Of a DNA stretch of 64,000 nucleotides, positions 1 through 64,000 are shown piece by piece; the first letter of the stretch is position 1; the number at the start of each line of letters is the position of its first letter. The position numbers and the translations under genes are program-made. Under the pieces are notes generated by a model. The model searched no databases and was not told the origin of the DNA. It worked only from the letters and a program-made list of their open reading frames with translations. This stretch comes from Polycyclovorans algicola TG408 (GTDB lineage Bacteria; Pseudomonadota; Gammaproteobacteria; Nevskiales; Nevskiaceae). The DNA lies in assembly GCF_000711245.1 (NCBI RefSeq), contig NZ_JOMH01000001.1, positions 248,001-312,000 of the forward strand, written 5' to 3'.

Positions 1-227
1 ACTTTGATACACGCGTCGGCGCCAAGCGTGAGGCGGCCAGCTACCAGCGCATCGTCGAGGCGGCGGGCTGCGCGGCGGAAACCATGCTGTTTCTCTCAGA
101 TGTTGGCGCCGAACTCGATGCGGCGCGCGAGGCCGGGTTGCAGACCTGGCAGATCGTGAGGGACGACAAGACAGTGCCCGCCGTTGGGCACCGGCAGGTA
201 GGCAGCCTGGCCGACATCAAGGTTTAA
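1..227 (+). CDS. mtnC: Enolase-phosphatase E1 (MtnC), C-terminal fragment
   Basis: The reading frame is open from base 3 and ends at TAA 225-227; its 5' part lies outside the window. The 74 visible residues contain the late HAD-phosphatase signatures of Mtn[15 protein letters not shown], then the acidic LFLSDV motif with downstream [12 protein letters not shown]. MtnC converts 2,3-diketo-5-methylthiopentyl-1-phosphate to the acireductone in the cytoplasmic methionine salvage pathway. The other salvage genes are not visible. Identification rests on motif order, which is characteristic of this family rather than of HAD phosphatases in general. Confidence 0.88.
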
Positions 228-381
228 GGGTTCGCGATCAGTGGTTTTGCGACGCGCTTTGCGGGCATTGAACCCTTGCAGTTGGTTGCAACCCGTCGCC
301 AGTCGCCCGATGGACAGACCCATTTTGAAGGTTCTGGTTGGGCTTCATCGACCGCGCCGCTGGCTTTGATGGGCCTGTTGG

Positions 382-918
382 CCGGCTGGGTTTCATGAGC
401 CCCACCGCCAACTTGATGACTCAGTGGCCGGGATTGCCCCCGGCGGTGCAGTTCCTTTTCTTGACACCAAGAAAAGGGAACCAAAAGAAGGTGCCCCACT
501 GCCGGGCCCCGCTAACGCGGGGTGCCCTGCGCTTCTCGCAGAGGCGGGGCCTCGCGGAACTCGCTTCGCTCAGACAACCGCGAGTCTGATCCCGCCCCTG
601 CTGCGATGCTCGGCCCGGTCAGACGGGGGTTTAACAGCAAAAGCCGTCGCCGGCTTTTCGCTTGTGACGTTCCTCCCCCTTTGTTTCGGCCGAGCATCGC
701 AGCGGCAGGCGAAAAGGCTTGCGCTTGTCTGAGCGATAGCGAGTTTGCGCAAGCCCGCCTGACGCGAGAAGCGCAGGGGCCTTTGGGCTGAAAGCCCAAA
801 GCCGAAACATGGGGTGGCTCTTTTGCTTACTTTTCTAGCAGTAGAAAAGTGAGTGCCCCGCCGGGGGCAGTCCCGGCCACTGAGTCATCAAGTGGGCGGT
901 GGGGGGCATGAAACCGGC
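382..918. repeat. 537-bp concentric inverted repeat element, noncoding
   Basis: Nested inverted arms share one centre near 650. Outer arms are about 382-447 and 855-918, with few mismatches. CCCTGCGCTTCTCGC (525-539) pairs with 764-778, CTGCGATGCTCGGCC (601-615) pairs with 688-702, and AAAAGCCG (639-646) pairs with 651-658. Small local hairpins lie within each arm (455-476 and 830-851). Several short open frames overlap it on both strands, but they are by-products of the palindrome and resemble spurious predictions often made in Xanthomonad-type repeats. It fills most of the gap between the convergent mtnC and djlA; 228-381 and 919-994 show nothing else. No transposase is encoded. Confidence 0.85.
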
Positions 919-994
919 GATCGACGCGCCCACTCAGACGACATGCCGAGCTGAAACCCGGAAAGCCGCAAGGTCCGGCAAACCTGGGCTCAAG

Positions 995-1747
995 TCAGGC
1001 CCGCGCTGCCTTGATCCGGTCGTAGGCCGAGGTGATGTTGCGAGTTTTTTCCTCGGCCATCGGACGCATGCTCTCGGGCAAGCCCTTGGCGGCCAGCTTG
1101 TCGGGGTGGTTCTCGCTCATCAGTCGCCGGTAGGCCTGCCGCAGGTCACTGTCGCTGGCATCTGCCGGCACGCCAAGGGTGGCGTAGGCCGCCGCCAGAT
1201 CGTCTTTGGACGGACCGCGCCCACCACCGCGCAGCGCCGCCTCCATGCGCCGTACGTCAGCCTCTGAGAGGCCCAATCCGCGCGCAATGCGCACCAGCAG
1301 CGCATGCTCCTTTTCGTGCACCACGCCATCGGCGGCGACCGCTGCAAGCTGCATCTGCAGAAACATGTTGAGCAGCGGGGCCTGACCGCGGCAGGTCGCG
1401 GCAAAGCGCGCCACCTCGGCATCGAGGTCGAAGCCCGCCGACTTGCCGCGATTGAATGCGCGGCGCGCGTCTTCGCGGCCCTCGGCGCTCAGCCGCAACT
1501 GGCCAAACAAACGCTCGACCACCCGAATCTCGCCTTCCGAGACCACGCCGTCGGCTTTGCAAACCGCACCCATCACCGAGAAGGTACTGTCGAGAAACGC
1601 CCGACGCACCTGCAGGATTTTGGTTTTGCCGAGCGCGCCCAAGATCGGTTTCGCCAGGAAATATCCCAGCGCCGCGCCCATCACCGCACCGGGAATGCCG
1701 CGCAGCATCAGCCCGATCAAGCCACCCACCCAGAGTCCGATCATCAT
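995..1747 (-). CDS. djlA: Co-chaperone DjlA-like (TerB-like domain plus DnaJ domain)
   Basis: 250 residues. A glycine-rich hydrophobic segment (about 4-37) is the single N-terminal membrane anchor. It is followed by a TerB-like helical domain (about 45-165) with the acidic repeats KADGVVSEGEI and AADGVVHEKE. A C-terminal J domain (about 182-250) carries the HPD tripeptide in SENHPDKLA. This is the DjlA architecture: an inner-membrane J protein that stimulates DnaK. It starts at tandem ATG codons (1747 or 1744), 43 bp downstream of the TadG-like gene on the same strand, so it may share that transcript. Confidence 0.9.
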   Translation of the reverse strand: MMIGLWVGGLIGLMLRGIPGAVMGAALGYFLAKPILGALGKTKILQVRRAFLDSTFSVMGAVCKADGVVSEGEIRVVERLFGQLRLSAEGREDARRAFNRGKSAGFDLDAEVARFAATCRGQAPLLNMFLQMQLAAVAADGVVHEKEHALLVRIARGLGLSEADVRRMEAALRGGGRGPSKDDLAAAYATLGVPADASDSDLRQAYRRLMSENHPDKLAAKGLPESMRPMAEEKTRNITSAYDRIKAARA

Positions 1748-1790
1748 CGGTGAATGTTACGCAATCAGCGCGATTCGCAGCGGGATCGGG

Positions 1791-4019
1791 TCACTCCACA
1801 AGCACAGCCCCCGCGCGGCACTCCAAGCCCATCATGGTGATGTCCGTCTGACCGACCTGTAAGCCCAGCACGTCCTGCAGCAGGGGCATCAACAGATTTG
1901 TGCCCACGGCATCGAGAATCGGCTTGAGGAGTTCAACCAAACTGCCGAGGAGCACCGCAAGGGCGTTCGACGTTGATCCGCCGGATGGATTCGCGCTCAA
2001 TGCCCCGCCAATTTCGTCGATGCATCCGCTGTTGCTCCCCGTCGCCAAACCCAGCAAACCGCCCCCCGTACATTGATTACCCGTCAGGAAGTCAAGAACC
2101 CCGCCGAGAAGACCGCTCAAAAGGCCACCGACTCCACCCAGCAGGTCACCAACGCTTTGCAGGATGCCGCCCAGGTTCAAAGTCAGCGCCGATCCCAGCA
2201 ACCCCAAAACAGGATTCAGCAACGCGTCGCCCAAGAAGCCTCTCAAGCCTCCGGCTGCGCTCTCGATCTCATCGAAAGCCGGGCCTATGCGGTCACGCCG
2301 ACATTCCCTGCCAGGCATTCCGTCAAAACACAAATCACCACCCACCTCCTGCCAGATGCCGTTCGCAATCTGCGATCGCAGCGAGCCACTCAAGACGGGA
2401 TTGGCGTTCAGCGATTGTCCGAGCAGCCCCGCCAGCAATGCCTCGGTCAAGTTGCTAATCGTGGTCCCCAGATCGAGGTTGCCGTTCAAGATATCCATCT
2501 GATCGGCAGCCAACACAACGCTGCCGTTGGTCGCGAGCACGGGCACATCGAGGCTCGTGCTCAGAGAAGCCAGGTTGGTTCCCAGAAGATTGACCCTCAG
2601 CAACTGCTGGCTGGTGAGCCCGACGTCGCAACTTTCTCTGGTCGAGAAAATCGTTTCGGGATCGATGCTGCCAACGCAGATTTTGGCGATCTGCGCGTCG
2701 ACCGCAATCTCGCTGCAGTCCTCGCCAGCGGGACACTGCGGGGGGGTGTTCTGCTCTTTGAGCGGCCGTGTGCAAAGGTCTTCAACCGTACCCTTGGCCG
2801 CTGCAAGGTCAATCACGATCGGCAGATCGATATCGATGCTCGTGCCCGTGCCCGGGCCCGCAAGCCTGCCCAGAAGATTTCCGACAAGCGGAATCTGATC
2901 GGTGTCCAGCTTGATGTGCGCGAACACGCGCGTCTGGGCCGAGTAAGCCGTGGCGCCGACACCGCCGATGCCGATTGAGGGCGGCTCAATCACGCCCACC
3001 TTGACGTCGAGGTCAGCGCCCAGCGCGCCCAGGCCACCCAAGCTGCCCAGCGCCACATCGACGCCACGTCCCGAGGTCGCCACTTGAATTGCCGCGCTGA
3101 CCAGCCCCAATGCGTCCAGCTCGACATTCAAGGCCGCATCCGCTGGCAACGTGACTGCCGCAAAGAGACCGCGAACCGCGTCATCAGAACCGATCTGCAC
3201 CACGATATCGTCGATGCTCGACACTTCGAGCGGCGCCCGAAGCGCCTGCAATAGCTGGGCATTGAGGCCGAGCAGCTCGTCTTGGCCCGCAACCGTCACG
3301 GCAGCGTCGAGCAGTTCTCCCAGTGAAACCTCTTCGACCGCGAGCAGTGCATTGAAATCTGCGACGTTGAGGTTGGCTGAAACCGGAATCCCCAAAGCGG
3401 CCAGCAAGCCGGACGGCGTGATCATGACCCCCGCAAGCCCGTTGTAATCCAACAGATTCACAGCAGAGAGATCAATCCCCACGCCCTTCAGAACGCCGCC
3501 GATAATCGAAGGCCCCCCGAGGGCTGCCAGCCGACTTCCGACTGAAAATGTTGCCACCGGATCACTGTTGCTTGCGACGCTTTGGGCGCTGAGCCTGCGC
3601 TGATCTTCATCGGTGACCAGTGGCGCGAGCAGGGCGGGCGGATGCCCCTCGATCCTCACCCGGATGGCGTTGGCGTCCTGATCACAGCCCATCACGAAGC
3701 CGGGCGAGACGTTGCGCCGCCATTGACCGGCCGCCACGATCGGCGCGTCATGCCGAAGGCCGCCGAGATTTTGCTCGGCATTCTGGCGCGCCGCCGCTTC
3801 GGCCTCGGCGCAGCCAAGCCCCAGTTGAGCCGCACCGGCCAAGGCAGCCAGATCGGCCGTTTTTTGATATTCGCGACGGTATTGGTAGAGCAGCCCCAAA
3901 TCAATCAACGACGCGGTGACGATGAGTGCACTGATCCCCAGTGCCGCGAACAGCAAGACAGCGCCGCCCTGGCGGGTTCGGCCCGAGAGGCTGGGTTGCC
4001 GGTTACGCAGTTGTTTCAT
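1791..4019 (-). CDS. TadG-like pilus-assembly/secreted membrane protein
   Basis: 742 residues from ATG 4019. A short basic N-terminus precedes a transmembrane segment (about 19-42, GGAVLLFAALGISALIVTAS) and the LIDLGLLYQYRREYQKTADLAALAGA stretch typical of the Tad/TadG N-terminal domain. The long remainder is extracytoplasmic, rich in Leu/Gly/Ala, and contains several cysteines consistent with disulfides. Family members participate in Flp/Tad pilus or surface systems. Its ATG overlaps the stop of the upstream TadE gene (ATGA), indicating translational coupling. No Tad ATPase, prepilin, prepilin peptidase or secretin gene is in the window. Confidence 0.8.
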   Translation of the reverse strand: MKQLRNRQPSLSGRTRQGGAVLLFAALGISALIVTASLIDLGLLYQYRREYQKTADLAALAGAAQLGLGCAEAEAAARQNAEQNLGGLRHDAPIVAAGQWRRNVSPGFVMGCDQDANAIRVRIEGHPPALLAPLVTDEDQRRLSAQSVASNSDPVATFSVGSRLAALGGPSIIGGVLKGVGIDLSAVNLLDYNGLAGVMITPSGLLAALGIPVSANLNVADFNALLAVEEVSLGELLDAAVTVAGQDELLGLNAQLLQALRAPLEVSSIDDIVVQIGSDDAVRGLFAAVTLPADAALNVELDALGLVSAAIQVATSGRGVDVALGSLGGLGALGADLDVKVGVIEPPSIGIGGVGATAYSAQTRVFAHIKLDTDQIPLVGNLLGRLAGPGTGTSIDIDLPIVIDLAAAKGTVEDLCTRPLKEQNTPPQCPAGEDCSEIAVDAQIAKICVGSIDPETIFSTRESCDVGLTSQQLLRVNLLGTNLASLSTSLDVPVLATNGSVVLAADQMDILNGNLDLGTTISNLTEALLAGLLGQSLNANPVLSGSLRSQIANGIWQEVGGDLCFDGMPGRECRRDRIGPAFDEIESAAGGLRGFLGDALLNPVLGLLGSALTLNLGGILQSVGDLLGGVGGLLSGLLGGVLDFLTGNQCTGGGLLGLATGSNSGCIDEIGGALSANPSGGSTSNALAVLLGSLVELLKPILDAVGTNLLMPLLQDVLGLQVGQTDITMMGLECRAGAVLVE

Positions 4020-4546
4020 CGAGCCACCACGGCTTGCGCGGTCAATTGATCGGGAATAAATGACAACACCCCCAGACCCGGCAGGCTTATGGTGGGCAGC
4101 AGCCGCACTCCGTTGCCATAGGGATATTCGACTCGCAGCGTGACGCAAGGGCTGCCACAGTCCTCACTGGTGTCATTGACGGTGATGCGCAAGTCTTCGC
4201 GGCCGCTCAACCATTCGCGACGGCCCTGAAGACTGACAATGCCGGGCACGATTGGCGTTGCTGCCAGGGATGCCTGAACCAAGTCGCGAATGACCTCCAG
4301 CGGACTTTCAGGGGTCGACTCGCCTTCGGTTTCGCTCTCGCCCTCCACTTCTGCGAACACCGTGTCGGCCGGCAACATGGCAATCGCATTGGCGCCGTCG
4401 TGTGCCGCACGAGAGACCGCCAACTGGGTATAAAAGAGGGCCCCAAAACTCAGTAAACCCCACGCCAGAATCATAAAAACGGGGAGGCAAAGTGCGAATT
4501 CCATCGCCGCTGCGCCGTGCTGGGCTTTCCTGTTCGTGAGCTTCAT
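4016..4546 (-). CDS. TadE-family protein (second copy of the operon)
   Basis: 176 residues. The N-terminal HGAAAMEFALCLPVFMILAWGL stretch is the pilin-like TadE signature, with Glu after the hydrophobic core start, followed by a single membrane helix. The C-terminal domain contains a Cys pair (EDCGSPC) and ends VEYPYG...LLPTISLPGLG, a pattern shared with the preceding gene. TadE-like pseudopilins are processed and support Tad pilus assembly. Its start overlaps the upstream TadE stop by 4 bp, and its stop overlaps the TadG-like start. An acidic insert rich in Glu and Ser (about residues 66-82) is specific to this copy. Confidence 0.82.
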   Translation of the reverse strand: MKLTNRKAQHGAAAMEFALCLPVFMILAWGLLSFGALFYTQLAVSRAAHDGANAIAMLPADTVFAEVEGESETEGESTPESPLEVIRDLVQASLAATPIVPGIVSLQGRREWLSGREDLRITVNDTSEDCGSPCVTLRVEYPYGNGVRLLPTISLPGLGVLSFIPDQLTAQAVVAR

Positions 4547-5067
4547 GAGCCGAGCATCCTACCGTCGAGTATGAGGCTGGCTTCGCCGCTCAGCATTGCC
4601 GGAATGGGCAACCCGAATGCCGATGGCAGGATGGGCCGGCTGCCATAGGGATAGCTCACGGTGACAAAGATCTTGCAGGCGCTGGCGAGATCGCGGCCGC
4701 AATCGGTGGTTTCCACCGTGCAGTCGCTGTCAGCTGCGCAGACCCGGGTCTCGACCGTGACCTGCGCCCAGCGGCTGATCCATCCCACCTGAGCCAGAGC
4801 GGCGGCTCGTGCAGCATTCTCGCGAAGCTGCAGTTGGGTAATGTCCAAGGGGTCTCCATCGGCCGCCACGCGGAAGGTCACCGCCGTGCGAGCACCCTCT
4901 TCAGCGGCGTGCTGCAGGCCCATGCGTGCGGTGAAGATCAGCGCGAAGGTGAGCGTGCCGTAAAAGAGGACGAACAATGCCGGAAAGATCAGCCCGAACT
5001 CCAGCGCCGTTGCGCCGCGCTGACGCTGCGGTGATGAAACGGTCGGTGGGCTCACGCATGCAGACAT
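4543..5067 (-). CDS. TadE-family protein (first gene of the operon)
   Basis: 174 residues from ATG 5067, preceded by GAGG about 8 bases upstream; a longer open frame to 5196 lacks such support. It has the TadE signature QRGATALEFGLIFPALFVLFYG and one N-terminal transmembrane helix, then an extracytoplasmic domain with a four-Cys pattern (VCAADSDC...DCGRDLASAC) and the same VSYPYGSRPILPSAFGLP-type ending as its neighbour. It is the promoter-proximal gene of the three-gene coupled TadE-TadE-TadG set, divergent from the flavoprotein gene at 5264. Confidence 0.82.
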   Translation of the reverse strand: MSACVSPPTVSSPQRQRGATALEFGLIFPALFVLFYGTLTFALIFTARMGLQHAAEEGARTAVTFRVAADGDPLDITQLQLRENAARAAALAQVGWISRWAQVTVETRVCAADSDCTVETTDCGRDLASACKIFVTVSYPYGSRPILPSAFGLPIPAMLSGEASLILDGRMLGS

Positions 5068-5263
5068 TCCCGCGTCCTCAACAAGGTGACAAGGACAATG
5101 CGCCCAACCGGGTGCCGCAGGCGCTCTGGCACGACGAATGGCTTTCATGTCGGGACGAAAGGCGACGCGCAGGCTGCCGTAAACTCCGCGCCGCACCCTT
5201 GCCGACCATCACCATGGACAACCCGAAACACCACGCTGGCCCGAAAAGCGGGGCGCGGCAGCC

Positions 5264-6439
5264 GTGAACCCCGATGTCGTGATCATTGGCGGCGGTGCGG
5301 CGGGTCTCATGTGCGCCATCGAGGCCGGTCGCCGGGGACGACGCGTGAGGGTGATCGAGCACGCCAACCGGGTCGGCAAGAAAATCCTCATGTCGGGCGG
5401 CGGCCGCTGCAACTTCACCAACTATGACGTGCGCCCCGCGCATTTTCTGTCGGCCAACCCGCACTTTGCCAAGTCGGCGCTGGCGCGCTTTACGTCGTGG
5501 GACTTCATCGCCCGCGTCGAACGACACGGCATCGCTTACCACGAAAAGGGCGACGGCCAGCTGTTCTGCGATGTGTCGTCAAAGCAGATCGTGCAGATGT
5601 TGCTCGACGACTGTCATGAGGCCGGCGTCGAGATTCTGACCGACGCCAAGATTGACGAAGTGCGCCACGACGCCCTCGGCTTCGAAGTCCGATGCGGTAT
5701 CGAGGCCCACCGTGCACCAGCGCTGGTGGTCGCCTGCGGCGGTCTGTCGATCCCGAAAATGGGGGCCACCGGATTCGGCTACGCCCTGGCCGAGCAGTTC
5801 GGCCACCGGGTGCTGCCCACCCGCGCGGGCCTCGTGCCACTGACCCTCAGTGGCCGCCCGCTGGATGACATCGACGGCCTGGCCGGCGTCGCTCTGCCCG
5901 CCGCCGCCGAAGTGGACGGGCAGCGCTTTGACTCGGCGGCGCTGTTCACCCACCGCGGCCTGAGCGGCCCGGCCATCCTGCAGATTTCGTCGTACTGGCA
6001 GCCTGGCGAACGCCTGTGGCTGGACCTGATGCCGGGCCGCGATGCGGCCGCGATGCTGTTGGCCGCCAAAGTGGACGGGCCGGCCACGCGACTGCCCGGC
6101 TGGCTGGCCGACGTCCTGCCCAAGCGGTTGGCGCAGACGCTCTGCCAGCAGCAGGGCTGGACCGACACCTTGCAGACACTCACCGAAAAACAGTTGCGCG
6201 GCGTTGGGCAGGTGCTCAACCGCTATCCGATCAACGCCAGCGGCACCGAGGGCTATCGCACCGCCGAGGTCACGCTGGGCGGCGTCGATACGGCCGAACT
6301 GTCGTCACAGACCATGGCTTCGCGGCGCGTGCCAAACCTTTATTTCATTGGCGAGGTCGTTGACGTGACCGGCCATCTGGGGGGCTACAACTTTCAGTGG
6401 GCGTGGTCGTCTGGAGTGGCGGCAGGCCGGTCCTGTTGA
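5264..6439 (+). CDS. HI0933/YhiN-family FAD-dependent oxidoreductase
   Basis: 391 residues from GTG 5264. The N-terminal dinucleotide-binding motif VVIIGGGAAGLMCA is followed by the family-specific GKKILMSGGGRCNFTN. The C-terminal FAD contact region reads RVPNLYFIGEVVDVTGHLGGYNFQWAWSSG, the hallmark of the HI0933-like (BaiN-related) flavoproteins. These are cytoplasmic flavoenzymes, mostly of unknown physiological substrate; one relative reduces unsaturated bile acids, so a reductase role is possible but not established here. It stands alone between the divergent TadE operon and the glycine-zipper gene. Confidence 0.88.
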   Translation: MNPDVVIIGGGAAGLMCAIEAGRRGRRVRVIEHANRVGKKILMSGGGRCNFTNYDVRPAHFLSANPHFAKSALARFTSWDFIARVERHGIAYHEKGDGQLFCDVSSKQIVQMLLDDCHEAGVEILTDAKIDEVRHDALGFEVRCGIEAHRAPALVVACGGLSIPKMGATGFGYALAEQFGHRVLPTRAGLVPLTLSGRPLDDIDGLAGVALPAAAEVDGQRFDSAALFTHRGLSGPAILQISSYWQPGERLWLDLMPGRDAAAMLLAAKVDGPATRLPGWLADVLPKRLAQTLCQQQGWTDTLQTLTEKQLRGVGQVLNRYPINASGTEGYRTAEVTLGGVDTAELSSQTMASRRVPNLYFIGEVVDVTGHLGGYNFQWAWSSGVAAGRSC

Positions 6440-6557
6440 GCCCTTAAGCCTGCGCTGGACGCGGCTGTGACAAAGGTCTCCAAGCTTGTGGATCGGTTCA
6501 GCCATTGGTCACGCACAACGCCACATCTTGGCGTCCTCTCACACAGGAGTGATGGTC

Positions 6558-6953
6558 ATGAAAAAGATGCTCTTTACCGCAGCGCTGTTGATGGGTTTGG
6601 GCACCGGCACGGCCACCGCCAGTGACACTGAAGCGGCCATTGGCGGCGGCCTGGGCGGCGTGCTCGGCGCCGTCATCGGCAACCAGGTCGGCGGGTCGAC
6701 CGGGGCCATCATTGGGGCCGGCGTCGGTGGCGCCGCCGGTGCGGTCATTGCCAATCGTGACAATGATCGCGATGACCGCAATGACCGCTACAGTCGCAAT
6801 GACCGTTATCGCTACGCCGATTACGACCGCGACTATCGCCGCCACGATGGCCGCCGGGGCGATTACCGTCATCACGGCAATCACCGTTACGACAACCACC
6901 GCTACAGCGGCGGCTTCTGTCCGCCTGGGCAAGGCAAGAAGGGCCGCTGCTGA
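6558..6953 (+). CDS. Secreted glycine-zipper 2TM-domain protein with Asp/Arg/Tyr/His-rich tail
   Basis: 131 residues. ATG 6558 is favoured over ATG 6552 because AGGAG (6545-6549) then has an 8-base spacing. A signal peptide (MKKMLFTAALLMGLGTGTATA) precedes a glycine zipper (about residues 29-66, with repeated GGxxGxxxG patterns), which can insert into or associate with the envelope. The last half is low complexity, with NDR/RYxR and HH/RY repeats, and it ends in CPPGQGKKGRC. The glycine zipper is family knowledge (SlyB/RcnB-like envelope proteins); no specific function can be given. A strong terminator follows. Confidence 0.8.
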   Translation: MKKMLFTAALLMGLGTGTATASDTEAAIGGGLGGVLGAVIGNQVGGSTGAIIGAGVGGAAGAVIANRDNDRDDRNDRYSRNDRYRYADYDRDYRRHDGRRGDYRHHGNHRYDNHRYSGGFCPPGQGKKGRC

Positions 6954-6965
6954 AGCCCAACTTGA

Positions 6966-7001
6966 AAAACCCCGCCTGGGTTGACCCAGGCGGGGTTTTT
7001 T
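6966..7001. terminator. Bidirectional rho-independent terminator
   Basis: A perfect GC-rich stem, AACCCCGCCTGGGT / ACCCAGGCGGGGTT with a TGA-centred loop, is flanked by an A-run on the left and a T-run on the right. It can terminate both the glycine-zipper gene and the convergent lyase-like lipoprotein gene. Confidence 0.92.
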
Positions 7002-7104
7002 ACTGTCGAGGCAGACACGCTGTTGCTGCCGCACAGGGTGCGCATTGCAGGAGCGCTTCACATTGATCGCGTCGGCCACAAAATGAAACGCTACGGGGGC
7101 CGCA

Positions 7105-7971
7105 TCAATCGTCCGGCAGCCGTGCGCGGCTCACCGAGAAATCATCGAACTCGGCATGGCTGTCATGACGCGGCGCCCAGTCAGCACCCTGCCCCCCGTG
7201 GAAGGTCGAAAAGAACAGCGAATCAATCCGCCCCTGCTCGCCGGAGCGCCAGCGCCGATTGTCCTGTGAGTAACCCAGTTGTCCGTCAACCCAGACCGCC
7301 AGCAAACCGTCGGACTGACCCGGGCGATTGAGGCGAACCTGCTGAATGACGGTGTGCCACTGCCCCGGCCGTGCCACCGCTGTCGGGCCCAGTGACCGCA
7401 CCTCGCCCCACGGCCCTTCAATGTCGACCGAGTACACGTAAAGGTTGAGCTGGCCGCCTTCGGTCCAGACCAAGCGCGCGCTCCAGCCATCACCATTGAC
7501 CGGTAAATGGCCGCCCGAGTAGTGCCCGCGCCCGCTGTTGAGGCCTGGCAGCTTGCCGCCACGACGAAAGTCGAACCCCTCGGCAAACTTCACCCGGTAA
7601 CGCAGCCACAACTCGTCCGACGGCGGCAGCGGCACGACAAACTGGGCGCCGCCCTGCGCGGGTCCGACAGCGCCTTGCGGATAAGCCACCCTCATCACCC
7701 GCCCGCTGGCGCCCCGTGGCGTCTCAATGACGACCCGATCGTGCAGTGCCGCCCACAGCGGCGCGCCCCAGTCCGCCGCCAGCTCGGCAGCCGAATACGG
7801 CCCAAGCGGGGACTGGTTGAAGTCGACCCGCATCACCGGCGCCGGCGCTACGGCGGGCCCGTGGGTGCCGGGATGACCGGACGAGCAGGCCGCCAGCGTC
7901 AAGGTCAGCGCCAAGATCAGGGCAAGCGACCAAGCCGGCTGGCGAGGTGCAACCTTCGACGAGATGTTCAG
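7105..7971 (-). CDS. Polysaccharide lyase-like lipoprotein (PL14/alginate-lyase-like fold)
   Basis: The mature protein of about 260 residues has the GDGWSARLVW..., LWLRYRVKF and GGKLPGL motifs of the polysaccharide lyase 14-like beta-jelly-roll family. A lipobox (LTLAACSS) indicates lipidation. The formal first standard start is TTG 7914, but that removes the basic region of the signal peptide. Reading from CTG 7971, which overlaps the stop of the upstream GFA gene, gives a complete lipoprotein signal, so a CTG start is proposed. No ATG, GTG or TTG lies between 7915 and the in-frame stop at 8014-8016. Substrate unknown; uronate polysaccharides are the usual targets of this fold. Confidence 0.7.
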   Translation of the reverse strand: MNISSKVAPRQPAWSLALILALTLTLAACSSGHPGTHGPAVAPAPVMRVDFNQSPLGPYSAAELAADWGAPLWAALHDRVVIETPRGASGRVMRVAYPQGAVGPAQGGAQFVVPLPPSDELWLRYRVKFAEGFDFRRGGKLPGLNSGRGHYSGGHLPVNGDGWSARLVWTEGGQLNLYVYSVDIEGPWGEVRSLGPTAVARPGQWHTVIQQVRLNRPGQSDGLLAVWVDGQLGYSQDNRRWRSGEQGRIDSLFFSTFHGGQGADWAPRHDSHAEFDDFSVSRARLPDD

Positions 7972-8381
7972 GCGGGTGGATTGCGCGGCAACTGGACCGC
8001 GTCGGCCGGCACTTCAACCCAAGGCTGCCGGCTGTCGCACCACAGGTGCACATCGGGCTTGAATCCTGACGGGTCGTCGAGCGTACCGGCCTTGATCCAG
8101 TCCAGATCCGGGCTGGACGCCACGTCAGACAAAATGGGCGATCCGCAGCGACCACAGAACTTGCGCAGCACCGGCTGGCCGCTCTCACCCTGATCCAGGT
8201 ACACCGTCAACTCATCGCCTTCAAAGCGAAGTGCGCCCTTGGGGATGCCAACCAGAATTGAAAACGCTGAACCACTTTGTCGCTGACAGTTTCGGCAGTG
8301 GCACACGCCGCTCATCACCGGCTCAACGTCAGCGCTGTAGCGAACGGCGCCACACAGGCACCCGCCAGAAATCTTTGACAT
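7968..8381 (-). CDS. GFA-family (CENP-V/GFA fold) zinc protein
   Basis: 137 residues from ATG 8381, which has GAGGAG six bases upstream; GTG 8384 is the alternative. The zinc-binding cysteines are visible as GGCLCGAVRY near the N-terminus, CHCRNCQ in the middle and FCGRCGSPI near residue 90. The family is named after glutathione-dependent formaldehyde-activating enzyme, but many members, including this short type, have no demonstrated activity. It overlaps the downstream lipoprotein gene, so the two are probably cotranscribed. Confidence 0.85.
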   Translation of the reverse strand: MSKISGGCLCGAVRYSADVEPVMSGVCHCRNCQRQSGSAFSILVGIPKGALRFEGDELTVYLDQGESGQPVLRKFCGRCGSPILSDVASSPDLDWIKAGTLDDPSGFKPDVHLWCDSRQPWVEVPADAVQLPRNPPA

Positions 8382-8456
8382 CACGCTCTCCTCGTACTGG
8401 TTGTGGTTTGAGGGTAACGCCAGCGCCCGACATTCGGGCGTGGCGAAAATTGGGCG

Positions 8457-9179
8457 TCATTCCAGCGACGGCCCGGACTCGCTGAAGGGCGCGACGAAAG
8501 TGCGCACCCGTCGCAGGTGCAGAATGCTGACCATTCGATTGATGTTGGGAATGATCACCTTGAGCAGGGCGTCGGTTTCGGCATCGCTGAGGTCGTGCAT
8601 GCGCTCGGCAAAAATGTTCAGCTCACCCGCGAACAGCTGCTCGGCGGCGACGGTGATGAAACCGAGGTCCTGGGGGCCGATGCCGCGCTCGGCCGTCAAC
8701 CCCGCATCGCGCATTTCGGCCCACAACATCAATAGGCGCTCCTCGTCTTCGGCCAACACCTCCGCATCGGCCCGGATAAACCCCACCGCTTCGGCCTGGC
8801 GCAGGTCGTCTTCGCTCAGACCCAGCAGGTCAGCCAGCTTTAATCGCACGCGCGACACCCCCAGCGGACGTCGGTCCAACACAAAGCGCTGCCGCATGCG
8901 GGCCAGTAACTGCCGCTGCCGTTCGGTGAAAGGACGGCTTTCCACATCGTGCAGCACGGCGCGAATGGCGCTCAGCGGCAGCATCTCATCTTCTTTAAGC
9001 CGTCGAATGGTGTGCAGCAGCCGGACATGCTCATCCGAATACCAGGCGGCAGTTTTCGAAGTGCGCTCAGGCTCCGGCAGCAGGCCCTCACGAATGTAGA
9101 AGCGAATGGCCTCGCGGCCGACGCCGGTGAGCGCCTCCAGCTGGGCCATGCGGTAGCGCGGCGCGGTCATCTCGGTCAT
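8457..9179 (-). CDS. MerR-family transcriptional regulator
   Basis: 240 residues. The winged helix-turn-helix is at about residues 9-80 (YRMAQLEALTGVGREAIRFYIREGLLP and WYSDEHVRLLHTIRRLKE), followed by a long helical C-terminal region without the cysteines of metal-sensing MerR proteins. This resembles MerR proteins with an uncharacterised effector domain. The ATG overlaps the stop of the RelE-like toxin gene by 4 bp, so it is translated as the third cistron of the toxin-antitoxin operon. It may regulate that operon or unrelated genes; the ligand is unknown. Confidence 0.85.
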   Translation of the reverse strand: MTEMTAPRYRMAQLEALTGVGREAIRFYIREGLLPEPERTSKTAAWYSDEHVRLLHTIRRLKEDEMLPLSAIRAVLHDVESRPFTERQRQLLARMRQRFVLDRRPLGVSRVRLKLADLLGLSEDDLRQAEAVGFIRADAEVLAEDEERLLMLWAEMRDAGLTAERGIGPQDLGFITVAAEQLFAGELNIFAERMHDLSDAETDALLKVIIPNINRMVSILHLRRVRTFVAPFSESGPSLE

Positions 9180-9433
9180 CGATACGCCTCGCGCCGATGC
9201 GCCACCTTCACCACGGTCACGACCAGTACCTCGGCTTCGATGCTGTAGAGAATGCGATACACACCCTGGCGCAGGCGGTAGCGGGATTGCCCCGAAAGCT
9301 TTTCGCTACCCGGTGGGCGCGGGTCGTCTGCCAAGGCATTGATGCCGTCAAGAATGCGGCGCACATCGGCGGCGGGAATGACCCGCAAGTCCTTGGCCAC
9401 CGATTGCTTGAAGACAAGGCTATATCGCGCCAT
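9176..9433 (-). CDS. Type II toxin, RelE/ParE family
   Basis: 85 residues. The RelE/ParE fold signature is visible: an N-terminal strand and helices (YSLVFKQSVAKDLRVIP), LSGQSRYRLRQGVYRILYSIE in the beta sheet and a C-terminal VVKVAHRREAYR. Members are either ribosome-dependent mRNA interferases or gyrase poisons, and sequence alone does not decide which. It overlaps the antitoxin gene upstream by 14 bp and the MerR gene downstream by 4 bp, the normal antitoxin-first order plus one extra cistron. Confidence 0.88.
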   Translation of the reverse strand: MARYSLVFKQSVAKDLRVIPAADVRRILDGINALADDPRPPGSEKLSGQSRYRLRQGVYRILYSIEAEVLVVTVVKVAHRREAYR

Positions 9434-9650
9434 TGGCCTTGAGGTCTTTCAGCAGGGCCTCGTAGCTCAGTGTCGGCTCGGCCTCCCGCACCTCAAAGGC
9501 GGCGAGGTCTTCGTGGTCCTCGCTGAGCGCCTGCTTCAAGGCTTCGTTGACAATCTCGGACGCCGAGCGGTGGGTGAGCGCCGCCTTGAGCCGCAATGCC
9601 CGGTGCAGTTCAGGCTCGAAATAGATGGTGGCGCGGGTGGCGGTGGTCAT
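9420..9650 (-). CDS. Type II antitoxin, ribbon-helix-helix family
   Basis: 76 residues. The N-terminal RATIYFEPELHRALRLKAALTHRSASEIVNEAL segment is a ribbon-helix-helix DNA-binding domain; the acidic C-terminal half (EDHEDLAAFEVREAEPTLSYEALLKDL) is the expected toxin-neutralising tail. A GGAG sequence lies ahead of ATG 9650. Antitoxins of this kind usually repress their own operon. It is the first gene of the antitoxin-toxin-MerR set. Confidence 0.87.
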   Translation of the reverse strand: MTTATRATIYFEPELHRALRLKAALTHRSASEIVNEALKQALSEDHEDLAAFEVREAEPTLSYEALLKDLKANGAI

Positions 9651-9705
9651 GGTGGGGCTCCAACGATTGACTCAATACTGTAGCGTTGTGACGTCATAGC
9701 GTCGA

Positions 9706-10872
9706 TCAACGATTGCGCCCGTACTGTTCATGCGAACTCACCCACTCGTCGGCGATCACCGCCGCGCCCAGGCTCAGTTCGCCGCAGAGCACCGTGGCGC
9801 CGATGATCTCGGCCAGCTTGCGCGCCTTGCCCTGACCGTGACAGCCCATGATCTCCAGGCACTCACGCTGGGTTGGCAGCCCGGTGCCGCCGCCGTAGCT
9901 GGCGACGATGAGGCTGGGCAGGGTGATGCTGTAGTACAGATCGCCCTGCTCGGTGAGTTCGCTGTGGACGATGGCGCTTTGCGATTCGGCGACATTGGCC
10001 TCGTCCTGCCCGGTGGCGATGAACACCGCAGCGATGCCGTTGGCGGCGTGGCTGCCGTTGTTGCTGGAGCCGGCCATCATCGCGCCGATGTTGGAAATGC
10101 CGCGCTGGCGGAAGAACGCCTCGGCACTGACATGCAGGCGCTCGCGCAGCAGCGCGTCGGGGATCACGCATTCGGCAATCACCCGCTTGCCGCGACTGTG
10201 CAGGGTATTGAGCTGGCTGTGCTTCTTGTCGGTGTCCATGTTGCCCGACAGCACCCACCGCTCCAGCGCGCCGGGGTAGTTCGCGGCGATCCACAAACAG
10301 GCCTCGCGCGTGGCGCGGCCACACATGTTCTGGCCGGCGGCATCGCCGGTTGCATAGTTGAAGCGCAGATACAGAAAGCGCGCGGCGGCGAACTGCTGAA
10401 TGAAGTCCAGCTTGCCGACCCGGGTCGTCGCTTCGGCAGCCTTGCGAACACCGTCAAGGTTGTCGGTGAGCCACAGCCCGAACTGCCGCGCCTCGCGGGC
10501 ATTGGCAAAGATGAACACCGGCGCGCGCTGCATGTGGTCATCCACCACACTCACGGTGATGCCGCCCGCCTCGCGCGTGACCCGCATCCCTCGGTTGTAG
10601 CTGGCCACCAGCGTGCCTTCGGTAGTGGTCATGGGCACGTAAAACTCACCGCTCGCGTGCTCACCGTTGACCTTAACCGGCCCGGCGATGCCCAGCGGAA
10701 TCTGGCACACGCCAATGAAGTTTTCGATGTTGCCGCGCAGCGCGTCTGGATCGACGCTGAAGCGCGCCGTGTGGGTCAGTGCAGCGCCGGTCTGCTCGGT
10801 GAGAAACGCGCGCCGGCTGGCAGCCGCTTCAGCCGAATAATCATTGTCTTTATCGCGGGGGATGCGCGTCAT
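9706..10872 (-). CDS. Hydroxymethylglutaryl-CoA reductase, class I-like
   Basis: 388 residues. It carries the HMG-CoA-binding stretch ENFIGVCQIPLGIAGP, the catalytic Glu85 in TTEGTLVASYNRG, Lys216/217 in DTDKK, Asp290 in ATGQDEAN and His381 in SSHEQYGRN, so all four catalytic residues are present. The C-terminal region ARKLAEIIGATVLCGELSLGAA matches class I enzymes. These reduce HMG-CoA to mevalonate with NADPH. The enzyme lacks the N-terminal membrane domain of eukaryotic forms. Most Gammaproteobacteria use the MEP isoprenoid route, so its presence is unusual; no other mevalonate-pathway gene is visible. It follows the cyclase-family gene by 37 bp. Confidence 0.87.
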   Translation of the reverse strand: MTRIPRDKDNDYSAEAAASRRAFLTEQTGAALTHTARFSVDPDALRGNIENFIGVCQIPLGIAGPVKVNGEHASGEFYVPMTTTEGTLVASYNRGMRVTREAGGITVSVVDDHMQRAPVFIFANAREARQFGLWLTDNLDGVRKAAEATTRVGKLDFIQQFAAARFLYLRFNYATGDAAGQNMCGRATREACLWIAANYPGALERWVLSGNMDTDKKHSQLNTLHSRGKRVIAECVIPDALLRERLHVSAEAFFRQRGISNIGAMMAGSSNNGSHAANGIAAVFIATGQDEANVAESQSAIVHSELTEQGDLYYSITLPSLIVASYGGGTGLPTQRECLEIMGCHGQGKARKLAEIIGATVLCGELSLGAAVIADEWVSSHEQYGRNR

Positions 10873-10909
10873 AGCTTGGGCCTCGGGCCAAAAATTGTTG
10901 CGGGATCGG

Positions 10910-11878
10910 CTACTTGATCACCACCGGATTCACCGGCGCGCCACTGCCCCCCACCACCTTCAGCGGCGCGGCGGTGTAGAGAAAGGTGTATTGCCGATCA
11001 GCCGCGCAGTCGTCGGCCAGCGGATCAAGTTCGGCAATCTCGGTCAGGGTGATGCCGAGGTTGCGCATCAGCGCGCAGTGCAGCGGCAGCGCGACGCCGT
11101 GCACCGGGTCAAAGGTCACTTCGTTGGCGATGGTGTCGGTGACGAGATTCGGAATCTCCATGTCGTTGAACCAGTTCACCAGCTCGGGGCTGTAGGTGAG
11201 GCCGGGCTCCAGAAAATCCTTGTAAAACTCCTCCTTCTCGCGGCGGTAGAACGAGCCGATCCAGCCGGTGCGGATGATGAGGATGTCGCGCTTTTCGATG
11301 CGTGTGCCCTGCGCTTCGGCGGCGGCCAGCAGGTCTTCATGGGTAAAGGTTTCGCCCTTGTCGAGCACGTCCTTGCCGCGATGGCGCGCCATGTCGATCA
11401 GCACGCCGCGCCCGACCACGCCGCGCTGGGCAATGGGAAACACGTCGGCCTTGGTCATGGAGCCCGCCGTGGTCGCGGCGTCATAACCGTTCCACAGCTG
11501 GTCGCCGTACCAGACATGGCCCAGCGCGTCGTACTGGGTCGAGCCTTGCAAGTACATCAGCACCACGTCATCGGAATATTCCAGCGCGCCGGGAAAGTGC
11601 GGCCCCTTGTTGCAGGCGAAGTGGCCGCGGTCCATCACGTTGAACTTCTGCGCCTCCTTGCGGCCTGGCCACACCGGATCGCCGCCAGGGTGATTGACCG
11701 GAATCTGCAGGGTAAAGGTCTTGCCGCTTTTCACCGCCGCGACGCCGCGCAGCACCTGGGCGGGGTCGAGGTAATTGAGCGCGCCCACCTCGTCGTCATC
11801 GCCCCACTTGCCCCAGTTCATCGGGCTGTCCTTGAGCAGCTCGGCCATGGAAATGGTGGGCTTCGGGTCATCGGCCAT
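10910..11878 (-). CDS. Cyclase-family (kynurenine formamidase-like) metal-dependent hydrolase
   Basis: 322 residues from ATG 11878, preceded by AAGGAG with normal spacing. The family signature QYDALGHVWYGDQLWNG lies near residue 120, with HFACNKGPHFPG ahead of it; these His/Asp residues form the metal site in the PF04199-type fold. Bacterial members hydrolyse cyclic or amide substrates, including formylkynurenine, isatin and several natural-product cyclisations. It is the first gene of a probable two-gene operon with the HMG-CoA reductase, an unfamiliar pairing whose shared pathway cannot be deduced. Confidence 0.85.
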   Translation of the reverse strand: MADDPKPTISMAELLKDSPMNWGKWGDDDEVGALNYLDPAQVLRGVAAVKSGKTFTLQIPVNHPGGDPVWPGRKEAQKFNVMDRGHFACNKGPHFPGALEYSDDVVLMYLQGSTQYDALGHVWYGDQLWNGYDAATTAGSMTKADVFPIAQRGVVGRGVLIDMARHRGKDVLDKGETFTHEDLLAAAEAQGTRIEKRDILIIRTGWIGSFYRREKEEFYKDFLEPGLTYSPELVNWFNDMEIPNLVTDTIANEVTFDPVHGVALPLHCALMRNLGITLTEIAELDPLADDCAADRQYTFLYTAAPLKVVGGSGAPVNPVVIK

Positions 11879-11999
11879 TGCAGTCTCCTTGCACGTTGGG
11901 TCCGGCGCCGATATTTGCAGGTCCGGCGCTCGTGGCCTTGAGCCTACAACGCTTTGATTTCAGAAGAGGGCCGGCTCGCGTCGGGAACGCACGACGGCG

Positions 12000-12473
12000 T
12001 CATTTCACGGGCAGAAAAAGCTTCAAAGGCTCGTCGACAAATGCCTCGAACCCATAGCGCGCGTAAAACCGCGCGGCCTGCGCGTCAATGGCGTCGACAA
12101 ACAGCCCGACCACACCTGCGTGCTCGTGAATCTGCCGGACCCGCTCGAGGGCATCCATCAACAGCAGTTCGCCGAGCCGCTTGCCCTGGTAACGCCGGTC
12201 CACTGCCAGACGACCGAGCCGCACCCCAGGGATGAATCGGGGCAGCTTTTTGCGTCGCGACTCGCTTAGCGACTGCGTATCGACCTCGGTGAGCGTCAGT
12301 GCGTAGTAGGCGCAGATCAGCGCCACCTGATGGTCAAGGACAGCGACGAACGTCTTGGACAGGCCCTTGCCTTGGTGCTGCCGGGCAACACGCTGCAGCC
12401 AGTCGTTCAGTTCAGGGCGACCGCAGTCGAACCCTTGCCGGTCATGGCTGCCAGCTAAAGGAACGATCAGCAT
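12000..12473 (-). CDS. GNAT acetyltransferase toxin, TacT-like
   Basis: 157 residues from ATG 12473, which has AGGGA five bases upstream; ATG 12488 lacks a Shine-Dalgarno. The acetyl-CoA pyrophosphate-binding motif appears as RLGRLAVDRRYQGKRLGELLL, and ARFYARYGFEAF is the C-terminal GNAT motif B. TacT-type toxins acetylate charged tRNAs to stop translation. The gene overlaps the preceding DUF1778 antitoxin gene, the standard arrangement of the tacAT family. Toxic activity is inferred from family and context. Confidence 0.85.
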   Translation of the reverse strand: MLIVPLAGSHDRQGFDCGRPELNDWLQRVARQHQGKGLSKTFVAVLDHQVALICAYYALTLTEVDTQSLSESRRKKLPRFIPGVRLGRLAVDRRYQGKRLGELLLMDALERVRQIHEHAGVVGLFVDAIDAQAARFYARYGFEAFVDEPLKLFLPVK

Positions 12474-12768
12474 TCGGTCCCTGAGCATCGGTGCGCTTGG
12501 TCTGCTGATAGCGCTTCATGGCGGCCTTGAGCTTGGCATTGGGCTTCGGCGGTGTGTCGAGCAAGGCAAGCAGACGCTCGCAATCACGCCGCGACAGCCG
12601 GATTGTTTGCTCGCGCTCGATCACCGCCTGCGCTTCCTTCAGCGCCGACTGCACCAGGAACTGGTTCACCGTTGCGCCCGTCAGCCCGGCTGCGCGGTTC
12701 AAGGTTTCGTAGACTTCGGGCGGCACGCGTGCGGCAATGCGTTCCTGTTTTGTGGCTTCGATCCCCAT
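12442..12768 (-). CDS. DUF1778 antitoxin, TacA-like
   Basis: 108 residues. The N-terminus (KQERIAARVPPEVYETLNRAAGLTGATVNQFLVQSALKEAQAVIE) is the ribbon-helix-helix DUF1778 domain; the C-terminal tail after about residue 72 would wrap around the acetyltransferase toxin. Overlap with the toxin frame is 32 bp. This is the second toxin-antitoxin pair within about 3 kb, separated from the RelE operon by the cyclase and HMG-CoA reductase genes. Confidence 0.86.
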   Translation of the reverse strand: MGIEATKQERIAARVPPEVYETLNRAAGLTGATVNQFLVQSALKEAQAVIEREQTIRLSRRDCERLLALLDTPPKPNAKLKAAMKRYQQTKRTDAQGPNADRSFSWQP

Positions 12769-12821
12769 GGCGGCATCTCAACAATTCCGGAAAGCAGCGT
12801 ACCACTGTTGCCAAAATGGCG

Positions 12822-14252
12822 TCAGGCGCCGTGCGCGAGCTCCACTGCCCGAATCATCGCGCGCGCCTTGGCCAGGGTTTCCTGCCATTCGGACTCGGGG
12901 TCGGAGTCGGCGACGATGCCGGCACCGGCCTGGATGTGCACCTGACCGTCCTTGATCAACGCCGTGCGGATGGCAATGGCCACGTCCATGTCGCCGTCGA
13001 AGCCCAGATAGCCCACCGCGCCGCCGTAGATGCCGCGCTTGACCGGCTCGACCTCGTCGATGATTTCCATTGCCCGCACCTTGGGCGCGCCCGATAGCGT
13101 GCCGGCCGGGAAAGAGGCCGCCAGCACGTCCAGCGCGTGGGTGCCGGCCTTCAGCGTGCCCACCACGTTGCTGACGATATGCATGACGTGGCTGTAACGC
13201 TCGATGACCATTTTCTCGGTGAGCCGCACCGCGCCGGTTTCCGCCACACGGCCCACGTCATTGCGGCCCAGATCGATCAGCATCAGATGCTCGGCGAGCT
13301 CTTTAGGGTCAGCGAGCAATTCGGCGGCCAGCGCTGCATCGGCCTCGGGCGTGGCGCCGCGCGGACGGGTGCCCGCCAGCGGCCGCACGGTGGCTTCGCC
13401 GTCTTCGACGCGCACCAGAATCTCCGGGCTGGAGCCGATCACGTGGTGATCACTCAAGTGCAGACAGAACAGATACGGGCTGGGATTGAGCCGGCGAATG
13501 GCGCGGTACAGCGCCAGCGGCTCGGCGGAAAATGGCGCGCTCATGCGCTGCGACGGCACCACCTGCATGCAGTCACCTGCGGCGATGTAGTCCTGGATTT
13601 TCGCGACCGCTGCGCGGAAGGCATCCGCGCCGAAGCCCGAGGTGAACTGCGGCGGGTCAACACGCAAGGTCGGCAGGGTTGGCACCGGTTGCGCCAACTG
13701 CGCCTCGATGGCGTCGAGCCTCCCCGTTGCCGACGCCTCGTCGATGGCGTGGACGAGCAGGGTGAGCGTGCCGCGCAGGCTGTCGAACATGACCAGCTCG
13801 TCGGAGCGCATCAGCAGAATGTCGGGCGTGCCCAAGGTGTCGGGCGGGCAACTCGGGCGCAGGCGCGGCTCGAAGTAGCGCACGCAGTCATAACCGAAAT
13901 AGCCCACCCAGCCGCCCGCAAAGCGCGGCCCGGCGGTCTTACGGGTGGTGACCACGCCGCCGGTGTGATTCTTTAACCAGGCAATGGGGTCGTCGACAAT
14001 CAGGTCGGCGGTGATCACCTCGTCTTCCGTGCAGATCACCCGATCGCCGAACACCCGTATCAGGCTGCGACACGGCAGGCCGATGAACGAATAGCGCCCC
14101 CAACGCTCGCCACCCTGCATCGATTCGAGCAGGTAGCTGAAAGGCCGGTTGCCGAGCTTGATGTAGGCGCTGACCGGGGTTTCGAGATCACCCGGCAACT
14201 CCCGCGAAAACGGCGGTCGCATCCCCTGGGACTCAGTTGCGGACGGCGCCAT
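12822..14252 (-). CDS. trpE: Anthranilate synthase component I (TrpE)
   Basis: About 476 residues. Conserved chorismate-enzyme motifs are present: [21 protein letters not shown] at the N-terminus, [33 protein letters not shown] and [19 protein letters not shown]. It forms anthranilate from chorismate together with a TrpG amidotransferase subunit, the first step of tryptophan synthesis. ATG 14252 is chosen because the family N-terminus is longer than ATG 14222 allows; this overlaps rpe by 20 bp. No trpG, trpD or trpC is visible in the window, so downstream trp genes, if adjacent, are not here. Confidence 0.9.
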
Positions 14253-14916
14253 CGATGGCCGCCCGCATGGCGCTGATGGTGCTGGCGTAGTCCGGCTTGC
14301 TGAAGATGGCCGAGCCTGCGACGAAGGTATCGGCCCCGGCGGCGGCAATCTCGGCGATGTTGTCGACCTTCACGCCGCCGTCAATCTCCAGGCGAATGGC
14401 CCGGCCGGATGCGTCGATCAGCGCGCGCGCTTCGTGCAACTTGTCCAGCGTCGCGGGAATGAACGACTGTCCGCCAAAACCGGGGTTGACGCTCATCAGC
14501 AGTACCAGATCGACTTTGTCGATCACGTAGCGCAGCACCGAAAGCGGCGTGGCGGGGTTGAACACCAGTCCGGTCTGGCAACCGGCATCACGAATCGCCT
14601 GCAGGCTACGGTCAACATGCCGCGTGGCTTCGGGGTGAAAGCTGATCAGCGTCGCGCCCGCCTTGGCAAATCCCTGCGCCAGCGCGTCGACCGGCTCAAT
14701 CATCAAGTGCACGTCAATCGGCGCGGTGATGCCGTAGTTGCGCAGCGCCTTGCAGATGTCGGGGCCGAAGGTCAGGTTGGGGACGTAATGGTTGTCCATG
14801 ACGTCAAAATGCACCCAGTCGGCACCCGCTTTGAGGACGGCGGCAACGTCGTCACCCAGGCGGGCAAGGTCGGCAGACAGGATGCTGGGGGCAATGACGG
14901 GGGCTTGACGCGGCAT
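14233..14916 (-). CDS. rpe: Ribulose-phosphate 3-epimerase
   Basis: 227 residues from ATG 14916. Signatures: [13 protein letters not shown], the metal/active-site [44 protein letters not shown] and [13 protein letters not shown], ending in [12 protein letters not shown]. It interconverts ribulose-5-phosphate and xylulose-5-phosphate in the pentose phosphate pathway. It lies directly upstream of trpE and overlaps it, a common Gammaproteobacterial rpe-trpE linkage, and is divergent from purC across 111 bp. Confidence 0.95.
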
Positions 14917-14958
14917 GGCAGAACAACGCTGGAATGAAGGCTGGCTAGTGTAAGGGCT

Positions 14959-14987
14959 TTGACGCCCTGATCGGCCGTGCGCACACT
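14959..14987 (+). promoter_or_regulatory. Possible sigma-70 promoter for purC
   Basis: TTGACG (14959-14964) and CACACT (14982-14987) are separated by 17 bases and would start transcription about 34 bases ahead of the purC ATG. The -10 match is weak, and an AGGGC/GCCCT mini-hairpin overlaps the -35, so this is tentative. Confidence 0.3.
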
Positions 14988-15027
14988 GCGCGCCCCACCG
15001 TGAATCGCCCGCCGCGCCGCACCGTCC

Positions 15028-15918
15028 ATGACCGAAACCGCCCTGTTTGAAGCCCAGTTGACCTCGCTGCCGCATGTGCACCGCGGCAAGGTGCGCGACA
15101 TTTTCGCCGTGGGCGGCGAGCACCTGCTCATCGTCACATCAGACCGGCTGTCGGCGTTCGACGTGGTGCTGCCGCAACCGATTCCCGGTAAGGGCGGCGT
15201 GCTGACCCGGCTCACGCAGTTCTGGATGGACCGCTTCGCATCGGTCATCTCCAACCAGCTCGCCCCCGACATGCGGCTCGAAGACTGGCTGACGGCCGAT
15301 GAAGTGGCCCAGGTGAAGGGCCGCGCGGTGATCGTGAAGAAACTGCAAGCACTGCCGGTCGAGTGCGTGGCGCGCGGTTACCTGATTGGCTCCGGCTGGA
15401 AGGACTACCAGGCCAGCGGCGCTGTCTGCGGCGTACGTTTGCCTGCCGGGCTGCAACTGGCCGACCGCCTGCCCGAACCCATTTTCACCCCGGCAAACAA
15501 GGCGGCCGTGGGCGATCACGACGAGAACATCGACTTCGCCGCCGTGACCGCGCGCCTGGGTGCCCAGCGCGCTGCCGAATTGCGCGACATCACCCTGCGG
15601 CTTTATCGCGAGGCCGCCGCTTATGCCCTGCCGCGCGGCCTGATCATTGCCGACACCAAATTCGAGTTTGGTGTTGACGCGCAAGGCACGCTGCACCTGA
15701 TAGACGAGGCGCTGACGCCCGACTCCAGCCGCTTCTGGGACGCCGAAAGTTATGCGCCGGGTCGCTCGCCCCCCAGCTTCGACAAGCAGATCGTCCGTGA
15801 TCATCTCGAAACCCTGGACTGGGACAAAACCCCGCCGGGCCCGCAGTTGCCGGACGAGGTCATCGCCCGGACCGGGGCACGCTACCGCGAAGCCGAGGCA
15901 CGTCTAACCGCGAATTAG
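15028..15918 (+). CDS. purC: Phosphoribosylaminoimidazole-succinocarboxamide synthase (SAICAR synthetase)
   Basis: 296 residues, the length of the longer bacterial and fungal-like PurC forms. Key motifs: [57 protein letters not shown] and the catalytic [14 protein letters not shown]. It ligates aspartate to CAIR with ATP in de novo purine synthesis. The gene stands alone, divergent from rpe, and is followed closely by a small DUF6489 gene on the same strand. Confidence 0.95.
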
Positions 15919-15965
15919 ACGCGTGCTATAACCGCCCGCAGAACCAGTCCAGTGCGGAGACGAAG

Positions 15966-16313
15966 ATGGAAATCAAGGTTGAAGTGTCTTTGACACCCGA
16001 AGAGTTGCGGCGCTTCCTCGGCCTGCCCGATGTCGGCGGCCTGCAGGATGACCTGATCGATTTTCTGCGCGACAAGATGGGCGCCGCCAGCAGCGCGTCG
16101 GGCGACTTCGACGCCAGCGGCTTTGTCAAAGCCAACTTCGACAATCTGCGCAAGGCGCCGGGCAAGGGCTTCAGTACGTTCATGAACCGGGTGCGTCCCG
16201 CCGAAGGCAACGAAGCCACGCCCAAAGCCGAAGCCGCCAAGCCAAAGTCGCGCAAACCGACATCAAGCGGCGGCACGGCGCGCAAACCCCGCACGGTCAA
16301 GAAGAAATCCTGA
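15966..16313 (+). CDS. DUF6489-type small protein with basic tail
   Basis: 115 residues. The N-terminal MEIKVEVSLTPEELRRFLGLPDVGGLQ resembles the small DUF6489 family found near phasins and in many Proteobacteria. The C-terminal third (about 78-115) is Lys/Arg/Pro/Ser-rich and probably disordered, suggesting nucleic-acid or polymer binding. Function is not known. It is convergent with the phasin gene and shares a terminator with it. Confidence 0.7.
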   Translation: MEIKVEVSLTPEELRRFLGLPDVGGLQDDLIDFLRDKMGAASSASGDFDASGFVKANFDNLRKAPGKGFSTFMNRVRPAEGNEATPKAEAAKPKSRKPTSSGGTARKPRTVKKKS

Positions 16314-16324
16314 GACTGCAGGCA

Positions 16325-16358
16325 CAAAAAAAGGCGCCGGATAACGGCGCCTTTTTTG
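16325..16358. terminator. Bidirectional terminator
   Basis: A GGCGCCG / CGGCGCC stem with a short GATAA loop is flanked by A7 and T6-7 runs, so it works on both strands for the convergent DUF6489 and phasin genes. Confidence 0.93.
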
Positions 16359-16404
16359 TGTTTCACCGGCCGACATAACCGGGGCGATCAGCCGACAAAT
16401 TGAC

Positions 16405-16923
16405 TCAGCCAATCAGATCGTCAGCGGCCTTTCCGGCCTTGGAAGCGGTCTTGCTGACCTTCTTCTCGACCTTGCTGGCGGTGCTCTTGGCGCTCTTGCG
16501 GGCGCTGGTGGCGGTCTTCTTGGCCTTGGCAACGATCACCGGCTCACCCTTGATCTTCGCCGACAGGGTTTCAACGCCCTGCTTCATGGTCTTGACCAGG
16601 TCATCACCGGTCTTCACGAACACGTCAACGCTGGTGTTGAAGGCGCTGACGACGGTGTCCTTGCCTTCGGGCAAGTAGGCAACCGGGTTGGACGCCACGG
16701 CCTTGATGCCGTCGGTCTTGACCTTCTGGAAGCTGGTCTGGGCGGCGCCAAACAGCGACTTGCCCGCTTCGTAATTGGCCTTGTAAACGCCGTTGAAACC
16801 GTCAACGACGATGCCGTTGGCCGACTTCAGCACTTCAAAACCGGAAAACACGACGTCCTGCCCGCGCGCCACGATGGGTTCAACACGGCCTTTGACGTCA
16901 TTGACGATGGATTCAACATTCAT
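16405..16923 (-). CDS. Phasin-family protein with histone-like Lys/Ala tail
   Basis: 172 residues. The body (about 1-125) is a helical phasin domain with SVDVFVKTGDDLVKTMKQGVETL-type amphipathic repeats. The last 45 residues are Lys/Ala/Ser-rich (AKAKKTATSARKSAKSTASK and similar), like the histone H1-like tail of PhaF-type phasins, which tether polyhydroxyalkanoate granules to the nucleoid. No PHA synthase is in the window, so granule association is inferred. The promoter contains repeated TGCACTGCA sites, annotated separately. The gene ends before the shared terminator. Confidence 0.85.
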   Translation of the reverse strand: MNVESIVNDVKGRVEPIVARGQDVVFSGFEVLKSANGIVVDGFNGVYKANYEAGKSLFGAAQTSFQKVKTDGIKAVASNPVAYLPEGKDTVVSAFNTSVDVFVKTGDDLVKTMKQGVETLSAKIKGEPVIVAKAKKTATSARKSAKSTASKVEKKVSKTASKAGKAADDLIG

Positions 16924-16987
16924 GGGACAACTCCAAAATAGAAACGGGGGGACGCCATGTCGAGGGATCTAAAGACCGTCGTCATGG

Positions 16988-17068
16988 TGCACTGCAACAA
17001 TCAGTCAGGGCACGATAATGATGCAGTGCAGCAATGTCAAGCCGAATCGAGAAGGTGTGCAAAGTGCA
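16988..17068 (-). promoter_or_regulatory. Phasin promoter with three TGCA-type operator sites (PhaR-like)
   Basis: On the minus strand, TTGACA (17040-17035), a 17-base spacer and TATCGT (17017-17012) form a good sigma-70 promoter. TGCACTGCA occurs inside the spacer (17022-17030) and again just past the predicted start (16988-16996), and TGCAAAGTGCA lies upstream of the -35 (17058-17068). Centres are 34-37 bp apart. PHA-responsive PhaR repressors recognise TGCA-type inverted sites at phasin genes, so a PhaR-like operator array is inferred. Confidence 0.6.
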
Positions 17069-17115
17069 GCATTTTTTCACGTGTCCTGAACGGCGCTGCC
17101 GTTGTCAACCAGGCC

Positions 17116-18960
17116 TTACGAATCGTGAAAATCACGAATCGCATCGACGAAAATCGCGCCCCATTGCTCAAGCTTTCGCTCGCCGACGCCTGGAATGTCC
17201 GCAAATGCCTGAAGCGTCAGCGGCCGCCTTTCGGCCAGCGCGTGCAGTGTCACGTCGGTGAACACCACGTAGGGTGGCACGTCGTTTTCGCGCGCCAGGC
17301 GCAACCGTAATTGCCGTAGCGCCTGAAACAACGGATCGTCCACCGGACCGGCGGCGGCACGTCGTCCGCTGCGCGCGGTCTGGCTGCTGCGCGCAACTTG
17401 CGGCAGCGTGACGGCCCGCTCGCCCTTGAGCAGCGGCTTGGCATCGGCGGTGATCTGCAGCACCGGATAGACACCGGCGCTCTGTGCCAGCGCCCCGTCG
17501 GCCAACAGACGACGGATCAATGCGCGCCAACGCGGCGGCGCCAGCGCACTGCCAATACCGAACACGCTGAGTTGCTCATGGCCCTGGGCGATCACCTTGT
17601 CGGTGGTCTCACCGCGCAAAATATCGATCACATGCCCGGCCCCGAAAGCCTGGCCGCGCTGTGCGAGTCGCGCCACCGTGGACAGCAGTTGCCGCGCCGC
17701 CAGGGTGACGTCGTCCAGCGCCGGCGGATTCAGACAGTTGTCGCAGTTACCGCACGGCGCACTGAAGGTTTCACCAAAGTAGGCCAGTTGCAGCACGCGG
17801 CGACAGTCCGGGCTTTCGGCGTAGTGGACAACGGTCTGCAACTGCGCGCGGGCAGTGGCCTGCAAGGCTTCCAATGGCTCGCCGGTTTCGGCATCGACGC
17901 GGGTGCGAATCAGTTGCTCGGCAGTGCGCAAATCCCCGGCACTAAAAAAGAGAACGCAATCACCGGGCTCGCCGTCGCGTCCGGCGCGGCCGCCTTCCTG
18001 GTAGTAAGCCTCCAGAGAGCGCGGCAGGTCGAAGTGCACCACCCAGCGCACGTCAGGCTTGTTGATGCCCATGCCGAAGGCGACGGTGGCCACCATGACC
18101 TGCGCCGCATCGCGAATGAATTCGCTTTGATTAAGACTGCGCCGCTCACCATTGAGCCCAGCGTGGTAAGGCAGGGCACTGATGCCATCGGCCTGCAGGC
18201 GCGCGGCGATGTCGTCGACGCGCTTGCGCGACAGGCAGTAAACGATGCCGCTGCCACCCTTCTTGGCACGCACCAGCAAGCGCTCGTAGCTGCCGCGGTC
18301 CTTGGCCTCGACCGACCAGTAAAGATTGGGACGGTCGAAGCTGGCGACGTGTCGGGCCGGGTCTCGCAACTGCAACTGGTTGACGATGTCATCGCGCACC
18401 GTGGGCGTGGCGGTGGCGGTAAAGCCAAGGATGGGCACCTCGGGCAACTGCTCGCGAACGCTGGCCAGACGGCGGTACTCGGGACGGAAGTCGTGGCCCC
18501 AGTCGGACACGCAATGGGCCTCGTCAATCACCACCTGGCTGATGGCCGCCATCTCGCTGAGGCGCGCCAGAAAACCGGCCATCAACAGCCGTTCGGGCGC
18601 CACATACAGCAGCTTCAAACGCTGCGCTTCAATGGCCCGAAAGCACTCGGCGGCCTCGGCCGCGGTTTGCGCCGAATTGAGCAGGCCGGCGTCGATGCCG
18701 TTGGCGCGCAACAGTCGCACCTGGTCCTGCATCAGCGCAATCAGCGGCGACACCACCAGGGTCAACCCGGGTTGCAGCAAGGCCGGCAACTGAAAGCACA
18801 GCGACTTGCCGCCGCCAGTGGGCATGACCGCCAGCACGTCGCGTCCGGCCATGGCGTCACTGATGATTTCGAGCTGCCCCGGACGAAATGCGCTGAAGCC
18901 AAAATGGATTTTCAACGCCTTGTGAAGTGCATCGGCGCCAACAGCGGGGACCGCAGTCAT
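17116..18960 (-). CDS. recQ: ATP-dependent DNA helicase RecQ
   Basis: 614 residues from ATG 18960 (TTG 18963 is an alternative). In order: Walker A MPTGGGKS (about 46-53), DEAH box (VVIDEAHCVSDWGHDFRPEY), motif VI (YYQEGGRAGRDGEPGDCVLF), the RQC zinc site with cysteines in CGNCDNC, and a C-terminal HRDC domain (FTDVTLHALAERRPLTLQAFADIPGVGERKLEQWG). It unwinds DNA 3' to 5' in recombination and fork repair. It is transcribed alone and divergently from the YihY gene, whose predicted start lies 36 bp away. Confidence 0.95.
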   Translation of the reverse strand: MTAVPAVGADALHKALKIHFGFSAFRPGQLEIISDAMAGRDVLAVMPTGGGKSLCFQLPALLQPGLTLVVSPLIALMQDQVRLLRANGIDAGLLNSAQTAAEAAECFRAIEAQRLKLLYVAPERLLMAGFLARLSEMAAISQVVIDEAHCVSDWGHDFRPEYRRLASVREQLPEVPILGFTATATPTVRDDIVNQLQLRDPARHVASFDRPNLYWSVEAKDRGSYERLLVRAKKGGSGIVYCLSRKRVDDIAARLQADGISALPYHAGLNGERRSLNQSEFIRDAAQVMVATVAFGMGINKPDVRWVVHFDLPRSLEAYYQEGGRAGRDGEPGDCVLFFSAGDLRTAEQLIRTRVDAETGEPLEALQATARAQLQTVVHYAESPDCRRVLQLAYFGETFSAPCGNCDNCLNPPALDDVTLAARQLLSTVARLAQRGQAFGAGHVIDILRGETTDKVIAQGHEQLSVFGIGSALAPPRWRALIRRLLADGALAQSAGVYPVLQITADAKPLLKGERAVTLPQVARSSQTARSGRRAAAGPVDDPLFQALRQLRLRLARENDVPPYVVFTDVTLHALAERRPLTLQAFADIPGVGERKLEQWGAIFVDAIRDFHDS

Positions 18961-18995
18961 CAAGTAGGTTCGTTAGGCTAGGTCAGACCTCCATT

Positions 18996-20330
18996 ATGAC
19001 GGCCCGCCCGATGCCCCACCCTCTGGACCGCGTCAGAACACGACTCTTTGACCCGCCGAGCGGCCAGAACCTGCCGCCGCTTGCGGCCCGCAGTGGCCGC
19101 CTGCTGTGGGTCCTGGGACGCGACTTGCTGGAGGGCCAGTTGACGATGCGGGCGATGAGCCTGGTCTACACCACCCTGCTGTCACTGGTGCCCATGCTGG
19201 CGCTGGCGTTTTCCATCCTCAAGGCGCTGGGCGTGCACAACCAGTTGGAGCCGTTGCTGGCCGAAGCCCTGGCGCCACTGGGTGCGCGCGCGGCAGATAT
19301 CACCGAAAGCGTGATCGGTTTTGTCGAAAACATTCAGGTCGGCGTGCTGGGATCGGTGGGCGTGGCGCTGTTGTTCTACACCGCCATTTCGATGATCCAG
19401 AAGATCGAAAACAGCTTCAATTTCATCTGGCGAGTGGAGCAGCCTCGGCCGTTCTCGCAGCGCGTCGGCGAATATCTGGCGGTGATCACCGTCGGCCCGG
19501 TGCTGGTGTTTTCGGCGCTGGGGGTGACCGCCTCGCTGCTGTCCAGTGACATCGTGCTGCGCGTCTCCACGATTCAGCCGTTCGGTTATCTGGTGTCGTC
19601 ACTGACACAGGCCCTGCCCTACGTGCTGGTGATTGGCGCGTTCACCTTCGTTTACATGTTCATCCCCAACACGCGGGTCCGCGCACTGCCGGCCATCGCC
19701 GGCGGCATAACGGCGGGAGTGCTGTGGCAGACAGCAAGCCTGGCGTTCGCAAGTTTCGTGGCCGGGACCAGCACCTACAACGCGGTGTATTCGGGCTTCG
19801 CCATCTTCCTGTTTCTGCTGATCTGGCTGTATGTCGGTTGGTTGATCCTGCTCATCGGCTGCCAGTTGGCGTTTTATCTGCAGAACCCCAGCCACATTCG
19901 CCTCACCCGCATCGCACCGCAACTCGCCAGTCGCGGGGCTGAGTACGTGGCACTGACGATCATGATGCTGGTGACCCGCGCCTTCGTGAAAGGTCAGCCG
20001 GCGCCGGCCACGCAGTCGCTCATCGACGACATTGGCGCGATGCCCGAGCATGTGCACCGGCAACTGGCGGTGTTGCGCCACCATGGGCTGCTCGCCGAAA
20101 CCGGCGCCAAGGGTGACACCTGGTTGCCGGCGATTGACCCGGAGCAGATCTCGATGATCCGCCTGTGGCGGCTGGTGCGCTCGGGGACCGAGCCCCTGGC
20201 AAAGGGCCGCGACCCGGTCGCCGGTCAGGTGCTGCACCTACTGGACGAGGTGGAGGCGCCGCTGGATGCCTCACGCGGCCACGAAACCCTGCGCCAGTTC
20301 GTGTTGCGCGAAGACGCCCCGCAGACATGA
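18996..20330 (+). CDS. YihY/virulence-factor BrkB-family membrane protein
   Basis: 444 residues from ATG 18996 (ATG 19011 is possible; neither has a strong Shine-Dalgarno). Six membrane segments are visible between about residues 50 and 300, with the family motifs SLVYTTLLSLVPMLALAFS, IENSFNFIWRV, YMFIPNTRVR and STYNAVYSGFAIFLFLLIWLYVGWLILLIG. A cytoplasmic C-terminal domain of about 130 residues with a winged-helix-like stretch follows. The family was once misidentified as RNase BN; its function remains unsettled. Confidence 0.88.
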   Translation: MTARPMPHPLDRVRTRLFDPPSGQNLPPLAARSGRLLWVLGRDLLEGQLTMRAMSLVYTTLLSLVPMLALAFSILKALGVHNQLEPLLAEALAPLGARAADITESVIGFVENIQVGVLGSVGVALLFYTAISMIQKIENSFNFIWRVEQPRPFSQRVGEYLAVITVGPVLVFSALGVTASLLSSDIVLRVSTIQPFGYLVSSLTQALPYVLVIGAFTFVYMFIPNTRVRALPAIAGGITAGVLWQTASLAFASFVAGTSTYNAVYSGFAIFLFLLIWLYVGWLILLIGCQLAFYLQNPSHIRLTRIAPQLASRGAEYVALTIMMLVTRAFVKGQPAPATQSLIDDIGAMPEHVHRQLAVLRHHGLLAETGAKGDTWLPAIDPEQISMIRLWRLVRSGTEPLAKGRDPVAGQVLHLLDEVEAPLDASRGHETLRQFVLREDAPQT

Positions 20331-20355
20331 AAAAACCCGCCGTAGCGGGTTTTTT
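20330..20355. terminator. Bidirectional terminator
   Basis: AAAAAACCCGC and GCGGGTTTTTT flank a four-base loop (CGTA), terminating both the YihY gene and the convergent DUF4168 gene. Confidence 0.93.
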
Positions 20356-20375
20356 CGGTCCACAAGTCAATTGGG

Positions 20376-20834
20376 TTACTCAGCCATCTTCTCAGCAACT
20401 TTTTCGTTGACCTCGGGATCACTCTGGTAGGCCACGAAAATTTCCTGATAACGCTGGATGGTCAGGCCCGATTCTTCGATCGCCGAGTGCATGCTGCGCT
20501 CGGTCTCTTCACGCATAGCAGCCGCCTGAGTCTCGTCGCCGGCCTCAGAAAGCTTCTTCTGAGCATCTTCGTGCAACACCTGGATCTCGTTGGCGGCAGA
20601 GATGAACTGATCGATCTCGTCATCGGACACCGGCGTCGCCGGCGCTTGCTGCTGCTGCTGCGGCGGCTGCTGTTGCTGCGGCTGCTGCTGCTGCGGCTGC
20701 TGTTGCTGCTGCTGCGGCGCCGCTTGGGCCACGGTCATTTCAGCATCGGCGGCGGCAAGCGCGGCGCCACTGGAAAAGACCATCCCCAAAGCGACTGCGC
20801 CCGGGGTAAGAAGGTTCTGGATCGGGAAACGCAT
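20376..20834 (-). CDS. Secreted DUF4168 protein with polyglutamine linker
   Basis: 152 residues. A signal peptide (about 1-28, ending AALAAA) is followed by a striking Gln/Pro tract (about residues 39-65) and then a DUF4168 domain (EIDQFISAANEIQVLHEDAQKKLSEAG... to YQEIFVAYQSDPEVNEKVAEKM). Members are exported proteins of unknown role. The linker probably acts as a flexible spacer. The gene is alone, oriented away from the DUF3299 operon's end by 80 bp. Confidence 0.83.
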   Translation of the reverse strand: MRFPIQNLLTPGAVALGMVFSSGAALAAADAEMTVAQAAPQQQQQQPQQQQPQQQQPPQQQQQAPATPVSDDEIDQFISAANEIQVLHEDAQKKLSEAGDETQAAAMREETERSMHSAIEESGLTIQRYQEIFVAYQSDPEVNEKVAEKMAE

Positions 20835-20914
20835 AAGTCGGTTACTCCTTTAATCGAATGACTGGAGTTCGCAAACTCCGTCACTTCCGACACGCTGAGC
20901 AACGAAGGTTCAAT

Positions 20915-21832
20915 TTAATTTTGCTCAACCGGACTTTTTTCACGGTTGCGCGCTTCGCGCAGCGCAAAGAGGATGCCCCGTTCACTGCGCTTGACCAGTT
21001 CAAGACGGCCCTCGATGACCAGCGGATCGAAGCTGGCAGTGACCGGATGCTGGTCGGCAAACACTTCGACCACTGTTGCCGGTCCGCCCGGCACATGGAA
21101 GAAGCACGCCGGTGGGCTGGCTGAAAGCAAAAAATGCCCCTGTTCGGCGGTCATCTCCAGCGGCAACATAAACCCGGCCAGCCGAACCACGGTGCCGTCG
21201 AGCCGAGAAATGTCGTCGGGAAACTCGGCGACCATCTGGTCATCGTCATCCAGGGTCACCCGGGTTTTCATCATCGCGTTCCACGGCAGCAGCCCCTCGC
21301 GCGAAACCCCTTGCAACCACTGGTCGAAATCGTTGGGAATCACGTTGATGCGGAATTCGCGCCGAACGCCCGCAGCGCTGACGGTCACCGGAAAGGTGCC
21401 GGCATCCCCAACGATGATCTGAAATTCCATGTAGCCATCGGCATCAGTCTCGGGCTGTGCGGCGATGACCTGCGGCGGCGGCGAAAGCTCGTTGCCGAGG
21501 GGCGAAAAAGTGACGGTTTCATCCGCCAGCGGCGTGCCCGCCTCTGTGCCGAGGATGACGCCCATCCACAGTCGGTCACCTTCGTAGGCATCGACGGTGA
21601 GCACGCCATCGCGCAGCTCGCCGCCCTCGGACTGGATTTCGAGCACGGGCAGTTGTCCCGCGCTGGCAGCGTCGCTGATCTGCAATGTGCTTGCCTTGTG
21701 TTGGGCCGCCTCGGCCGGGACCGACGTTGCGGCGGGCCGCGTTTCGGGCGCTGCGTCAGCGTCGCGCTGGCAACCGGCAAGCGCAAAAGAGAGCCCTGCG
21801 ACCCACGTCGTGACGCGCCAAAATTTGTTCAT
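20915..21832 (-). CDS. DUF3299 lipoprotein of an ABC transporter operon
   Basis: 305 residues. The signal ends at a lipobox (FALAGC, Cys 21). A central beta-sandwich-like region (about 60-160) precedes a DUF3299 domain, recognisable by RLDGTVVRLAGFMLPLEMTA and CFFHVPGGPATVVEVF near the C-terminus. It is the last gene of a three-cistron set; its start overlaps the permease stop by 4 bp. DUF3299 proteins recur with this class of ABC ATPase and permease and have been linked to zinc-related systems in other Gammaproteobacteria; the exact function is unknown. Confidence 0.8.
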   Translation of the reverse strand: MNKFWRVTTWVAGLSFALAGCQRDADAAPETRPAATSVPAEAAQHKASTLQISDAASAGQLPVLEIQSEGGELRDGVLTVDAYEGDRLWMGVILGTEAGTPLADETVTFSPLGNELSPPPQVIAAQPETDADGYMEFQIIVGDAGTFPVTVSAAGVRREFRINVIPNDFDQWLQGVSREGLLPWNAMMKTRVTLDDDDQMVAEFPDDISRLDGTVVRLAGFMLPLEMTAEQGHFLLSASPPACFFHVPGGPATVVEVFADQHPVTASFDPLVIEGRLELVKRSERGILFALREARNREKSPVEQN

Positions 21833-23091
21833 GCGCGCGACAATACACCGGCCACATCGACGCGGTAGGCCCGCAGCGCCGGCAGCACCACGGCGGCGGT
21901 CGCCACCAGAATCGCCAAGGCAAACACCCAGACTTCACCCGGCACCCAGGCTAGGCCGGTCATCGGTTGTCCGGGCAGGTGACGGCCCAGCGCCTCGCCC
22001 AGACCGCGCGCCAGCGCCGCCCCCAAAAGCGCGCCGGCCAGCGCCAGTAACAGTGCCTCGGCCCACAGCAAACGGACGACGCGCCAGCGGGTGGCGCCCA
22101 GTGCGCGCATCACCGCCAAATCGTACTGGCGCGACTCCAGCGCGCTGTTGAGCGCCGCCAACATGCTCAGCGCGGCCAGCACCACCAGTGCGGCGGCGAA
22201 GGCTTGGGCCGCAGCAATCGCGCTTTTGGCCAGCACCCTGAGTCGCAGCAGCTCCTGCGCGGGCGTGACGGCCATCAGCCCCGGCACTTGCGCCACCTCG
22301 CGCGGCAGCGTGGCGGCACCCAAGGGCGAGCGGTAGCGAAGGAGAATGGCGGTGATGTCTCGATCAACCTGCGCGACAGCGATGCCTGCCTCGCGCGCCT
22401 CGTCGCGCTCGTGCTCGTGCTCGTGCTCGTGCTCGTCGTGATGATCGGCTTCATCGGCGGGCACGGCGTCTTGGGCGTGCTCCCCGTGAAGCTGCCAGAC
22501 GCTCTCCAGCGAGGTGATGATCAATCGGTCCAGCACCGTGCCGGTGGCGGCCAGTTGCCCGACCACCCGATAGGGCTGCTGGTCGTGGACATCGCCGCTG
22601 TCGGCCAGCCCATGGGTGCCCATCAGGCGGCTACCGGTGGCCAGGCCGGTCGCAGCCACGTCGGCACCGATGACCGCGTCCATGGTCCGCACCGGCCATT
22701 GGCCATCCGCCAGTTGCGCGTCATAAAGCGCAAAAAAATCAGCGGTGGTGCCGACGATGCGGAAGCCCATCGCACTGTCACCCAGGGCAATGGGCACGGC
22801 CATCGCCACCAGCCGGTGTGCGGCCCAGCGCGCCGCTGCGTCATGGGGGATGTTTCCGGTCGGGTTGTCGACGTGATAAATCGCCGACAGTGCAAGTTGC
22901 AGCGGCGAGCCAGGCGCCCCAATGACCATGTCGACCGCCGCCGCATCGCGCGCGGCGCGCTGTTGCAATTGATGACTGACCAACATCATCAACACGATCA
23001 GGCCGGTGGCAAACGCCATCAGCGCGAGGTGCAGCAGGTGCGGCAGCGGCCGGTGGCGAATGGCGGCCCAGATCAGCCCCGGCGTGGTCAT
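21829..23091 (-). CDS. MacB-like ABC transporter permease with histidine-rich loop
   Basis: 420 residues. One N-terminal membrane helix, a large periplasmic domain (about 45-280) and three C-terminal helices (from about 295, LAALSMLAALNSALESRQYDLAVMRALGATRWRVVRL) give the FtsX/MacB topology. Between residues 217 and 228 lies a cluster of alternating His/Glu (HHDEHEHEHEHE), a potential metal-binding loop that faces the periplasm. It overlaps its ATPase gene upstream and the DUF3299 gene downstream by 4 bp each. Substrate unknown; a zinc-linked role is inferred. Confidence 0.85.
   Translation of the reverse strand: MTTPGLIWAAIRHRPLPHLLHLALMAFATGLIVLMMLVSHQLQQRAARDAAAVDMVIGAPGSPLQLALSAIYHVDNPTGNIPHDAAARWAAHRLVAMAVPIALGDSAMGFRIVGTTADFFALYDAQLADGQWPVRTMDAVIGADVAATGLATGSRLMGTHGLADSGDVHDQQPYRVVGQLAATGTVLDRLIITSLESVWQLHGEHAQDAVPADEADHHDEHEHEHEHERDEAREAGIAVAQVDRDITAILLRYRSPLGAATLPREVAQVPGLMAVTPAQELLRLRVLAKSAIAAAQAFAAALVVLAALSMLAALNSALESRQYDLAVMRALGATRWRVVRLLWAEALLLALAGALLGAALARGLGEALGRHLPGQPMTGLAWVPGEVWVFALAILVATAAVVLPALRAYRVDVAGVLSRA
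22407..22436 (-). repeat. In-frame hexanucleotide microsatellite (GCTCGT)x5
   Basis: Five perfect copies of GCTCGT on the plus strand encode the His-Glu repeat in the permease loop. Because the unit is six bases, copy-number change would lengthen or shorten the His/Glu tract without a frameshift. Confidence 0.9.
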
Positions 23092-23720
23092 GCGGCCAGC
23101 ACCCAGTGTTCGTCAAGCCGAAGCCGGGCGCGGGCATCGTGGGTGGCGACCAGCAGCGCCGCACCCTCGCGGGCGGTCTCGGCGAGCAGCAGGTCCATGA
23201 CCCCCGCGGCGTTGTCGTCGTCGAGGTTGGCGGTGGGCTCGTCGGCCAACACCAGTGTGGGGCGGTTGACCAACGCCCGGGCGATGGCCGCGCGTTGTTG
23301 CTGGCCGCCCGACAGCGCATGCGGCCGCGCCTCGGCAAGCGCCGCCAGCCCCAACTGGTCCAGCAGCGAGCGCACCCGCGGACGATCCACCGGCAGCCCG
23401 GCACAGCGTTGGGCAAGCAGCAGGTTATCGGCAAGGCTGAGCGCGCCGAGCAGGTGCAACCGTTGAAACACGATGCCGATGCGTCGGCCGCGAAAAGCAT
23501 CGCGGCGCGCCTCTGGCCAGTCACTGATGGGCTGGCCGTCGATCGTGACCTGCCCGCCCGAAGGCCGCTGCAAGCCGGCAATCAGGTGCAGCAGTGACGA
23601 CTTGCCGCTGCCGGAAGGGCCGGTCACCACCGCCTGCGCCCCGGTCGCCAATTGGCGGTCGGCGTAGTGCAACGGGGGGCGCCCGGGGTGGGCCAGCGTC
23701 AGGGATTCGAGCGTCAGCAT
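23088..23720 (-). CDS. ABC transporter ATP-binding protein (LolD/MacB-like)
   Basis: 210 residues. Walker A GPSGSGKSSLL (about 35-45), Q-loop in GIVFQRLHLLG, signature motif ALSGGQQQRAAIARAL and Walker B LVLADEPTANLD are all intact, so it should hydrolyse ATP. It is the first gene of the ATPase-permease-DUF3299 operon and overlaps the permease by 4 bp. A palindrome resembling a Zur box lies 27 bp upstream of its ATG. Confidence 0.9.
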   Translation of the reverse strand: MLTLESLTLAHPGRPPLHYADRQLATGAQAVVTGPSGSGKSSLLHLIAGLQRPSGGQVTIDGQPISDWPEARRDAFRGRRIGIVFQRLHLLGALSLADNLLLAQRCAGLPVDRPRVRSLLDQLGLAALAEARPHALSGGQQQRAAIARALVNRPTLVLADEPTANLDDDNAAGVMDLLLAETAREGAALLVATHDARARLRLDEHWVLAA

Positions 23721-23746
23721 GCGCGGCGCGAGCGTCGTGAGATTTC

Positions 23747-23759
23747 GTTACAAGGTAAC
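23747..23759 (-). promoter_or_regulatory. Zur-box-like palindrome ahead of the ABC/DUF3299 operon
   Basis: GTTAC-AAG-GTAAC is a perfect 5-3-5 palindrome located 27-39 bp before the ATPase start. The core of known Gammaproteobacterial Zur sites has the same geometry, GTTAT-N3-ATAAC. Zinc repression of the operon is inferred from this and from the His-rich loop. Confidence 0.5.
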
Positions 23760-23794
23760 ACTACACGCCGGCATTCGGCGATGCCGCACCGCCG

Positions 23795-24064
23795 TCAGCT
23801 TCGCCGCTGCTCCGGCAGGGCGATGTTCATTTCGAGCACCTCCAGCCCGTCTTCGTTCTGCACCTGGATGTTGACGGCGGTCTCGGGCACGTCGACGTAC
23901 TTGCGCACCACGTTGAGGATTTCCTCGCGCAGCTTCGGCAAATATTCTGGCCCGCGACCACGGCCCTCACGCTGGTGGGCGACCACCACCTTGAGCCGCT
24001 CCTTGGCAAGGTTGGCGGTGTTCTTGGGTTCGCTGCGAAAAAATTTCAGCCAGTCGAGGGCCAT
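23795..24064 (-). CDS. minE: Cell division topological specificity factor MinE
   Basis: 89 residues. The sequence LDWLKFFRSEPKNTANLAKERLKVVVAHQR matches the MinE N-terminal anti-MinCD region, and the rest is the dimerisation domain (EILNVVRKYVDVPETAVNIQVQNEDGLEVLEMNIALPEQ). It drives MinD off the membrane at mid-cell so the Z ring forms there. It lies 3 bp downstream of minD. Confidence 0.97.
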   Translation of the reverse strand: MALDWLKFFRSEPKNTANLAKERLKVVVAHQREGRGRGPEYLPKLREEILNVVRKYVDVPETAVNIQVQNEDGLEVLEMNIALPEQRRS

Positions 24065-24067
24065 GGC

Positions 24068-24880
24068 TCAGCCCCCCAGCCACTTGCTGAAGAGACCCTT
24101 CTTCTCGACCGTGGTGAACCGCAGCGGCCGCTCTTCGCCCAAGAACCGCCCCACCAGATCGTCATAGGCCTGCCCGGCGTCGGCGTCGGCCAGGGTGATG
24201 ACCGGCGTACCAGCATTGGATGAGTTGAGCACGGCGGTCGATTCGGGGATCACGCCCAGCACCGGGATCGCGAGAATCTCGGTGACGTCTTCGAGGCTGA
24301 GCATCTCGCCCTTCAACACCCGCGCCGGGTTGTAGCGGGTCAGCACCAGATGTTCCTTGATGCGGCCCTCGTTGCGCTCAACCCTGCGGGTCTTGCTGGC
24401 CAGCAGACCCAGCACCCGGTCGGAGTCGCGAACCGACGAGACCTCCGGGTTGGTGACCACCAGCGCCTCGTCGGCGAAATACATCGCCAGGTGCGCACCA
24501 CGCTCAATGCCAGCCGGTGAGTCGCAAACCACGTAATCAAAGCCTTCCGAGCGCAGATCGTTGAGCACTTTCTCGACGCCCTCGGGCGTCAGCGCTTCCT
24601 TGTCGCGCGTCTGGCTGGCCGCCAGGATGTGCAGATTGGGAAAGGTTTTGTCCTTGATCAGCGCCTGGCGCAGCGACGCCTCACCCTGAATCACGTTGAC
24701 GAAGTCGAACACCACGCGGCGCTCGCAGCCCATGATCAGGTCAAGGTTGCGCAGGCCCACGTCAAAGTCGATCACCGCCACCTTCTTGCCGCGCTGGGCA
24801 AGTCCCGTGGCAAACGATGCGCTGGTCGTGGTTTTGCCCACGCCGCCTTTACCCGACGTCACGACAACAATTTTTGTCAC
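24068..24880 (-). CDS. minD: Septum site-determining protein MinD (ATPase)
   Basis: 270 residues from GTG 24880, which has AGGGAG five bases upstream and gives the normal family N-terminus; GTG 24886 is the alternative. The deviant Walker A is SGKGGVGKTT, followed by the switch regions DFDVGLRNLDL and VVCDSPAGIERG. The C-terminal membrane-targeting helix is KKGLFSKWLGG. MinD recruits MinC to the membrane and oscillates with MinE. Gene order minC-minD-minE is the usual one. Confidence 0.97.
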   Translation of the reverse strand: MTKIVVVTSGKGGVGKTTTSASFATGLAQRGKKVAVIDFDVGLRNLDLIMGCERRVVFDFVNVIQGEASLRQALIKDKTFPNLHILAASQTRDKEALTPEGVEKVLNDLRSEGFDYVVCDSPAGIERGAHLAMYFADEALVVTNPEVSSVRDSDRVLGLLASKTRRVERNEGRIKEHLVLTRYNPARVLKGEMLSLEDVTEILAIPVLGVIPESTAVLNSSNAGTPVITLADADAGQAYDDLVGRFLGEERPLRFTTVEKKGLFSKWLGG

Positions 24881-24905
24881 AGCCACTCCCTGAAGATTAG
24901 AAAGC

Positions 24906-25634
24906 TCAATCCAACCGCTCGACCTTTAGTGTGCCGTCTTGCAGAAACACCTGCGCGGGTTTGCCCAGCCATTGACCGTGCAATTGTTCGGCCACGGCGT
25001 AAACACCGGCAATGGCGACCAGCTCGGGCTCGAAGCGACGGCAAAAAATGCGCGCCGAGGTGTCGCCGTCGGCCCCGGCAATGGCGCGGCCCGCCAGCCG
25101 ACCATAGATATGAATGCTGCCGTCGGCGACCACTTCAGCACCAGCGCCAACCTGATGCGTGATGGTGAGGTCGGTGCCGCGTGCATAAAGCTGCTGCCCG
25201 CCGCGAATGGGTTCGGCCACCAGCCGCGAGGCCGCCCGCACGGCCACGGCCGGCGCCGGGGCAACCGGGGCAACCGGGGCGGTCGGGGTCGGCGGCGGCG
25301 CAGTGACGTCCGTCTCGGCGGCGCCACTGCGCGGGGTCTTGGCACCGGTGTCGGCCGGCAGCACCGGTAAGCCCAGACCGGCGGCATCGGCCTCCAGCAG
25401 CGCGCCGGAGACGCCGACCACTTTCATGCCGCTGCCGCGCACCGCAGACACATAGGCCGCCAGGGACAGCGGCACCGAGGTTTCCAGCACCGCCGTCATG
25501 CCCTGCACCATGGCCGGCATTTGCTGCGCCATGGTTGCAAGCTGGGCTTCAATGGCCGACAGATCGTCCGTCGTGGCGTTGATGCGGGTGACCGACAGCA
25601 TCCGGCCCTTCATCTCCAAAGCAGGCACTGGCAT
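24906..25634 (-). CDS. minC: Septum site-determining protein MinC
   Basis: About 242 residues. The N-terminal FtsZ-inhibiting domain begins MPVPALEMKGRMLSVTRI. A Pro/Ala-rich linker (about 115-145) leads to the C-terminal beta-helix that binds MinD (EPIRGGQQLYARGTDLTITHQVGAGAEVVADGSIHIYGRLAGRAIAG). It blocks FtsZ polymerisation at the poles. ATG 25634 matches the family start; GTG 25655 would add seven residues. It is the first gene of the min operon. Confidence 0.93.
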   Translation of the reverse strand: MPVPALEMKGRMLSVTRINATTDDLSAIEAQLATMAQQMPAMVQGMTAVLETSVPLSLAAYVSAVRGSGMKVVGVSGALLEADAAGLGLPVLPADTGAKTPRSGAAETDVTAPPPTPTAPVAPVAPAPAVAVRAASRLVAEPIRGGQQLYARGTDLTITHQVGAGAEVVADGSIHIYGRLAGRAIAGADGDTSARIFCRRFEPELVAIAGVYAVAEQLHGQWLGKPAQVFLQDGTLKVERLD

Positions 25635-25818
25635 CTGTTCCGAAAAGGTAAACACCGATTATCGCGCGGAATGGGTCGCTGTCACCGGGCCGAGGGCTGT
25701 GGCCGGCAACCGTGTCGGCGGTCTGGGCTTTGTTACGCTGCATCCTCGGTCATACCGGCCACCAAACCGGCCGATCTTGCCCCACCCTGCCACTGAAACG
25801 TGTCCCCAGAACCCCGCC

Positions 25819-26613
25819 ATGAACTTCACCGACTTACTTGCCCGCTCTGCGGCGGATGGCGCAGCGTCGCGGGCGTTGACGGTTGGCAGCGACTGGGCAC
25901 AGGGGCGCACGCTGTTTGGCGGCGCGCAGACCGCCATCGCCGTTCACCGGCTGTCGCAACTGATGCCTGACGACGCCACGCTACGCACCGTGCAGGTGAC
26001 CTTCATCGCGCCGCTGGCGCCCGACACGCCGATACGTGTCGAGGCCAGCAAACTGCGCGAGGGGCGCTCGGCGATTCACGGTGAAGCCCGCCTGCTGGAC
26101 GCCACCGGCAACACTGCCTGTGTGGTGCTCGCCGTCTTCGGCCGGCCACGGGCTTCCGGGTTGCGGTTTGCCACCGCCATGCCGCCGGCCACTGACGAGG
26201 ACGCCCTCGAAGCGCCGTTTGTGCCTGAGCTGATGCCAAGCTTTCTTCAACATTTCAGCACACGCTGGGCGCCGGGTTGTCTGCCCTATTCCGGCGCCGC
26301 CAAGCCGGTCACCCGCGTGTGGATGGCGCACCGCGACCCCAATCCGCTGACCATCTGCCACCTGATCGCGCTGGCCGATCTGATTCCGACGCCAGCGCTG
26401 TCAACGATGAAACGTCCGGCCATGGCCAGCTCGCTGACATGGTCGCTCGATCTCCTCGACTGCGACGTCGCCTTCGCACCGACCGCGCTGTGGCGCGTCG
26501 ACGCCGAGGCCACCGATGCGGCCGACGGCTACATCAGCCAGACCGCCACCCTGTTCAATCCGGCCGGTCGCGCCGCGGCACACGCGCGCCAGACCGTGAC
26601 CGTGTTCGCCTGA
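25819..26613 (+). CDS. Acyl-CoA thioesterase family protein (TesB-like double hot-dog)
   Basis: 264 residues from ATG 25819; a longer frame upstream to 25498 has no support. The first hot-dog domain shows GRTLFGGAQTAIAVHRLSQ and VTFIAPLAPDTPIRVEASKLREGRSA, the acyl-CoA thioesterase pattern. The second domain ends SQTATLFNPAGRAAAHARQTVTVF. Members hydrolyse acyl-CoA esters to free acids and CoA. It lies 12 bp upstream of a flavodoxin-like gene, near several fatty-acid genes. Confidence 0.85.
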   Translation: MNFTDLLARSAADGAASRALTVGSDWAQGRTLFGGAQTAIAVHRLSQLMPDDATLRTVQVTFIAPLAPDTPIRVEASKLREGRSAIHGEARLLDATGNTACVVLAVFGRPRASGLRFATAMPPATDEDALEAPFVPELMPSFLQHFSTRWAPGCLPYSGAAKPVTRVWMAHRDPNPLTICHLIALADLIPTPALSTMKRPAMASSLTWSLDLLDCDVAFAPTALWRVDAEATDAADGYISQTATLFNPAGRAAAHARQTVTVFA

Positions 26614-26625
26614 GCGAATCGGCGC

Positions 26626-27081
26626 ATGTACCGGGTCCTGATCGTTTACAGCACCCAGACCGGCCGAACGCGCCAGCTGGTCGATGCCTGCGCCGAGGGC
26701 GTGACCGCCGACGACGATGTGGCGCTGAGCGTGCGCGTCGCCAGCGACGCCGGGACCGACGACCTGCTGGCCTGCGACGGGCTGATTCTGGCCACACCGG
26801 AAAACTTTGGCTACATGTCGGGACTGGTCAAAGACTTTCTCGACCGCACCTACTACCCGGCCGAAGGCAAGACCATCGCCCTGCCTTACGGTGTGATGGT
26901 GAGCTGCGGCAACGACGGCCGCGGCGCGGTATCGGCCATCGAACGTATCGCAAGCGGCTACCAATGGAAGGCCTTTGCCGAACCCCTGATTGCGCGCGGC
27001 GACCCCGATGAACAGCAACTGGCACAGGCAAGAACCCTGGGCGAGACCCTGGCGGCCGGGCTCAGCGTCGGCGCATTCTGA
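26626..27081 (+). CDS. Flavodoxin-family protein
   Basis: 151 residues. The FMN phosphate-binding loop is YSTQTGRTRQL near the N-terminus, and ATPENFGYMSGLVKDFLDRTYYP is the isoalloxazine-contact region of NADPH-dependent FMN reductase and WrbA-like flavodoxins. A cytoplasmic electron-transfer or reductase role is expected, with no partner identified. It is probably cotranscribed with the thioesterase. Confidence 0.82.
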   Translation: MYRVLIVYSTQTGRTRQLVDACAEGVTADDDVALSVRVASDAGTDDLLACDGLILATPENFGYMSGLVKDFLDRTYYPAEGKTIALPYGVMVSCGNDGRGAVSAIERIASGYQWKAFAEPLIARGDPDEQQLAQARTLGETLAAGLSVGAF

Positions 27082-27132
27082 CCACACCCGCCGCAACCGA
27101 GTTTGGCGTCGGCGCGTAACACCAACCACCGA

Positions 27133-27606
27133 ATGGAGTGCCGAGCCTTGATCTTTCGACTGCCGCGTCTGACCGTGCTGCCATTGCTGTTGTTGCTCTG
27201 CGGCCCGTCGTTCGCCGCCGAGCATCCGCAGCCCGACCCCGACCTGCCGCCAGAGCAGGTTGTGCAAGCCCAACTCGACGCGCTCAAGGCCGGCACCGAC
27301 GCCGATCTGGTGGCGGTCTACCGCTTCGCCTCGCCGGGCAACCAAGCCGCCACCGGCCCGTCAGGCCGCTTCGTGGAACTGCTGAAGCGCAGCTTCGGCA
27401 TGCTGGTGTCGCACCAGTCCGCCGAACTGGCCCCGCTGTTCCAGAACAACGACGAGGCCATGCAGCCGGTGGTGGTGGTCGACCGCGACGGCCAGACGCA
27501 CCGCTTCGTGTGGATGCTGCGCCGCTACGAACTCGAAGGCTGTGAGGGCTGTTGGTTGACCGACGGCGTGGTGCCACCCGAATCGCTGGCCGGGCCCGGG
27601 CGGTAG
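27133..27606 (+). CDS. Exported DUF4864-type protein
   Basis: 157 residues from ATG 27133; TTG 27148 has a better-spaced GGAG and is equally plausible. The N-terminal signal (LPRLTVLPLLLLLCGPSFAAE) directs export. The mature domain contains VVQAQLDALKAGTDADLVAVYRFASPGNQAATGP, typical of DUF4864, and ends with a CEGCW pair. The family is small, periplasmic and uncharacterised. It follows the flavodoxin gene by 51 bp. Confidence 0.7.
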   Translation: MECRALIFRLPRLTVLPLLLLLCGPSFAAEHPQPDPDLPPEQVVQAQLDALKAGTDADLVAVYRFASPGNQAATGPSGRFVELLKRSFGMLVSHQSAELAPLFQNNDEAMQPVVVVDRDGQTHRFVWMLRRYELEGCEGCWLTDGVVPPESLAGPGR

Positions 27607-27700
27607 CCGCAGCGGGCCGCCAAGCCTGCGACAAAACCGGTGGCGGCTGCGAGACGCGCCTGAATCTTTGACTCGCAGCAGCCCCCGAAACGACAGCGCC

Positions 27701-28669
27701 CTAAAGCGCCGCTTTCGCCGTGTCGTATTCCGCCTTGAGGCGCGCCACCAAGTCAGACGTGTGCGCCACGGTCTTGACCGCGCCGATACCCTGCCCGCAG
27801 CCCCAGATGTCTTTCCACGCCTTGGCGCTGCTACCAGAACCATCTGCAGTACCGAAATCCATTTTGCTGGGGTCGCCTTCTGGCAACTGCTCCGGGTCCA
27901 TGCCGGCGGCGCGGATCGACGGCGCCAGATAGTTGCCGTGCACCCCGGTGAACAGGCTGGAGTAAACGATGTCATCGGAGTTCGAATCGACAATCATCTG
28001 CTTGTAGCCGTCCACCGCGCGCGCCTCGGTGGTGGCGATGAACGCCGAACCGATGTACGCAAAGTCGGCACCCATGGCCTGCGCGGCCAGCACGGCACGG
28101 CCGTGGGCAATCGCGCCGCTGAGCGCCAGCGGGCCGTCGAACCATTCGCGGATTTCCTGCACCAGCGCGAAGGGGCTCTTGGTGCCGGCGTGGCCGCCAG
28201 CGCCGGTGGCCACGGCAACCAAGCCGTCAGCACCCTTCTCGATGGCCTTGTGGGCGAACTTGTTGTTGATGATGTCGTGCAGCACCACGCCGCCGTAACC
28301 GTGCGCCGCGTCATTGACGTCGGTGCGCGCACCGAGTGAGGTGATGATGACCGGCACCTTGTACTTCACGCACAAATCCATGTCGTGGTCGAGACGGTTA
28401 TTCGACTTGTGCACGATCTGGTTGATGGCAAAGGGTGCTGACGGCGCCTCGGGGTTCGCCCTGTCGTAGGCCGCAAGGGTTTCGGTGATTTCGGCCAGCC
28501 ATTCGTCGAGCTGCGCGGCCGGTCGGGCGTTGAGCGCTGGCATGGCGCCGATGATGCCGGCCTGGCATTGGGCAATGACCAGCTTCGGCCAACTGATGAT
28601 GAACAGCGGCGAGCCAATGACGGGCAAGCGCACACGACGCAGCGCGTCAGGCAAGGCGGGACGGGACAT
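27701..28669 (-). CDS. NAD(P)H-dependent flavin oxidoreductase, nitronate monooxygenase family
   Basis: 322 residues from ATG 28669. The FMN-binding pattern includes LVAVATGAGGHAGTKSPFALV and GADFAYIGSAFIATTEA, and the N-terminus RLPVIGSPLFIISWPKLVIAQ is the TIM-barrel start. The family includes nitronate monooxygenases and several uncharacterised 2-nitropropane-dioxygenase-like enzymes. It lies 26 bp downstream of the dienoyl-CoA isomerase-like gene on the same strand, so a role in lipid metabolism is plausible. Confidence 0.87.
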   Translation of the reverse strand: MSRPALPDALRRVRLPVIGSPLFIISWPKLVIAQCQAGIIGAMPALNARPAAQLDEWLAEITETLAAYDRANPEAPSAPFAINQIVHKSNNRLDHDMDLCVKYKVPVIITSLGARTDVNDAAHGYGGVVLHDIINNKFAHKAIEKGADGLVAVATGAGGHAGTKSPFALVQEIREWFDGPLALSGAIAHGRAVLAAQAMGADFAYIGSAFIATTEARAVDGYKQMIVDSNSDDIVYSSLFTGVHGNYLAPSIRAAGMDPEQLPEGDPSKMDFGTADGSGSSAKAWKDIWGCGQGIGAVKTVAHTSDLVARLKAEYDTAKAAL

Positions 28670-28695
28670 GAATACCTCGACGAAAGTGGAAGAAA

Positions 28696-29511
28696 TCAGT
28701 TTTTGCGGGTACGGGCGCGCAGCGGTGCCAGCACCGCGTCCATGTTGGGTGAGAAGCCCACGGTGGCATTCCACTCGGCCGCCTGGACCAGCCCCTCGGC
28801 GACGCTGTGATCGCGGGCGTACAGCAGACTCTGCTTGACGCCGCGCACGGCACGCGCCGGCTTGGCGGCAATGGTGTTGGCCAGCGCGCTCACATGGGCA
28901 TGAAGCGCCTCACGATCGGGCAGCACTGCGCCGACCAGTCCCAGCCGCGCGGCCTTGGCGGCATCGAAGGTTTCGGCGGTGAATGACAGCTCGGTGAGTG
29001 CCGCCAGGCCAATCACATGCCGTAGGCGCTGCGTGGTGCCCACGTCAGCGATGATGCCCACATCGACTTCCTTGATGCAGAACTTCGCGTCGGCGGCGGC
29101 GTAGCGCATGTCGCAGGCGGCGATCAGGTCGACGCCGCCGCCGATGCAGGCGCCGTGGACGGCGGCAATCACCGGCACGCGCAACAACTCCAGCGACGAA
29201 ATGCTGGCCTGCAGGCGGAAGATTTCGTCGCGGACCCGCTCGCGTCCATCCTCAAGCTGCTCGGCGTCATTCATCATCGCCAGGATGCCTTCGAGCATGT
29301 CCAGCGTGATACCGCCGCAAAAATGCTTGCCCTCGGCCGCGAGAACCGCGACGCGCAGGGCGTCCTGCTGATTGAGCCACGCGACAACCTGCGGCAGCTC
29401 ATCCCAGAACGACGCGGCAAGGGCATTGGCCTGCTTCGGCTGGGCGAGCATGATCCACGCCACCGGGCCGTCAAAACGAACTTGAAAGAACTGCCAATCG
29501 GGCGAGGTCAT
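28696..29511 (-). CDS. Enoyl-CoA hydratase/isomerase, delta3,5-delta2,4-dienoyl-CoA isomerase-like
   Basis: 271 residues from ATG 29511 (ATG 29517 possible). The crotonase fold shows AAEGKHFCGGITLDML and the oxyanion-hole HGACIGGGVDLIAACDMRYA. The stretch KEVDVGIIADVGTTQRL, with an acidic residue in the second half of the active site, matches mammalian ECH1-type dienoyl-CoA isomerases rather than plain hydratases. It would help degrade fatty acids with odd-position double bonds. It is upstream of the flavin oxidoreductase. Confidence 0.85.
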   Translation of the reverse strand: MTSPDWQFFQVRFDGPVAWIMLAQPKQANALAASFWDELPQVVAWLNQQDALRVAVLAAEGKHFCGGITLDMLEGILAMMNDAEQLEDGRERVRDEIFRLQASISSLELLRVPVIAAVHGACIGGGVDLIAACDMRYAAADAKFCIKEVDVGIIADVGTTQRLRHVIGLAALTELSFTAETFDAAKAARLGLVGAVLPDREALHAHVSALANTIAAKPARAVRGVKQSLLYARDHSVAEGLVQAAEWNATVGFSPNMDAVLAPLRARTRKN

Positions 29512-29610
29512 GCGCACGTCCTCCAGCGCTAGCCGCGCCTGTTTGAGTGAATGGTTTTTCGCATCATAGCCAAGCTGCCACCACCCACTTTGGGTTGGGC
29601 GTCGACCCGC

Positions 29611-30852
29611 CTAAAACTGACGCCCAAAGCTGATGCCAAACATGTGCATCTTGGTGCGAGCCGACGCATCGCCGCCACCGAACGCATCCGGCACGGAATC
29701 GACACCGAGCTGAAATTGGGTGGGGGAGTAGGCGCTGTATCCGGTGACCTGCCAGCGCTCGAAGGCGTATCGCACGCCGGCCGTGTAGTGCATTCGCAAG
29801 GTCCCGGGCGCCAACATGTTGAGGAACATCTCGTCTCCCGGGATCAGCCGCGTGGCATGACTCCCGCCAGCCATGAGGCGCAGCGCCGGCGTGGCCTGCC
29901 AAGCGACGCCCACCTTGTAAATATTCTGGTCGCGCCACCCGAACCCGGGGCCATCATCAGCACCAAACTGCGCCCCTGCTTCCAGTCGGGCAATGCTGTT
30001 GCCGTAGCCCACTTCGGAGGCGTACTCAACGCGCTGCGCCTCCACCGCTACCGTCCAATCAGCATGGGGTGTGAACGACAGGCCGCCGCCCCACACTGCA
30101 GGGGTTTGGAGTCGCCCCTGATCGGGTAAAAGCCCCGAATAGCGCTTGATACGTTCGGTGAACGTGCGGGTCCGGTAAGAGAGTGCGGCGTTCAGCCACG
30201 GGGTGAGCTCGCCGTGCCAGGCCCAGGTAAAGCTCACGCCATACGCTTCGCCGTGACCCGTGTCGGAGAAGCGATCCGGGTTTTCCGATGCCGCGCCGAA
30301 GACCTGCAGACCCTTGAGCTCCAACACCTGATAAGCCGGGTTGATGCTGAAGCCGATCAACTGCCCCGCCACAGGCTCGTAAGCGCCCGCAAAGGCGATG
30401 CCGCTTTGCACCAGGCCGAGGCTGCCGCGGCGCTCCGCGCCGAAGCGCTCGTAGGGACTTCGGGTGAAGTCGGTCCCCAAACCCGCACTGAAGGCGCTCA
30501 TTCCCACCGTTATGGCGGGTGAAAGTCGCTTCGAATAGCCGATTTGTGGAATCGGGTAGTGGCGAACCCGGTTGGCCTTGAAACGGTCGTCCGGTCCGGC
30601 CGCATTGTTATCGAGACCTGCCGTTCCCGACACCCAGATGTAATCAAGACCGATGTCCAAGCGGTCACCGACGCGCTGTAGCAGCGCCGGATTGGAAAAC
30701 GCCACGTAGGTCTCACTGATCGACGTAAACGCAATGCCACCCATGCCCTGCGATTCAATACCCTGCCCGTGCGTGAAGATGCCGTACGCGCCCTGCACCG
30801 CAAGCGGCGCTGACAACGCCAGTGCCGCCAAACCCATTGCCGCAGACCGCAT
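29611..30852 (-). CDS. FadL/OmpP1/TodX-family outer-membrane transporter
   Basis: 413 residues from ATG 30852. The signal peptide (MRSAAMGLAALALSAPLAVQG) is followed by GIFTHGQGIESQGMGGIAFTS, the FadL N-terminal hatch pattern. The remainder is a beta-barrel of alternating aromatic and polar strands ending in Phe. These channels import long-chain fatty acids and other hydrophobic compounds. It faces away from the acyl-CoA synthetase gene, which starts about 157 bp further on, in keeping with uptake followed by activation. Confidence 0.88.
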   Translation of the reverse strand: MRSAAMGLAALALSAPLAVQGAYGIFTHGQGIESQGMGGIAFTSISETYVAFSNPALLQRVGDRLDIGLDYIWVSGTAGLDNNAAGPDDRFKANRVRHYPIPQIGYSKRLSPAITVGMSAFSAGLGTDFTRSPYERFGAERRGSLGLVQSGIAFAGAYEPVAGQLIGFSINPAYQVLELKGLQVFGAASENPDRFSDTGHGEAYGVSFTWAWHGELTPWLNAALSYRTRTFTERIKRYSGLLPDQGRLQTPAVWGGGLSFTPHADWTVAVEAQRVEYASEVGYGNSIARLEAGAQFGADDGPGFGWRDQNIYKVGVAWQATPALRLMAGGSHATRLIPGDEMFLNMLAPGTLRMHYTAGVRYAFERWQVTGYSAYSPTQFQLGVDSVPDAFGGGDASARTKMHMFGISFGRQF

Positions 30853-31009
30853 CGTTTTTCTCCCGAGACCTATCTCACGTAGCAACGCTACGCAGTTTGT
30901 AAGGCGGCGAGCATACGGCTTTTGGCTGGCGACCTGCCCATACGGGCTGGTCGACGCCGCCTTGGCCGGCTGCTATCAAGACAAGACGAAAAAACAAGAG
31001 GGAATCTTG

Positions 31010-32662
31010 ATGCCCGCGTACGCCAAAGGCCGCACCGACACTCCGCAGCTTGAACAAACCATCGGCGAGAATTTCGAGGCCACCGTGGCACGGCTGCCCG
31101 ACCAAGAGGCACTGGTCATGCCGCACCAGCAAATCCGCTGGACTTATCGCCAATTCAACGATGCCGTCGACCGTGTGGCGCGGGGACTGTTGGCACGCGG
31201 CTTCGAAGTCGGCGAGCGTATCGGCGTCTGGGCCCCCAATCTGGTCGAGTGGATCCTCATGCAGTACGCAACCGCCAAGGTCGGCGTGATTCAGGTCAAC
31301 ATCAACCCAGCGTACCGGTCTGGCGAATTGGCCTTTGCCCTCAAGCATTCGGGCTGCAAAGGGCTGGTGGCGGCAAAGCGTTTCAAGACCAGCGACTACG
31401 TCCAGATGCTGGGCAGCGTGCGCGACCAGTGCCCGGCGCTGACCGAGGTCATCTTCATTGATGATGCCGACCAGCCCGGTGACTGGGCGCAGCTGCTCAC
31501 CGATGGCGAAGCGGTGCCGCAATCTGCAGTGGCGGCGCGCATGGCAACGCTCAAGCCCGATGACGCCATCAACATTCAATACACCTCCGGTACCACCGGC
31601 GCCCCCAAGGGCGCGACGCTGTCGCACCGGAACATTCTCAACAACGCCTACTTTGACGGCCTGACCATGCACATCCGGCAGGACGACCGCTTCTGCGTGC
31701 CGGTGCCGTTCTATCACTGCGCCGGCATGGTTTGCGGCAACCTTCTGTGCACGGTATTCGGCGCCACGCTGGTGGTGCCCGCCGCCGCCTTCGACCCCGG
31801 CGAAACCCTGCGGGTGATTGCCGCCGAGCGCTGCACCGGCACCATGTGCGTGCCGACCATGCACATCGCGATGATGGCGCACCCCGACTTCGAGAAGACC
31901 GACAAATCGTCGCTGCGCACCGGCACCATCGGCGGCTCGCCGTGCCCGGTGGAGGTGATGAAGCGGCTGGTCACCGACTTCAATATGCCGGACATCACCA
32001 TCGTCTATGGCATGACCGAGACCTCACCCATTGCCACCCAGACCTGGGTGGACGACCCCATCGACAAACGCGTCGGCAGCGTCGGCCGGGTGCACCCGCA
32101 TGTTGAGATTCGTATCGCTGATCCCGAGACTGGCGCGGTCTGCGATTACAACGTGCCGGGCGAATTCCAGACCCGCGGCTATTCAGTGATGCTCGGCTAC
32201 TGGGGCGACGAAAAACGCACCCGCGAGGCGATCACCGATGACGGTTGGATGCGCACCGGCGACATCGCGGTGATGGACGAGAAGGGGTACGTCAACGTGG
32301 TCGGTCGCATCAAGGACATGATCATTCGCGGCGGCGAGAACATCTATCCGCGCGAGGTTGAGGAGTTCCTCTACAGTCACCCCGACATCCAGGACGTGCA
32401 GATCATCGGCGTGCCCGACGACAAGTTTGGCGAAGAGGTCTTGGCCAGCATCATCATGAAGCCTGACCGGCCACCGCTGACCCTGGAGGCCCTGAAAGCC
32501 TTTTGCAAAGACCGGCTGGCCCACTACAAGGTGCCACGCTATCTGGAGATCGTCAGCGAGTACCCGATGACCGTCACCGGCAAGGTGCGCAAGGTTGAAA
32601 TGCGCGCCCAGGCGGTCGAGAAGCTCAACCTGCAGAAGGCTGCCGCCGCACAAACCTCCTAA
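31010..32662 (+). CDS. Fatty-acid/aromatic acyl-CoA synthetase (AMP-binding)
   Basis: 550 residues from ATG 31010, with AGAGGGA ahead of it. The AMP-binding P-loop is IQYTSGTTGAPKGATLSHRN; later motifs are YGMTETSPIATQ, YSVMLGYWGD and the hinge/catalytic GRIKDMIIRGGENIYPREVEEF, ending with the acylating Lys region PMTVTGKVRKVEMR. It activates a carboxylic acid to its CoA thioester; relatives act on medium/long-chain fatty acids. The divergent FadL gene suggests fatty-acid use. Confidence 0.92.
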   Translation: MPAYAKGRTDTPQLEQTIGENFEATVARLPDQEALVMPHQQIRWTYRQFNDAVDRVARGLLARGFEVGERIGVWAPNLVEWILMQYATAKVGVIQVNINPAYRSGELAFALKHSGCKGLVAAKRFKTSDYVQMLGSVRDQCPALTEVIFIDDADQPGDWAQLLTDGEAVPQSAVAARMATLKPDDAINIQYTSGTTGAPKGATLSHRNILNNAYFDGLTMHIRQDDRFCVPVPFYHCAGMVCGNLLCTVFGATLVVPAAAFDPGETLRVIAAERCTGTMCVPTMHIAMMAHPDFEKTDKSSLRTGTIGGSPCPVEVMKRLVTDFNMPDITIVYGMTETSPIATQTWVDDPIDKRVGSVGRVHPHVEIRIADPETGAVCDYNVPGEFQTRGYSVMLGYWGDEKRTREAITDDGWMRTGDIAVMDEKGYVNVVGRIKDMIIRGGENIYPREVEEFLYSHPDIQDVQIIGVPDDKFGEEVLASIIMKPDRPPLTLEALKAFCKDRLAHYKVPRYLEIVSEYPMTVTGKVRKVEMRAQAVEKLNLQKAAAAQTS

Positions 32663-32690
32663 AGCCTTGTTAAAAGCGCTGCACTAGCGC

Positions 32691-32723
32691 CCGTCATGCC
32701 GCCCGTCACCGGCGGCATGACGG
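32691..32723. terminator. Strong hairpin between convergent genes
   Basis: CCGTCATGCCGCC (32691-32703) and GGCGGCATGACGG (32711-32723) form a perfect 13-bp stem with a seven-base loop. There is no T-run, so it may act as a transcript-stabilising or repeat-type hairpin instead of a classic terminator. A GCGCTGC-containing repeat motif lies just upstream (32670-32685). Confidence 0.6.
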
Positions 32724-32731
32724 TTCGACGC

Positions 32732-33079
32732 TCAGGCTGCGGCGTTGTAAAGCAACACCAGACCCACCACCCCGACGCTGCCGTGACCCAGCGCCAGCCA
32801 CAGCGGCGCCTTGTCTTTGAACAGCACGCGGAAAAACAGCAGGCCGCCGATCAGACCCGCCGTGAGCACGCCAAACGCCCACCACGCCAGCTCGGGCGTC
32901 TGCGCTTCACCCCACAGGTTCACGGTGAACAGTGCGCCGACCGCCACCAGCGCAAACAGGCCGTGCCCCATGCTGATGGCGCGCGGGATGGGCCGCTTGG
33001 TGGCGATCATGCCCACCATCAAACTGCCGCCTGCCGCCACGGCCAGAAACCACCAGAACATCACCATCCACGGACTCAT
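32732..33079 (-). CDS. Small four-helix membrane protein, unrecognised
   Basis: 115 residues from ATG 33079, which has GAGGAGA at a normal distance. The protein is almost entirely hydrophobic, with four predicted transmembrane helices beginning near residues 4, 32, 57 and 88. Conserved-looking polar features are the HGLF and HGS motifs in the second and fourth helices. No family could be assigned. It is convergent with the acyl-CoA synthetase gene. Confidence 0.7.
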   Translation of the reverse strand: MSPWMVMFWWFLAVAAGGSLMVGMIATKRPIPRAISMGHGLFALVAVGALFTVNLWGEAQTPELAWWAFGVLTAGLIGGLLFFRVLFKDKAPLWLALGHGSVGVVGLVLLYNAAA

Positions 33080-33381
33080 GTTTGTCTCCTCGGTTTTTGT
33101 GGTGAACTTTCGGCGTGAACAAACCGCAATCACCCCGACCCGAAACCCAGTGTAGTGCTTCACGTCTACGGGATGAATTCACGCACTCAATGCTGCGTAA
33201 CAGACCGCAGCGTGACCCGACGGCGCGTGAGAGGCGCCGGCATAAAGACGGGTTGCACGCGTCCGACACTTCGCAGCAAGAACCATCAGAGCAGCGCGAC
33301 ACCCGCCCGACAGCGCATTTCATGAAAAGTGGTGCCCATTTTTCTGACGACAGGCCGCGCCGGCAGGCTTGATCAGGGCCA
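33080..33381. other. Intergenic stretch without recognised genes
   Basis: About 300 bp between the small membrane protein and the desaturase. The short open frame at 33115-33372 (+) has no Shine-Dalgarno, no family resemblance and an unlikely composition. No RNA gene or clear terminator was seen; it presumably holds the promoter of the membrane-protein gene. Confidence 0.6.
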
Positions 33382-34266
33382 TCAGGCCCGTGAGGCGCGA
33401 CCGACCCACGGCACCTCGTGGGTGCCCAGGGCCTTCCATTCGTCCCGGTTCTGCGCCCAGATGGTGGCGTAGCGATAAAACGGCACGCTGGGAAACAGGT
33501 GATGCACCACGTGCATGTTCTGGTGCAGAAACGCCCAGCGCATGAACGGCTCACCGCCCCTGCGCACATTGGTCGCCGCATACGGGTTGTGCGCCTGCAC
33601 CACCTCGTGAGGGTGGTGTGGCAGGTAGTTGAATGCAAAGGCCAGCCAGGGCAGCGCGATGCGGGACGGAATCAACCAGTACAAGGTTGCCTCCCAACCC
33701 CAGCCGGTCAGCCAGGCGGCGGTGTAGCCACCGGCCAGCAGCAGGAAGAACCCAACCATCTCAACCCATGTCGCCAGCGAGATATTGCGCCAGTCCCGAA
33801 AAATCCGGACCGCGTAGGCCAGATCGACGGTGATCCACTGCAGCGGCAGCATCCACCAGCGGCCGTGGCCACTCCATAGATCGGGATCATGATCAAGTTC
33901 GTTGGTGCGGCGATGATGGGCGAAATGCACATGGCGAAAGGCTTTGCAGATGCCCACCGGGCCGAGGAAGGCCCCCGAAATACCGGCGATCAGGTCGTTG
34001 AGGCGTGGATAGGCGCGCGTCACCGAGCGGTGCACGCCGTCGTGCAGCACGGTGAAGTGGACGAACGCGGCGATGCTCAGAATGACCACCGCCAACGCCG
34101 GGTGCACATTGTCCCGCACCGCCAGCGCGATGGTGCCCAGCGACACTGCCAACGTGATTACGAACAGGGCAATCGTCGGCCAGGCCACGGGCGGCGTCTG
34201 GTAGAGCGGCGTCTTCGGCAGCTTCGGGCGCGGGGCGGCCGCGACAGGGTTCGGGATAGTGCTCAT
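33382..34266 (-). CDS. Fatty acid desaturase / carotene hydroxylase-like membrane di-iron enzyme
   Basis: 294 residues from ATG 34266. The three histidine clusters of membrane desaturases are present: VLHDGVHRS, HVHFAHHRR and HQNMHVVHHLF, along with a NYLPHHPHE motif. Four hydrophobic segments surround them. Enzymes of this fold desaturate or hydroxylate lipids, or hydroxylate carotenoids. The substrate cannot be told from the sequence, but the lipid-rich neighbourhood favours an acyl chain. Confidence 0.85.
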   Translation of the reverse strand: MSTIPNPVAAAPRPKLPKTPLYQTPPVAWPTIALFVITLAVSLGTIALAVRDNVHPALAVVILSIAAFVHFTVLHDGVHRSVTRAYPRLNDLIAGISGAFLGPVGICKAFRHVHFAHHRRTNELDHDPDLWSGHGRWWMLPLQWITVDLAYAVRIFRDWRNISLATWVEMVGFFLLLAGGYTAAWLTGWGWEATLYWLIPSRIALPWLAFAFNYLPHHPHEVVQAHNPYAATNVRRGGEPFMRWAFLHQNMHVVHHLFPSVPFYRYATIWAQNRDEWKALGTHEVPWVGRASRA

Positions 34267-34333
34267 GCGCAAATAATGTACCGAACGTTTTATTCCGACA
34301 AGCGCGCGCCGGTATGGCGCGCGCGCAGCTTTC

Positions 34334-35539
34334 CTAGCTGCCGCGCCGCATCGGCGTGTCACTCACCAGCTTGCCGGTCATCACCCGCAGAGTCGTCACC
34401 GACAGCACCCCGCAAACGGCGATGGCGTAGGCCATGGGCAGCGCCGAGCCGTCGTGAAACTGCGACACCACCGCGCTGGCGATGGCGGCCAACCCGTACT
34501 GCAGCGTGCCGAGCAGCGCCGAGGCCATGCCGGCGCGGTCGCCGAACGGCGCCATCGCCGCCGCCGTCGAGTTAGGAAAGGTGAAGCCCAAACTGGCAAT
34601 GCAACACCACAACGGCACCAGCAGGCCGGGCAGTCCGCCAATCTCGAAAGTCGCCAGCGCCGCCAAGGTCAGACCAAACAGCGCATAGCTGAGCAGCGCG
34701 GTTTTCAGCACCTGCTCGCTGCGGTAGCGCTGCAGCATCCAGTTGTTGAGCTGCGAGCCCATGATCAGGCCGAAGGCATTGATGCCAAACAGCAAACCGT
34801 ATTGCGTTGGCGTGAATTGATACACGTCAATGAACACGAAGGACGACACCGCAATGTAGGCAAACATGCTGGCCTGGGCGATGCCGCCGGACAGCGCATA
34901 ACCCATGAAGCGACGATGGCTGAGCATGCGGCCATAGCCCTTCAGCACGCGGCCGAACTGCAGCGCCTCGCTGGGCGTTTTCAGTGTTTCGGGCAGCACC
35001 CGCGCGGCCAGAAACAGACATCCCAGTCCGTAGGCCACCAGCACACCGAAGACCGCCTGCCAGCCGAAGGCAACGAAGATCCAACTGCCAATCAGCGGCG
35101 CCAGGATGGGCGCGATACCCATCACCAGCACCAGCCGCGACAACACCTTGGCCATCTCCTGTGGCGTGTACAGGTCGCGCACCATGGCGCGCACCACCAC
35201 CATGCCGGTGCAGCCGCCCAAGGCCTGCAGCAGGCGCAGGGCAATGAGCGCATCCATGCTGGTGGCAAACGCGCAGCCCAGCGCCGAGATTGCATACAGC
35301 GCCAAGCCAAAGAACAGTGGTTTGCGGCGGCCGATGCGGTCGCTCACCGGCCCGTAAATCAGTTGTCCCAGGGCCAGTCCGAGGAAGTAGGCCGACAGCG
35401 TCAGCTGGGCCTGCGCGGCATCGCCGCCGAGTGCATCCTCTATGGTGGGCAGCGCCGGCAGATAAAGGTCAATCGACAGCGGCGCCAGCGCAATGATGGC
35501 GCCCAGCAGCAGAATGCGGCGGCGCTCGGGGGCGTCCAT
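34334..35539 (-). CDS. Bcr/CflA-family multidrug MFS exporter
   Basis: 401 residues from ATG 35539, 13 bp after the YheS gene stop. Twelve transmembrane helices are expected. Family motifs are IDLYLPALPTIEDAL in TM1, the loop 2-3 MFS motif GPVSDRIGRRKPLFFG and RLLQALGGCTGMVVVRAMVRDLY. Bcr/CflA proteins export bicyclomycin, chloramphenicol or related compounds by proton antiport. It may be cotranscribed with the ABC-F gene. Confidence 0.9.
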   Translation of the reverse strand: MDAPERRRILLLGAIIALAPLSIDLYLPALPTIEDALGGDAAQAQLTLSAYFLGLALGQLIYGPVSDRIGRRKPLFFGLALYAISALGCAFATSMDALIALRLLQALGGCTGMVVVRAMVRDLYTPQEMAKVLSRLVLVMGIAPILAPLIGSWIFVAFGWQAVFGVLVAYGLGCLFLAARVLPETLKTPSEALQFGRVLKGYGRMLSHRRFMGYALSGGIAQASMFAYIAVSSFVFIDVYQFTPTQYGLLFGINAFGLIMGSQLNNWMLQRYRSEQVLKTALLSYALFGLTLAALATFEIGGLPGLLVPLWCCIASLGFTFPNSTAAAMAPFGDRAGMASALLGTLQYGLAAIASAVVSQFHDGSALPMAYAIAVCGVLSVTTLRVMTGKLVSDTPMRRGS

Positions 35540-35552
35540 CAGCGCGCAGCGC

Positions 35553-37397
35553 TCATGCGACTTCCAGCGCCTCTGACGCCTCCAGCCAGGCGGCTTCAAC
35601 GTCGGCCAGTTGCGCCTTGAGTTGCTGCTGTTCGCGACTGAGCTTGTCGGCTTCGGCGCGGCGGCCGGCGGCGTAAAGATCGGGGTCGGCGAGGCGCGCG
35701 TCCAGGGTCGCCAGTTGGGCGCTGAGACGCTCCATCTGCCGGTCGAGTTTTTTCACCTGTTCGCGCAGCGCGCGCGTGTCGACCGCAGCCCGGGTGGGCG
35801 CCGCCTTGGCGCTGCCTCCACCGCCATCGCGCTCGGCGCGCAGCCAGCGGGCGTAATCGTCCAGGTCGCCGTCGTAAGGTTCGCAGCGGCCGTCGGCCAC
35901 CCGCCACAGCGCATCGCAGGTGCTCTCCACCAGATGCCGGTCGTGCGAAATCAGCACCACCGCGCCCGGAAAGTCCTGCAAGGCAAGCGCCAAGGCCTCA
36001 CGCATCTGCAAATCAAGGTGGTTGGTGGGCTCGTCCAGCAACAGCAACGCCGGGCGGCGGTAGATGACCAGCGACAGTGCCAGCCGCGCTTTTTCGCCGC
36101 CCGAGAACGGTTCGATGGCCTCCAACTGCCGGTCGCCGTGAAACGCGAACTGGCCGAGATAGTCGCGCAGTTGTTGCTCAGTGGCCGCCGGGTCTAGCCG
36201 TTGCAGGTGCAGCAGCGGGCTGGCCTGTGGGTCGAGCTGCTCCATCTGGTGCTGGGCGTAGTAGCCGACCGCCAGATCGGGCGCGCGGGTGACCTGGCCT
36301 TCGACAAACGGATGCGTGCCGGCGAGGCTTTTGATGAGCGTGGACTTGCCCGCACCGTTGGCGCCGAGCAGAGCGATGCGGTCACCGGGGTTCAGCACCA
36401 GTTTGAGCTGCTTGAGCAGCACCGTTTCGCCGTAACCGACCTGGCCGCGCATCACGCTCAGCAGCGGGTGCGGCAGTTTCTCGGGCGCGCGAAAGCGGAA
36501 GCTGAACGGGCTTTCAGCCAGCACCGGCGCGATCATTTCCATCCGCGCCAGCGCCTTGAGCCTTGACTGCGCCTGCCGTGCCTTGGTGGCCTGGGCGCGA
36601 AAGCGGTCGACAAAGCGCTGCAACTCGGCGGCGCGCGCCTGCTGGTTGGCGTGCACCGCCGCCTGCTGGGTCAGCCGCTCGCTGCGGGTGCGTTCGAACT
36701 GGGTCACACCGCCGCTGTAGAGCATCCCGCCCTGCACCGTCAGATGCAGGCTGTGGGTGGTCACGGCATCGAGAAACGCGCGGTCGTGCGAGATCAGCAG
36801 CAGCGCGCCCTGAAAGCTGGCCAGCAGGTCCTGGAGCCATAACGCGGCGTCCAGATCGAGGTGGTTGGTGGGTTCGTCCAGCAGCAACAGGTCGGCGCGG
36901 CGCATCAGCGCCCGCGCCAGGTTCAGGCGCATGCGCCAACCGCCGGAAAAGCTGGCCACGGGTCGCGCCTGCATCTCTGGCGTGAAGCCCAGCCCGCGCA
37001 GCATCTGAGCGCAGCGTGCCTCGGCGGCATAGCCGTCGATGGCCGCCAGGATGTCATGACAGCGGGCAATGTTGACGGCGTCGTTTGCGGCCTCGGCGAC
37101 GGCCAGCGCGCGCTCAGTGGCGCGCAGTTCGATGTCGCCATCAAGCGCCGATTGCAACGCACTTTCTGGCAGTGCTGGCACCTCTTGCGCCACGGCGGTC
37201 AGCGTCAGCCCGCGCTGTACCGAAATGTCACCGGCATCCGGCGCCAATTCGTTCTGAATGGCGGCGAACAGGCTGGACTTGCCCACGCCATTGGCGCCGA
37301 TCACGCCGATGCGTTGGCCGGCAAAGACACTGAAGGTCAGTTCGGTGAACAGCGCGCGAGGGCCGCGGCGCAGGGTGAGGTCGGTCACGGTGAGCAT
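35553..37397 (-). CDS. ABC-F ATPase, YheS-like
   Basis: 614 residues from ATG 37397. Two ABC domains: first Walker A GANGVGKSSL with SFSGGWRMRLNLARAL; second GANGAGKSTL with FSGGEKARLALSLVI, each followed by a DEPTNHLDL Walker B. The linker between them and a C-terminal coiled coil (REQVKKLDRQMERLSAQLATLD) match YheS. There are no transmembrane segments. ABC-F proteins act on ribosomes, YheS in E. coli being linked to stalled translation; specific activity here is inferred. Confidence 0.9.
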   Translation of the reverse strand: MLTVTDLTLRRGPRALFTELTFSVFAGQRIGVIGANGVGKSSLFAAIQNELAPDAGDISVQRGLTLTAVAQEVPALPESALQSALDGDIELRATERALAVAEAANDAVNIARCHDILAAIDGYAAEARCAQMLRGLGFTPEMQARPVASFSGGWRMRLNLARALMRRADLLLLDEPTNHLDLDAALWLQDLLASFQGALLLISHDRAFLDAVTTHSLHLTVQGGMLYSGGVTQFERTRSERLTQQAAVHANQQARAAELQRFVDRFRAQATKARQAQSRLKALARMEMIAPVLAESPFSFRFRAPEKLPHPLLSVMRGQVGYGETVLLKQLKLVLNPGDRIALLGANGAGKSTLIKSLAGTHPFVEGQVTRAPDLAVGYYAQHQMEQLDPQASPLLHLQRLDPAATEQQLRDYLGQFAFHGDRQLEAIEPFSGGEKARLALSLVIYRRPALLLLDEPTNHLDLQMREALALALQDFPGAVVLISHDRHLVESTCDALWRVADGRCEPYDGDLDDYARWLRAERDGGGGSAKAAPTRAAVDTRALREQVKKLDRQMERLSAQLATLDARLADPDLYAAGRRAEADKLSREQQQLKAQLADVEAAWLEASEALEVA

Positions 37398-37421
37398 GGC
37401 CGCCAGTGTAAATGCCGCCGG

Positions 37422-38552
37422 GTGCAGGCTCTGGCTACACTGCAAAAAACTCTGGGGGTGCGGGTGGGCGTTTGGTCAACCATACGGGCGCAATGGCAGC
37501 GTGAATCGTCCGCCATCGCGTCGGATGCGCCCAGTCTGCGTCCGCTGCCGGCGCCCTATCTGGATGCGGATGAGTTGAAAGCCGACGACGGGTTCGATGC
37601 CGACGATCCGGTGCTGGCCTGCGCCATCCGCGCGCTCGAAACCCAGCAGCACTTTGCCCAGGCGGGCACAGCGCTTGACGATACGTTTCTCGACGATTCG
37701 GTTCGGCGGATCGAGACCGCCGCCCAGGTGCGGGGCTGGACCGTGACGCGGCTTGCGCCTGCTGGCCGCTGGCGCGACCCCCTGGATGTCGAAATGGCGA
37801 TGGCCGAACTCACCGACCCGGCGGCTCAAGGCCGGCGTCATCTGTGGCTGATCTCCGATCTGCACCGCGCGTTTGTACGCGTCCCCGGCACAGCGGCGGC
37901 CATCACCCGGTTTCTGGAACACCTGTTGACCCTCCGCGGCACCAACGGCGCAGCCGTCTGGATCGGTTGTCGACAGCACGCCTGGCAAAGGTTGACGCAG
38001 TGGCGCGGCGCCGATGCGGCTTTCGACGCAGTCAATGCCGTCAAAGAAGCGTCGTCGATGTCCCTCGCCCAGCGTCTCTGGGCATTGCACCAAACCTCCG
38101 GAAGGCGACTGACCGTCTCGACCCAGAGCGACGGCCGCAACGCGGCGACGGTTGAGGCCGACGCCCTCAAGCCACTCTGCGAATGGGTGCAGGCTGCGCG
38201 CGGCGTGTGCGGCGGTCATCCCGCGCGGCTCGTCACCATGGCCCGTGAGCACGCCGGGCTCGACGAAAACGGTGCCATCGTGCTTCGCGCCGCTGACGTG
38301 CCCCGCGCCGGCACCCTGACCGGGCTGAGCTATCCGCAGCGCTACCTGCTGATGGAAGTGCTGGTGCACGGCCACCTGAATCTTGACGAACTGGCCGAGA
38401 TTTTTGTTTGCCCTGCCGAGCAGATCGCCGCCGATCTTGCCGTGCTGCAGGGCTGGCAGTTGCTTGAGGCCGACGACGCGGGCTACCGCGTGCCGCCGAT
38501 GCGCGCCGCCTGGGTGGCGCGTCGCCTGTCCGCCCTGCAAACCCTGGAGTAG
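37422..38552 (+). CDS. Unrecognised protein with C-terminal winged-helix-like region
   Basis: About 376 residues if GTG 37422 is used; GTG 37458 and 37464 are also in frame, so the start is unsure. No Walker A motif is visible. The centre (about residues 150-200) reads HLWLISDLHRAFVRV... AAVWIGCRQHAWQRL, which resembles the Walker B/sensor region of AAA-type ATPases without its P-loop. The last 90 residues (GLSYPQRYLLMEVLVHGHLNLDELAEIFVCPAEQIAADLAVL) look like a winged helix. It is 6 bp upstream of an MscS-type channel gene and probably cotranscribed. Function unknown. Confidence 0.6.
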   Translation: MQALATLQKTLGVRVGVWSTIRAQWQRESSAIASDAPSLRPLPAPYLDADELKADDGFDADDPVLACAIRALETQQHFAQAGTALDDTFLDDSVRRIETAAQVRGWTVTRLAPAGRWRDPLDVEMAMAELTDPAAQGRRHLWLISDLHRAFVRVPGTAAAITRFLEHLLTLRGTNGAAVWIGCRQHAWQRLTQWRGADAAFDAVNAVKEASSMSLAQRLWALHQTSGRRLTVSTQSDGRNAATVEADALKPLCEWVQAARGVCGGHPARLVTMAREHAGLDENGAIVLRAADVPRAGTLTGLSYPQRYLLMEVLVHGHLNLDELAEIFVCPAEQIAADLAVLQGWQLLEADDAGYRVPPMRAAWVARRLSALQTLE

Positions 38553-38558
38553 CCCACC

Positions 38559-39398
38559 GTGGACGACAAAAAAGGCAGCGGTCTGGACGAGCAGCAGCTG
38601 AAGTTTCTTGACTGGTGGTCTTCGTTGGCGTGGAGCGATCTCCTCGGCGTGGTGCTGATTCTGCTGCTCACGCCGGCCCTGATCTGGGCGTATGCGCGCA
38701 CCGTGAGGTGGCTCGCCGACGAGTACCCGCGCCTGCGACTGGCGCTGCTGGTCAGCGTGCCGGTGATGCGCGTCGTGATGTGGTTTTTCGCGCTGTCGGT
38801 GGCCATCTTCGTGATGCTCGACCCGCCGCAGAAGGTGATGATCGCCATTGGCGCCTCGGCCGCACTGGCCGTCGGTCTGGCGCTGCAGGACGTGCTGAAA
38901 AGCATCGTCGCCGGCATTGTCATGCTGTTTCAGCGACCCTTCGCGGTCGGCGACATGGTGGAACTCAGCGGCCACTACGGCGAAGTGATGAGCACCGGCC
39001 TACTGTCGGTGCAGTTGCGCACCTTCAACGACAGCACGGTGACCCTTCTCAATTCCAAGGTGTTCACCGATGCCTCGGTCAACTCCAACTCGGCCAGCCT
39101 GCAAGAGCTGGTGCCCGTGCCGCTGACCCTCTTTGGGCCGGTCGACAGCCTGCAGGTGCGCGCCATCTGCGAACAAGCGCTGGCCTGCTCGCCCTATGTG
39201 ACACTGGCCCGGCCGATCGTGGTGGTCGCCGATGACATCGGCGAGTACCACCGGCAAACCACCCGTTTTACGCTCAAGGCCTACGTCAACGACGTGCGCT
39301 GCGAGCGACTGATGGCCACCGACGTGCTGCTGCGCGCGCACCGCGATCTGCGGGCGGCAGGCATTCAGACGGGTGAGCCGGTTCCCGCGCCGGTTTGA
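38559..39398 (+). CDS. MscS-family mechanosensitive ion channel
   Basis: 279 residues from GTG 38559. Three N-terminal membrane helices are followed by the pore-lining TM3 and beta domain (AIGASAALAVGLALQDVLKSIVAGIVMLFQRPFAVGDMVEL), and the cytoplasmic C-terminal domain with ELVPVPLTLF. MscS channels open under membrane tension to release solutes on osmotic downshock. The gene lies between the unrecognised protein and a DUF3429 gene, in one probable operon. Confidence 0.88.
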   Translation: MDDKKGSGLDEQQLKFLDWWSSLAWSDLLGVVLILLLTPALIWAYARTVRWLADEYPRLRLALLVSVPVMRVVMWFFALSVAIFVMLDPPQKVMIAIGASAALAVGLALQDVLKSIVAGIVMLFQRPFAVGDMVELSGHYGEVMSTGLLSVQLRTFNDSTVTLLNSKVFTDASVNSNSASLQELVPVPLTLFGPVDSLQVRAICEQALACSPYVTLARPIVVVADDIGEYHRQTTRFTLKAYVNDVRCERLMATDVLLRAHRDLRAAGIQTGEPVPAPV

Positions 39399-39423
39399 CG
39401 CAACCCCAATCGGAGAAACATCG

Positions 39424-39858
39424 ATGAATCTGCCGCCATTTGTTCTCGCGCTGGGCTACGCCGGTCTGCTGCCGTTCTTGATCGGCCCGGGTTGGTTGAC
39501 GTTTTCGCCCGGCAGCGCGCCGCAATGGCTGGACATGGCGTGGATGGGGTACGTGGCCATGATTGCCAGTTTCATGGCCGGCACGTTCTGGGGCTTTGCG
39601 TTGCCCGCATCGCAGGGGTCGGCAGGGCAGCTGGGTCTGGCGATTTCGATCGTGCTGATGTTGATGGCATGGCTGGCCACCCTGTTGTCGTTTGGCCCGG
39701 CACTGGCCCTGCTGGCCATGGTGTTTTTGCTGCTGTTGGCCGCCGACTTCTGGCGCGAGCGCGTGCTCGACACCCTGGGCGGGTACTTCAGGCTACGCAG
39801 CACGCTGACCGTGGGCGTGCTGATCGCCATCGCTTGGCGCTTCAGCCTGTCGGGCTAA
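39424..39858 (+). CDS. DUF3429 membrane protein
   Basis: 144 residues from ATG 39424, 25 bp after the MscS gene. Five transmembrane segments fill the protein; the DUF3429 pattern is LALGYAGLLPFLIG at the start, SFMAGTFWGFALP in the middle and LRSTLTVGVLIAIAW at the end. The family has no known function. It completes the run of three same-strand genes from 37422. Confidence 0.8.
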   Translation: MNLPPFVLALGYAGLLPFLIGPGWLTFSPGSAPQWLDMAWMGYVAMIASFMAGTFWGFALPASQGSAGQLGLAISIVLMLMAWLATLLSFGPALALLAMVFLLLLAADFWRERVLDTLGGYFRLRSTLTVGVLIAIAWRFSLSG

Positions 39859-39936
39859 GCCTTACCCCCGATTCACGGGGTGGTGACCCTCCCAGTCAAA
39901 ACAGATGATCGCGTCTCTTTTACTCGGAGCCGATCA

Positions 39937-41076
39937 ATGGCCGTTGTCACGTCCCGTCTTACCGCTGCTGGCGCCGTGGTGCTGCTGGTCGCCGCCTGTG
40001 CATCGGCGCCCGAAGCGCCCCCGAAATTCGACTCGGCCGCGTCGCTGGAGTCGCAGCTCGATACCTTTGTGTATGCCGACAAGGCCACGCGCAAACGGAT
40101 GAAGGCGGTGAATACGCTCGCGATCACCGGCTGCAACGTGTTGTTCGCCACTCGAACCAGCGCCTCAGCCTCGACCGGCAGCGGCATGTTTGGTGAAGTG
40201 GGCAACACCATCCGCTCGGAAGCCAAGATCAGCCAGATCTACACCCTCGAAGGTCTCAGTGAGGTCGACATGCAGGCTTTGACCGACGGCATTTGCGCCA
40301 ATGCTGAAAAGAGTCTGGCGCGTGCCGGTTATGCCGTGAAGCCGCATGCCGAATTCCGCAGCCATCCCGAACAGGTGGCGCTTGCCACGTCGGGCCGCGA
40401 GGCGCCGCTGAAGCACAGCGTCGGCAGTGGCGGAACCAAGCAGGAATACCGCGTGTTCACCCGCAGCGGTGAAACCGTGAACGGCGCCGCTTATCTGGGT
40501 ACCGCCGGCGGCCTGGCGCAAGCGTTCAAGTCGGCCGGCGGCACGTCGTCGTGGAACCATGAAACGCGGCTGATGCAGGCGCTGAATGTCGATGCCGTGC
40601 AGTTGGACGTCATGGTCGACTTTGCCAGCGTCGAGTCCAGCGGCAACGCCGAGGCGACGCAGATTGCCAACACCAATCGCGCGTCGGTGTCAGGCGATGC
40701 ACGTTTGTCGATCAGCGGGCAGATGCGCATCGTGCCGCGCGCCGAGCTCAAGTGTTGGGAGCGCTTCGGCAAGAACGAGTGTGGGCCGATGCACGACATG
40801 GCCAAGGTCACGAGCCGTCTCGGACTGAGCCACGACGAGCCGTTCTACGACAGCCTGGTGGACTCGACCACCACCGGCGACAAGGTGGCGGCAGGCTTTA
40901 CCAAGGCGCTGTCGACGCTGGCGATGCTGGGAGGTGTGGGTGGCAGCTCCAGCACCGAGGTGACGCGCTACACCATCACCGTCAATCCGGACACCTACGG
41001 CCGCGTGGCTGGCGCCGCGACGACCTCGTTTGTTGACATGGCGGTGTTGGCCGCCAAGCGAGAAGGCAGCAAGTAA
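39937..41076 (+). CDS. Lipoprotein of unknown function
   Basis: 379 residues from ATG 39937. A signal peptide ends at a lipobox (LLVAACAS). Downstream the protein contains CNVLFATRTSASAS and a long acidic/serine-rich beta-like region, including VDFASVESSGNAEATQIANTNRASVSGDARLSISGQMR, and two later cysteines in LKCWERFGKNECG. No family was recognised. It is followed by a repeat element and a plus-strand terminator, so it is probably a single-gene unit. Confidence 0.75.
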   Translation: MAVVTSRLTAAGAVVLLVAACASAPEAPPKFDSAASLESQLDTFVYADKATRKRMKAVNTLAITGCNVLFATRTSASASTGSGMFGEVGNTIRSEAKISQIYTLEGLSEVDMQALTDGICANAEKSLARAGYAVKPHAEFRSHPEQVALATSGREAPLKHSVGSGGTKQEYRVFTRSGETVNGAAYLGTAGGLAQAFKSAGGTSSWNHETRLMQALNVDAVQLDVMVDFASVESSGNAEATQIANTNRASVSGDARLSISGQMRIVPRAELKCWERFGKNECGPMHDMAKVTSRLGLSHDEPFYDSLVDSTTTGDKVAAGFTKALSTLAMLGGVGGSSSTEVTRYTITVNPDTYGRVAGAATTSFVDMAVLAAKREGSK

Positions 41077-41082
41077 CGTATT

Positions 41083-41237
41083 ACAGCGCTTCTAACAATT
41101 CATTCGTTCTGGCGGCGCGCTTGAGCACATCTCTTCGTTGCTCATCGTCGCGATAGTGCCCGCTATCGCGTATCGATGCGCCTCGATCTGCACTCAATCG
41201 CACTCGCCATCTCCTAACGCTTTGTCAGAAGCGCTGC
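41083..41237. repeat. 155-bp hairpin-bearing repeat element with attC-like 5' end
   Basis: ACAGCGCTTCTAACAA (41083-41098) and TTGTCAGAAGCGCTGC (41222-41237) are inverted, 14 of 16 matching. Inside, CGCGATAG / CTATCGCG (41149-41156 and 41163-41170) form a perfect stem. The left end includes CTAACAATTCATTC (41092-41105), which resembles the start of class 1-integron attC sites as I recall them, but no integrase or matching R' end is present. The 32670-32685 segment repeats the motif. Confidence 0.6.
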
Positions 41238-41261
41238 ACTAAAGCAGGTTCGACTTCAAAT

Positions 41262-41284
41262 GCCCGGCCTCGGCCGGGCTTTTT
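41262..41284 (+). terminator. Rho-independent terminator for the lipoprotein gene
   Basis: GCCCGGCC-TC-GGCCGGGC followed by TTTTT on the plus strand. It touches the stop codon of the convergent hydrolase gene. Confidence 0.85.
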
Positions 41285-42513
41285 CATGCGCGCAACCAGA
41301 CCCTCAACTGTTCGTAAACGCGGCGGTCGTTGCTGAGCCGGATGTGATGGAGGCCGGTGAAGCTGGCCCAGTCGGCATCCCCCATCGCGGCCGCGCGGGC
41401 GCTGTCGAGGCGCACCAACCCGTCGCCGAGGAGGCGCGCCAGCGGCGCCTCAGGATCAGGGCCGAGGCTGCTGCCGATAAAGCCGTAGCGCACATGCGCC
41501 GGTCGCGGGCAGGGGCCGGCCGCACTGCCGAAGACCGCGTCGAGGTCTTCATCCACGCCATCGGTGAAGCGCACGTGGCCGTGACGCAATTGTTTGATGC
41601 CGATGCTGCGCGCCTTCAGCCAGCCGCCGAAGGGCGCGGTGAACGGCAGTCGGTCGAGCAGTCGGCCGGCATTCCACGCCCAGCTCTCAAGCGGTGCGCC
41701 CAAGTGCGGCGCACCGAGGCAGAACAGGTGGGTCACGGGTTTGAGCCAGGCGGCATCATCGTCTGTGGCCTGCGCGAGGGCACTGCGTGCCACCAGCCCG
41801 CCCATGCTGTGGCCGATGAGCACCAGTTGCTGAATCCGGCGCGGATAGACCTCCATCAGGCCATCAAGCAGTTGCGCCAGCGCCGCACCGTTGTCGGCCA
41901 TGCCCAGACCGGAGTTGTAGCGCAGGAACAGTGGCGTGAAGCCGCCTTCACAGGCCAGCCGCTCGGCGTAGTTGTGGCCATCGTGATCGGGGCGGTGCAG
42001 GTCCCACACCGATTCGTTGCAGCACAGCCCGTGAATGAAAACCGCCACCTTGCCGGTGGCCTGCGGGTGGGCTGCAGCCCACGCCATTTCATCCAGCGGC
42101 AGCGCGCGACCCTTGTGGGCGAAGGCCATGCCCAGGGTCAAGGCATTGCCGTGTTCAGCCAGCCGGTCACCAAAGGCGCCGTTGAGGGCGCTGATGGCCT
42201 GGCCGCTCCACGGCGCGGGCGCTTCGCGGTCGGGCAGGTATTCCGGCGGAATTGACTTGATGACCAATCGCGCGCCTTCACCGACGCCGCGCATCACCGT
42301 GCGCACCGCGTCATAGACGCCATCGGCAATCGTGTCGTGAGTAAACGCCGTGGTGCCGACGCCCGGCAAGGGCTTGAGGATGGCGAAGGGGATGGCCGCA
42401 ATGGCGCGATGAACGCCCTGTACCGCGTCGGTGATTTGCGTCAGGCCGGTGACCGCGACCTGGGCGGTGCCATCGAGCGTGCGCTGGGTTTCGGTGGTGG
42501 CCAGAGGTATCAT
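41284..42513 (-). CDS. Lipase-like alpha/beta hydrolase
   Basis: 409 residues from ATG 42513 (GTG 42522 also possible). The fold starts at VAVFIHGLCCNESVWD, and the nucleophile elbow is LIGHSMGGLVARSAL (GHSMGG). Late HHIRLSND carries the probable catalytic His, and CLGAPHLGAPLE resembles the lipase/GPI-deacylase type. The N-terminal 150 residues contain a possible membrane-proximal or lid region. No clear signal peptide was seen. Lipid ester hydrolysis is the likely activity. Confidence 0.83.
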   Translation of the reverse strand: MIPLATTETQRTLDGTAQVAVTGLTQITDAVQGVHRAIAAIPFAILKPLPGVGTTAFTHDTIADGVYDAVRTVMRGVGEGARLVIKSIPPEYLPDREAPAPWSGQAISALNGAFGDRLAEHGNALTLGMAFAHKGRALPLDEMAWAAAHPQATGKVAVFIHGLCCNESVWDLHRPDHDGHNYAERLACEGGFTPLFLRYNSGLGMADNGAALAQLLDGLMEVYPRRIQQLVLIGHSMGGLVARSALAQATDDDAAWLKPVTHLFCLGAPHLGAPLESWAWNAGRLLDRLPFTAPFGGWLKARSIGIKQLRHGHVRFTDGVDEDLDAVFGSAAGPCPRPAHVRYGFIGSSLGPDPEAPLARLLGDGLVRLDSARAAAMGDADWASFTGLHHIRLSNDRRVYEQLRVWLRA

Positions 42514-42620
42514 GACAAGCACTTAGTGAACAGTTGTGCACATTTTAGCGCCCATCGCCGTGCTGCAGTCAAACGGAGCGTGCACTAACCTCCAGGCCCA
42601 TCGAGTTGAGGAGAGTCGTC

Positions 42621-43376
42621 ATGACGCCATCGCTGCAGTCTCAGGTCAGCGCCGAGGAGTGGCAGACCCGCATCGATCTGGCCGCCGCCTACCGACTGGT
42701 GGCGCATTTCGGCTGGTCAGATCTGGTGTTCACCCACCTCACGGCCAAGGTGCCGGGGCCCGAGCAGCACTTTCTGATCAACCCCTACGGCCTGCTGTTT
42801 GACGAGATCACGCCGTCCAGCCTGGTCAAGGTCGACATCCACGGCCAGAAGGTGATGGACAGCCCCTACCCCACCAACCCGGCAGGGTTTCTGATTCACA
42901 GTGCCATCCACGCTGCGCGGGATGACGCGCACTGCGTGATGCACACCCATTCGCTCAATGGCGTGGCGGTGTCGGCGCAGGAAGGCGGGCTGCTGCCGCT
43001 GTCGCAGCAGTCGATTTTCGTGCTCGGCTCGCTGGCGTATCACGACTACGAAGGCGTGGCCCTGCTCGATGACGAGCGTCCGCGCCTGGTGCGCGACCTG
43101 GGCAGCGCCAATTATCTGATGCTGCGCAACCACGGCCTGCTGACGGTGGCGGCCGACATCCCCAACGCCTTCCTGTTCATGTACCTGCTGGAAGCCGCGT
43201 GCACGGTGCAAATTCGTGCCCAAAGCGGCGGCGGCCCGCTGCGCCAGATTCCCGACCCCATCGTCGCCAACGGCATCGAGCAGGCGCGCCAAGTCACGCT
43301 CGGCGCGGGCGGCAGGCTGGCGTGGCCGGGCTTGCTGCGCAAACTTGATCGACTGGATGCTGGGTGGCGCCAGTAA
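42621..43376 (+). CDS. Class II aldolase/adducin-family protein
   Basis: 251 residues from ATG 42621, with GAGGAGA six bases upstream. The fold's zinc-binding His residues are seen in VMHTHSLNGVAV and MLRNHGLLTV, and the early Ser/Thr-rich DLVFTHLTAKVPG pattern is typical. Members include fuculose-1-phosphate aldolase and many adducin-like proteins lacking proven aldolase activity; this sequence belongs to the second kind, and the substrate is unknown. Confidence 0.88.
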   Translation: MTPSLQSQVSAEEWQTRIDLAAAYRLVAHFGWSDLVFTHLTAKVPGPEQHFLINPYGLLFDEITPSSLVKVDIHGQKVMDSPYPTNPAGFLIHSAIHAARDDAHCVMHTHSLNGVAVSAQEGGLLPLSQQSIFVLGSLAYHDYEGVALLDDERPRLVRDLGSANYLMLRNHGLLTVAADIPNAFLFMYLLEAACTVQIRAQSGGGPLRQIPDPIVANGIEQARQVTLGAGGRLAWPGLLRKLDRLDAGWRQ

Positions 43377-43652
43377 GCGGTTTTAACGCCGCTGGCCTTG
43401 GCTTTTGAGGGCATCGCGCTCTGCCGACAGCCTCGGACAGTGTCGCAAAACGCGCCGGCGCGCCGGACCACAGCCGTTGGGTTTTGCGGCCGATGGCGTT
43501 AAGGTAGGCCGCGCTGAAAAGCCTAAATCCACCACTTTGGTGCACGTCCGTCCGCCGGTCGTCCGCATCAGATGGCGAAGCGTGCTTGTTTTTCGTGACC
43601 CATCACGACCCGCTGCGTTTCGTTGTCATCCATCCACAAAAGGGGAGACAAC
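43377..43652. other. 276-bp region upstream of the betaine operon
   Basis: No gene seen. A weak hairpin lies just after the aldolase stop, and a CGTGA-N4-TCACG inverted repeat sits near 43596-43609, about 45 bp before the first betaine gene. A clear -35/-10 pair was not found. Confidence 0.5.
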
Positions 43653-44486
43653 ATGAAAGCTGAACATCAACAAAGTTTCGGAAAGGACCCGATCGCGGTC
43701 CGCGATTCGGAGCACTACCAGGACGAGTACGTCCAGTCGTTCGTCGAGAAATGGGACGAGCTGATTGACTGGGAGAGCCGTGCAGAATCCGAGGGCCGTT
43801 TTTTCATCGACCTGCTCAAGCAGTACGGCAAGAGTGAAGTGCTCGACGTCGCCACCGGCACCGGTTTTCACTCGGTTCGCCTGGCCCAGGAGGGGTTCCA
43901 GGTCATCAGTGCCGATGGCAGCCCCGAGATGCTGTCGATGGCCTTCACCAACGGTCGTCGCTACGGCCTGATTCTGCGCACCGCACAAGCCGACTGGCGC
44001 TGGCTCAACCGCGACATCAACGGCAAATACGACGCCGTCATCTGCCTCGGCAATTCGTTCACCCACCTGTTTTCCGAGCGCGACCGGCGCAAGGCGCTGG
44101 CCGAGTTCTATGCCGCGCTGCGCCATGACGGCATCCTGATCCTGGACCAGCGCAATTACGACAGCATTCTGGACGACGGTTTTTCATCCAAGCACAAGTA
44201 TTACTACTGCGGCGACCGGGTCAGCGCCGAGCCCGAGCACATGGACGAAGGGCTGGCGCGTTTCCGTTACAGCTTTCCCGACGGCTCGAAATACCACCTC
44301 AACATGTTTCCGCTGCGCAAGGACTACACCCGCAAGCTGATGCGTGAGGTCGGCTTCCAGAAAATCGAAACCTACGGCGACTTTCAGGAAACCCATCCTG
44401 AGTCACAGCCCGACTTCTATATTCACGTTGCGCACAAGCACTACGAGACCGACGAAGAAGGCGAGACCGTCGAGGACCACGCATGA
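43653..44486 (+). CDS. Glycine/sarcosine N-methyltransferase
   Basis: 277 residues from ATG 43653, which has AAGGGGAGA upstream. SAM-binding motif I is VLDVATGTGFHSVRL; the family stretches ADWRWLNRDINGKYDAVICLGNSFTHLF and LDQRNYDSIL are characteristic of GSMT enzymes. It methylates glycine to sarcosine and dimethylglycine using SAM, the first two steps of de novo glycine-betaine synthesis. Its stop overlaps the SDMT start by 4 bp. Confidence 0.92.
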   Translation: MKAEHQQSFGKDPIAVRDSEHYQDEYVQSFVEKWDELIDWESRAESEGRFFIDLLKQYGKSEVLDVATGTGFHSVRLAQEGFQVISADGSPEMLSMAFTNGRRYGLILRTAQADWRWLNRDINGKYDAVICLGNSFTHLFSERDRRKALAEFYAALRHDGILILDQRNYDSILDDGFSSKHKYYYCGDRVSAEPEHMDEGLARFRYSFPDGSKYHLNMFPLRKDYTRKLMREVGFQKIETYGDFQETHPESQPDFYIHVAHKHYETDEEGETVEDHA

Positions 44487-45340
44487 GCGCGCCCGATTCC
44501 GCAGCCCCCCAGGGCGTCGATGCCGCCGTTGACGTGGCGCGTGACTACTACAACAGCAGTGACGCCGATCATTTTTACTTCCACGTCTGGGGCGGCGAAG
44601 ACATCCACGTCGGGCTTTACCGCGATGACCACGAAGCCATCGCCCCGGCCAGTCGCCGCACCGTGGAGCGCATGGTTGAGCGTCTGACCCGGCTTAACGC
44701 AAACGCGCGGGTGCTCGACATCGGCGCCGGTTACGGCGGTTCGATGCGCTACCTCGCCAAGACAGTCGGCTGCCATTGCGTGGCGCTCAACCTCAGCGAA
44801 GTCGAGAACCAGCGCGACCGCGCGATGAACGCCGAGCAGGGGCTCGACCACCTGATCGACGTGGTCGATGCCAGCTTCGAGACGCTTGACTACCCCGACA
44901 ACCACTTCGACGTGGTGTGGTCGCAGGACGCCATCCTGCACAGCGGTCGCCGCGCGCAAGTGCTGGCCGAGGTGCACCGCGTGCTCAAGCCCGGCGGCGA
45001 ATTCGTGATGACCGATCCCATGGCGGCCGATGACTGCCCCGAGGGCGTGCTTGATCCCATCCTGGCGCGCATCCACCTTCAAAGTCTGGGCACGCCCGGT
45101 TTTTACATCCGCACCGCCACCGAGCTGGGCATGGAAGACGTCGGTTTCGAAGACCACAGCCACCAACTCACCCGCCACTACGGCCGGGTGCGTGAAGAGC
45201 TGACCCGGCTTGCGCCGCAACTCAAAGGCAAAGTCAGCGACGACTACGTGACGCGCATGAAGACCGGCCTCGGCCACTGGGTCACCGGCGGCGAGAACGG
45301 GCATCTGGCATGGGGCATTTTCCTGTTCCGCAAGCGTTGA
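44483..45340 (+). CDS. Sarcosine/dimethylglycine N-methyltransferase
   Basis: 285 residues. SAM motif I is VLDIGAGYGGSMRYLA, and the family-specific DYYNSSDADHFYFHVWGGEDIHVGLY and VVWSQDAILHSGRRAQVL segments match SDMT. It completes methylation to glycine betaine. The start overlaps the GSMT gene (ATGA), so both are made together. This route is best known from halophiles such as Actinopolyspora and Halorhodospira. Confidence 0.93.
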   Translation: MSAPDSAAPQGVDAAVDVARDYYNSSDADHFYFHVWGGEDIHVGLYRDDHEAIAPASRRTVERMVERLTRLNANARVLDIGAGYGGSMRYLAKTVGCHCVALNLSEVENQRDRAMNAEQGLDHLIDVVDASFETLDYPDNHFDVVWSQDAILHSGRRAQVLAEVHRVLKPGGEFVMTDPMAADDCPEGVLDPILARIHLQSLGTPGFYIRTATELGMEDVGFEDHSHQLTRHYGRVREELTRLAPQLKGKVSDDYVTRMKTGLGHWVTGGENGHLAWGIFLFRKR

Positions 45341-45466
45341 GAGTGGGTCTGGCCGTCGTGGGGCCTGCCGATCTTTGGGTATGCTCGCGTCGATGAAGCG
45401 TTGCCGGCGTTGTTCGAATAATCGCTGTGTCTATACCCTGCCGCGCGCACGACGGACCTTTAGCCC

Positions 45467-46389
45467 GTGTCGGCGGTAAGTTTGCGAATCGGCATTGACC
45501 TTGGCGGCACCAAGGCCGAAGCGGTGCTGATGGACAGTCAATCGCACATCCTGGCGCGGGCACGCGACCGAACGCCGTTCTCGTCTTACGACGGCCAAAT
45601 CGCCATGATCGCCGGGCTCGTGGCACAGATGGAAGCCGCCGCCGGACAGACCGGTCTGCCGGTGGGGGTCGGCCACCCCGGCGCCCTCTCGCAGGTCAGC
45701 GGACGCATCAAGAACGCCAACTCGCAATGCCTGAACGGGCAACCGCTCAAGCAGGACCTTGAAGCCCGGCTGGGCCGAGAAATCCGCATGGCCAACGACG
45801 CCAATTGCCTGGCCGTCTCCGAAGCCCGCGACGGCGCGGCGGCGGGTCAGTCCGTGGTGTTCGCCATCATTCTCGGCACCGGCTGCGGCGGCGGCATCGC
45901 ACTGAATGGCCAGCCTTGGTCTGGCCTCAATGCCATCGCCGGGGAGTGGGGCCACAACCCCCTGCCCTGGCCGCGGCCAGAGTGGGATGAGATGCCGGGT
46001 CCGCAGCATTGGGACGGCCTGCACGGCTCCATCGAGGCCTACTGCTCCGGGACTGGGCTGGCGCGCGACCATCATCAAGTGACGGGCGACACACTGACCG
46101 GCGAACAGATTGTCGAACGCGCTGCCGCCGGGGACGTGCCCTGCAACGCCACCCTGGGGCGGCTGGAAGACCGGTTGGCGCGGGCGCTGGCCAGAGCGTG
46201 ATCAACCTGCTCGACCCGGAGGTGATCGTCGTCGGCGGCGGGCTGTCGCGCATCGAGCGGCTTTATCAGTACGTGCCCGCACTGTGGGACCAGTGGGTGT
46301 TTTCAGACGAAGTCCGCACGCGTCTGGTTCCGGCAATGCACGGCGACAGCTCCGGCGTGCGCGGTGCCGCGTGGCTGTGGCCACCCTGA
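45467..46389 (+). pseudogene. ROK-family fructokinase/mannokinase (Mak-like), frameshifted
   Basis: The N-terminal part (GIDLGGTKAEAVL, ANDANCLAVSEARDGAAAG, IILGTGCGGGIA) is a ROK kinase resembling E. coli Mak. It stops at TGA 46199-46201. Beyond, the +2 frame continues [25 protein letters not shown] and ends [16 protein letters not shown], the true C-terminus. Removing one AG from AGAG at 46193-46196 restores the family sequence [11 protein letters not shown]. In addition, the three zinc cysteines of CxCGxxGCxE are replaced ([10 protein letters not shown]). The gene therefore appears inactivated, unless the AG duplication is a sequencing error. Confidence 0.85.
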
Positions 46390-46437
46390 CCGGTCGGAGC
46401 CTGGCGCACCGGGTCCGCCACCCTCGGCAAGCCGACC

Positions 46438-46941
46438 TCAGGCGGGCTGACCGTCACTCCAGCGCAACCATCGGCGTACCAGCCGGATGCTCAGCCACGC
46501 GCCGATCACGGTAGTGGCGATGGCGTGGATGACGAACGCCCCCACCAGCATGAGCAACGGCCGACCGGCGGTGTAGTCCAGATAGGCGCTGAGGGAGTTT
46601 GCCGCCATGGCGACCTCTTCGCCCGGCTCGGCCGCAGCGATGGCATCGAAAATGATCGTGCCCAGGCTCCACACCTCGGCAAACGCCACCCCGATGACGC
46701 CCAGCACGGCCACCTGGGCGAGAAGGGCGTAGAGCCAGGTCCGCGCGAGGAAGCGGTGATGACTGGCAATGACGGGCACGCGGCCGCTGGCGATGACCCA
46801 GTGCAGCACGCACATCACCGGCGCCAGCAGCACCGCGAACAGACCCATCTGGACGAAGATCAGCAGCACCATTGCGGCCGCTGCGGCATAGCCCAACACC
46901 ACGCCGACGCTGCCGCCCGTGACGCCTTGTGAGGTTTCCAT
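46438..46941 (-). CDS. Membrane protein, paralogue-like partner of the DUF4870-type gene
   Basis: 167 residues from ATG 46941. Four transmembrane helices are predicted (about 17-50, 72-95 and two later). It contains IASHHRFLARTWLYALL, closely matching KSHHRWLLRTFWFGLL in the upstream gene, so the two appear related by an old duplication or share a family. The start overlaps the upstream stop by one base (TGATG). Function unknown. Confidence 0.65.
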   Translation of the reverse strand: METSQGVTGGSVGVVLGYAAAAAMVLLIFVQMGLFAVLLAPVMCVLHWVIASGRVPVIASHHRFLARTWLYALLAQVAVLGVIGVAFAEVWSLGTIIFDAIAAAEPGEEVAMAANSLSAYLDYTAGRPLLMLVGAFVIHAIATTVIGAWLSIRLVRRWLRWSDGQPA

Positions 46942-47294
46942 CAGCCCATCGGCAGCGGCTTGCGCTCGGTAAAGCTGAGAATGCCGCGCACGATGCGATA
47001 GATGTACCAGACCACCACCACGGCATAAATGATGAAGCCGACGCCAATCACCATGAGCACCCCGGCGAGAATGCTCCACAGCAGGCCGAACCAGAAGGTG
47101 CGCAACAGCCAGCGGTGGTGGCTCTTGATGAACGCACTGGCGGTATCGTTAACCTTGATGTGGTTGAGAATCACGCCGGCAATCGCGGTCAGGAACGTGA
47201 AGGGCCCCAGCGCGTGCAGGACGTAGGCGATCAGGAGCGTGTTGCGCTCGGGCTCGGAGCCGATGTCGGCGCCGGCTTCAATGATGTCGTTCAT
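46941..47294 (-). CDS. DUF4870-type membrane protein
   Basis: 117 residues from ATG 47294. Three hydrophobic helices; the sequence ends YAVVVVWYIYRIVRGILSFTERKPLP, as in DUF4870/Tic20-like proteins, and has the SHHRWLLRTFWFGLLWS motif. It is the first of two coupled membrane-protein genes, divergent from the DUF445 gene. Function is not established for the family. Confidence 0.7.
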   Translation of the reverse strand: MNDIIEAGADIGSEPERNTLLIAYVLHALGPFTFLTAIAGVILNHIKVNDTASAFIKSHHRWLLRTFWFGLLWSILAGVLMVIGVGFIIYAVVVVWYIYRIVRGILSFTERKPLPMG

Positions 47295-47391
47295 AGTGGT
47301 TCGGGCGGCGGGTATTGCGCCCGAGCCTAGCAAGTCGGGCGCAGGAAAAGAATTGCGGGCTGAGGTTTTTGCCCAGAAATGAGGAACATGC

Positions 47392-48729
47392 ATGACGTTT
47401 GACATGGAGGTGTGGGACCAGCGCTTTCGTCGCACGCTGTTGCTCACGGCGGTGGCCCTGGGCGTGCTCGACTACTGGGCCGGCGGCGCCAACCCTTGGT
47501 TCCGCTCGGGATTCGTCATCACCATTGCCGGTTGCGTGGGGTATTTCACCAATTTCCTGGCGATCAAAATGCTGTTTCAGCCCAAGAAGGGACAGGTGCT
47601 GGGCTGGCGTGGACTGGTGCCGAAGAATCAGGCCCACATTGCCCGCAGCCTGGGCGAAAGCGTGCAGGCGCAGTTGCTCTCACCCGACATCGTGCTGGCC
47701 TACATCGCCGAGCGGCAGCTCATCGAGCGCAGCACGGCCGCATTGGCCGAGTGGATCGACGCCAACCTGCAAAAGCCGGAGGTGCGGCGCGAAATCACCA
47801 CCGTTATTGTCACCCTGCTTAACGAGCGCGGACCCGAGCTGCTGACGGCCATCTTCGATCTGGGAGAGGAAGGCGCCAAGGGCGTGGCGCGCAACCCGCA
47901 GTCCATCGAGGCGTACTGGCAGCGGGTTCGCGCCGCACTCAACGATTTTCTGCAGGACGCCGAAAACCGTGAACTGGTGATGCACTTCATCCGCCGGGTG
48001 CTCAGTCAGCAGATGCCGATGATGGCCGACTGGCTGGACCGCGCCATTGAGGGCTACCTGCAGCAGAAGCGCGGCGTCGGGCGGGTGGGCCTGGGGTTGA
48101 AGTCGCTCTTGTCGATTGACCAAGCGGCCATCGAGCAATTGTTGACGCGCTTTGTGCAAGACGAGCGTATCGCCAACGAAGTGCTGGTGATGCTCGACGC
48201 CATCATGCAGTCGGTGCAGGCCGACCTCGCCTCGGAGTCCAAGCAGGCGACCCTGCAGCACGAGTTGGAAATCTGGATTGGCAAAATCAGCAGCGTGTCG
48301 CGGCGGCACCTGCTGCCCGCCATCAGTGAGCAGTTTGGCGATTATCTGAGCAATGAAGCCAACTGGTCGCAGGTCGAAAATCTGCTGATCCGCTTCATCC
48401 AGTGGCTCAAGGACCGGGCGCTGTCGGTGCTGCATTCCGACACCGGCAAAACCTACCTGCGGGCCGCCATCGAGCGCGCCGTGCAGCAGCTCAACGTCAC
48501 CGGACTGGTCGAGCAACAGGTCATGAAGCTCGACAGCGACGAGCTGGAAGCGATGGTGCTCAACAACACCGGCGGCAATCTGACCATCATCCAGGTGTTG
48601 GGCGGCGTGCTCGGCCTGATCGTCGGGCTGGTCCAGGTCCACCTGTTTTTCGCCGTTCCGCTGGGCGGTGCGGCCGCAGCGGTTTGGGTGGCCTACCGGC
48701 TCAACCAGCGTCGATACCGCGACGCCTGA
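47392..48729 (+). CDS. DUF445 membrane protein
   Basis: 445 residues from ATG 47392, preceded by GAGGAA. Two N-terminal membrane helices with GCVGYFTNFLAIKMLFQPKKGQVLGWRGLVPKNQAHIARSLG form the DUF445 signature, followed by a long helical, probably coiled-coil region and a final hydrophobic pair (VLGGVLGLIVGLVQVHLFFAVPLGG). The family resembles YheB/DUF445 membrane proteins of unknown role. Confidence 0.88.
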   Translation: MTFDMEVWDQRFRRTLLLTAVALGVLDYWAGGANPWFRSGFVITIAGCVGYFTNFLAIKMLFQPKKGQVLGWRGLVPKNQAHIARSLGESVQAQLLSPDIVLAYIAERQLIERSTAALAEWIDANLQKPEVRREITTVIVTLLNERGPELLTAIFDLGEEGAKGVARNPQSIEAYWQRVRAALNDFLQDAENRELVMHFIRRVLSQQMPMMADWLDRAIEGYLQQKRGVGRVGLGLKSLLSIDQAAIEQLLTRFVQDERIANEVLVMLDAIMQSVQADLASESKQATLQHELEIWIGKISSVSRRHLLPAISEQFGDYLSNEANWSQVENLLIRFIQWLKDRALSVLHSDTGKTYLRAAIERAVQQLNVTGLVEQQVMKLDSDELEAMVLNNTGGNLTIIQVLGGVLGLIVGLVQVHLFFAVPLGGAAAAVWVAYRLNQRRYRDA

Positions 48730-48745
48730 AGTGTTTGCGGCGGCC

Positions 48746-48782
48746 ACAAAAAATGCCCGCGCAGCTGACGCTGGCGGGCATT
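48746..48782 (-). terminator. Terminator for ppa
   Basis: Read on the minus strand, AATGCCCGC...GCGGGCATT forms a 9-bp stem followed by a T-run, directly downstream of the ppa stop. On the plus strand it lacks a T-run. Confidence 0.85.
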
Positions 48783-48807
48783 GAGATCGGTCTGGCAGTG
48801 ACGCGCC

Positions 48808-49338
48808 TTATTTGGCGGCAGCGGCAATGCCCTTGACGATTTCTTCGCGGGCGGCCGCGGCGTCACGCCAGTCGGCAACCTTCACCCACTTGCCTTTTTC
48901 GAGGTCTTTGTAGCGCTCGTAGAAGTGCACGATTTCTTTCTTCAGACGTTCGGGCACGTCGGCCAGGTCGCGCAAATGGTCGTAGGCGCCGTTGCTGACC
49001 TTGTCGACCGGCACTGCCAGAAGCTTGGCGTCGGTACCGCCTTCGTCTTCGGTGTCGAGCACCGCCACAGCGCGGCACTTGATGACGCTGCCGGCGACGA
49101 TCGGGTGCGGGGTCAGCACCAGCACATCCACCGGATCACCGTCACCGGCGAGGGTTTTCGGGATGTAACCGTAGTTGGCCGGGTAGCTCATTGCCACGTT
49201 CATGAAGCGGTCGACCGTCAACAGGCCGGTGTCCTTGTCCACTTCGTACTTCACCGGCGGGCCGTAGGCCGGAATCTCGATGACAACAATAAATTCGTCA
49301 GGCGCTTTCGCGCCCGCGCTCAGATTCTCAAAACCCAT
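48808..49338 (-). CDS. ppa: Inorganic pyrophosphatase
   Basis: 176 residues, the family I length. The active-site stretch is GDGDPVDVLVLTPHPI, with EIPAYGPPVKYEVDKDTGLLTVDRF upstream and KVSNGAYDHLRDL and HFYERYKDLEKGKWVKV downstream. It hydrolyses pyrophosphate and drives biosynthetic reactions. It is divergent from adk across 228 bp, a common genome neighbourhood. Confidence 0.96.
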   Translation of the reverse strand: MGFENLSAGAKAPDEFIVVIEIPAYGPPVKYEVDKDTGLLTVDRFMNVAMSYPANYGYIPKTLAGDGDPVDVLVLTPHPIVAGSVIKCRAVAVLDTEDEGGTDAKLLAVPVDKVSNGAYDHLRDLADVPERLKKEIVHFYERYKDLEKGKWVKVADWRDAAAAREEIVKGIAAAAK

Positions 49339-49566
49339 GAGGCTCCCTCTTGGCGGTGTGGAAAAAACGGGCGGCGTGCAAGTCAGGGCATGCTGGAGCA
49401 GCCGTGCAACAATCCGTCTAGTTTACGAGACGGTGAACGGGCTCGTCAGGCCGGTCACCGTGATGCGGCGCCCGAGTTCCGCGCCGGAACGGTAGAATCG
49501 CGTCGAGATTGGCGTGCATAGCGCGCCGATACGATCCAGATGGCAACAATTTAAGGGTTAACACGC

Positions 49567-50133
49567 ATGAGAATCGTGCTGCTGGGTGCGCCCGGCTCAG
49601 GGAAGGGGACGCAGGGCGAAAAGCTGGTCACCCAGTTCGGGATCCCGAAAATTTCAACCGGCGACGCGCTGCGGGCTGCGGTGGCCGAGCGCACGGTGCT
49701 GGGCAAGCAGGCCAAAGCCGCGATGGACGCTGGCGAGTTGGTGGCCGATGACATCGTCATTGGCATCGTCGACGAGCGGCTGCAGCAGCCCGACGCACGC
49801 AAGGGCTTCATTCTGGACGGCTTTCCGCGCAACACCGCGCAGGCAGAAACCTTGGATGCGATGCTCAAGCGGATGGGGTCGGGCGGCATCACCCATGCCC
49901 TGCACCTGCACGTGAACGACGAAGAGATTGTCAGCCGCCTGCTTGAGCGCGCCACCATCGAAGGGCGCGCCGATGACAAGGAGGATGTCATTCGCAACCG
50001 TATCGACATCTACAACGCCGAGACCTTGCCGCTCATCGCCTACTACCGGGCGCAAGGCGTGGCCCACACGGTGGACGGCATCGGCAGCCTCGAGGAAGTG
50101 TTCCAACGTCTGGTGGCCGTGGTCAGCCACTGA
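49567..50133 (+). CDS. adk: Adenylate kinase, short-LID form
   Basis: 188 residues. P-loop GAPGSGKGTQ, AMP-binding ISTGDALRAAV and GFPRNTAQAE, and the LID arginines in LLERATIEGRADD followed by VIRNRIDIYNAET are all present. The LID is the short, zinc-free type. It balances adenine nucleotides (ATP + AMP to 2 ADP). A strong terminator follows. Confidence 0.96.
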   Translation: MRIVLLGAPGSGKGTQGEKLVTQFGIPKISTGDALRAAVAERTVLGKQAKAAMDAGELVADDIVIGIVDERLQQPDARKGFILDGFPRNTAQAETLDAMLKRMGSGGITHALHLHVNDEEIVSRLLERATIEGRADDKEDVIRNRIDIYNAETLPLIAYYRAQGVAHTVDGIGSLEEVFQRLVAVVSH

Positions 50134-50150
50134 CGAACTGTGTTTTGACG

Positions 50151-50183
50151 GCCGCGCCCGGTTTGTCCTGGCGCGGCTTTTTT
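50151..50183 (+). terminator. Rho-independent terminator for adk
   Basis: GCCGCGCC (50151-50158) pairs with GGCGCGGC (50170-50177), followed by T6. Confidence 0.92.
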
Positions 50184-50241
50184 GCGGACTCAGCGCGTCA
50201 TTCGCTGGACGCAAATCCTTTGGCGTCGATTTCGGGCCGCC

Positions 50242-51330
50242 CTACAACAGCGGCCCCAACCGCTCGGCCAGCTGCTCACCGCGCCAGCCCTTGAGCGCCT
50301 GAACGTTGGCCGCGGTGCCGTGCAGGGTCAACTTTTCAAGCTCGGCACGCGGCGCGAGAAAACCGGGCGGCAGGTCCAGCGCCTCGGCGACTTCGCGCAC
50401 GGCCGTCTGCAGGGTCTTGAAGCGGGCCTTAATCTCGCCGGCAAACTCGGGGGCGACCCATTCCCTCACCGGCTCCTCATTGGCGTCGCTCAGGACCTCG
50501 AGTAGCGCCTTGCCGTGACGGCTCAGGGTTTTGTCGGGCAAGACCGCCAGGGCGGCCAGCGCCTCCAGGCTGACGGGATTGCGTTCGGCCATGCGGTACA
50601 GCGCCGTGTCGTCGAGAATCCATTTGCGGGGCCGGTTGCGGTCCGCCGCTTCGAATTCGCGCCAGGCGGCGAGCGCCGCCGCACGCCCCTGTGCGTCCGG
50701 GGTCAGACGGTTCAGGCCCTTGAGGCGCGACCAGGCATTCTCCGGCAGCACCTGATAGCGCGTTGGCTCGGTGAGGCGCAGGCAATCTTCCTCCAGCCAG
50801 GCGAGCCGCCCGCGCGCGATGACGTCTTCGCGCAATGCCGGGAACAGCGCACTGAGGTGGCGCACGTCGTCGGCGGCATAATCAATTTCCGGTTGCGTGA
50901 GCGGGCGACGCGCCCAGTCGGTGCGCGACAGACTTTTGTCCACCGGCAAGCCCAGCCGTTTTTCGACCAGCCCGGCATAGCCGAGTTGATCGCCCAGGCC
51001 GATGAGCGTGGCGGCAATTTGCGTGTCGAACACCGGCGCGGGCGTGCGGCCCGTGTGCTCGACCACCAGTTCGAAGTCTTGGCCGGAGGCATGGAAGACC
51101 TTGAGGATGTCGGGGTTGGCCATCAGCGCCCACATGGGCGCCAAGTCTTCGATGGCCAGCGGGTCGATGCAGGCGTTGAGCTCGCCGTCGCCAATCTGCA
51201 CCAGGCACAGGTGCGCGTGATAAGTGTTGATGCGAACGAATTCGGTGTCCACCGAGATCCACTCGCGGGTCTGCCATTGCGCGCAGGCTTCGGCGAGCTG
51301 CGCGGGCGTGTCAATCCATAGGGGTTTCAT
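50242..51330 (-). CDS. rnd: Ribonuclease D
   Basis: 362 residues. The DEDD exonuclease residues are in SVDTEFVR, FHASGQDFELV and YAADDVRHLSALF. Two HRDC-like domains (about 210-280 and 300-362) follow, with AAWREFEAADRNRPRKWILDD. RNase D trims the 3' ends of tRNA and other RNAs. It is divergent from the 51375 membrane-protein gene and convergent with adk. Confidence 0.94.
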   Translation of the reverse strand: MKPLWIDTPAQLAEACAQWQTREWISVDTEFVRINTYHAHLCLVQIGDGELNACIDPLAIEDLAPMWALMANPDILKVFHASGQDFELVVEHTGRTPAPVFDTQIAATLIGLGDQLGYAGLVEKRLGLPVDKSLSRTDWARRPLTQPEIDYAADDVRHLSALFPALREDVIARGRLAWLEEDCLRLTEPTRYQVLPENAWSRLKGLNRLTPDAQGRAAALAAWREFEAADRNRPRKWILDDTALYRMAERNPVSLEALAALAVLPDKTLSRHGKALLEVLSDANEEPVREWVAPEFAGEIKARFKTLQTAVREVAEALDLPPGFLAPRAELEKLTLHGTAANVQALKGWRGEQLAERLGPLL

Positions 51331-51374
51331 AGCGCAATAGAATACGGGGGTTCTTCTTTCTTACGGATGGATTG

Positions 51375-51944
51375 ATGTCGGTCAATGTCCTTCGCCGGAC
51401 CCTCGACCTGGTGCTGTTCCGCGCCGGGCCGGAAGCGTTTCCGTTCATGCCGGGTCGTCACGTTACCCTCGGGGCCGTCGGCGGCACGCCGGTGTTCATG
51501 GTCTACAGCCTCGCGCTGAACCCGATCATCGCGCTGTCGATGGCGCTGGGCACGGTGCTGGGGATTTTTCTCGCCACCCGGCTGATTCTGCGCTGGCGCC
51601 AGCTCGATGCCCGGTTCACCCAGACCGCGCACGCCTTGCTGTGCAGCAGTGCCTTCATGACCCTGCTGATGATTCTGCCGTTCTCGCAGATTGCCCCGAT
51701 TTTGAGCGAGATGGCGGCCGATCCGGAGGCGGCCACCCCGCCCGACATCCCGGCGATACCGGTGCTGGTGATGAACGTGCTGAATGCGTGGAATTTTCTC
51801 ATCACCGCCAATGTGTACCGCCACGCCACCGACCGCGGCTTTGCCATGGGCCTGCTCTATAGCCTGCTCAGCTCCGGCATGGTGCTGGCCACGGTCTTGG
51901 GCTTCGGTTTGCTGCTGGGCAGCCTGGGCATCGGCGGCGCTTGA
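51375..51944 (+). CDS. Hydrophobic membrane protein, unrecognised, coupled to mpl
   Basis: 189 residues from ATG 51375. Three to four transmembrane segments (about 46-66, 83-108 and 155-185) and no recognised family. Its TGA stop shares a base with the mpl ATG (TGATG), so translation of mpl is probably coupled to it. A cell-envelope role is suggested by this coupling only. Confidence 0.7.
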   Translation: MSVNVLRRTLDLVLFRAGPEAFPFMPGRHVTLGAVGGTPVFMVYSLALNPIIALSMALGTVLGIFLATRLILRWRQLDARFTQTAHALLCSSAFMTLLMILPFSQIAPILSEMAADPEAATPPDIPAIPVLVMNVLNAWNFLITANVYRHATDRGFAMGLLYSLLSSGMVLATVLGFGLLLGSLGIGGA

Positions 51945-53314
51945 TGCACCTGCACATTCTTGGTATCTGCGGCACGTTCATGGCCGGCATCGCGGCGCTG
52001 GCACGCGAGGCCGGGCACCGCGTCACCGGTTCGGACGCCAACGCCTGGCCGCCGATGTCGACCCAGCTTGAAGCGCTCGGCATTGAGGTCATGCAGGGCT
52101 ACGACCCGGCACACCTGCAGCCGGCGCCCGACGTGGTGGTGGTGGGCAACGTCATCACCCGCGGCAACCCGGCCATCGAACACGTGCTCGACAGCGGGCT
52201 GCCCTACTGCAGCGGTCCGGAGTGGCTGGCGCGCCACGTGCTCGCCGGGCGCACCGTGCTGGCGGTGGCCGGCACCCACGGCAAGACCACCACCACCGCG
52301 ATGCTGGCGTGGCTGCTGGAACACGCCGGCCTGCAGCCGGGTTTTCTGGTTGGCGGCCTGCCGGCCAACTTCGGCGTCTCGGCGCGGCTGGGCGCGGCCG
52401 GCGCGCCGTTTGTGATCGAGGCTGACGAGTACGACACCGCCTTCTTCGACAAGCGCAGCAAGTTCGTTCACTACAGGCCCAAGGTGGCGGTCTTGAACAA
52501 CCTGGAGTTTGACCACGCCGACATTTTTGCCGACCTGGCGGCCATCGAGCGTCAGTTTCATCATCTGGTGCGTACCGTGCCGGGCAGTGGACGGCTGATC
52601 GTCAACGCCGAGGCCCCGGCCCTGGCGCGGGTGCTGGCGCAAGGCTGCTGGACCCCGGTGATCCCGTTCAACAGCGATGCCGGCTGGCAGACCACGCCGC
52701 GGCCCGGCGGCTTTGCGTTGCAGGTGGGTGGCCGGACGGTTGTGCCGACCATCGACCTGCCACTGCCCGGGGCGCACAACCGCGCCAACGCCCTGGCGGC
52801 CATGGCGGCGGCATCGGCCATCGGCGTGCCCGACGCCGCGCTGGCCCCGGCGATGGCGGCGTTTCGCGGTGTGCGCCGGCGACTGGAAGTGGTCGGCGAG
52901 GTGGCCGGCATTCGCGTCTACGATGACTTCGCGCATCACCCGACGGCCATCGAAGTCACCCTGGCGGCGCTGCGCGAGCACGCGCCGGGCCGCATCCTGG
53001 CGGTACTGGAACCGCGCTCCAACACCATGCGCCGCGGCGAGCATGCAGCGGCGCTGCCGGGGGTCTTGTCGGGCGCCGATGCGGTCTACGTCTTGGCGCG
53101 CCCCGATCTGCAATGGAACGCCGCCGAGGCGCTGGCCGCCGTACTGCCGCCGCTGGTGATCTGTGCCACCGCAGACGAACTGGCCCTGCGCCTTGTGGCG
53201 GATGCCACAACCGGCGACCGCATCGTGCTGATGAGCAACGGCGACTTTGGCGGCCTGCCGCAAACCCTGCCGAAACAATTATTGGCGGCCCATGCCGCCG
53301 GGACACTGCCTTAA
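51944..53314 (+). CDS. mpl: UDP-N-acetylmuramate:L-Ala-gamma-D-Glu-meso-DAP ligase
   Basis: 456 residues from ATG 51944. Mur-ligase ATP-binding loop GTHGKTTTTAMLAW, EADEYDTAFFDKRSKFVHYRP and LNNLEFDHADIFADL are typical of Mpl rather than MurC; DDFAHHPTAIEVTL and LEPRSNTMRRGEH are the C-terminal signatures. It reuses tripeptide in peptidoglycan recycling. It is followed immediately by pmbA. Confidence 0.94.
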   Translation: MHLHILGICGTFMAGIAALAREAGHRVTGSDANAWPPMSTQLEALGIEVMQGYDPAHLQPAPDVVVVGNVITRGNPAIEHVLDSGLPYCSGPEWLARHVLAGRTVLAVAGTHGKTTTTAMLAWLLEHAGLQPGFLVGGLPANFGVSARLGAAGAPFVIEADEYDTAFFDKRSKFVHYRPKVAVLNNLEFDHADIFADLAAIERQFHHLVRTVPGSGRLIVNAEAPALARVLAQGCWTPVIPFNSDAGWQTTPRPGGFALQVGGRTVVPTIDLPLPGAHNRANALAAMAAASAIGVPDAALAPAMAAFRGVRRRLEVVGEVAGIRVYDDFAHHPTAIEVTLAALREHAPGRILAVLEPRSNTMRRGEHAAALPGVLSGADAVYVLARPDLQWNAAEALAAVLPPLVICATADELALRLVADATTGDRIVLMSNGDFGGLPQTLPKQLLAAHAAGTLP

Positions 53315-54649
53315 ATGACCGATGAAGCCAACCTGCCGCGCCTCGCAACGCAGGTCCTCGAAACCGCCCGCAAGATGGGCGCCGACAGCGCCGAACTGAT
53401 GATCAGCTCATCGCGCGGCTATTCCCTCAACGTGCGCCAGCAGGCGGTCGAAAGTCTGGAGTTTCAGCAAGACCGCGATCTGTCGCTGACCGTTTATGTG
53501 GGCTTGCGCAAAGGCGTGGCCAGCACCGGCGATCTGACCGACGCCGGTCTGCGCGACGCCGTGACGGCCGCCGTCGACATTGCCCGGGCCACCGGCGAAG
53601 ACCCCTGCCACGGCCTTGCCGATGCAGCGCTCATGGCCACGGAGTTTCCGGAGTTGGACCTTGACCACCCGTGGGCCATCGCGCCCGCCGAGGCGGTCAA
53701 GCTGGCACAGGAAGCCGAGTCTGCAGCGCTGGCGGTCGACACGCGCATCCGCCAAAGCGAAGGCGCCGGGTTTTCAACGCACCGCAGCCACTCGCTGTAC
53801 GCCAACAGCCACGGCTTTCTGGGCGCCCGCACCGGCACCTCGCACGGCTTCAACTGCGCGGTTGTCGCGGTGGACGGTGACGACATGCAGCGTGACGACT
53901 GGTACACGCACCACCGCCGCGCCGACCTGCTTGAAAGCCCTGAGTCGGTCGGCCGCGAGGCCGGGCGACGTGCCGTGCGACGACTGGGCGCCAGGCCGAT
54001 CAAGACCCAGGCTGCGCCGGTGCTGTTCGTGCCGGAGCTGGCGCGCGGGCTGATTGGCTCGTTCATCGGGGCCATCTCTGGCGGCGCGCTCTACCGCCGC
54101 GCCAGCTTTTTGCTCGACGCGATGGATCAACCCATCTTCCCGATGGGCGTGTCGGTCCATCAGCGGCCGCGACTGCCCTGCGCAGCCGCCAGCAGCGCCT
54201 TCGATGGCGAAGGCGTCGCGACCCAAGATCGCACCCTCATCGACAACGGCGTGCTGAAAGGTTGGGTGCTGGGCAGCTACTCCGCACGGCGGCTCGGCTT
54301 GACCACCACCGGCAACGCGGGCGGCATTTTCAACCTGCTGCTGGACGCGCCGCGTGAATCCTTTGACAGCCTGCTGAAACGCATGGGCCGTGGCCTGCTG
54401 GTGACCGAACTCATGGGCAGCGGCGTCAACGGCGTCACCGGCGACTACTCACGCGGCGCAGCGGGCTTCTGGGTCGAAGGCGGCGAGATCGTTCACGCCG
54501 TGGACGAGTTGACCATTGCCGGCAACCTGCGCGACATCTACAAAAATTTCATCGGCTTTGGCGATGACATCCGGCCCTACGCCAGCCTGCAAACCGGATC
54601 GGTGCTGGTCGGCGAGATGATGATTGCGGCGCAGGGGAACGGGGATTGA
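53315..54649 (+). CDS. pmbA: Metallopeptidase-family protein PmbA/TldE
   Basis: 444 residues; the ATG directly follows the mpl stop. Conserved segments are GYSLNVRQQAVESLEFQQDRDLSLTVY, VLFVPELARGLIGSFIGAISGGALYRRASFLLDAMDQPIFP, TTTGNAGGIFNL and ELMGSGVNGVTGDYSRGAAGFWVEGGEI. With TldD it forms a protease that matures some peptides and antitoxins. No tldD is in the window. Confidence 0.95.
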   Translation: MTDEANLPRLATQVLETARKMGADSAELMISSSRGYSLNVRQQAVESLEFQQDRDLSLTVYVGLRKGVASTGDLTDAGLRDAVTAAVDIARATGEDPCHGLADAALMATEFPELDLDHPWAIAPAEAVKLAQEAESAALAVDTRIRQSEGAGFSTHRSHSLYANSHGFLGARTGTSHGFNCAVVAVDGDDMQRDDWYTHHRRADLLESPESVGREAGRRAVRRLGARPIKTQAAPVLFVPELARGLIGSFIGAISGGALYRRASFLLDAMDQPIFPMGVSVHQRPRLPCAAASSAFDGEGVATQDRTLIDNGVLKGWVLGSYSARRLGLTTTGNAGGIFNLLLDAPRESFDSLLKRMGRGLLVTELMGSGVNGVTGDYSRGAAGFWVEGGEIVHAVDELTIAGNLRDIYKNFIGFGDDIRPYASLQTGSVLVGEMMIAAQGNGD

Positions 54650-54745
54650 TTCGGCCCGAATTGGGCCGCCTGCCGGATACGCATAAAGCAGACGCTTGAA
54701 TCGCCAAGCCGATCAAGCCAGAAAATGCCGCGATAGTGCGGCGCC

Positions 54746-57118
<2,373 letters not shown>

Positions 57119-57221
57119 GGTGGGGTGCGGCTTGGCGCCGCGGGGGCGCGATTGTCGCAATGCTGGCGGATCTTCGTCAGTCGTCGCTCAGGCACTGCCA
57201 CACGACACTCAGCATCGCGTG

Positions 57222-58604
57222 TCAGTGCCCTGGAAACGGCCCGCTGATGGCCAGCGTCAGGCCGGTGGCCTGCTGATTGACGAACAGCGTTTGTCCGTCG
57301 GGCGCGAAACAGGCACCGGCCAGTTCCGAGCCGTTATAGGGATTGTCGGCAAACCGATAGAGGCTGCCGTCCGGGCGCACACCGACCAGACCGCAGTGAC
57401 CGTCGGTGTCTTCGCAGAGCAGCAGGTCACCCCAGGGCGCGACGGTGAGGTTGTCGCAGTTGGCGAGGGCGTGCGGGTCATTGGACTCGACGAATAGCTC
57501 GATATGTCCAGGCGCCTGCCGTTCGCGCGATGTGCCTTCATGCGGACTGGGTCGGTAGCGGAACACCTGCCCCGCCTGCCGCGCGCCGCCCGAGGTGCAG
57601 GCGAAATAAAGCGCATCGTTGCCCCACCAAAGACCCTCACCGCGGGCGAACAGCGCCGCGCCGTCTGCGTGCCCGCGCTGGCGCAGGCTGTCGTCGGGTG
57701 ACGTGACGTCGTCAAGGTCAATCCAGTACGCGGCGTGCGTCACCCCGGCCGGGAACGGGTGCGGACTCGACGACCAGTTGCGGGTGTCGGCGCCGTGTCG
57801 GTCTTGCAGAGCCAGCGCCTGCAAGCGCCCCCCGGCCGCGAGTTGACCCCGCTGCGCCGGCACAAAGCGATAGAGCAGGCCGTCGGGGCGGTCTTCGCTC
57901 AGGTACACGACACCGCTGCGCGGTGCGACGGCGGCGGCCTCGTGGTTGAAGCGCCCCATCGCCTTGAGCGGCACCGCCGCAACCAACTCGTCGACACTGG
58001 ACGGCACTTCGAACACGTAGCCATGGTCTTTTGCGTGCCGGTCGTCGACGACGGCGGTGGACTCTTCGCAGCTCAGCCACGAACCCCAAGGTGTTGGCCC
58101 GCCGGCGCAATTGCGCTCGGTGCCGGTGAGGCTGAGCCATTGCCGCTCGGTGACGCCGCTGCGCGGGTTGTAAAGCAGCGTTGTGGTACCGCCGCAGGCC
58201 GGCTCGGCGCCGCCGGCGTCGTAAGCGCGCTCGCGGTGAATCGCTTCGAAGCGGTGATGCGACTTGCCGAAAGGCCCGCCGGATTGCCCGGTTCGACCCG
58301 GGTCCAACTCGTGATTGCAGACCAGCCGGACGTGGCCAGACGGATCGGCAAAGGCGGCCATGCCATCCGCCATGCCGGGCACCAGCAGGCCGTCGGACAT
58401 CTCGTCGCCAGCACGCGCAATCACGCGGTAAGAGAACCCGGCAGGCAGATCAAGAATGCCGCCGGGATCGGTCCGCAGGGCGCCGAAGTCCATGGCCGCC
58501 AATCCGCCCGTCGCGTTGGCCGCCCACAGGCGCTCCAAGCCGAGAAAGGCGCTGGCAACGGCACCACCGCTGGCAAGCATCAGGGTTCGACGTTTGGAGT
58601 CCAT
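57222..58604 (-). CDS. PhoX-like alkaline phosphatase (DUF839)
   Basis: 460 residues. A Tat-type start (SKRRTLMLASGGAVASAFLGLERLWAANA) precedes the beta-propeller. PhoX-type metal-site motifs are seen: CNHELDPGRTGQ, GSWLSCEESTAV, RFNHEAAAVAPRSGVVYLSED, NCDNLTVAPWGDLLLCEDTDG. PhoX enzymes are periplasmic, Fe/Ca-dependent phosphomonoesterases induced by phosphate starvation. It is the last gene of the TonB receptor-phytase operon, 13 bp downstream of the phytase. Confidence 0.84.
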   Translation of the reverse strand: MDSKRRTLMLASGGAVASAFLGLERLWAANATGGLAAMDFGALRTDPGGILDLPAGFSYRVIARAGDEMSDGLLVPGMADGMAAFADPSGHVRLVCNHELDPGRTGQSGGPFGKSHHRFEAIHRERAYDAGGAEPACGGTTTLLYNPRSGVTERQWLSLTGTERNCAGGPTPWGSWLSCEESTAVVDDRHAKDHGYVFEVPSSVDELVAAVPLKAMGRFNHEAAAVAPRSGVVYLSEDRPDGLLYRFVPAQRGQLAAGGRLQALALQDRHGADTRNWSSSPHPFPAGVTHAAYWIDLDDVTSPDDSLRQRGHADGAALFARGEGLWWGNDALYFACTSGGARQAGQVFRYRPSPHEGTSRERQAPGHIELFVESNDPHALANCDNLTVAPWGDLLLCEDTDGHCGLVGVRPDGSLYRFADNPYNGSELAGACFAPDGQTLFVNQQATGLTLAISGPFPGH

Positions 58605-58617
58605 TGGGCCGCTCGGT

Positions 58618-59757
58618 TCAGGGCGCGGGTGCCGCGCAGGTGCTGAGGTTCATTGAGGTGAGAATTTCGGTCAGATCGAAGGCCGCCACATTGCCATCAT
58701 CGTGCACCGCAAAAAAGGCGCCGCCGGGGAAGCCGGGCGATGGGGTTTGCGTCATCCACACGCCGTCGGTGTTCAGGGTGATCTCGCCCGAAAAGCTGCC
58801 GTAGTACTCGAGGCTGCGGCGCTCGAAGACGTGAAAGTAATTGGCTTTCTTGCCCTGGTCAGCGGCAAACCACCAGCCGCTGCCATCGGCGCAGGTGTAA
58901 AGCGCGATGCCCTCGGGCTGGTAGTGGAACACGCCGCCGCCCATGCGCTGGCCGCTGAACTGGCCGTCCATCCGATACACCTTGATGTTGCGTTCGACCT
59001 GCTCTTCTTCGTCCGCCACCATCAGCAGGCCCTGCTGCGGATCGCCCCAGATCGATTCGACAACTTTCAGCCTGCCACGGCCAGCGGTGTCGCCAAAGCG
59101 ACGTTCGCGCTGCGCGGTGAAGCCTTCTGCGGTTTCACGTAGCAGGAACTGCTGGACCCGCTTGTCGAGCTGGGCATCCGCCGGGATCTGCTCATCGGCG
59201 GTTTCGTAGTTGTCGGTGACCCAGACGCGATAGTCGTTGCTGGCGAGCTTTTGCACCCACAGACCGTACGGCTTCTGCAGGGCGTCTTCGCCGTCGCTGC
59301 CAAAATGCATCAGCGGCGCAAAATCGGGCAGGCGCATCACCTGCACGCGGCGGTTGTCACGCTCGACGATCAACGCCAGGTCATCAATCACGAACACGCC
59401 GTTGGGACGCTCGAACTGCCCCAGCGCGGTGCCGCTGGCGCCGACTTTCTGCAGCGGCTTGCCATTGACGGCGTCGTACACCAGCAGGCGGTCGGTTTCC
59501 TTGGCGGTGGCAATCAGCCAGTGCTGGCCGGCCGGGCCGTGCCATGTTGCGGCGGAGTCGACGTTGTCCTGCGGGTCGCGCTCGGTGGTGTAGCGCTCGG
59601 CCAGCGTGACCAGGCCAGCCACTTCCGGGGGCGGCGCTTCAAAAAGGTCTTCAACGTTTTCGGTGAGGCTGGCGCAGGCGCCCAAGGGGATGACCAGCGC
59701 CGTTATCAGCGCGGTGCGGAGCGTGCGATGCTTCATTGTCGTGGTCGTCGTTCTCAT
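58618..59757 (-). CDS. Beta-propeller phytase, lipoprotein
   Basis: 379 residues. A lipobox in LVIPLGACAS follows a basic start. The beta-propeller phytase signatures are DPQDNVDSAATW, PNGVFVIDDLALIVERDNRRVQV, GLWVQKLASNDYRVWVTDNYET, FHYQPEGIALYTCADGSGWWFAADQG and AFFAVHDDGNVAAFDL, which supply the calcium and phosphate sites. It releases phosphate from phytate outside the inner membrane. It sits 3 bp downstream of the TonB receptor. Confidence 0.9.
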   Translation of the reverse strand: MRTTTTTMKHRTLRTALITALVIPLGACASLTENVEDLFEAPPPEVAGLVTLAERYTTERDPQDNVDSAATWHGPAGQHWLIATAKETDRLLVYDAVNGKPLQKVGASGTALGQFERPNGVFVIDDLALIVERDNRRVQVMRLPDFAPLMHFGSDGEDALQKPYGLWVQKLASNDYRVWVTDNYETADEQIPADAQLDKRVQQFLLRETAEGFTAQRERRFGDTAGRGRLKVVESIWGDPQQGLLMVADEEEQVERNIKVYRMDGQFSGQRMGGGVFHYQPEGIALYTCADGSGWWFAADQGKKANYFHVFERRSLEYYGSFSGEITLNTDGVWMTQTPSPGFPGGAFFAVHDDGNVAAFDLTEILTSMNLSTCAAPAP

Positions 59758-59760
59758 GAT

Positions 59761-62568
59761 TCAGAAACTGGCCTTCAGGCCCACTTCGTAGGTCGGACCG
59801 TACTCTTCGTACTGTGAAGTGAAGCGACGGTCCTGAAAGTAGGCGTAGAAGGGTTCGTCATTGATGTTCACGGCGTTGAAGTACACCTGGTAGGCATCGG
59901 TGATCCGGTAGCTGCCGGTGATGTCGAACTGCAAATGTGCGTCTGCGTAGCGGTCGGTTTCGGGGGCATCCAGTTCGCCGATTTCATCGAGGTATTCGCT
60001 GCGGTAGGTTGCGGCCACGCGCAGGCTGACGCCGTATTTTTCCCAGCCCAGCGACACGTTGCCCAAGGTGTCGGACTGGCGCGGCAACGGCGTCTTGCCG
60101 GTGCGGAAGGGCAAGGTCGCCTCGCTGTCCACCAGCGTCAGGTTGGCCAGCACCAGAAAACCGTCGAACGGGGCGGGCAACTGCGAGAGTTTCTGCGAGT
60201 AGTTCAACTCCGCCCCGTACAGGTCGGCGCTGTCGCCGTTGACGGTGGTGATGGCCTCGTCGAAATTGGCGTACGGACCCGGCTGGCCGGCCACGTCCGA
60301 CACCACGAAGAAGTCGTTGATGCGCTTGTAGAACACCCCGGCCGAGATGATCGCGACGCCGCCGGGATAAAACTCGAACGACAGGTCAAGATTGTCGGAC
60401 GTCAACGGGTCGAGATCGGGGTTGCCAAACTCGGCGACGCGTTCGAAGGCGCCGCCATCCTCTTCAATTTCGATGGCCGTGCGCGGTGCCGACTGCTCAA
60501 AGCCGGGACGCGCGATATTGCGAGACGCTGAAGCGCGCAACAGCGTGCGTTCGGTAAAGGCGTACCGCAGGTTCAGGCTCGGCAGCACGTCGGTGTAGCG
60601 CTTGTCGGCGTTGAGCGGCTGAAACTCCGGGTCGCCGCTACCGCCTTCAGGGTCGATGGTCAGCTGCGTGCCGCGGGCGCTGTAATCGGTGCGCTCGACG
60701 CGGATGCCGCCGACCCATCGCGCGGCGCCAACGTCGATCCTGGCCATGACGTAACCGGCGACGATGTCTTCGTCGAGCCGGTAGTCCTCGATCAGCGAGT
60801 CGATGGCGCTGTCGTCGGCGTTTAACTCGAAGTTGGCGCGGTTGGCGTCGAAGAAGCTGCGCAACGCTTCGCGCGACAACATCGGGCCGAAAACCCCCAG
60901 TGGGTAGTCCACGTTCTGGTTGGGGAAGTCGGCAAGGCTGACATCGGCGCCGAAGCCGTCGAAGATTTCGGCGTCGGCATTGCCGGTCTTGTTGCGCAGG
61001 CGGGTTTTGGCGCCCACCTTCCAGAAGCCCGGCAGGCCGGCGAAGGTGGTGTCGCGCTTGAGGTTGAGTGCCAGTGAGGTTTCACGCTCGCGGGTGAAGC
61101 TGCTTTCCAGGGCGATCTCGTCCAGCACGAAGGTCGACCCGTCGGCAAATGCGGGGTCGTCACTGAACAGGCGCGGTTGTTTGCGGTTGGCGAGGTCGTA
61201 GCCAACATCCAGACCCTCACCGACGAAGGTTGCGCCGAGTCCGTTGGGGTTGTCTTCTTCAGCTTGGGCATAACCGAGCACGTAGTCGAGGGTGTGGGCG
61301 CCGAGCCGGCTTTCGGCACCGAGGGCGGTGCTGAGAATGGTCTGGGTCTCTTTACGGGCCTCGTTGAGCTTTTCGATCTCGCTGTCGGCAAACGCGCCGC
61401 TGTCATCGGTCAGGCCGTTGATCGCGTCGCCGTTGAAGCTGTAGACGTTGGACAGCTGCACCTCGTCATCACTGAAATCGCTGTAAAGCGTGCGCCAGTA
61501 GAGGTCGGTCTGGTCGTTGAGCAGATAGTCGAAGTTGAGCGTGGCACTGAGCCGCTCGCGGGTGATGGTGTAGTCGCGTTGCTCGGCCTCTTCGAGACCA
61601 GCGAATTCGCCGCCGGGCCCTTCAAGGCCCACGAAGCCGGGTGTCTCGACGCCGTCGGAGCCGAAGTCGCGGTCAAACCAGCTCAATGCCGCGGCGACGC
61701 CGAAGTTTTCGACGCCATCGCCAAGGTCAAACAGGCGGGTGCCAGCGACCGCGAGCTTGGGGCTCCATTTTTCGGCGAGGTCGTTGTAGCTGCCTTCGCT
61801 GCGCAGGCTCAGGCTGTTGCCGCGATCAAAGGCGGTGGCGCTTCTGAGTTCAACGTTGCCGCCCACCGAGTCGCCATCCATGTCCGGGGTCGTGGCCTTG
61901 ACGATTTCGAGACTCTCAAGAAGATCGGATGAAATGACGTCGAGGTTGACCTGACGCGAATCGCCCTCGGGGCCGGGCACGCGCAGGCCGTTGACCGTGG
62001 TGCTCGACAGTGCCGGGTCGATGCCGCGAATGATGACGAACCGGCCCTCACCCTGGTCGCGGGCAATCGACAGGCCCGGCACGCGCTGCAGGGCTTCGGC
62101 CACGTTCTGGTCGGGCAACTGGCCGATAGCGTCGGCCGAGACGATGTTGCGCAGCGTGTCGGCGGCGCGCTGCTGGTTGAGTGCCCCGGCCTGACCGGCG
62201 ACCTGACCGATGACCAGAATGTTGTCGATGGGCTGCACGTCGTCACCGATCAGGATGTCGAGGCGCGGCGCCTCACCCGCCACCACGGTGATGGGGGCTT
62301 GCTCAACGGGAGCGCCCAGGTATTCGACGATGACCTGATAGTCGCCCGGCGCAACATTCTTGATGCGGTAGCGGCCGTCACGCGAGGTCACCGCGCGGTT
62401 GCCGGAAGGCTCGATGCGAACGGTGGCGCCTTCGAATCCGATCTCGCCGGACTGGTCCAGAACGCGGCCGCGCAACTCCTGCGTTGCGGCGGGTGCCTGC
62501 GCGCCCAGCGGCATGGCGCACAGCATCAACAACAGAACGCCACCACCTTGGCGTGCGAGCGGTTTCAT
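59761..62568 (-). CDS. TonB-dependent receptor, phytate/phosphate-associated
   Basis: 935 residues. Signal peptide (about 1-26), an N-terminal carboxypeptidase-regulatory-like domain (about 30-112), a plug domain (about 130-250, GQLPDQNVAEALQRVPGLSIARDQGEGRFVIIRGIDPALSSTTVNGLRVPG) and a large beta-barrel that ends in Phe. Receptors of this architecture next to a beta-propeller phytase are recurrent in Gammaproteobacteria and are thought to bring phytate or its products across the outer membrane. A candidate Pho box lies 70 bp upstream. Confidence 0.92.
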   Translation of the reverse strand: MKPLARQGGGVLLLMLCAMPLGAQAPAATQELRGRVLDQSGEIGFEGATVRIEPSGNRAVTSRDGRYRIKNVAPGDYQVIVEYLGAPVEQAPITVVAGEAPRLDILIGDDVQPIDNILVIGQVAGQAGALNQQRAADTLRNIVSADAIGQLPDQNVAEALQRVPGLSIARDQGEGRFVIIRGIDPALSSTTVNGLRVPGPEGDSRQVNLDVISSDLLESLEIVKATTPDMDGDSVGGNVELRSATAFDRGNSLSLRSEGSYNDLAEKWSPKLAVAGTRLFDLGDGVENFGVAAALSWFDRDFGSDGVETPGFVGLEGPGGEFAGLEEAEQRDYTITRERLSATLNFDYLLNDQTDLYWRTLYSDFSDDEVQLSNVYSFNGDAINGLTDDSGAFADSEIEKLNEARKETQTILSTALGAESRLGAHTLDYVLGYAQAEEDNPNGLGATFVGEGLDVGYDLANRKQPRLFSDDPAFADGSTFVLDEIALESSFTRERETSLALNLKRDTTFAGLPGFWKVGAKTRLRNKTGNADAEIFDGFGADVSLADFPNQNVDYPLGVFGPMLSREALRSFFDANRANFELNADDSAIDSLIEDYRLDEDIVAGYVMARIDVGAARWVGGIRVERTDYSARGTQLTIDPEGGSGDPEFQPLNADKRYTDVLPSLNLRYAFTERTLLRASASRNIARPGFEQSAPRTAIEIEEDGGAFERVAEFGNPDLDPLTSDNLDLSFEFYPGGVAIISAGVFYKRINDFFVVSDVAGQPGPYANFDEAITTVNGDSADLYGAELNYSQKLSQLPAPFDGFLVLANLTLVDSEATLPFRTGKTPLPRQSDTLGNVSLGWEKYGVSLRVAATYRSEYLDEIGELDAPETDRYADAHLQFDITGSYRITDAYQVYFNAVNINDEPFYAYFQDRRFTSQYEEYGPTYEVGLKASF

Positions 62569-62637
62569 CGGCTTCCCCTGAAATGGCGCGGCGCATGGCC
62601 CGCGCGGCTAAATTTCAGGGCACGCTATCGGCCGTTC

Positions 62638-62655
62638 GTGAAAGACCGATGACAA
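62638..62655 (-). promoter_or_regulatory. Candidate Pho box of the receptor-phytase-PhoX operon
   Basis: On the minus strand, TTGTCAT, four bases, then CTTTCAC gives two 7-bp repeats with an 11-bp period, close to the PhoB consensus CTGTCAT-N4-CTGTCAC (11 of 14 positions). It lies 70 bp before the receptor start in the gap after pldA. Confidence 0.65.
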
Positions 62656-62671
62656 CCGTCAACACTCGCGA

Positions 62672-63619
62672 TTACCGCGTAAACGCAAACCCGACGCCGA
62701 TGCGGGTGATCGACCGGTCATAGTCGATGAGGCTTTCGCCGTAGCCGTGGAACAGGCTGAGCATGTAGAACATGTAACCGTCGGCCGACGGCCAGGTGTA
62801 GTTGAGCATCACCGCACCTTTGCCGGTCGACGGGTTGCCCCGCACCATCAGGTGGCCGAGGCTGCCGCCGCCGAGTTGGCGTTGCACATGCGCTTCGGCG
62901 TAGCCCATGAAACGGTGAATGTCGGGGTTGTCATCGCCCTTGGGGTCCATCGCGTCGTCCTTGCGATCTTCCGGCAGCCGATACCAGATCTTGATGTAAC
63001 GCAGGTTGCGGCCCTTGGCCTGAAACGGGGTGACGTAGACCCGATTCCAGCTGCGTGACTCGGGCAGGCTCTGGCCGTTGGATTCGTGCTCCAGCCCCAC
63101 ATCGACTCCCCAGTGGTGCCAGACCTCGGGGTCGGGCGTCCAGCGGTAGAACACTTCGGGGTTGTAGTTGGTTTCGCGGAAGGGTCGCGAGCGGTCCTGA
63201 TCGTAAATTTGCCAGAACGATTTCTGCGTGTAGCCGAAGAAGAAATTGGTGACGAACAGGCGCTGTTTAGCGCTGATCTGAAACACCATTTCGGTGTCCA
63301 GTCCTTCCACGCCACGTCCGTAGGCGACCGGCAACATGTACATCGGCCGATGGGTCGACAGGCCGCGCGAGACCGAAATGATGGAATAGGCGTTGGGGTC
63401 ACGTTTGCCGATCTGGAAGCCGTCATCGGCCAGCCCGTCCTCCTCCTGCGGCGGCGGCGCGCCAGACGGAGTCGGCGCGAGGGGACTGGCCTCGAAGGGC
63501 TGAGGTCCGGCCGGTCCGAAACTTCCGTTTTCAGCCGTTTCGGCGTGCGCGCCAGTTGCCAAGGCCAGGCACAGCAGGGCGAAAAACGGGACGGATCGTG
63601 AGGTGGAGGGCGGGCGCAT
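62672..63619 (-). CDS. pldA: Outer-membrane phospholipase A (OMPLA)
   Basis: 315 residues from ATG 63619. After a signal peptide (about 1-26) and a Pro-rich spacer, the catalytic region shows EHESNG with His178 and Ser180 and SRSWNRVYVTP with Asn192, the OMPLA triad. The C-terminal barrel has DNPDIHRFMGYAEAH and HGYGESLIDYDRSITRIGVGFAF. It hydrolyses phospholipids in the outer membrane as a calcium-dependent dimer. It lies directly upstream of the Pho-box-led receptor operon on the same strand. Confidence 0.93.
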   Translation of the reverse strand: MRPPSTSRSVPFFALLCLALATGAHAETAENGSFGPAGPQPFEASPLAPTPSGAPPPQEEDGLADDGFQIGKRDPNAYSIISVSRGLSTHRPMYMLPVAYGRGVEGLDTEMVFQISAKQRLFVTNFFFGYTQKSFWQIYDQDRSRPFRETNYNPEVFYRWTPDPEVWHHWGVDVGLEHESNGQSLPESRSWNRVYVTPFQAKGRNLRYIKIWYRLPEDRKDDAMDPKGDDNPDIHRFMGYAEAHVQRQLGGGSLGHLMVRGNPSTGKGAVMLNYTWPSADGYMFYMLSLFHGYGESLIDYDRSITRIGVGFAFTR

Positions 63620-63638
63620 GGAAGGGCTCGGCAGTTGT

Positions 63639-64000
63639 TCAGGAAAGGGGCGTGACCAGCGCATCCAGATAAGGTCGCATGACCCGCTCGACGCGGCAGA
63701 TGCGCGCGTAATGCTGCAGCCTGTCGAGGTGCACCTGATTCCGCTGCAATGCGGCGCGCAAGGCGTCGACGGCAATGTGCGGGCCAATCTTGTTGCGGAA
63801 CTTGAACAGGTCGGCCAGGGTTTTTTCGAGGCTGTACACCGGCACAGCCACGCCGTGCATGACCAGTACGTCAACCCCTTCGGTGAACGCCTCATCGCCC
63901 ATCCGTGCGATCCACAGACTGGGCTCGGCGAGTCGCGGCTTGGCGGCGCGGCGCTCGATGGCCAGGTCCACCGGCTGCAGCGGCATGGGCATGACCTTGT
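63639..64000 (-). CDS. AbiEi-like antitoxin/transcriptional regulator, C-terminal part
   Basis: The frame is open to the window edge, so the N-terminus is missing; about 120 residues are visible. The segment YSLEKTLADLFKFRNKIGPHIAVDALRAAL is the conserved C-terminal feature of AbiEi-type (type IV) antitoxin proteins. These bind DNA and normally precede an AbiEii nucleotidyltransferase toxin. Downstream on this strand is pldA, so no partner toxin follows it. Confidence 0.78.
   Translation of the reverse strand, partial: KVMPMPLQPVDLAIERRAAKPRLAEPSLWIARMGDEAFTEGVDVLVMHGVAVPVYSLEKTLADLFKFRNKIGPHIAVDALRAALQRNQVHLDRLQHYARICRVERVMRPYLDALVTPLS

Follow-up and report, generated by a model that had tools for sequence, protein, structure and literature searches.

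A predicted Zur operator ahead of a MacB-type ABC-DUF3299 operon in Polycyclovorans algicola TG408

Main finding

The perfect palindrome GTTACAAGGTAAC at positions 23747-23759 of the window (the whole 64,000-nucleotide stretch of Polycyclovorans algicola TG408 DNA that was analysed) is in all likelihood a Zur operator, as predicted from its sequence and setting, and stands ahead of an operon encoding an ABC ATPase, a MacB-like permease and a DUF3299 protein. A function of this operon in zinc starvation is considered very likely, and comparable confidence is placed in the explanation as a whole, namely a zinc-repressed promoter with a Zur operator, serving a periplasmic zinc machine. The direction of transport is evenly poised between import and export. 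Control by zinc and Zur had been put forward in the original prediction, and the context of the site, its conservation, the neighbourhood of zur and the presence of a Zur homologue in the genome all lend it support.

The candidate operator and the ABC-DUF3299 operon

The features of the region are as follows.

23747..23759, no strand assigned: predicted Zur operator GTTACAAGGTAAC, GTTACCTTGTAAC in operon orientation; perfect palindrome, conserved in sister species and recurrent in the order
23088..23720, minus strand: ABC transporter ATPase (FtsE/LolD/MacB-type), first gene of the operon; PF00005, 9.1e-32
21829..23091, minus strand: MacB/FtsX-type permease, overlapping the ATPase gene by 4 bp; PF02687, 1.7e-11, and PF12704 (MacB_PCD), 1.5e-8
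22411..22488, minus strand: permease residues 202-227, the His-rich loop, which follows the MacB-like domain match and precedes the C-terminal FtsX match
20915..21832, minus strand: putative lipoprotein with an Ig-like (Big_1-like) and a DUF3299 domain, overlapping the permease gene by 4 bp; PF11736, 34.7 bits (cut-off 22)
20376..20834, minus strand: DUF4168 gene with a long Gln/Pro-rich stretch, 80 bp downstream of the operon; PF13767, 4.8e-14

The box, read on the plus strand, is a perfect 5-3-5 inverted repeat inside the 74 bp that separate the minE stop (23795) from the start of the ATPase gene (23720, minus strand), 26 bp from the ATG, which bears out the claim of a palindrome directly before the ABC-DUF3299 operon. 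The claim of Zur-box geometry also held, the palindrome matching, with equal geometry, RNNNYxxxRNNNY, the element for one E. coli Zur dimer (PMC4219657). It further fits the core GTTAY-N3-RTAAC, as does GTTATATTATAAC, the 13-bp core of the site predicted for Zur at the zrg operon of Vibrio parahaemolyticus (PMC9817125). A match at the box to the 18-bp two-dimer motif of PMC4219657 was weighed by eye and set aside; the match is lost in one sister species (G002). A consensus scan ahead of the operon found no sigma-70-like promoter.

The frequency of the motif was rejected as evidence for the box, since the count is close to that expected from composition and not above the reversed control. The window holds one perfect GTTAYNNNRTAAC site versus 0.02 expected (2 of 100 shuffles contain one), and with two mismatches allowed its 20 sites versus 15.7 expected are no excess. 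Across the 3.65-Mb genome, the strict form GTTACNNNGTAAC has two sites versus one for the reversed control, and the degenerate form with at most one mismatch is rarer than its control (47 versus 133); composition alone predicts about 1.2 strict sites and 0.6 to 2.9 perfect degenerate sites, according to the model used. Searches of this genome and six relatives gave no genome-wide count above chance or the reversed control. Because the count is not decisive, weight was placed on position and conservation instead.

The three genes of the operon run on the minus strand from 23720 down to 20915 with 4-bp overlaps. The His-rich loop named in the original prediction is present in the permease as HGEHAQDAVPADEADHHDEHEHEHEH (residues 202-227), a stretch rich in His, Asp and Glu. 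The DUF3299 protein has an N-terminus that reads as a lipoprotein signal, with the lipobox LAGC followed by Gln at +2, the residue to which the lipoprotein sorting rule applies. Its Ig-like domain scores 23.5 bits with Big_1, under the cut-off of 34.9. Among the 25 aligned homologues, all gathered by the DUF3299 domain, Pfam DUF3299 matches 25 and Big_1 matches 11, and C243 and H246 (PPxCxFH) are invariant. The AlphaFold model of the protein (pLDDT 82) places the DUF3299 structure of PA4066 (4hsp) at rank 14, after Ig-fold and other beta-rich matches. No terminator-like site was found in the interval between the operon and the DUF4168 gene; of the loci searched by tblastn, just those of the two sister species have this gene next to the operon.

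Conservation of the box

The 13-mer is identical in both sister species (G001 and G002), while its flanks drift. G001 has exactly two perfect sites genome-wide, ahead of the ZIP-like gene (described below) and the ABC-DUF3299 operon; G002 has three, ahead of these two and of a ZnuD-like gene, with a small open reading frame intervening in the last case. A small reading frame in this position, possibly for a secreted protein, was seen between a perfect box and a ZnuD-like receptor both in G002 (L172, 1415-1828) and in G014 (L160, 1467-1850).

In the family and order, a perfect box lies within 200 bp upstream of the ATPase gene in 8 of 22 loci, and a box with at most one mismatch in 12 of 22, against means of 0.003 and 0.17, respectively, for dinucleotide shuffles and 0 for the reversed pattern; other 200-bp windows of the same loci contain such boxes at 7/700 (perfect) and 10/700 (at most one mismatch). 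This count leaves out L084 and L089, where no ATPase was found, and L106, where the ATPase start is cut off, and represents G002, whose operon is split over two contigs, by L168. Of the other ten loci, three have a two-mismatch form within this distance, four a perfect box farther upstream and three neither; in two of these last three (L085 and L094), zur adjoins the operon. Beyond the order, such a box is missing from most loci of the operon's transporter branch. A review of Pseudomonas notes that Zur control of PA4063 is seemingly absent in some groups (PMC10393844).

The candidate regulator

Two Fur-family proteins are encoded in the genome, and by sequence similarity one of them, at C1:2927757, is clearly a Zur. 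Its best PDB matches are 7dh7 (117 bits), labelled a Fur-family regulator in the match table and taken by us to be Xanthomonas Zur, and E. coli Zur 4mtd (102 bits), with the CxxC pairs aligned; chains named ferric uptake regulators reach at most 47 bits. The NCBIfam Zur model ranks first for this protein at 130 bits, under the cut-off of 167.

In 15 of 22 loci (14 of 21 inside the order), zur and the genes of the operon are 83-2026 bp apart; this count covers zur alone, and its set of loci differs slightly from that of the box count in including L106 and leaving out L168. The zur gene is found within 360 bp of the ATPase-permease-DUF3299 operon in L085, L086, L090, L091, L093, L094, L099, L104 and L106, and in L086 and L099 a perfect box stands between divergent zur and ATPase genes. 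Among 58 genomes of the family, a Zur match is present in 13 of the 14 with DUF3299 versus 9 of the 44 others (Fisher p 1.8e-6, the genomes being related and thus not independent).

Two other readings of the palindrome were weighed against these data. It could be a 13-mer that arose by chance, or some unrelated structural element between minE and the operon; the genome-wide motif frequency, close to composition, is in keeping with the former, and a hairpin-like repeat readable by eye in the same gap with the latter. However, the 13-mer is unchanged in both sister species amid drifting flanks, the box is enriched at the same operon position across the order, and the four perfect sites of the genome all precede zinc-uptake-like operons, all of which argues against this reading, which is judged highly improbable. 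It could instead be that a different regulator with similar geometry, such as Fur or a dimer from outside the Fur family, occupies the box and that the operon answers another signal. The second Fur-family protein of the genome would be a candidate, and the sequence does not by itself name the binder, but the recurrence of zur beside the operon (zur alone counted), the tracking of operon presence by Zur presence, and the fit of the sites to the Zur dimer element (PMC4219657) and the zrg site (PMC9817125) make another regulator very improbable. A Zur operator is the preferred reading of the palindrome.

Perfect sites in the genome and the putative Zur regulon

A genome scan for the box had also been suggested, and all four perfect sites of the degenerate form GTTAYNNNRTAAC in the 3.65-Mb genome proved to be intergenic and directly ahead of three plausible zinc-uptake operons. 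These are the ABC-DUF3299 operon, a ZnuD-like TonB receptor with tandem boxes, and a ZIP-like carrier; the distance to the start codon is 22-38 bp, that of the ZIP-like site being 25 or 55 bp depending on the start chosen. The sites with one mismatch are distributed differently, 8 of 43 being intergenic and 35 inside genes as placed by a rough gene caller; compared with 4/4 for the perfect sites, this gives a hypergeometric p of about 0.003, calculated by hand and with the tandem pair not independent. The eight intergenic one-mismatch sites were rejected as further members of the regulon, as they do not convincingly precede zinc genes; one of them lies ahead of what we take to be a peroxiredoxin-like gene. 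The znuABC genes, proposed as a control for the scan, were unusable as a target because no ZnuB-type permease was found: PF00950 has no match in this genome, and 13 of 14 control genomes are positive.

The tandem pair (C1:649577-649605; L004, 1485-1513) has 3 bp between its perfect boxes and stands 22 bp ahead of the receptor gene, which is preceded by genes that presumably encode a cytochrome bd oxidase. The top NCBIfam model for the receptor is ZnuD (1.8e-94, 318 bits, under the model cut-off of 950). The box of the ZIP-like gene is at C1:2836616-2836628, and the gene itself (L010, 1569-2237) encodes a small membrane protein without a match in Pfam, NCBIfam or PDB sequence searches. The nine top Foldseek matches to its AlphaFold model (pLDDT 86) are ZIP structures, yet they are weak (E 0.02-0.7, TM 0.32-0.45); its motifs HALADG and HSLPIG resemble those of ZIP proteins. 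Relatives of this protein in the family reach about 600 aa. A perfect box precedes the ZIP-like gene in all three genomes of the genus that were searched. In the wider family, 30 loci were examined, from 36 genomes with a match among 100 searched, and perfect boxes were confined to the three genus genomes, with one additional one-mismatch site (L143); family-wide Zur control of the ZIP-like gene is thus not supported. A predicted three-operon Zur regulon, composed of the ZnuD-like receptor, the ZIP-like carrier and the MacB-type machine, is plausible for this genome. As a side observation, three relatives have weak ABC-3-type permease matches (G058:C1:515221, G061:C133:8935-9630 and G094:C20:76941-77642) at no more than about 9 kb from DUF3299 genes, which may mark a second zinc transporter in that neighbourhood.

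Comparison with known zinc systems

The original prediction described an ABC/lipoprotein system of unknown substrate; the ABC transporter with its putative lipoprotein stands, whereas the system is not wholly unknown in kind, because Zrg and PA4063-PA4066 are distant relatives. Both ZrgABCDE and PA4063-PA4066 are reported to be Zur-controlled (PMC9817125, PMC11481552, PMC9820375, PMC4542158), and the zrg operon of V. parahaemolyticus is described as rising 76-206-fold in expression when zinc is deficient and as being under negative control by Zur (PMC9817125). The Vibrio system comprises an ATPase (zrgC), a permease (zrgB), a DUF3299 protein (zrgE), a DUF2796 protein (zrgA) and zrgD. The window operon resembles it in joining a separate ABC ATPase and a MacB-like permease to an adjoining DUF3299 gene in one operon, but differs in having no ZrgA and in carrying a His-rich loop in the permease. 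Its DUF3299 protein is also larger: it has 305 aa, including an Ig-like domain and a putative lipoprotein signal, compared with 150 aa for V. cholerae ZrgE after signal cleavage (PMC9820375). The P. aeruginosa PA4063-PA4066 system likewise combines an ATPase, a MacB-type permease and a DUF3299 protein (PA4066, structure 4hsp), but has the ZrgA-type zinc protein PA4063, which the window operon lacks. ZnuABC is the Zur-regulated zinc ABC system described for other proteobacteria, but its permease belongs to another family. MacB and LolCDE share an FtsX/MacB-type permease and a related ATPase with the window operon; however, the sequence similarity is weak (27 bits for MacB), and the window operon has a DUF3299 partner. 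A scan of six genes found no MacA-like adaptor.

A tree of 21 permeases of the window's branch and 16 Zrg-type permeases separates the two into distinct groups with 100/100 support on a long branch, the tree being unrooted, and places the window permease outside the Zrg group. PF10986, the family of the zinc-binding protein ZrgA, matched neither the own genome nor any family or order genome searched; its matches, in 14 of 194 genomes, are all in more distant members of the class. A ZrgA profile likewise had no match in the 100 loci of the window's permease branch. The operon would work like Zrg, but it has neither ZrgA nor a permease of the Zrg group, and it is best filed as a separate, ZrgA-less relative, distantly related to Zrg and PA4063-PA4066. 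In the open-licence literature, Zur and DUF3299 were found together only in the V. parahaemolyticus paper (PMC9817125), and searches there that paired Zur with Nevskiaceae, or with MacB and histidine-rich proteins, returned nothing on this branch in titles and abstract openings.

At least six His in a 30-residue stretch occur in 46 of 99 permeases of the window's branch (16 of 22 in the nearest set) and in none of 27 ZrgA-type permeases. The His counts cover loci with a detected permease, which 14 loci lacked, and the count of 99 also leaves out the truncated L084; the branch counts drop L176, L186 and L208, which duplicate L094, L106 and L091. The presence of ZrgA in 27/27 of the ZrgA-type loci is by construction, because these loci were fetched around ZrgA matches. 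The complementarity of His-rich loop and ZrgA was rejected as proof of function: the two sets are two groups in the tree, and the contrast may therefore be a single event. The His-rich loop of ZrgA itself is reported to be dispensable in V. cholerae (PMC9820375), which weakens the idea of the permease loop as a functional stand-in for ZrgA, and we entertain this idea tentatively, as somewhat doubtful. The window-type permease branch comprises at least 591 confirmed stretches, Bacteroidetes included. It is common in Bacteroidetes (Pedobacter, Algoriphagus) among L176-L255; no DUF3299 match was seen at the Pedobacter loci, and hardly any Bacteroidetes locus has this type of box.

A model for the operon and alternative transport functions

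It is proposed that, when zinc is plentiful, a zinc-loaded dimer of the Zur encoded elsewhere in the genome would bind GTTACCTTGTAAC upstream of the ATPase gene and block transcription, and that zinc starvation would release Zur, leading to expression of the operon together with the ZnuD-like outer-membrane receptor and the ZIP-like inner-membrane carrier, which have the same box. The product would be a MacB-type ABC complex, with separate ATPase and permease, and a putative Ig-DUF3299 lipoprotein; the complex may handle periplasmic zinc or a metal-bound ligand during starvation. In this model, zinc would be gathered by the His-rich loop, standing in for the absent ZrgA, and would then be passed on through ATP-driven motion of the periplasmic domain. 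No ZnuB-type permease was found, but ZIP-like and ZnuD-like proteins lie under the same box, and a role in periplasmic zinc handling, feeding or complementing the ZIP-like carrier and ZnuD-like receptor, is therefore favoured.

Two further readings accept Zur control and differ on what is moved. The transporter may export a metallophore or a metal-metallophore complex, as modelled for PA4063-PA4066, with an indirect part in the zinc economy. The MacB-type architecture would suit such a function, and mutant data from P. aeruginosa support export of a pyochelin-cobalt complex (PMC11481552), whereas the genetics of V. cholerae zrg support zinc import (PMC9820375) and the His-rich loop suggests periplasmic handling of metal; export is regarded as a real but minority possibility. 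The complex could, on the other hand, be a direct inner-membrane ABC importer of zinc that works without a separate binding protein. A genome with a Zur regulon, yet without a match to a ZnuB-type permease or ZrgA, would have use for one, and the loop in the permease is consistent with it, but the ZIP-like carrier under the same box could itself be the importer. MacB-type permeases are also not known to have an inner-membrane substrate path, and direct import is considered unlikely. Periplasmic zinc handling under Zur control remains the reading that we favour.

Biological significance

A wider proposal is that this lineage has a zinc-starvation economy without a ZnuB-type importer or ZrgA. 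It would rest on a separate MacB-type branch of Proteobacteria and Bacteroidetes, with a zinc-gathering His-rich element in the permease and, in this order, an Ig-bearing DUF3299 lipoprotein, acting as a periplasmic zinc mover free of a binding protein and placed under Zur control with ZnuD and a divergent small ZIP carrier. In this full form the proposal is speculative and, on balance, rather unlikely.

With the predicted operator, a formerly unnamed ABC-DUF3299 operon becomes a testable zinc-starvation system, part of what would be a compact Zur regulon of three operons in a genome where no ZnuB permease was detected. The Vibrio and Pseudomonas papers give different answers as to whether Zrg-type machines import or export, and if the permease takes over the task of ZrgA with its His-rich loop, this branch would help to settle both how such machines use zinc and in which direction they transport.
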